DNA of 21,266 nt, taken from a virus. This document shows, piece after piece, positions 1 through 21,266 of this stretch. Under the pieces are notes generated by a model, which was not told where the DNA came from, did not search any database, and worked only from the letters and a program-made list of their open reading frames with translations. The stretch lies in the IMG/VR virus record IMGVR_UViG_3300030061_003608, positions 1 to 21,266 of that record; one strand, written 5' to 3'. The first letter of the stretch is position 1. Each line of letters opens with the position of its first letter. The translations under genes and the position numbers were made by a program.

Positions 1-2
1 TT

Positions 3-254
3 ATCAAAGAACTAATGGATGTCGGTATCAAAAATGATGATAACCTTGTTAAACTAGCCACTCTATATCAAAGAATAATGTCTAAACAAACGGTTGATGA
101 TAGTGATGTTAGTTTATTAACTGAAGAAGAAAAAGAACAACTTATGGCTTCTTTAGAAGATGTAGCAGATGACCTACAGAAAAAGAAAGATGAGATAGTC
201 TCTAAAGATCCTGTAGACATGACCGAAATAAGACAAAAGTATGGTGACTCATAA
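3..254 (+). CDS. Hypothetical protein, 3' end of a gene (5' partial)
   Basis: The reading frame is open to the left edge (residues IKEL precede the first Met at base 15), and there is no ribosome binding site before that Met. The gene therefore most likely starts outside the window and only its C-terminal 84 residues are seen. The visible part is charged and helical: a short hydrophobic helix, a run rich in Glu/Lys (TEEEKEQLMASLEDVADDLQ) that could form a coiled coil, and a polar C-terminus. There is no signal peptide or membrane segment. The stop overlaps the next start (TAATG), placing the gene in the baseplate operon. I do not recognise the family. Its position just before the spike gene suggests a tail or baseplate assembly role, but that is context only. 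The alternative is a complete 79-residue protein starting at base 15. Confidence 0.6.
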   Translation: MKELMDVGIKNDDNLVKLATLYQRIMSKQTVDDSDVSLLTEEEKEQLMASLEDVADDLQKKKDEIVSKDPVDMTEIRQKYGDS

Positions 255-1486
255 TGCCCGTTAGGCCAGATAATTTTGTAAAATCAAAATCAATAGTGTT
301 TAACATTGGAGTGGTTAAGAGAGTTCATCTAAATGATACTGATGATTTTAAGCAATCAGTTGAGACTAATTCATCACAGATGATTGATTTATATTCTTTA
401 GGTGATGATTCAACCTCATCGGGTATACTGAGAAACGAGACTGCTAGACCTATGTTTAGGGGAATTAGTGATTCCATTACAGCAAAAGATATGGTAATTT
501 ATACAAAAATTAATGAAACTGTATATTACATAGGACCTCTAAACAATTATAATAATCCAAATCAATGTACTGCTAATTTCAATGTCGATGAGTTAATAGG
601 AAGAGGTAGTGGAGATAAAAGTTTATTTAATCCAGATGGTTCTGGTATAGATTTTCCAAAATTAAATAACACTAAACTTCAGAAACTAAAAAATAAAAAA
701 ATGGATTTAGTTTCAGATAAAACATATGAAACATCTAAGTTATCAGATTTGACTTTTGAAGGCAGACATGGTAATTCTATTAGATTAGGATCTAGAGATA
801 TATTTCCTAGCATAACAATAGATAATAAATCTGTTGGAAAACAAGAAAATATAGGAGTGGGCTCGACTATATCCATGTTATCAAATGGTTCTATTTATGA
901 AAACTTTGGTATAGAACAAGATAAATATTTTTTATCAGTAGATGTCCCAAAAGAAAATCCTAATAATTATACTTTAAACAAAGGTGATGGCGTTCTCGAT
1001 AGATTTGATTATGAATACGCCAAGGTAGATGACTCAATAAATTTTGACCAAATAGTAATTTTATCTGATAGAATTACTTTTGATGCCAGAAGAAGTGATT
1101 TTACTGTATCATCAAATAATAATATTAATTTTGGAGCTACAAATAATTTCACCTTAAATAATTCAGGCTACTCAATTATTAATTCTAATAATATTTATTT
1201 AGGAGAGAAGGCGAGAGTAAAGGCTGAACCTATGGTGTTAGGTAATGAACTGAGAAATATTTTGGTTAGATTATTAGAAATATTAAATAGTGCTAGAGCA
1301 AATGTTCAAGGTGTACCATTACCATTGGTAGATAGTAATTTAGAACCTTTAAACTTAGCACCTAACAATGATATTGGTATACTATTACAGGAATTAAAAG
1401 ATTTAAATCCACAGAATGGTGGTGGATTTTTTAGTAGACACCATTTCATAGAACAAAACGACAGGAGTCAAAACAATGAAGGTTAA
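254..1486 (+). CDS. Putative baseplate spike protein, gp5/VgrG-like (OB fold plus beta-helix), no lysozyme domain
   Basis: The 410-residue product has an architecture like central spike proteins of contractile tails. Residues about 10-100 look like an OB-fold barrel ending in the strand motif YYIGPLNN. A middle region (about 165-215) carries FEGRHGNSIRLGSR and a Gly/Ser-rich stretch. Residues about 270-316 are short alternating beta strands rich in Asn, Ser and Phe (for example NNINFGATNNFTLNNSGY), as in the beta-helical needle of T4 gp5 or P2 gpV. A helical segment follows (EPMVLGNELRNILVRLLEIL, 325-344), then a Gly-rich tail. There is no T4-type lysozyme domain, so if this is the spike it punctures without an attached muralytic enzyme, or that enzyme lies elsewhere. 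The gene starts in a TAATG overlap and overlaps the next gene by 11 bases. The fold assignment is by eye. A VrlC-like structural protein is a close alternative. Confidence 0.6.
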   Translation: MPVRPDNFVKSKSIVFNIGVVKRVHLNDTDDFKQSVETNSSQMIDLYSLGDDSTSSGILRNETARPMFRGISDSITAKDMVIYTKINETVYYIGPLNNYNNPNQCTANFNVDELIGRGSGDKSLFNPDGSGIDFPKLNNTKLQKLKNKKMDLVSDKTYETSKLSDLTFEGRHGNSIRLGSRDIFPSITIDNKSVGKQENIGVGSTISMLSNGSIYENFGIEQDKYFLSVDVPKENPNNYTLNKGDGVLDRFDYEYAKVDDSINFDQIVILSDRITFDARRSDFTVSSNNNINFGATNNFTLNNSGYSIINSNNIYLGEKARVKAEPMVLGNELRNILVRLLEILNSARANVQGVPLPLVDSNLEPLNLAPNNDIGILLQELKDLNPQNGGGFFSRHHFIEQNDRSQNNEG

Positions 1487-1892
1487 TATATTTAAGAAAT
1501 TAATAAGAGAAGTAGTAAGAGAAGAGTTAGATTATAAATTTTCGTCACTTGAAAAAAAGTTAGATGAAGTGTTAGTTAGTAGTAGATCTAATAGTATAGT
1601 TGAAGATAGAGCGCCACAACCCGTCTCGTCTCAGTCAAAAAAACAACCTGTTTCGGCAACACCAAAAAGTAATAAAACAACTCCGTTAACAAAAGACTCT
1701 ATTCTTAATGATATCTTAAATGAGACTGCTAATAGTGGTGAATGGCAAAACATCGAAAAAGAAGCAGAAGTTAAATCTGTAGTTGATAATACTCAGAATT
1801 TACCTGACCATTTAGCAAATGCTTTTACAAAAGATTATTCACAAGTACTAAAAAAAGCAGAAGAAAAGGCAAAGTTTAATCGTGGGACTTAA
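1476..1892 (+). CDS. Small hypothetical tail protein with N-terminal coiled coil
   Basis: This 138-residue protein starts at an ATG preceded by AGGAG at 1463..1467 (8-nt spacing) and lies inside the last codons of the spike-like gene. Residues 1-35 form an amphipathic helix rich in Lys/Glu (FKKLIREVVREELDYKFSSL) that probably makes a coiled coil. Residues 40-75 are a disordered Ser/Pro/Lys/Thr linker, and the C-terminal half is again helical and charged. There is no membrane segment or catalytic motif. Its place between the spike-like gene and gp25 suggests a baseplate component or an assembly chaperone, but the sequence itself does not prove a role. I recognise the general pattern of a small helical protein at this spot in marine T4-like phages, not a named family. 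Confidence 0.75.
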   Translation: MKVNIFKKLIREVVREELDYKFSSLEKKLDEVLVSSRSNSIVEDRAPQPVSSQSKKQPVSATPKSNKTTPLTKDSILNDILNETANSGEWQNIEKEAEVKSVVDNTQNLPDHLANAFTKDYSQVLKKAEEKAKFNRGT

Positions 1893-2211
1893 AACAGACA
1901 TATATAACGCATTTAAAGATAGTGTCGGTGGTGATTCTGATAATATAGATACACTAGCTCAAGCTTTAGAAGATGCTATGGTTAAATTTATGAAAGCACA
2001 AGAACTGAAAATTACCGAGTTGGAAGCTCCATATAATATATTACCTGGTCAGATTAATGTGGTCGGTGCTAGTGGACCAAGTTCTAGTACAGCACCTGTA
2101 AAAGGTATAGTTCAGGTAAGTGAAACATCTAATAAGGTGATGGATGGTAAAGTACCAGCAGGTGTAAATAAATCTAAAGTGATAGCTAAAAAAATTAAGG
2201 GATTAGGTTAA
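1882..2211 (+). CDS. Small hypothetical tail protein, GTG start
   Basis: The 109-residue frame begins with GTG at 1882, overlapping the previous gene by 11 bases. The next in-frame ATG (1978, residue 33) would remove the ordered N-terminal helix GLKTDIYNAFKDSVGG, so GTG is the better start. The upstream AAAAGG is a weak, distant ribosome binding site, so translation probably depends on coupling to the gene before. Residues 2-55 are helical with acidic patches. Residues 55-75 are Pro/Gly/Ser rich (PGQINVVGASGPSSSTAP), followed by a basic C-terminus (KSKVIAKKIKGLG). No family is recognised. Position next to gp25 and a complete overlapping frame support it as a real virion or assembly protein. 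Confidence 0.7.
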   Translation: MGLKTDIYNAFKDSVGGDSDNIDTLAQALEDAMVKFMKAQELKITELEAPYNILPGQINVVGASGPSSSTAPVKGIVQVSETSNKVMDGKVPAGVNKSKVIAKKIKGLG

Positions 2212-2678
2212 TGGCAATACTTGACAGAAGAAAAGATAGATTTGTAGAAGACCAAGATAAAAGAGTCTCTGTGGGAATAGAGTTTCCTTTTGGAAGAGTT
2301 GGTGGTGGTGATGGATATTTTAAATCAACAAAAACTACTGTTGAATCTATAAAAAATAATATTAAACTTCTTTTACAAACTCATAGGGGTGAAAGAGTAT
2401 TTCAACCAAACTTAGGTATGGATTTAAGGTCACTTATATTTGAACCATTAACTGAAGATATTACAATACAAATAGAAAATAATATTGTAGATGTATTCAG
2501 TAGGTGGCTTCCTTTTGTAGATTTAAGAAACATTAATGTTAATCGCAGAGATGATTTAAATCAAGTGAATATTAATATAGATTTTAACATAAGAAGGGCA
2601 CCAAATAGTTTAGAAAGTGTTCAAGTTACATTTGATGGTGTAGGTGCTGGAAACAGTACAAGTAATGGAGCATACTAA
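2211..2678 (+). CDS. 25: Baseplate wedge protein, gp25-like (GPW/gp25 family)
   Basis: The 155-residue product matches the GPW/gp25 family, a sheath-proximal wedge component that starts sheath polymerisation in T4 and has relatives in P2 (gpW) and type VI secretion (TssE). The core motif is clear: helix IKNNIKLLLQTHRGERVFQP, then NLGMDLRSLIFEP at about residues 64-76, where the Glu-Arg of RGERVF is the family hallmark. A helix (ENNIVDVFSRWLPFVDL) and two closing strands (NQVNINIDFNIR) follow. It is slightly longer than T4 gp25 (132 residues) because of an N-terminal extension. An AAGGGA ribosome binding site (2197..2202) sits 8 nt before the ATG, and the start overlaps the previous stop. The immediately following gp6 homologue confirms the assignment. 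Confidence 0.95.
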   Translation: MAILDRRKDRFVEDQDKRVSVGIEFPFGRVGGGDGYFKSTKTTVESIKNNIKLLLQTHRGERVFQPNLGMDLRSLIFEPLTEDITIQIENNIVDVFSRWLPFVDLRNINVNRRDDLNQVNINIDFNIRRAPNSLESVQVTFDGVGAGNSTSNGAY

Positions 2679-4600
2679 TGGCATATACAGAAAAACAAAA
2701 AATAAAACCAACTAATGTACAATATACAAGTAAAGACTTTAGTTCAATAAAATCTGATTTAATTGAATATACTAAATCTTATTTTCCTGATACATATAAA
2801 GATTTTAATGAAACATCACCTGGTATGATGCTAATAGAGTTATCAAGTTATGTAGGTGATGTTCTTTCTTATTATATTGATTATAATTACAAAGAAAACT
2901 TGTTATCAACGGCAACAGAGAAAAGAAACATTCGTAGATTATCAGAGTTCTTAGGATACAAACCCGTTAATAAAACACCATCTGTTGCAAAACTAAAAAT
3001 AGAAACAACCATAAATGCTGATGGGACAACTGGTCAACCTAATTATGGCGAAGCACCATCTTCAATAGATAGTGGTTTACAAATTGCTTCGAATGTAGAT
3101 AGTGAAATTCTATTTGAGACTACCGAAGAAGTTGATTTCACATCAAGTGGATCAGGTGATCCTATTATAAGTGCGCCATCTCTTGACTCTAATGGAGAAG
3201 CTAGTTCATATACTTTGACACGATTTGTACGAGCTATATCTGGTCAGACAAAAACAAAAACATTTAATATTTCAAGTCCTACTAAATTTTTAGAATTGGA
3301 TTTAGGTGAAAGTGATTTAATTGAAATAACAAGTTGTATAGATGGTGCTGGACAAAAGTGGTATGAAGTAGATTATTTAGCACAAGATAAAATTTTAAAA
3401 CAAACTCATTATACAGATGATTCTACAAGAACAAGTGCTTATGACCAAGGTAATGCTGATAGTACTACATCATCGATACCTATTCCATATGTTGCTGAAT
3501 ACATAAAGTCTACTAAAAAATTTACAACTAAGTTCGATGAGGACACTCAAACATATAAAGCTTGTTTTGGTAATGGATTGTTTAGGTTTAGTAATTCTGG
3601 TTCAAATGTAGATCCTGTTGAACAAGCCGGTGTGACAATTAATGGAACTAATCTTGCTGATGTTCCAAGTGCTTTAGGAGTTGTAGTTGGTAATAATCCA
3701 AATTTAGGAGAAACACCATCAAATACTTCATTAACATTTACTTACAGAGTTGGTGGTGGTGCTAGTTCAAATGTTCAAGCTGGAGAACTTAATGTTATAA
3801 ATAATGCTCCAGAAGGTGTATCGATAACCGTATCAAACGAAGAACCTACAACTGGTGGAACAGATGGACAAACTGTTGAAGAAATAAGAAATAACGCTAG
3901 TTCGTTTTTTGCTTCCCAAATGAGATGTGTAACTAAAGAAGATTATCAGTCAAGAATATTATCTCTTCCACAAAAGTTTGGTAGTATTGCTAAATGTATT
4001 GTGGAAAGACTAGATGGTGGTGCTTTATTAGTTCACACTCTTTCTTACAATCAAAATAAACAACTTGTACAAACACCAGAGTTAGTATTACAGAATATAG
4101 GAACTTACATAAATCAATATAGAATGATAAATGACCAAGTTGGATTTGGATTTACTATTCCTGATAACAACGGAACAACATTTTCTGGTTACGTAATTAA
4201 CTTTGGAGTTCGTTTTGTTGTTAATTATGATAGAAGGTCAAATTCTACCGAAGTTAAATTAAATGTAATTCAAGTAATTAAAGATTTCTTTAAGATAGAG
4301 AAGATGCAGTTTAGACAATCAATTAACATGAACGATTTACAATATAACATCTTAGGATTAGATGGTGTAATCGGTATTAAGGAATTAAAATTATTTCAAG
4401 ATGGAAATAATGAATATGCTAGTGGTAGAAAGTTATACTACTATAAAGGGGATGGTGAGATTATTGGAACAGATAGTAATTATGGATTTAAATACAATTT
4501 CGATAACGCTTTACGAGATGGTGTTATAAGACCATCAGTTTCTTCTGCTATATTTGAATTACGAGATCCTAACCAAGATATTTATGGGAAGGTAATATAA
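2678..4600 (+). CDS. 6: Baseplate wedge protein, gp6-like (baseplate J family)
   Basis: This 640-residue product is close in length to T4 gp6 (660), which dimerises to join neighbouring wedges into the hexagonal baseplate. The N-terminus (residues about 15-95) has the typical gp6 signature: YTSKDFSSIKSDLIEYTKSY, FNETSPGMMLIELSSYVGDV, then YKENLLSTATEKRNIRRLSE and FLGYKP. Residues about 340-430 carry the gpJ-type core: FTYRVGGGASSNVQAGEL, GGTDGQTVEEIRNNASSFFA and RCVTKEDYQSRI. The C-terminal third (about 500-640) is a mixed alpha/beta domain ending in IYGKVI. A GGAG ribosome binding site (2667..2670) lies 7 nt before the ATG, inside the gp25 gene, and the start overlaps the gp25 stop. No truncation or odd residues are seen. 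Confidence 0.95.
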   Translation: MAYTEKQKIKPTNVQYTSKDFSSIKSDLIEYTKSYFPDTYKDFNETSPGMMLIELSSYVGDVLSYYIDYNYKENLLSTATEKRNIRRLSEFLGYKPVNKTPSVAKLKIETTINADGTTGQPNYGEAPSSIDSGLQIASNVDSEILFETTEEVDFTSSGSGDPIISAPSLDSNGEASSYTLTRFVRAISGQTKTKTFNISSPTKFLELDLGESDLIEITSCIDGAGQKWYEVDYLAQDKILKQTHYTDDSTRTSAYDQGNADSTTSSIPIPYVAEYIKSTKKFTTKFDEDTQTYKACFGNGLFRFSNSGSNVDPVEQAGVTINGTNLADVPSALGVVVGNNPNLGETPSNTSLTFTYRVGGGASSNVQAGELNVINNAPEGVSITVSNEEPTTGGTDGQTVEEIRNNASSFFASQMRCVTKEDYQSRILSLPQKFGSIAKCIVERLDGGALLVHTLSYNQNKQLVQTPELVLQNIGTYINQYRMINDQVGFGFTIPDNNGTTFSGYVINFGVRFVVNYDRRSNSTEVKLNVIQVIKDFFKIEKMQFRQSINMNDLQYNILGLDGVIGIKELKLFQDGNNEYASGRKLYYYKGDGEIIGTDSNYGFKYNFDNALRDGVIRPSVSSAIFELRDPNQDIYGKVI

Positions 4601-5694
4601 TGCACAAATATTTTTTTACAACTAAAGATACCTTTATCAATAGTGGTTCAAATCAAACTACAGGCGAAGACTTTAAAGATAAGAATACTGGACAAGATGA
4701 GATTCTTGAATTAAAAAAAGTATTCTTTGATAGAACATTTTCTCATCCAACTCGTATACTACTTCAGTTTGATACTGATGAAATAGAAAGTTACATAAGT
4801 TCATCTGTTTTACCAAAAGACTATAAATTAAACTTAAGATTATATGAAACAGAAGGTACAAGTGGATTAACTGAAGAATATAAAGTAGCTGCTTACCCTT
4901 TAAGTCAAGAATGGGATGAGGGTGTTGGTAAAGAATTAGACGAACCTAAAACAACAGATGGGTGTAGTTGGTTGTATAGAAAAAACAGAGAAGGTGCTTC
5001 TGAAATAACATGGACAACACCTGGTGGAACTTATATTGCTGGTGATGAAGTTAGTCAATCCTTTTCATCTGAATCGCCTGATATTAACATGGATATAACT
5101 TCTCTTGCTAATAAATGGTTTGGTGATGCAAATTCTAACTATGGTATGTTAATAAGATTTTCTGGTAGTAGAGAACAATCTACAGGTAGTTTTGAAGACA
5201 TAAAATTTTTCTCAAGACAAACCAATACAATATATTCTCCTAAGATAGAATTAAAATGGGATGACCACTTACCAGCAACGGGTTCTAACACAGGTAGTTT
5301 AACCACATTAGATGTTTCTGGTAATAGTGAGAACTACCTATACCCTATACACTTACGAGAAGCGTATAAGGAAAACGAAACCATAAAATTTAGATTTGGT
5401 GCTCGTAAAAGATATATACAAAAATCATTTACAACATCGGTTCAAACTATTAGTGGTAGTTTTATACCACATGGTAAGGGTGTTTATTCTATTATTGATA
5501 TGGCGACAAACGAATCGGTTGTTCCATTTAGTGCTTACACGACAATGAGTTGTGATACTACTTCTAACTATTTCAAACAAGACTTAAATGCCTTTGAACC
5601 AAATCGTGCTTATAAAATATTAATAAAAGTTAACCACGATGATGGTCAAGAAATAATCTACGACAACGACTTTGAATTTATATTAAGGACTTAA
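4600..5694 (+). CDS. Virion structural protein with DNRLRE-like beta domain
   Basis: Residues about 45-225 of this 364-residue protein read like a DNRLRE/carbohydrate-binding beta-sandwich: RILLQFDTDEIESYI (50 onward), LNLRLYETEG, a strand ending in SQEWDEG, then WTTPGG at 138, DINMDITSLANKWFG at about 161 and NYGMLIRFSGS, closing with YSPKIELKWDD near 213-222. In DNRLRE proteins the same order of strands (R-LLQFD, LRLY, W-E, W-x-x-P, D-T-V-W) marks the fold. The C-terminal 140 residues are a second beta-rich region with IIDMATNESVVPFSAYT. A GGGAAGG ribosome binding site (4586..4592) precedes the ATG. The gene directly follows gp6, so the protein probably sits on the wedge, perhaps as a sugar-binding or fibre-docking part. 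The fold match is by eye, and the role is inferred. Confidence 0.65.
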   Translation: MHKYFFTTKDTFINSGSNQTTGEDFKDKNTGQDEILELKKVFFDRTFSHPTRILLQFDTDEIESYISSSVLPKDYKLNLRLYETEGTSGLTEEYKVAAYPLSQEWDEGVGKELDEPKTTDGCSWLYRKNREGASEITWTTPGGTYIAGDEVSQSFSSESPDINMDITSLANKWFGDANSNYGMLIRFSGSREQSTGSFEDIKFFSRQTNTIYSPKIELKWDDHLPATGSNTGSLTTLDVSGNSENYLYPIHLREAYKENETIKFRFGARKRYIQKSFTTSVQTISGSFIPHGKGVYSIIDMATNESVVPFSAYTTMSCDTTSNYFKQDLNAFEPNRAYKILIKVNHDDGQEIIYDNDFEFILRT

Positions 5695-5696
5695 TC

Positions 5697-7547
5697 ATGG
5701 CTTACGGAAACACTAGTCAAGGAGAAGCTGAAGGAGCAGAGTCTACTGTTGTAAATCCTATTGTAGAAGTAAACTTACAAGCAACAGAAGACGATAGGTT
5801 TTTCTTCCAATCTAATTCAGAAGAACAATATGTTGGAGCTTATCATCGTCATGAAGATGGAACTTTAATGATTGGTGTCGGAGTTCTAGGTATCGGCCAT
5901 GATATAATTCCTGATGAAATTATTTTTAAAAAAATTGGAGATGGGGATATAAAAGAAACTCGTGAAAGAGTTAGTGATATCTTTTACAAATTATGGTTTG
6001 AATCGAACACTCTTACTGATAATGAAATTCTTTCGATGCAAACAACTATTCGTGATGGGATAAAACAAACAGGTCGATCTGAAAATGAACCACTTGTATT
6101 TTATAAAAAAGATAGAAACACTTTAGAAAGTAGAAAAGATTTACAAGGTGATACGTTTGAACAAATATGTCAATATATTTTTGATAATAATATAAATAAT
6201 TTTGATGGTCTATTTTCCTTAGAATCAACACCAGGACCAATAACAGATGGTCAAGATGTTACTAAATATAAAATTAATTTTGTACATGGAACGGTTGGTT
6301 ATCAAATAGAGATTGCTCAAAAAGTAGGAGATACTTTTACTGATGTATTAAATTTAAGTCAGTTAACAAAACCTAAAACTAGCACAAGAATTAATCCTGA
6401 AAAAGCTCGTGAGGTATTAGACACAAATATTTTTGAGTTACTTCCAAATCAAACAACTCGTCAAGATACGATAAATCAATTTTTTGTAGACTTCAATGAG
6501 TTAATAGGACAAAAACCATCATTTCAAGATGTTGATGGCGATGGTGCTGGTGAACTTCCTGATAACTATGAACAAGATGAACAATCTCGTATTAGTTATG
6601 AAAATCAAAGGAATGCTTATATAACGAGGTTGGATGAACAGGCAGCTCAAGATACTAATAACCAAGGTAAAACCCTTGAGTCTATGAGAAATAAACTTAA
6701 CACTTATCTTGGTGATGTAGACAATGTTATTGATACTTTAGAAGATACTAGACCTGAATATGAAAATGTATCAGAAGGATTTCTTAAAATAAGAAAACCA
6801 AATCAGGCTATAATATTAAGGGCACCAAATAATGATTTGTTAGAATTTCAAAAAGATGATTCTTATTTAGTGGATGGATTTACAATAACAATGTGGGTAC
6901 GATTCGTAAGTAAAACATCAGAAGGAACTCTTTTTAATTTTGGAAATCCTTTAGTTGATGGTGGTGTTGGTTTGAGATTAGACACAAAAGTAAATCAATA
7001 TGAAGGTAAAGATTATCGTTATATTAGATTGATGGTTAGAGATAAACAAAATAATTTCTATGATAATAATTTTGGTACACAAGGTTTAAATAGATTCGGT
7101 CACAGAAGTTTTGGTACTAATGAAACAAATTATCCAAATGTTCATAAAGCATTTCCACAAATTGCAACTAATAGATTAGACGAGTGGTACTTTATTTGTG
7201 CTACTTATAATCCAAATGTAAATGAACTTCCATATAGCGAACATCAAAGTTGGATGAGACAAAACAAACAATATTGGTTAAATCATGTTAATCAGAATCA
7301 ACAAATAGTTCCCTTTAGTGGACAAGGAGCTAAATGTAAAGTGGAGTTAATAAGTCGTTCTGATTTATTAAATGCTCGTGGATATATAGGAAGACCATTA
7401 ACTGTACTTTCTAAATTAGAAGATGCTATAAGTATACAATCTTCATTTACATATGAAATTATTGATAATCAAGAAAATCAAGGAAATAATCAAACTACTG
7501 TTAACTTACCCATATCTAGTTTTCAGTATCAAATAGTAGGAGTTTAA
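5697..7547 (+). CDS. Virion protein with C-terminal LamG-like (concanavalin A fold) domain
   Basis: The 616-residue product begins with a short polar leader (GNTSQGEAEGAEST, then NPIVEV) also found in the next protein. A small beta region follows with GAYHRHEDGTLMIGVGVLG near residues 47-65. Residues 278-289 (DVDGDGAGELPD) match the DxDxDGxxxxxD calcium-binding loop. Helical linkers follow (SMRNKLNTYLGDVDNVIDTL). Residues about 362-585 look like a LamG/concanavalin A-like lectin domain: strand AIILRAPNNDLLEF, GFTITMWVRF, GTLFNFGNP, a Gly-rich hairpin, and DEWYFICATYNPN near 495. Such domains bind sugars, so this is a candidate receptor-binding or cell-surface-probing baseplate protein. The AAGGA site at 5685..5689 gives a 7-nt spacing. 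No signal peptide is present, as expected for a phage virion protein. Confidence 0.7.
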   Translation: MAYGNTSQGEAEGAESTVVNPIVEVNLQATEDDRFFFQSNSEEQYVGAYHRHEDGTLMIGVGVLGIGHDIIPDEIIFKKIGDGDIKETRERVSDIFYKLWFESNTLTDNEILSMQTTIRDGIKQTGRSENEPLVFYKKDRNTLESRKDLQGDTFEQICQYIFDNNINNFDGLFSLESTPGPITDGQDVTKYKINFVHGTVGYQIEIAQKVGDTFTDVLNLSQLTKPKTSTRINPEKAREVLDTNIFELLPNQTTRQDTINQFFVDFNELIGQKPSFQDVDGDGAGELPDNYEQDEQSRISYENQRNAYITRLDEQAAQDTNNQGKTLESMRNKLNTYLGDVDNVIDTLEDTRPEYENVSEGFLKIRKPNQAIILRAPNNDLLEFQKDDSYLVDGFTITMWVRFVSKTSEGTLFNFGNPLVDGGVGLRLDTKVNQYEGKDYRYIRLMVRDKQNNFYDNNFGTQGLNRFGHRSFGTNETNYPNVHKAFPQIATNRLDEWYFICATYNPNVNELPYSEHQSWMRQNKQYWLNHVNQNQQIVPFSGQGAKCKVELISRSDLLNARGYIGRPLTVLSKLEDAISIQSSFTYEIIDNQENQGNNQTTVNLPISSFQYQIVGV

Positions 7548-7548
7548 A

Positions 7549-8664
7549 ATGGCTGAAGGTACAGGAAATACACAACAAGGACAACAAGATTCTGGTGGTG
7601 GATTTGAATCTACAAATCCATTCGTAGAGGTTCAATTTACAGATACCTCTAGTGGAGCAGATAGTGTTCTTTGGAATTTTGGGGATGGTAATGCATCTAC
7701 TGAAAGAAATCCAAAACATAAATTTTATGAAAATGGTAATTACAATGTTACTTTAACGGTAACTAATTCTGCTGGAGAAGCAATATCTCAAGAATCTGTG
7801 CAGGTAAATGGTATTGGTCAAGATTCAGTTCCCTTAACAGAAGAAGATCCACCTATTGATGAACAAGGTACTGAAGAAGAAGAAATAATATATGGATGTA
7901 CAGATCCTACTGCTACTAATTATGATGCAAATGCTACTCAGGATAATGGTAGTTGTCAATATGAGCCTGAAGAGGATTCGGTTTATATAGAACCGAAACC
8001 AACAAGTCCACCTACTGGATATAATCCAGCAATGAATATATTACAAATTGGCACTATGAGCTTTAAAAAAATGTGGGAATGGGATGGTTTTAATTGGGTA
8101 TTTGGTTACTTACATCCAGATTATACATCAAATACGGATACATCAGGTGATGATGCATCAGGCGATGATAGTGATACAACAGGTGATACATCACCTAAAT
8201 ATTCATATAATTTAGAGGGACAATTAAATAACAGACAATACAATTCGATAAATAATACCACAAGTCTGTTTATAGTGTTAAATGCTGTTAACAGTCCAGG
8301 TCTAATTCCTCAGATTCAAAATTATGTGAATGTGTCAAACGCTATAAGAATTAACGGATCTTTTAGTACAATTACTAATTTCGAATATAATTCATCTGAT
8401 AATAGTGGTAGAATTACTATTCAAGGGAATATGGGAAATAGTAGTGCTTCCGATGTTAATCCAACAACCGCATACAACTTTGAAATGATTATAGAAAGTG
8501 ATACTGAATTAGATGCAAACACAAGTGGAAACACCAGCGGAGATACAGGTGGAGATACTGGTGGAGATGATGGTATTCGTGGATGTACAGATCCTCAAGC
8601 TGATAACTTCAATAGATTTGCTACCATAGATGATGGTAGTTGTGAATACTCATCTGGATATTAA
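7549..8664 (+). CDS. Virion protein with PKD domain and two cysteine-bounded repeats
   Basis: The 371-residue protein has a clear PKD (Ig-like) domain at residues 23-88: NPFVEVQFTDTSSG, the hallmark WNFGDG at 42-47, then HKFYENGNYNVTLTVTNSAG. An acidic linker leads to a 23-residue cysteine-bounded repeat (116-138: begins GCTDPTATNY, ends DNGSCQY). The central part has WEWDGFNWVFGYLHPDY, then an Asp/Ser/Gly/Thr linker (SGDDASGDDSD), a beta domain (about 205-325), a second low-complexity linker (GNTSGDTGGDTGGDDG) and a second copy of the cysteine repeat at 345-367, almost at the C-terminus. PKD domains and such repeats are typical of extracellular adhesins. AGGAG at 7538..7542 is 6 nt before the ATG. 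The protein shares its N-terminal leader with its upstream neighbour. It is probably a baseplate-attached adhesin; that role is inferred. Confidence 0.75.
   Translation: MAEGTGNTQQGQQDSGGGFESTNPFVEVQFTDTSSGADSVLWNFGDGNASTERNPKHKFYENGNYNVTLTVTNSAGEAISQESVQVNGIGQDSVPLTEEDPPIDEQGTEEEEIIYGCTDPTATNYDANATQDNGSCQYEPEEDSVYIEPKPTSPPTGYNPAMNILQIGTMSFKKMWEWDGFNWVFGYLHPDYTSNTDTSGDDASGDDSDTTGDTSPKYSYNLEGQLNNRQYNSINNTTSLFIVLNAVNSPGLIPQIQNYVNVSNAIRINGSFSTITNFEYNSSDNSGRITIQGNMGNSSASDVNPTTAYNFEMIIESDTELDANTSGNTSGDTGGDTGGDDGIRGCTDPQADNFNRFATIDDGSCEYSSGY
7894..7962 (+). repeat. Cysteine-bounded repeat, copy 1
   Basis: This 23-codon unit begins GCTDPTATNYDANAT and ends GSCQY. Its first 15 bases (GGATGTACAGATCCT) are identical to those of copy 2 at 8581. 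The paired cysteines probably form a disulfide or bind a metal around a small acidic loop. Similar units occur in surface proteins of Bacteroidota. Confidence 0.75.
8581..8649 (+). repeat. Cysteine-bounded repeat, copy 2
   Basis: This second 23-codon unit begins GCTDPQADNFNRFAT and ends GSCEY, four residues before the protein ends. It has the same length and spacing as copy 1, with identical GGATGTACAGATCCT and GATGGTAGTTGT-like ends, so it arose by duplication. Confidence 0.75.
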
Positions 8665-10856
8665 TGGCTATTTTTACAAAAGCAGAGGACTTGTTTGGGT
8701 TATTTAATCAATCAGTTGGTGGTGGTGCAATAGAGGGTGGACAACCAGGATATGAAACTAGAAGATTTTTTCAACCTAAAGTTGGATTAGATGCTATAGT
8801 TAAAAATCCAGGATATTTAGATACTTCCGAAGATAAACCTTATCCAACTGATGTAGTTAGTTATAATGACAGAAGACAAATTTTAGGGACTATTACTTTA
8901 AACAATAGAGATTGGTGGGAAAATAGTAACTATGATAAAACATCATTTCAACCTTATTTAACTGATGAAAAAAAAATTGTTTTTAATCAACAAGTTAAGA
9001 TTGATGGAAGTGGGAATAAAATTATAGTTAATGAAGATAGAGATAAATCTGGTTTCTTTAAATTTTCTATTGATGCTGCACCTTTCGTAATAAATCCAAA
9101 TACAGATGAGATTGTAAGATTAGATAGATATTACGATAAAGATATAGATACTGAAAAATATAATTTAGCAACCGAAGGTAAGATAAACTATTATATTTAC
9201 CCACGAGGTGATGCCAGAACACCAGCTGGTAACATAGATACATTTAAATCTAAAGGTAAAAAAACAGATGCTGGTGAGAATGTGTTTGATAGATATGCTA
9301 GAAATCCAAATTCTACTCGTGGTTATCACCTTTTTCATTTGGATTGGGGTGATGGAACTCCTTTAGAACATATAAGAGAAACTAAAGTTTTAGAAGGAAA
9401 TACTTTGTTAGAACACATATACGAAAAACCAGGATTTTATACAATCAAAGGTGTGGTTATGGCATTTGATGGTGATGAAATAGGTTGTTGGGAAAAATTT
9501 GAAACAAATTTTTTACTTAATCCATCTCCTAATTATGATGTTGATTTATATGATTACGAAAACTTTGCTACAATAGGTGGTATAAGCAATGATTCTGTTT
9601 TGGTAAAATCAGCAACAGATATTATTGGAATTAATCCTTTAACATTTGATGATGAAAAGTCTTCTGTTAAATTAGTAGAAAATATTAATTTGTTTGATAG
9701 GTTAAGTATATATAATTTTTTAACAAAGATTGACCATACGATACTTAATGAATACCTATCTGATTTTGATGATTACACTAAAGAGATAACTGATGAACCT
9801 GGTCCTATGATGATGGATGGTGAAATCATAGGGTGTTTAGATCCACAGGCTTTAAATTACGATCCTAATGCTGAACGAGATATTACTGTTGGGAGTATAT
9901 GTGATTATGGTTTAACATTGAAAATAGTAGCACCTACTTTTGTAAATAGATTAGGAGAGAATGATCCGAATGCTCCAAATTTTCATATCGACCTATACCT
10001 TGTAAATGATACCGAAAGTATATTAGGTAGTATTCCAGAAGATAATCCTTATTATTTAGATTCACCAAAAGTTTTACAAGGTCAACCTGATTTACAAAAC
10101 GGTTATACCGGAACTGAAACTCTTCCAATTGGAGCTCAAAATCCATTTTATGCAATTGGTAGAAAATTAGCATATCAACAGGCATTAGGAGAGGATTGGA
10201 TTAACTATGATGCAATTGATAGTAATTCAACAAAGAAAACTGTTCAGACCAATCCTACCAATTCAAGTAATAAAACTAGAAATATAACAAAAAGTCAATT
10301 ACTAAATGCTAAAAGGATTCTTATTGGTGTAAGAGCTCCAGAAACAGGTGGCGGTCAAGGTTCTCAAACCACAGTTGCAGTAGAGTCATTTAGTTTTGAT
10401 GTAGAAGCCGTTCCACATTCATCGGAAGATGCACAAGCGTTGGGTAGAAACTTACCAATATTAAGTTCTAATGATGTAAATAATATTTATGATAATGTAT
10501 CATCAACTCGTTCAGGCGATCCATATGAAATATTGTATAGTAATTATTTTCATCCAACTAAAGGTGCAATTAATTTGAGAAAAACAAATGGATCCGGAGA
10601 GATATTAACAGGTTGGTTTTATAAGCTAGGTCAACAATTACCAGTAAACGAATTTGGTAATAGACAACGAACTGGAGTAGCAAGTGATTGGGTAGTTACT
10701 AAAGATAAAATAAATTTTTTAGAATTGGATATAAGTGAACTTCAAGATGCTGGAGCTACTGATGAAAATGGTTTGAATGGAACATATAATATAAATTTCA
10801 ATCTTACATACACACAATCTGATGGTGGTAGTACAGGTAATATTACTGGACCGTAG
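8664..10856 (+). CDS. Virion protein with PKD-like domain and one cysteine-bounded repeat
   Basis: The 730-residue product starts in a TAATG overlap with no obvious ribosome binding site, so it is probably translated by coupling. Residues 1-210 are an uncharacterised N-terminal part with aromatic clusters (NNRDWWENSNY) and KINYYIYPRGDA. Residues about 218-282 form a PKD-like domain: LFHLDWGDGTPLEH (W228, G229, D230, G231), then EHIYEKPGFYTIKGVV, the usual closing H-Y-x-x-x-G-x-Y-x-V pattern. Residues 390-415 are a variant of the cysteine repeat (GCLDPQALNYDPNAE, ending CDY), with three extra residues. The C-terminal 300 residues include a beta domain (ILIGVRAPETGGGQGSQTTV, SFSFDVEAV). The sharing of PKD and Cys repeat with the previous gene points to common ancestry or domain exchange. 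A virion adhesin or adaptor is the likely role, inferred from domains and position. Confidence 0.7.
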   Translation: MAIFTKAEDLFGLFNQSVGGGAIEGGQPGYETRRFFQPKVGLDAIVKNPGYLDTSEDKPYPTDVVSYNDRRQILGTITLNNRDWWENSNYDKTSFQPYLTDEKKIVFNQQVKIDGSGNKIIVNEDRDKSGFFKFSIDAAPFVINPNTDEIVRLDRYYDKDIDTEKYNLATEGKINYYIYPRGDARTPAGNIDTFKSKGKKTDAGENVFDRYARNPNSTRGYHLFHLDWGDGTPLEHIRETKVLEGNTLLEHIYEKPGFYTIKGVVMAFDGDEIGCWEKFETNFLLNPSPNYDVDLYDYENFATIGGISNDSVLVKSATDIIGINPLTFDDEKSSVKLVENINLFDRLSIYNFLTKIDHTILNEYLSDFDDYTKEITDEPGPMMMDGEIIGCLDPQALNYDPNAERDITVGSICDYGLTLKIVAPTFVNRLGENDPNAPNFHIDLYLVNDTESILGSIPEDNPYYLDSPKVLQGQPDLQNGYTGTETLPIGAQNPFYAIGRKLAYQQALGEDWINYDAIDSNSTKKTVQTNPTNSSNKTRNITKSQLLNAKRILIGVRAPETGGGQGSQTTVAVESFSFDVEAVPHSSEDAQALGRNLPILSSNDVNNIYDNVSSTRSGDPYEILYSNYFHPTKGAINLRKTNGSGEILTGWFYKLGQQLPVNEFGNRQRTGVASDWVVTKDKINFLELDISELQDAGATDENGLNGTYNINFNLTYTQSDGGSTGNITGP
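9831..9908 (+). repeat. Cysteine-bounded repeat, divergent copy 3
   Basis: This 26-codon unit in the second PKD gene keeps G-C-x-D-P-Q-A, N-Y-D, N-A and the final C-D-Y of copies 1 and 2. It carries a three-residue insertion and lacks the exact GSC triplet (GSIC instead). Confidence 0.65.
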
Positions 10857-10864
10857 GATTTATT

Positions 10865-11512
10865 ATGGCTAAAATACACAACGGAATAGTTAATAATAAA
10901 TTAAAAGACTCACTTAAAGATAGTGGGTTAAATGATTTTGATTTAGCAACAACTAAAATGTACAAGGGCGTTAAACCAATGTTTGAACATTTAGGTTTTA
11001 AAAGTTCAACATTTGATAAACCAAACGAACAAACTTATTGGAAAAATCATATACCATCTGATTTTAATTATTTTAATTTATCTGGTGTAAAGACAAGAGT
11101 TATCGAAGTAGATGGAGATGTCGGAGTTTCGAAAGGAGCTAAAACATCGAGAGAATCTTATAGAGAAATATTTATAGATGAGAATGAAGAACAAGTTTGG
11201 GACAATGGGTATTATTATCCTGTACTTCCTCGATTAAATAAATTTGGCGTATTTGATGAAGATGTTGATGTAACTTTGTATGGTGGTGAAAATCCTCCAA
11301 TCACAAATTTAGATGAACAAGATGAAGACTTAATACTAAATTTAAATTTTAATGATTCAGATACCGATGATATAATAGATAAATCAGATAGAATGAAAGT
11401 TAAGTATAATAATGATTTTGAATTAAAATTAGATAAAAATTTAAGATTATTTAATTCAACCGATAGTGAACCAGATCCGATAGAAGATGATGATTTAGAA
11501 CAGGCATTTTAA
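10865..11512 (+). CDS. Acidic virion-associated protein of unknown function
   Basis: This 215-residue protein has a ribosome binding site formed by TAGGA (10854..10858), which overlaps the stop of the previous gene and lies 6 nt before the ATG. Residues 1-35 are helical and basic/polar. The middle contains tyrosine-rich NGYYYPVLPRLNKFGVFDED (around 115-135), a segment of a type common in marine phage baseplate-region proteins. The last 80 residues are strongly acidic (DEQDEDLILNLNFNDSDTDD). The final 60 residues align without gaps to the C-terminus of the next protein, and both end in QAF. No enzyme motif or membrane segment is seen. I do not recognise a named family. The shared tail suggests both proteins dock at the same virion site. 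Confidence 0.65.
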   Translation: MAKIHNGIVNNKLKDSLKDSGLNDFDLATTKMYKGVKPMFEHLGFKSSTFDKPNEQTYWKNHIPSDFNYFNLSGVKTRVIEVDGDVGVSKGAKTSRESYREIFIDENEEQVWDNGYYYPVLPRLNKFGVFDEDVDVTLYGGENPPITNLDEQDEDLILNLNFNDSDTDDIIDKSDRMKVKYNNDFELKLDKNLRLFNSTDSEPDPIEDDDLEQAF

Positions 11513-13974
11513 TGGCATATAATAAAAAAAATAAATCTCCAAGTGTAAAAACACCAGGTGTTTATCGTGACGCTACAGATAAACAATTGGGTTTAGATAA
11601 CGATGATTTAGAAAATCTTTCTTTAGGAAATTGGAACTCACTTTTTAGAGGTAACAAGTTATTGTTATCAGGTGATTTATTAGATGTCATAAAAAGCAGA
11701 AGTGGTATTCCTGTTAAGATACGAACATCACCACCAAAAAACGGAGATAGAGTTCTTGTTTGGAGATTTAGAAGAAATATTAGTGATGGTTATTATGAAG
11801 ATCCAGGACAAGGAATTTATGATAATAGAATAAAAATTATACAAGGTCCTTTCTTTGAAACTCTTAGTGATGAAGAGCAGATAACCGGTACTAATGATGA
11901 CAATCAAGGAATAAAAAAAAGTAGGTTAGAAAGAACAGATGCTGTTTATCGCAGATTTTACGGAGATAATAATGTACAGATATTCAGAAACGATAATAGA
12001 ATTGTATTAACATCAACCACACCAATAAACGGATTTAAGTTTGAAGAAGATACAGGAAAATTATTAGAAAGAGAAGAAGGTTCTCGTGATATAAGTTTAG
12101 TGATAGACTCAGGTTCTTTAGATAAATTAGACTTTCATGTCATTGAAAGAGCAATGAGTATGGATGAAAGAAACACATGGAGTGATTCAGGTGCCTTTAA
12201 GGGTAGAGATCAATTATTTACTCATGAGTTAATAGTTGTAGTTAATTTTGATATACAAGCTTTTAATGTACCTCAAGATATTATGGATGGATTAAATAAC
12301 ATACAATGGAATTTTAATGTTCCCTCAAATATAGAATCGTCACAAGCTTTTGATTCATATCCACAAAATTCAGCTGGTGCTATAGGATTAAGAGGGTTTG
12401 GTGAAAGTGAAGGGAACAGACATGGGTATAGTGGTCCTAATAATGAGTCAATGGATTTTCCTTTCTCTACAGGTGTATCTTACCCATCTTTAAATTTTTT
12501 TAGTGGAGAACCTCATTTTGGTGGGTATGGTTATTATAGTGTAGATAATAGTGAAGTAGGTGGACAGAGTTATGGTGTTAACATAGGAGCAGTAGAATTT
12601 GATTTAGCTGATGACTGGCAAATTAATTGGAATTGGTCTAATGGATTAAGATTTTCTAACGATTTAACATTTTCAGCAAATGGAGATAGGTCTTCATTAC
12701 AAGATGATCAAGTACGAGCTTTAGATAACCATTTTAATTTTTTAAATTATCCTACTTTTGAACTTGATATAGCAATAAACGATCCTGAATACATAAGGGG
12801 TTTAAGTTCATTTGATGAGCCTGTAGATTTTATTGTTTATAGTGAAACAGATAAAGGTACAGAATTATTGTATTATGATTCAGAAGATGATGAAGATGAT
12901 TATATGGAGACTTCTTATCCCGTAAATGTTAAATTAAATATTGGGTTATTTGATGATGCAGATAATTTTCAAAATAGCACAACTGGATTTGATACAGATT
13001 TAATAGTTTCTGCTTTTGGTGGTGGTGGAATATCCGCTAGAGATTTTTTAAATGATCCTCTAGGTATTAATTTATCATGGTATGCATCAAGACCAACATT
13101 ATGTTATTACAAATACCAAGTGATACAATGGGGTGATGAAAAACAATTATTGACTGATGAACAAATAGAAAATTCTTACTTTTTTAATTTTTATAATAAT
13201 GATGAATATCCAGAGCCTGGTGACTTCTTTTATAGAAAGTATCAACAAGCTCAACAAGTAGAATCCATTTCTATAAATGAGCAACTTGAACATTCATATA
13301 ATACTCCTGGTATAAAAACAATAAAAATAATTGTGTATCGTTACCATCCAAATGGAGCATTTATTCTTCAAACTAACTTAGTTACAAATAATATTGTCGT
13401 TGGAGATGGGGTATTAAAATCACAAGACTTTTCTATTTTCGGTACTAGTGATTTTAATTTCATACCTATAACAGACAATCAAGTAATCATAGGTGGATTT
13501 GATAATGATTCAAAATATAATAACTCTATGGAACAATTAGTAAAAGATGATTTATTTTCAAGAGATGAATTTTTAGATAGAGTTGCTTCAAATGATTTTA
13601 TAGATAAATTTAATAGTCAACTTTTAGGAGAAAACATTTCTCAAATGGATGTCGGTAATACAAGAATGTTTAATAAGCCAAAAGATATCTATGACTTTAT
13701 TGGTGGAAATAAATTAGAATGGATAAATGAATCATTAGGAAGTTTACCTATCAATAGTTTAGCAACCGACATATTTATAGATGATGAAGATTGTATAATG
13801 GATATAGATCCATCAAAATCTGAATACTTAGCACTAAAAAATAATTTAGGAAAAGCTAAAGGTATATTAATTGGAGATTATGAATTAACTAAAACAGAAG
13901 GATCACCTGTAACTAAACAAGGTATCATGAAAACTCCTAAAATAGATAAAAATCAAGATAGACAAGCATTTTAA
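11512..13974 (+). CDS. Large virion protein with degenerate PKD-like segment and shared C-terminal tail
   Basis: The 820-residue product starts in a TAATG overlap with only a weak upstream AACAGG. The N-terminus is basic and polar (NKKNKSPSVKTPGVYRD), followed by a beta-rich part (DVIKSRSGIPVKIRTSPPKN, GDRVLVWRFRRN). Residues about 230-450 are aromatic and Gly/Asn-rich beta segments (GGYGYYSVDNSEVGGQSYGV, WQINWNWSNGL). A very acidic patch, DSEDDEDDYMET, follows. Residues about 535-625 look like a PKD domain with a long insert: YQVIQWGDE (W540, G541, D542) and later LEHSYNTPGIKTIKIIVYRY. The C-terminal 200 residues are helical, then end in a 60-residue tail (KGILIGDYEL to DRQAF) shared with the preceding protein. 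It is likely a baseplate or fibre protein. The function is unknown, and the PKD call is tentative. Confidence 0.65.
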   Translation: MAYNKKNKSPSVKTPGVYRDATDKQLGLDNDDLENLSLGNWNSLFRGNKLLLSGDLLDVIKSRSGIPVKIRTSPPKNGDRVLVWRFRRNISDGYYEDPGQGIYDNRIKIIQGPFFETLSDEEQITGTNDDNQGIKKSRLERTDAVYRRFYGDNNVQIFRNDNRIVLTSTTPINGFKFEEDTGKLLEREEGSRDISLVIDSGSLDKLDFHVIERAMSMDERNTWSDSGAFKGRDQLFTHELIVVVNFDIQAFNVPQDIMDGLNNIQWNFNVPSNIESSQAFDSYPQNSAGAIGLRGFGESEGNRHGYSGPNNESMDFPFSTGVSYPSLNFFSGEPHFGGYGYYSVDNSEVGGQSYGVNIGAVEFDLADDWQINWNWSNGLRFSNDLTFSANGDRSSLQDDQVRALDNHFNFLNYPTFELDIAINDPEYIRGLSSFDEPVDFIVYSETDKGTELLYYDSEDDEDDYMETSYPVNVKLNIGLFDDADNFQNSTTGFDTDLIVSAFGGGGISARDFLNDPLGINLSWYASRPTLCYYKYQVIQWGDEKQLLTDEQIENSYFFNFYNNDEYPEPGDFFYRKYQQAQQVESISINEQLEHSYNTPGIKTIKIIVYRYHPNGAFILQTNLVTNNIVVGDGVLKSQDFSIFGTSDFNFIPITDNQVIIGGFDNDSKYNNSMEQLVKDDLFSRDEFLDRVASNDFIDKFNSQLLGENISQMDVGNTRMFNKPKDIYDFIGGNKLEWINESLGSLPINSLATDIFIDDEDCIMDIDPSKSEYLALKNNLGKAKGILIGDYELTKTEGSPVTKQGIMKTPKIDKNQDRQAF

Positions 13975-16900
13975 TGGAAATATTACAACCATATAATAAA
14001 ACTACTTTACAACTAATATCAGACCAATTAGAATATCAATTTGATTCTACTAATTTAACAGATGGTATAATAAAACTATCAGTATATACTGATATAGGAT
14101 CTTACTTAGATGATGAAGACCTACAACAAGACATTGATTTTTATGTAAAAGATAATGAGTTTTTTATTAAACCAAATGAATACTTAGATAGAAATGGTTT
14201 TGCTGAAGGTAACTATAATTTACAATATGATTTTTTAAAAAGATTAAATACAAGCGGTTTTAATATATCTGAAATATCCCCAAGTAGAAAAGAAATAAGA
14301 TTAACTATAATTGGTAGTGAAGTGAATGATAATACTAGAGATATTATTGTCGAATTTATGCAAGGGGATAGTGGTGTTTACCAATTTAATTCTAATTTTG
14401 AATTATCACAAGGTCGTTTAATTCCAATCAATGGATTTGCTTTTGATGAAGTTACCAATAATAAAAGAACTTTAATATTAAAATTAAACGAACCATTGCC
14501 AACTGATGTAGAAGTTTTATCTACAGAATTTAATATATCAAATAAATTTTTATCATCACAAACAGAAACTGTATTTTTTATTGACCGAGAAGGTCTTGCT
14601 ATAAGTGGATTGGGATTGACTATCGATGAAGGATATTCTACTACACCTACAGCAACAAATGATTCTTACTCTAATTATAATTCTATAACATCTTCTGTTG
14701 GTGAAAATATAGTAGAAGAAATAAATCGTCAACAAAAAGACCTTAACTTAAATATAGATTATCAAAAATTTGATGGTCATGTGTTTTTTGGTTCAGCAAA
14801 ATCTAAGTTAGAAGGATTTAAAAATAAAAATGTAAGGTTAGAGGGTTTATATTCTGAGTTAAGTTCTTCTCTTGTTTATTCTAGTAGTTTAAAAATAATA
14901 GAAAGAAGAAAACATTTATTTAAAGAAATTAGAAAAGTTGAAGATGAGTTTACTCATTATGAGCATTTTATGTATAATGATGGACAGTCATACTCTACAT
15001 CATCTGCTCCAAGTGTTAGTAACAATTTAGCTGGAACAAAATACACAAATTTAGTTGATAACGATTTTACTAAATTACAAGACCAAGAGGGATTTGATAG
15101 AGTTTATAAAAAATCAGAAAATGGTTTTATACATCTTTTTACTGATGTATATAATGTAGAAAGACCACCATTTTATAGTTCAGATGAATCTTTTTATATT
15201 TCTTTTATGTTACGAGGTGGTGGTGCTGACGATGAATACGATTTAAACTTTGCTTCCGGTGGTTTTGCTAATCAAAGATATGATAGGTCAGGTGGTGGCG
15301 AAGTTGGTAATTATGGGTACTTTAAAGATAGACAAATACCATTTAATGCTTGGAGTGGTTCTATATTAGCAAATCCACAAACAACTGGTTCACATTATCA
15401 AAGGTATATTTTTCAAGGACAACAAAGATTTTTTAGGCCTGTTAAAAGTGGAAATCTTGCTATAATAACAGGTCTTGAAAGTTATGAAAAAAATTCTACA
15501 TCATGGGAAATACTTTCTGGCTCAAATTCAATATCAGCATCTACAAAAGGTGGTATCGGTGATGGTTTTGCTTATTCTATGCATGATTTAACTGGTGTTT
15601 ATAATCCATATATGTTTCCATCTCAAATTCAAGAAGATGGTACATTAAGTATGAATGATTTTGTTACCGGTTCTATTTTACCACAAGGAGATTTATTTCC
15701 AATTTTTACACAAGAAGCTGGCAACAAACAAGCATTTTTTACAGATGTGGTTGTATCAAAAAATAATCCAACTAATATTCATCCTTTTTCAAAAGTATAT
15801 AGACCACCAAGTGGAAGTTATGGTGGTTCATCCGAATGGAATAGCTGGTATAATACAATGGAAACTATTGCTGAAGATTATGATACAAATAATATTAATT
15901 CATTAGTAAATAATTTACCTGAATTTTTGAGAACTAGCAATGAACATAAAGTTCTTCGTGATTTTGTAAATATGTTAGGTGAACAATTTGATTTATTAAG
16001 AAGTTATATTGACAATTATCATAACATATATAAGTTAGGGTATAAAAATCCAAATGGAATGCCAGATAATCTTTTACCTATTATTGGAAATAGTTTAGGA
16101 TTTGATTTAAAAAACCCAATTTCTAGTAGTTTAAGTAATTACTTAGATTCTACTCGTGGTGATGAAATTGGCGACAAAAAAGCTATTGCTTCTCTTTGGA
16201 CAAAAATATTAAATAACCTAGTTTATATTTACAAAACAAAAGGAACACAAGAAGGTATTAATACGTTATTAAGTTTATATGGATATGATCCTAGTTCGTT
16301 TAAATTAACTGAATATGGTGGCTCAAGAGAGGAACACAACCCAACCGTTCTAACAAATAATATTGCTAATGATTTAGATAATGGATTGAAAAATGTAAAA
16401 GGTAATGTTTCCTTTTTAGAAAAAAATGAAAAATTTAACACAATGAATTTTTCAGAAAAAGAAAATAAACTAGCATTAGATTGGTATTCTAATGATGCTG
16501 AACCAAATGGAGTTGAATTTGTTTTTAAAACTACAAGGACAAAAAATACACAAAAAATATTAAAATCAAGTGGATCTGCTTCAACTAAAGATAATTGGGA
16601 TGTAAGAATTATACCATCTGGTTCTTCAAACACCGTAGGTAAAGTGGAATTTAGACTAAATAATTCTACTGGAGCTAGTAGTGTTTTAACAAATAATGCT
16701 GTATCAATGTCTACTGATTATATAGATAATATTAATGATAACAAATTTTTTAATGTGATGTTACAAAAAAATATTATAACAAGTTCAGCTAAAGTTACCC
16801 AATCTTATAGTTTATTTGTTGGTAGACAAGACAATGATTCAATAAAAGACATTCAACATATATCCATGTCTACATTTAATGTTAACGCTAATCAAAACTT

Positions 16901-18581
16901 TATGACATCATCAGGTCAAACAGATAATAATTTTATTATTGGTGATGAGATGACAGGTTCTATAGGTGAAGTTAGAGCTTGGGATAGTGTTATTAGTATG
17001 TCTAAATTTAAACAACACATTCTTAATTATAAAAGTGTTGTAGGTGGTACGGCAACTGCTCCAAGAGATAACTTAATTTATCATTATCCATTAGGTGAAG
17101 GAAAAAAAATTACTACTATAAAAGATATTTCTTCACCAAGTAAAGTTAAAAATTTTGATAAATCATTATCAGCACAACCAAAGTTAAGTGCCATTACAAG
17201 TAGTGTAACAACTGTAAAAAATTATGCTTTTCAAGTTAGAGGAACTGATGCTATAAAAAGTGATAAACAATATTATATTGGTTCTGCTATGAAATATTAT
17301 GGAGAATTAAATCCAGATACGAAAACTTTAGGATTACCATATAACCCTCAAGACAATCAAGAGATAATAAATAAAATAGGAAAGTCTTATTCTTATGTAG
17401 ATGCTATTGATTCTCTTGTTATAAACGCTATGTCTGATTTTGTATTAGACGATTACATAGATGATTATGATAATAATGGTATTTACGATGACTTAATTAC
17501 TTTAAGAAAACAACTTATTGATGAGAGATTAATAAAAGTAGATGTTGTTAATAATTTATCTTCCGTAGAATCAAGAGTTGATAATCCAGAATTTATTGAG
17601 TCTTTAGAATCGGTGTTAGCGGCAAGAACAAAATTAGAATTTTCTTATGAAGTAAAAAACGATACTCTTTTTAGAGCTAGAATTAAAAGAGCTAGTTTAC
17701 AAACACAACTTAATCCAAATCAAGTTATAGGTTCAGCTAGTTTAGTAGAACCAACTCTTAGTGTAAACTTTAATGAAAACAAACATGAAAAAAATATTAA
17801 TGTTTTTACAGATGAAGTAAGTATAAATGGATTGTTAAATCAGAATAAGTACGAAAAATCTATCGATGTTCTTACAGATGAATTGGGTATAACCTCTACT
17901 GTTAACGATAAAGTTCATACAAATGAATCCGCTCCATTAGATATTGTTAATTTATCAAACTCATCAAATCAAACTGTTTTTAATGTAGAACCAAATAACT
18001 TTACTGATTTGTTATTAGGTTCTAAAAATGAGTTTTATAAAAATAGTGGAATTGGTGTAAATAATACATTTTTTAAATCTGGTAATCCTGGTAGTGATGG
18101 AAACTACAATACTTACAGATATGAAGATAGATTTTTCTTTAATAGTATAGGTGATACAGAAGAGTTTTTTCCTGTAAGTGCATCTTATAAAAATAGAACT
18201 GGTTTAAATGCTAAACAACCTTTTCATCATCATGATAATTTTAGACATTTTGGAAATCGTTATTTTGTAGATAGTGGAAGCGGATACACTTACAATTCTT
18301 TTTTTGGTGGAGATGATGTTACCGTAGATGGTAGAATGGTAGGTAGGACACTTTTCTTTAAAACAGATATAAATGGAAACATAACATATCCAATTAATCA
18401 TTACTTTAAAGTTGGAACAAGTAAAGACGGTTTAACAAACCTTATTTATAAGGGTACACAAAATGATGGATCTAATCCACCACAATTTGATAAAGAATTA
18501 GATGTATCACCCAAAATTCCAGCATACACAATTAATGTAGGTGGTTCAGATACTACTAGAAAGTTAAAAGTAATAAGGTAA
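13974..18581 (+). CDS. Large baseplate wedge protein, gp7/tail-protein-I-like, with LamG-like domain
   Basis: This 1535-residue protein is the largest in the window. Residues 1-235 are beta-rich (FIKPNEYLDRNGFAEGNYNL). Residues about 245-330 are a long charged helical region (EEINRQQKDLNLNIDY, IERRKHLFKEIRKVEDEF). Residues about 645-775 resemble the tail protein I family (P2 gpI, related in role to T4 gp7): FLRTSNEHKVLRDFVNMLGE, NLLPIIGNSLGFDL, then LWTKILNNLVYIYKTKGTQE and GINTLLSLYGYD, with the hallmark YxxKGT. Residues about 815-1045 are a LamG-like domain (GVEFVFKTTRTK, ending GEVRAWDSVISMSKFKQHI). A dockerin-like acidic loop (DYDNNGIYDD) is at 1164-1173, a 22-residue tandem repeat at 1267-1310, and a His cluster HHHDNFRH at 1418-1425. 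T4 gp7 has 1032 residues, so about 500 extra residues are lectin-like and C-terminal material. Wedge membership fits gp25 and gp6 upstream. The gp7 equivalence is inferred. Confidence 0.75.
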   Translation: MEILQPYNKTTLQLISDQLEYQFDSTNLTDGIIKLSVYTDIGSYLDDEDLQQDIDFYVKDNEFFIKPNEYLDRNGFAEGNYNLQYDFLKRLNTSGFNISEISPSRKEIRLTIIGSEVNDNTRDIIVEFMQGDSGVYQFNSNFELSQGRLIPINGFAFDEVTNNKRTLILKLNEPLPTDVEVLSTEFNISNKFLSSQTETVFFIDREGLAISGLGLTIDEGYSTTPTATNDSYSNYNSITSSVGENIVEEINRQQKDLNLNIDYQKFDGHVFFGSAKSKLEGFKNKNVRLEGLYSELSSSLVYSSSLKIIERRKHLFKEIRKVEDEFTHYEHFMYNDGQSYSTSSAPSVSNNLAGTKYTNLVDNDFTKLQDQEGFDRVYKKSENGFIHLFTDVYNVERPPFYSSDESFYISFMLRGGGADDEYDLNFASGGFANQRYDRSGGGEVGNYGYFKDRQIPFNAWSGSILANPQTTGSHYQRYIFQGQQRFFRPVKSGNLAIITGLESYEKNSTSWEILSGSNSISASTKGGIGDGFAYSMHDLTGVYNPYMFPSQIQEDGTLSMNDFVTGSILPQGDLFPIFTQEAGNKQAFFTDVVVSKNNPTNIHPFSKVYRPPSGSYGGSSEWNSWYNTMETIAEDYDTNNINSLVNNLPEFLRTSNEHKVLRDFVNMLGEQFDLLRSYIDNYHNIYKLGYKNPNGMPDNLLPIIGNSLGFDLKNPISSSLSNYLDSTRGDEIGDKKAIASLWTKILNNLVYIYKTKGTQEGINTLLSLYGYDPSSFKLTEYGGSREEHNPTVLTNNIANDLDNGLKNVKGNVSFLEKNEKFNTMNFSEKENKLALDWYSNDAEPNGVEFVFKTTRTKNTQKILKSSGSASTKDNWDVRIIPSGSSNTVGKVEFRLNNSTGASSVLTNNAVSMSTDYIDNINDNKFFNVMLQKNIITSSAKVTQSYSLFVGRQDNDSIKDIQHISMSTFNVNANQNFMTSSGQTDNNFIIGDEMTGSIGEVRAWDSVISMSKFKQHILNYKSVVGGTATAPRDNLIYHYPLGEGKKITTIKDISSPSKVKNFDKSLSAQPKLSAITSSVTTVKNYAFQVRGTDAIKSDKQYYIGSAMKYYGELNPDTKTLGLPYNPQDNQEIINKIGKSYSYVDAIDSLVINAMSDFVLDDYIDDYDNNGIYDDLITLRKQLIDERLIKVDVVNNLSSVESRVDNPEFIESLESVLAARTKLEFSYEVKNDTLFRARIKRASLQTQLNPNQVIGSASLVEPTLSVNFNENKHEKNINVFTDEVSINGLLNQNKYEKSIDVLTDELGITSTVNDKVHTNESAPLDIVNLSNSSNQTVFNVEPNNFTDLLLGSKNEFYKNSGIGVNNTFFKSGNPGSDGNYNTYRYEDRFFFNSIGDTEEFFPVSASYKNRTGLNAKQPFHHHDNFRHFGNRYFVDSGSGYTYNSFFGGDDVTVDGRMVGRTLFFKTDINGNITYPINHYFKVGTSKDGLTNLIYKGTQNDGSNPPQFDKELDVSPKIPAYTINVGGSDTTRKLKVIR
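17772..17903 (+). repeat. Two tandem 22-residue repeats in the large wedge protein
   Basis: Unit 1 (17772..17837) begins NENKHEKNINVFTDEVSI and unit 2 (17838..17903) begins NQNKYEKSIDVLTDELGI. They align without gaps over 22 residues with N-x-N-K-x-E-K, I-x-V-x-T-D-E and I conserved, while the bases have diverged. The units lie just before the C-terminal region and may form a short stalk. Confidence 0.8.
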
Positions 18582-18635
18582 AATATTTTTTGAGTATATT
18601 TATAGATAGTAATATTATAACATAAGGACAGAATT
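18582..18635 (+). promoter_or_regulatory. Intergenic gap with TATATTTATA motif and ribosome binding site
   Basis: This 54-base gap is the first true break in the gene row. It holds the 10-mer TATATTTATA at 18595..18604, 31 nt before the ATG, and AAGGA at 18624..18628, 7 nt before it. The same 10-mer recurs in the only other long gap, before the Cys-rich gene. T4 late promoters have only a TATAAATA box at -10, so an AT-box here could be the phage's late promoter. The exact TATAAATA appears only on the opposite strand. No hairpin terminator is visible. Very AT-rich DNA makes chance matches easy. Confidence 0.35.
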
Positions 18636-19286
18636 ATGGGAATTTTAGATAATGATACGGTAATAGTTGACGCTATTCTAACTAAGATAGGTAGACAAAA
18701 ACTAGCAAATGGACAACCATTAGGTGTTTCACAATATGCCTTCGGAGATACAGGAGTTGATTATACACTTTATAATGCTTCTCATCCAAGTGGCTCAAGT
18801 GCTTATGGAAGTGCTATAACTTCACTTCCAATGTTAGAAGCCGTACCAGACGACAATGTATTTTTAAGATATAAATTATATGGTGAAGGTGAAAGAAATG
18901 TTCAAAACTTTTCTTTTATTACAATAACAAGTGGAACTTCGGTTACCATAACAAAAGTTGCTGGTCAGACTGAAAGTACTCCTATTGATATAATCCCAAG
19001 AGTTTTTCCAACTGTTGAAGGGGCTGAGTATACTTTTAAAATTTTAGATGTAAGGGGATTAAATCCAAATGCATCATTTGAAAGTGGAAATTTTAATGAA
19101 AATAATCTACCGCCATTTGACCATCCAGATCCTATAATTGCTACTGTAAGAGGCAATGCAATTAGAATAAATGCTATATCTCAACAGATTACATCTCAAA
19201 GGTCTATTGGTATTGAAGTATCAAGAGATGGTGCTGCTTCAGCATTTGTAACTGTAACAATTCAAGCGAATAACACAACAACGTAA
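18636..19286 (+). CDS. Virion structural protein, MGILDND-type, unknown role
   Basis: The 216-residue protein begins MGILDNDTVIVDAILTKIGR and continues with QYAFGDTGVDYTLYNASHPS. To my knowledge this N-terminal pattern is common in structural proteins of marine T4-like phages, downstream of baseplate genes. Residues about 35-90 contain the conserved-looking LPMLEAVPDDNVFLRYKL. Residues about 110-212 are beta-rich and end like an Ig-type fold (SIGIEVSRDGAASAFVTVTI). There is no catalytic motif or membrane segment. It has a good ribosome binding site (AAGGA, 7-nt spacing) after the first real gap, so it probably heads a second transcript with the two paralogues that follow. Its exact place in the virion is unknown. 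The structural assignment rests on recognition and context. Confidence 0.7.
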   Translation: MGILDNDTVIVDAILTKIGRQKLANGQPLGVSQYAFGDTGVDYTLYNASHPSGSSAYGSAITSLPMLEAVPDDNVFLRYKLYGEGERNVQNFSFITITSGTSVTITKVAGQTESTPIDIIPRVFPTVEGAEYTFKILDVRGLNPNASFESGNFNENNLPPFDHPDPIIATVRGNAIRINAISQQITSQRSIGIEVSRDGAASAFVTVTIQANNTTT

Positions 19287-19296
19287 GGTTTAAGAC

Positions 19297-20364
19297 ATGA
19301 TAAAAACATTTAACTTAAATGAAGATACAATAACAACACAGATTACTGTAACCAATGGATTTTTTGATGGTGGAGTTGGAACTGTAGTTGGATTGGGTGG
19401 TGTTAATTTAACAACATCTTCTTTATCTTCTACTCAAAAATCTTATTATTATAACTTACAATATAATTCTAAAGACCATTTTAGTGTAACTTATGGACAT
19501 ATAGGTGGTAGTGGTAGTGCAGTAGAAACTGCAACTCAAGAGGGTACTACTCAAGCTATTTATAAACAATTTTATAATTTCACAGAAACTGAACCAGAAA
19601 GTATAAGAGATGGTGCTGGTTGGTCTATGGTTGATGGAACTGATAGTACTAATGCTGTATCTCAACCTGATGTTTACATTCTTGCTGCTGAAAGATTACA
19701 AATGAAAGATAGGTTAAATCCTGGTACTTGGACACTAACTCTTTCAGGTTCAGATACTGATGGTGCTCTTACACAAATAAAATTAACTGATGATTCTAAA
19801 ACTGTAGATGCTGAATCTGCTCCATTTGGTCCTAGATATAATATTGTATCTGGTTCTGCCGGAACTGTACAAGAAGCTTATACTTCTAAAACTTATGGAT
19901 TCTTTTATCCTGATGCTGGATTGATGGTATTTAGTGCCAATGCTCTTTCAAGTAGTATACCAGGAACTTCTGGATATATTGCAAGTGGTAGTGGGGTAGA
20001 TACCGAAGGTTCTGGTTTAGCGTCAGATTTAAGAGTAACTAACCTTGCTGATAATGCTAATAAAATAGCTGTTGCTTTACAAAAAGGTTCTGTAACACTT
20101 CGTTCTGAAGAACAACAATATATTTATGACTATTTTTGTAGAGCTAAAGCTAGTGAATATAATCTTTCACAGAACTTAACTTTTTGGAGTGGTTCTACTT
20201 ATGAAATAAGACATAGTGATATGGTAACAAATCCTCAAACTTTTATAAGTGAAGTTGGACTATATGATAATCAAAATTCATTAGTTGCTGTTGGTAGATT
20301 AAGTTCACCCATTAATAAAAACTTTAGTTCTGAAGCAATCGTTAAGGTTCGTTTAACTTACTAA
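19297..20364 (+). CDS. Virion structural protein, paralogue A of a tandem pair
   Basis: This 355-residue protein has a ribosome binding site (TAAGG, 19284..19288) formed over the previous stop codon, 8 nt before the ATG. It is rich in Ser, Thr, Gly and Asn and almost free of Cys, as expected for a beta-structured virion protein. The middle has LNPGTWTLTLSGSD, KLTDDSKTVD and YGFFYPDAGLMVFSA. The C-terminus has FISEVGLYDNQNSLVAVGRL and ends KVRLTY. The next protein shows the same blocks in the same order, so the two are paralogues. This one carries about 85 more residues, mainly in the middle. The function is unknown. The position after the wedge genes suggests a tail fibre-network or neck component, but nothing in the sequence decides this. 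Confidence 0.7.
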   Translation: MIKTFNLNEDTITTQITVTNGFFDGGVGTVVGLGGVNLTTSSLSSTQKSYYYNLQYNSKDHFSVTYGHIGGSGSAVETATQEGTTQAIYKQFYNFTETEPESIRDGAGWSMVDGTDSTNAVSQPDVYILAAERLQMKDRLNPGTWTLTLSGSDTDGALTQIKLTDDSKTVDAESAPFGPRYNIVSGSAGTVQEAYTSKTYGFFYPDAGLMVFSANALSSSIPGTSGYIASGSGVDTEGSGLASDLRVTNLADNANKIAVALQKGSVTLRSEEQQYIYDYFCRAKASEYNLSQNLTFWSGSTYEIRHSDMVTNPQTFISEVGLYDNQNSLVAVGRLSSPINKNFSSEAIVKVRLTY

Positions 20365-20381
20365 TGTCATGGAATGTTTAA
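20364..20381 (+). other. Five-codon minicistron at the paralogue A/B junction
   Basis: The TAATG overlap typical of this operon is present here too, but the frame it opens (MSWNV) stops after five codons. The true start of the next gene lies 10 bases downstream in another frame, inside this mini-frame. It could be a relic of a start-region indel or a coupling device. Confidence 0.4.
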
Positions 20382-21186
20382 ACAATTTACATCTGAAAAT
20401 CAGAACACTTACGACTGGAAAGCACATAAGTCATTTACTTTAAGTCAAGATAGTGTTACACGACATCAGTTTATAAAAGATTCGTCTAATGCAATATCTA
20501 AAAGTTATTATGATTTTGCTCGTATAAATTTTTATCTTAGCGGTTCTACATCAGATGAATATGGTAGTCAATTTACTATAGGAAAAGATGGTTCTGGTAG
20601 AGATACCTTTTTAACAAAGTTTTATAATGAAGGTTCAATAGTTTTCATTCCACAAAATAAATTTGACGAAGGAATAAAAAGAGGTAGTTTTCAGTTAATA
20701 GATAATGAGACAAGTGCTATTATCGTAGATGATAGCAACGGAAATCTTTATTCTACAAATGCTACTTTTTCACAGTCGGTGTCGGCACTATCATCATCCG
20801 ACAACTATGTAGGAAATATTTTTTATGATGTAGGGGTTGTTACTCTTACTGAAACTGCTTCTTTTAATGGTTCAGATGACTATACAGATGTTACAAGTGG
20901 TAATTATACAATTACTTATAAAGGAACAACTGTAATAAATACTTATGAATGGACATGTGATACTCAAACAAATGAGTTAAACGATACGACTAATATGACT
21001 GTTTTTCATTCAAATGGATTAGGTCAGTTAAAAGATAATTTGACTGGAAGTAATTTTCCAACTTATATATCTGAAATTGGATTATATGATGACCAACAGA
21101 GTTTAGTGGGGTATGCTAGATTATCAAAACCTATACCTAAGAGTCAAAAAATACCGATGAAATTTCTATTAAGATTAGATTATTAA
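20374..21186 (+). CDS. Virion structural protein, paralogue B of a tandem pair
   Basis: The 270-residue product is homologous to the protein just upstream: GSFQLIDNETSAIIVDDSNG matches its GTWTLTL and TDDSKTVD blocks, VGNIFYDVGVVTL matches YGFFYPDAGLMVF, and YISEIGLYDDQQSLVGYARL matches FISEVGLYDNQNSLVAVGRL. Both end in R-L-x-Y. The N-terminus (MFKQFTSENQNTYDWKAHKS) is different. The ATG at 20374 has no ribosome binding site at a normal distance. A five-codon frame opens at 20364 from the previous stop, so initiation probably relies on ribosomes ending there. One Cys is seen, in YEWTCDTQ. The function is unknown; the protein could form a mixed complex with paralogue A. Confidence 0.7.
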   Translation: MFKQFTSENQNTYDWKAHKSFTLSQDSVTRHQFIKDSSNAISKSYYDFARINFYLSGSTSDEYGSQFTIGKDGSGRDTFLTKFYNEGSIVFIPQNKFDEGIKRGSFQLIDNETSAIIVDDSNGNLYSTNATFSQSVSALSSSDNYVGNIFYDVGVVTLTETASFNGSDDYTDVTSGNYTITYKGTTVINTYEWTCDTQTNELNDTTNMTVFHSNGLGQLKDNLTGSNFPTYISEIGLYDDQQSLVGYARLSKPIPKSQKIPMKFLLRLDY

Positions 21187-21215
21187 TTATATTTATAAGT
21201 AACGGGAGAAATAAA
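21187..21215 (+). promoter_or_regulatory. Intergenic gap with TATATTTATA motif and strong ribosome binding site
   Basis: This 29-base gap contains TATATTTATA at 21188..21197, the same 10-mer as in the gap before 18636, here 18 nt before the ATG. GGGAG at 21204..21208 is 7 nt before the start and is one of the better ribosome binding sites in the window. If the AT-box is a late promoter, the cysteine-rich gene would have its own short leader. Confidence 0.35.
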
Positions 21216-21266
21216 ATGTGTAATTGTAAACAATGTGATTGTGGTGCTTCATGTGAATGTAAGTGT
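21216..21266 (+). CDS. Cysteine-rich, metallothionein-like protein (3' partial)
   Basis: An ATG with a strong ribosome binding site opens a frame that runs off the right edge after 17 residues: MCNCKQCDCGASCECKC. Seven of the 17 are cysteines (2, 4, 7, 9, 13, 15, 17), arranged as CxC pairs with two- or three-residue spacers. Such CxC clusters are the hallmark of metallothioneins, small cytoplasmic proteins that bind Zn, Cu or Cd through thiolates. Every other protein in the window is nearly Cys-free apart from the CxDP repeats, so the composition is striking. It does not match the bacterial SmtA/BmtA pattern exactly, as far as the fragment shows. Alternatives are the start of a longer Cys-rich or Zn-binding protein. 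The gene follows late structural genes, so it would probably be expressed late. Metal binding is inferred. Confidence 0.6.
   Translation, partial: MCNCKQCDCGASCECKC

Follow-up and report, generated by a model that had tools for sequence, protein, structure and literature searches.

Does the reading frame that closes this stretch of viral DNA mark a real gene, how long is its product, and what could a phage gain from it? The window, the 21,266-base IMG/VR fragment analyzed here at its full length, breaks off within a frame rich in cysteine codons, which a first-pass annotation had read as the start of a phage-encoded metallothionein-like gene. We followed this frame into related and unrelated viruses and weighed the functions that such a peptide might have.

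A cysteine-rich frame behind virion genes

The frame is located on the plus strand at 21216..21266 and represents the 5' part (17 codons) of a micro-ORF that is truncated at the contig end. Its translation, MCNCKQCDCGASCECKC, contains 7 Cys in 17 residues arranged in four CxC steps, as originally described. A GGGAG Shine-Dalgarno (SD)-like site is present at 21204..21208 on the same strand, 7 nt upstream of the ATG at 21216, again in agreement with the first-pass annotation. The AT-box that had also been noted upstream (TATAAGTA, 21194-21201), a T4 late-promoter-like box, could not be substantiated, as such boxes occur at chance level (12 matches vs. 9.2 expected).

The ATG follows the stop codon of a 270-aa ORF (20374..21186, plus strand) after 29 nt, which agrees with the assigned location behind virion genes. 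We infer from its position after the baseplate block that the 270-aa gene encodes a virion protein, probably of fibre or appendage type. The protein matched no Pfam or PHROGs family, and its C-terminal residues are similar to those encoded by the preceding 355-aa gene. The baseplate wedge genes, gp25-like and gp6-like (2211..4600, plus strand; PHROGs 261/43 and 10646/6/219), identify a contractile-tailed, T4-type virion module, so that the label of a T4-like phage was well chosen. In tblastn they matched baseplate wedge proteins of Flavobacterium phage immuto, and their relatedness to this phage and to a Microcystis phage is 30-34%. An exact back-translated search of viral contigs with the peptide start found no second copy of the window virus.

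The remaining genes of the window are Cys-poor, with 21 Cys in 6,835 aa (0.31%), and seven Cys within 16 residues are therefore far outside their composition. The binomial probability of at least 7 Cys in 16 residues is ~3e-14 at this frequency and 6e-8 when calculated from base composition. Several of the rare cysteines are held by GCxDPxAxNYDxxAxxxxGSC-like repeats in two proteins encoded among the virion genes (7549-8664 and 8664-10856). The first of these, a 371-aa protein, also has a PKD domain (PF18911, E 1e-14).

Micro-ORFs in other viruses and the length of the window gene

The first search anchor was the window's 270-aa protein. Since loci were retrieved through this neighboring gene, they were not selected for cysteine. 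Thirteen of the close relatives (L002-L017) carry a Cys-rich micro-ORF with an ATG start and 14-23 codons, located between genes on the coding strand. Examples are MCECENCNCDCCCK (L009), MCECKNCKCNESCGCGNCNC (L003), MCDCCGCDCNCNCGK (L008), MCNCNDCSCDKCLSGCTCTSCDC (L011), MCKLKCDCCDCCDCCNC (L016) and MKKCDCCDCCNCGCGC (L002). A clear SD precedes the micro-ORF in all of the 13 except L007, and an SD-like site is found upstream of nearly every homologue. The 568 kb of 270-aa-anchor loci contain 281 SD-preceded ORFs of 12-30 aa, 12 of which have at least 35% Cys, while 20 dinucleotide shuffles of these loci yielded none with such a Cys content. When an exported protein of L003 with 430 aa served as another anchor, 14 of 24 loci contained a micro-ORF, several contigs being common to both anchors. 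Here we found short forms of 11 (MCDCTDCGCGK) and 12 residues (MCECENCQCGKK) and the pair MSECGCKDCICNGGCMNCKCCKC / MSECGCKNCNCNGGCMDCKCCKC. Across related phages the micro-ORF occupies several gene slots, and some near relatives, such as L014, lack it beside its usual neighbors. No recognized metal-handling gene was found among these neighbors. Because closed, SD-preceded Cys-rich ORFs recur in the same neighborhood of relatives, the proposed gene start at 21216 is confirmed as genuine. On sequence grounds, we consider it shown that the frame belongs to an SD-preceded, separately translated micro-ORF whose class is maintained among related phages.

Several other genes recur at these loci. An exported protein of 64-65 aa, in which poly-lysine follows a Met-rich stretch (DMxMxxM in several cases), is often encoded right next to the micro-ORF (L003 8769-8963; L004 8779-8973; L009 8825-9019; L016 2510-2707; L182 ~3936-4061), and in L182 the pair recurs in a different gene neighborhood. 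The Met motif is not kept everywhere, and a link to copper is therefore only a guess. A few genes past the micro-ORF, relatives encode an exported 124-aa thioredoxin-fold protein (L003 9663-10037 and equivalents; PF00085, E 8e-4, below cut-off) in which SEW apparently replaces the active-site WCxxC. Large conserved exported proteins with signal-peptide-like starts are encoded directly after the tail genes, namely one of 430 aa in L003 (7390-8682) and one of 289 aa in L092 (2743-3612, minus strand), neither of which matched a Pfam or PHROGs family. An 876-aa neighbor in L092 has a weak T9SS-type tail match, suggesting a Bacteroidota-like host. A 211-aa phage protein with a pilin-like N-terminus (GRSGQSLAEFAVTTAMMATLATTAAPKFSG) is conserved in the group (L003 10235-10870; L004 10458-11093).

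For a broader survey we used a 4-Cys pattern (SD plus MCxCxxCxC), with a codon-swapped, composition-matched control in which GTY replaced TGY. At least 120 viral stretches matched, and among the matches listed 105 of 118 closed frames were no longer than 25 aa (median 18 aa). The control gave 50 matches in total; of its 44 closed frames, only 12 did not exceed 25 aa (median 95 aa). With this yield of the control, the 4-Cys pattern was rejected as sole evidence; some of its matches are chance ones in GC-rich sequence or in frame within a gene. The window-type 6-Cys motif, MCxCxxCxCxxxCxC, was found in nine viral contigs vs. none for its GTY control, and it matched twice in a 257-Gb genome collection. 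One of these two matches, L181, was dismissed as a homologue because it is a chance match, a 9-aa frame within a longer ORF. The other, L182, is a true homologue of 20 aa. Its contig, part of a Flavobacteriales MAG, also encodes a phage-like DNA methylase and may thus be phage DNA binned with the bacterium. A whole-record scan of 12 phage-collection records chosen through neighboring genes revealed no MCxCxxCxC start, and three micro-genes compared with the phage collection by DNA similarity gave short matches at chance level only.

Many virus contigs, related as well as unrelated ones, encode similar peptides of 11-23 residues. The carriers are diverse and include contigs with T4-type modules, one with a terminase ~60% identical to Autographiviridae (L076) and one in which the neighboring cytidylyltransferase is ~40% identical to Kyanoviridae proteins (L060). 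Judging from project numbering and gene content, most source samples were probably marine. A distinct subclass (MCGCNxCNCGCSTINxTD and MCCCVxCKCSCCxNHIxD) has a conserved non-Cys tail. It follows a gene resembling a small heat-shock protein and is present in many near-identical copies on different contigs (L065 3136-3192; L070 ~3536-3592, minus strand; L083, L086, L125, L162, L163, L168).

Codon changes were compared between nearest neighbors, and Cys positions that the search pattern itself prescribes were left out of the count. Of the changes in the remaining Cys codons, 8 were synonymous and 6 were replacements, compared to 15 and 56, respectively, elsewhere (Fisher p 0.017; Cys codons against a 20% synonymous share, binomial p 0.002). 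Although these numbers are small, they have the expected direction, in that Cys appears to be kept while the linkers drift. These data also bear on the notion that the frame is no gene at all, but a chance TGT-rich stretch or a DNA or RNA motif. With 17 codons and a low-complexity TGT-NNN pattern this could be suspected, yet shuffles and codon-swapped controls oppose it, SD and stop are conserved, the ORFs lie between genes and on the coding strand, and the Cys codons differ mainly as TGT/TGC. We therefore regard a chance origin as hardly credible.

Since the window is a fragment and the frame is open at its end, the length and the stop codon of the micro-ORF have to be deduced from relatives. 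The Cys spacing of the window is found exactly in seven of the nine viral contigs with the 6-Cys motif. These comprise four distinct sequences (MCNCKQCNCGSGCGCQCCEC, MCECKECKCGSTCECKCCEC, MCNCKDCKCEESCECKCCVC and MCECKNCKCNESCGCGNCNC), all with 20 codons and a CxC end, and MCNCKQCNCGSGCGCQCCEC and MCECKECKCGSTCECKCCEC are the forms closest to the window peptide. L182 likewise combines the exact spacing with a 20-codon frame, and the other two viral contigs close at 17 (L067) and 16 (L171). As all exact-spacing contigs end at 20 codons, probably no more than three codons of the window gene are missing (CxC, then stop), and not 25-60. It very probably encodes a peptide of ~20 aa with more than 40% Cys. 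The 40-80 codons originally expected are thus too many, given that complete homologues end at 11-23. A stop codon outside the window would in principle also allow a larger protein, such as a zinc-ribbon or fibre-assembly protein with a Cys-rich N-terminus, and a few loose 4-Cys matches do run on to 34-134 aa. This is very unlikely in view of the common end of all seven exact-spacing viral contigs and of two homologues in the window's own slot, L111 and L152. In both, the last fibre-type gene is followed by the micro-ORF (16 and 20 aa, respectively) and then by the gene for a 432-aa exported protein.

Possible functions of the micropeptides

The 62 distinct peptides contain on average 41.5% Cys, connected by linkers that consist chiefly of K, N, E, D, G, S and T. 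Aromatics and His account for 19 of 589 non-Cys residues, as in metallothioneins. In composition (~30% Cys, CxC/CC/CxxC, few or no aromatics) the peptides are metallothionein-like, and this part of the first-pass annotation was correct. The HMM search for metallothionein families that it had recommended assigned no family: six homologues of 20-23 aa gave nothing above cut-off in Pfam and NCBIfam. The best metallothionein HMM was PF12749 (E 0.49, one homologue, 10.8 bits vs. a cut-off of 22), and PHROGs returned no match for six homologues with E up to 10, HMMER being weak on such short sequences. A chain of 14-20 residues that carries 6-9 Cys, is poor in hydrophobic residues and lacks a signal peptide can do little as a fold, and a Cys peptide of 20 residues would have no meaningful apo fold. 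Thiolate clustering of soft metals, on the other hand, is the established chemistry of such Cys-rich sequences.

We favor, with a probability of roughly 0.6, that the window gene encodes a free-standing phage micropeptide acting as a minimal metallothionein. The peptide would be made together with the neighboring late virion genes. Rather than adopting a fold of its own, it would use its CxC/CC thiols to enclose a small polymetallic cluster in the reducing cytoplasm. Cu(I) would be the first candidate metal, with Zn(II) and Cd(II) as alternatives. Soft metal ions would thereby be buffered or sequestered as the phage consumes the infected cell. The phage might benefit by buffering metal freed from degraded host metalloproteins, by withholding metal from the host, or by shielding replication against metal or oxidative stress.

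A very short, SD-preceded ORF that often leaves hardly any space before another gene (its stop codon abuts the following ATG in L005, L008 and L015) could instead encode a leader or attenuator peptide. Translation of the Cys-rich ORF would then sense Cys-tRNA or metal and regulate the downstream gene in cis. That a Cys motif is capable of this is exemplified by CutF, a copper-sensing nascent protein controlling cutO (PMC9973294). However, the downstream gene varies and encodes 430-aa exported, 64-aa Lys-rich, 204-aa lipoprotein-like, 213/218-aa or 126/136-aa proteins. The micro-ORF changes its slot, is present in many phage types and often leaves no space for a stem-loop between the genes, and local RNA folding was ordinary at six loci (z -1.5 to +1.6). 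A CutF-like leader would have a constant regulated gene downstream, with a stem-loop or stall sequence, and this description does not fit the micro-ORFs. Changing slots and downstream genes, together with the ordinary local RNA structure, make a leader peptide unlikely.

Similarly improbable is a role in thiol redox chemistry or cross-linking, in which the Cys residues would donate electrons, absorb oxidants or form disulphide cross-links, for instance in the virion or periplasm. The high Cys content, the Cys-poor proteome (0.31%) and the thioredoxin-fold gene near the micro-ORF in relatives would suit such a role. The lack of a signal peptide does not, and CxC/CC spacing with polar linkers is the layout of a metallothionein. 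Moreover, the Cys count per peptide ranges from 4 to 9 and there is no fixed pair pattern. Short, Cys-rich peptides whose gene position varies between related phages could also be RiPP-like precursors with Cys as modification sites, but 14-20 aa hold no leader region and no modification enzyme was recognized among the neighbors, so that we consider this highly improbable.

A wider generalization of the minimal metallothionein is possible, though we advance it only tentatively. Diverse tailed phages may encode minimal metallothioneins of 11-23 residues that are rapidly gained, lost and moved between slots, as Cys spacing alone would suffice; control of host Cu/Zn would then be common and overlooked in infection. 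Because standard gene callers and HMM libraries leave ORFs of 11-23 codons unnamed, a recurrent phage strategy directed at host metal could stay hidden. A catalogue of small phage genes by Fremin et al. from 2022 reportedly lists thousands of unnamed small genes and may include some of these ORFs, and our literature search found no description of phage metallothioneins. If the proposed function is true, these peptides would rank with the smallest encoded metallothioneins and tie phage infection to trace-metal chemistry. They are cheap to synthesize and test, and they are well suited to the question whether genes of this kind originate de novo time and again.

Comparison with known metal-binding peptides

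The bacterial metallothioneins SmtA/BmtA, PmtA and MymT comprise ~50-80 aa, and many of them contain His and adopt a zinc-finger-like fold. Like these, the phage peptides are small, Cys-rich and presumably cytoplasmic metal-thiolate peptides, but they are shorter, and their homologues have no NCBIfam or Pfam match above cut-off. To our knowledge, peptides of 11-23 residues are below the size of any described bacterial metallothionein. Phytochelatins are made by an enzyme and contain gamma-peptide bonds, and synthetic (Glu-Cys)n peptides have similar units. Both share repeats of an acidic residue plus Cys with the peptide of L082, MCECKQCECESCNCSCCEC. Unlike phytochelatins, the phage peptides are ribosomally encoded.

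Among solved structures, the closest analogue is the copper metallothionein of Neurospora crassa (NcMT), which consists of 25 aa with 7 Cys and binds six Cu(I) (PMC7614390; PDB 1t2y), which indicates that the size of the phage peptides would be sufficient. NcMT and the phage peptides are alike in size, in seven Cys, in CxC pairs and in linkers poor in hydrophobics and aromatics, and CNCGSGCGC of L161 is nearly identical to CNCGSGCSC of NcMT. The linkers are Gly/Ser-rich in NcMT, whereas they are charged (K/E/D/N) in the phage peptides, and the Cys spacing is CxC-5-CxC-3-CxC-2-C in NcMT compared to CxC-2-CxC-3-CxCxC in the window. A phmmer search with L161 against the PDB returned 0 matches and does not place it in the NcMT type. 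Against shuffles, the alignment with NcMT gave p 0.0015 for L161 and 0.02 for the window and was not significant for several other members. Since family cut-offs were missed and the similarity to NcMT is not database-significant, we describe the peptide as one that would work like a metallothionein rather than as a family member. The likeness to NcMT is likelier to reflect convergence than descent.
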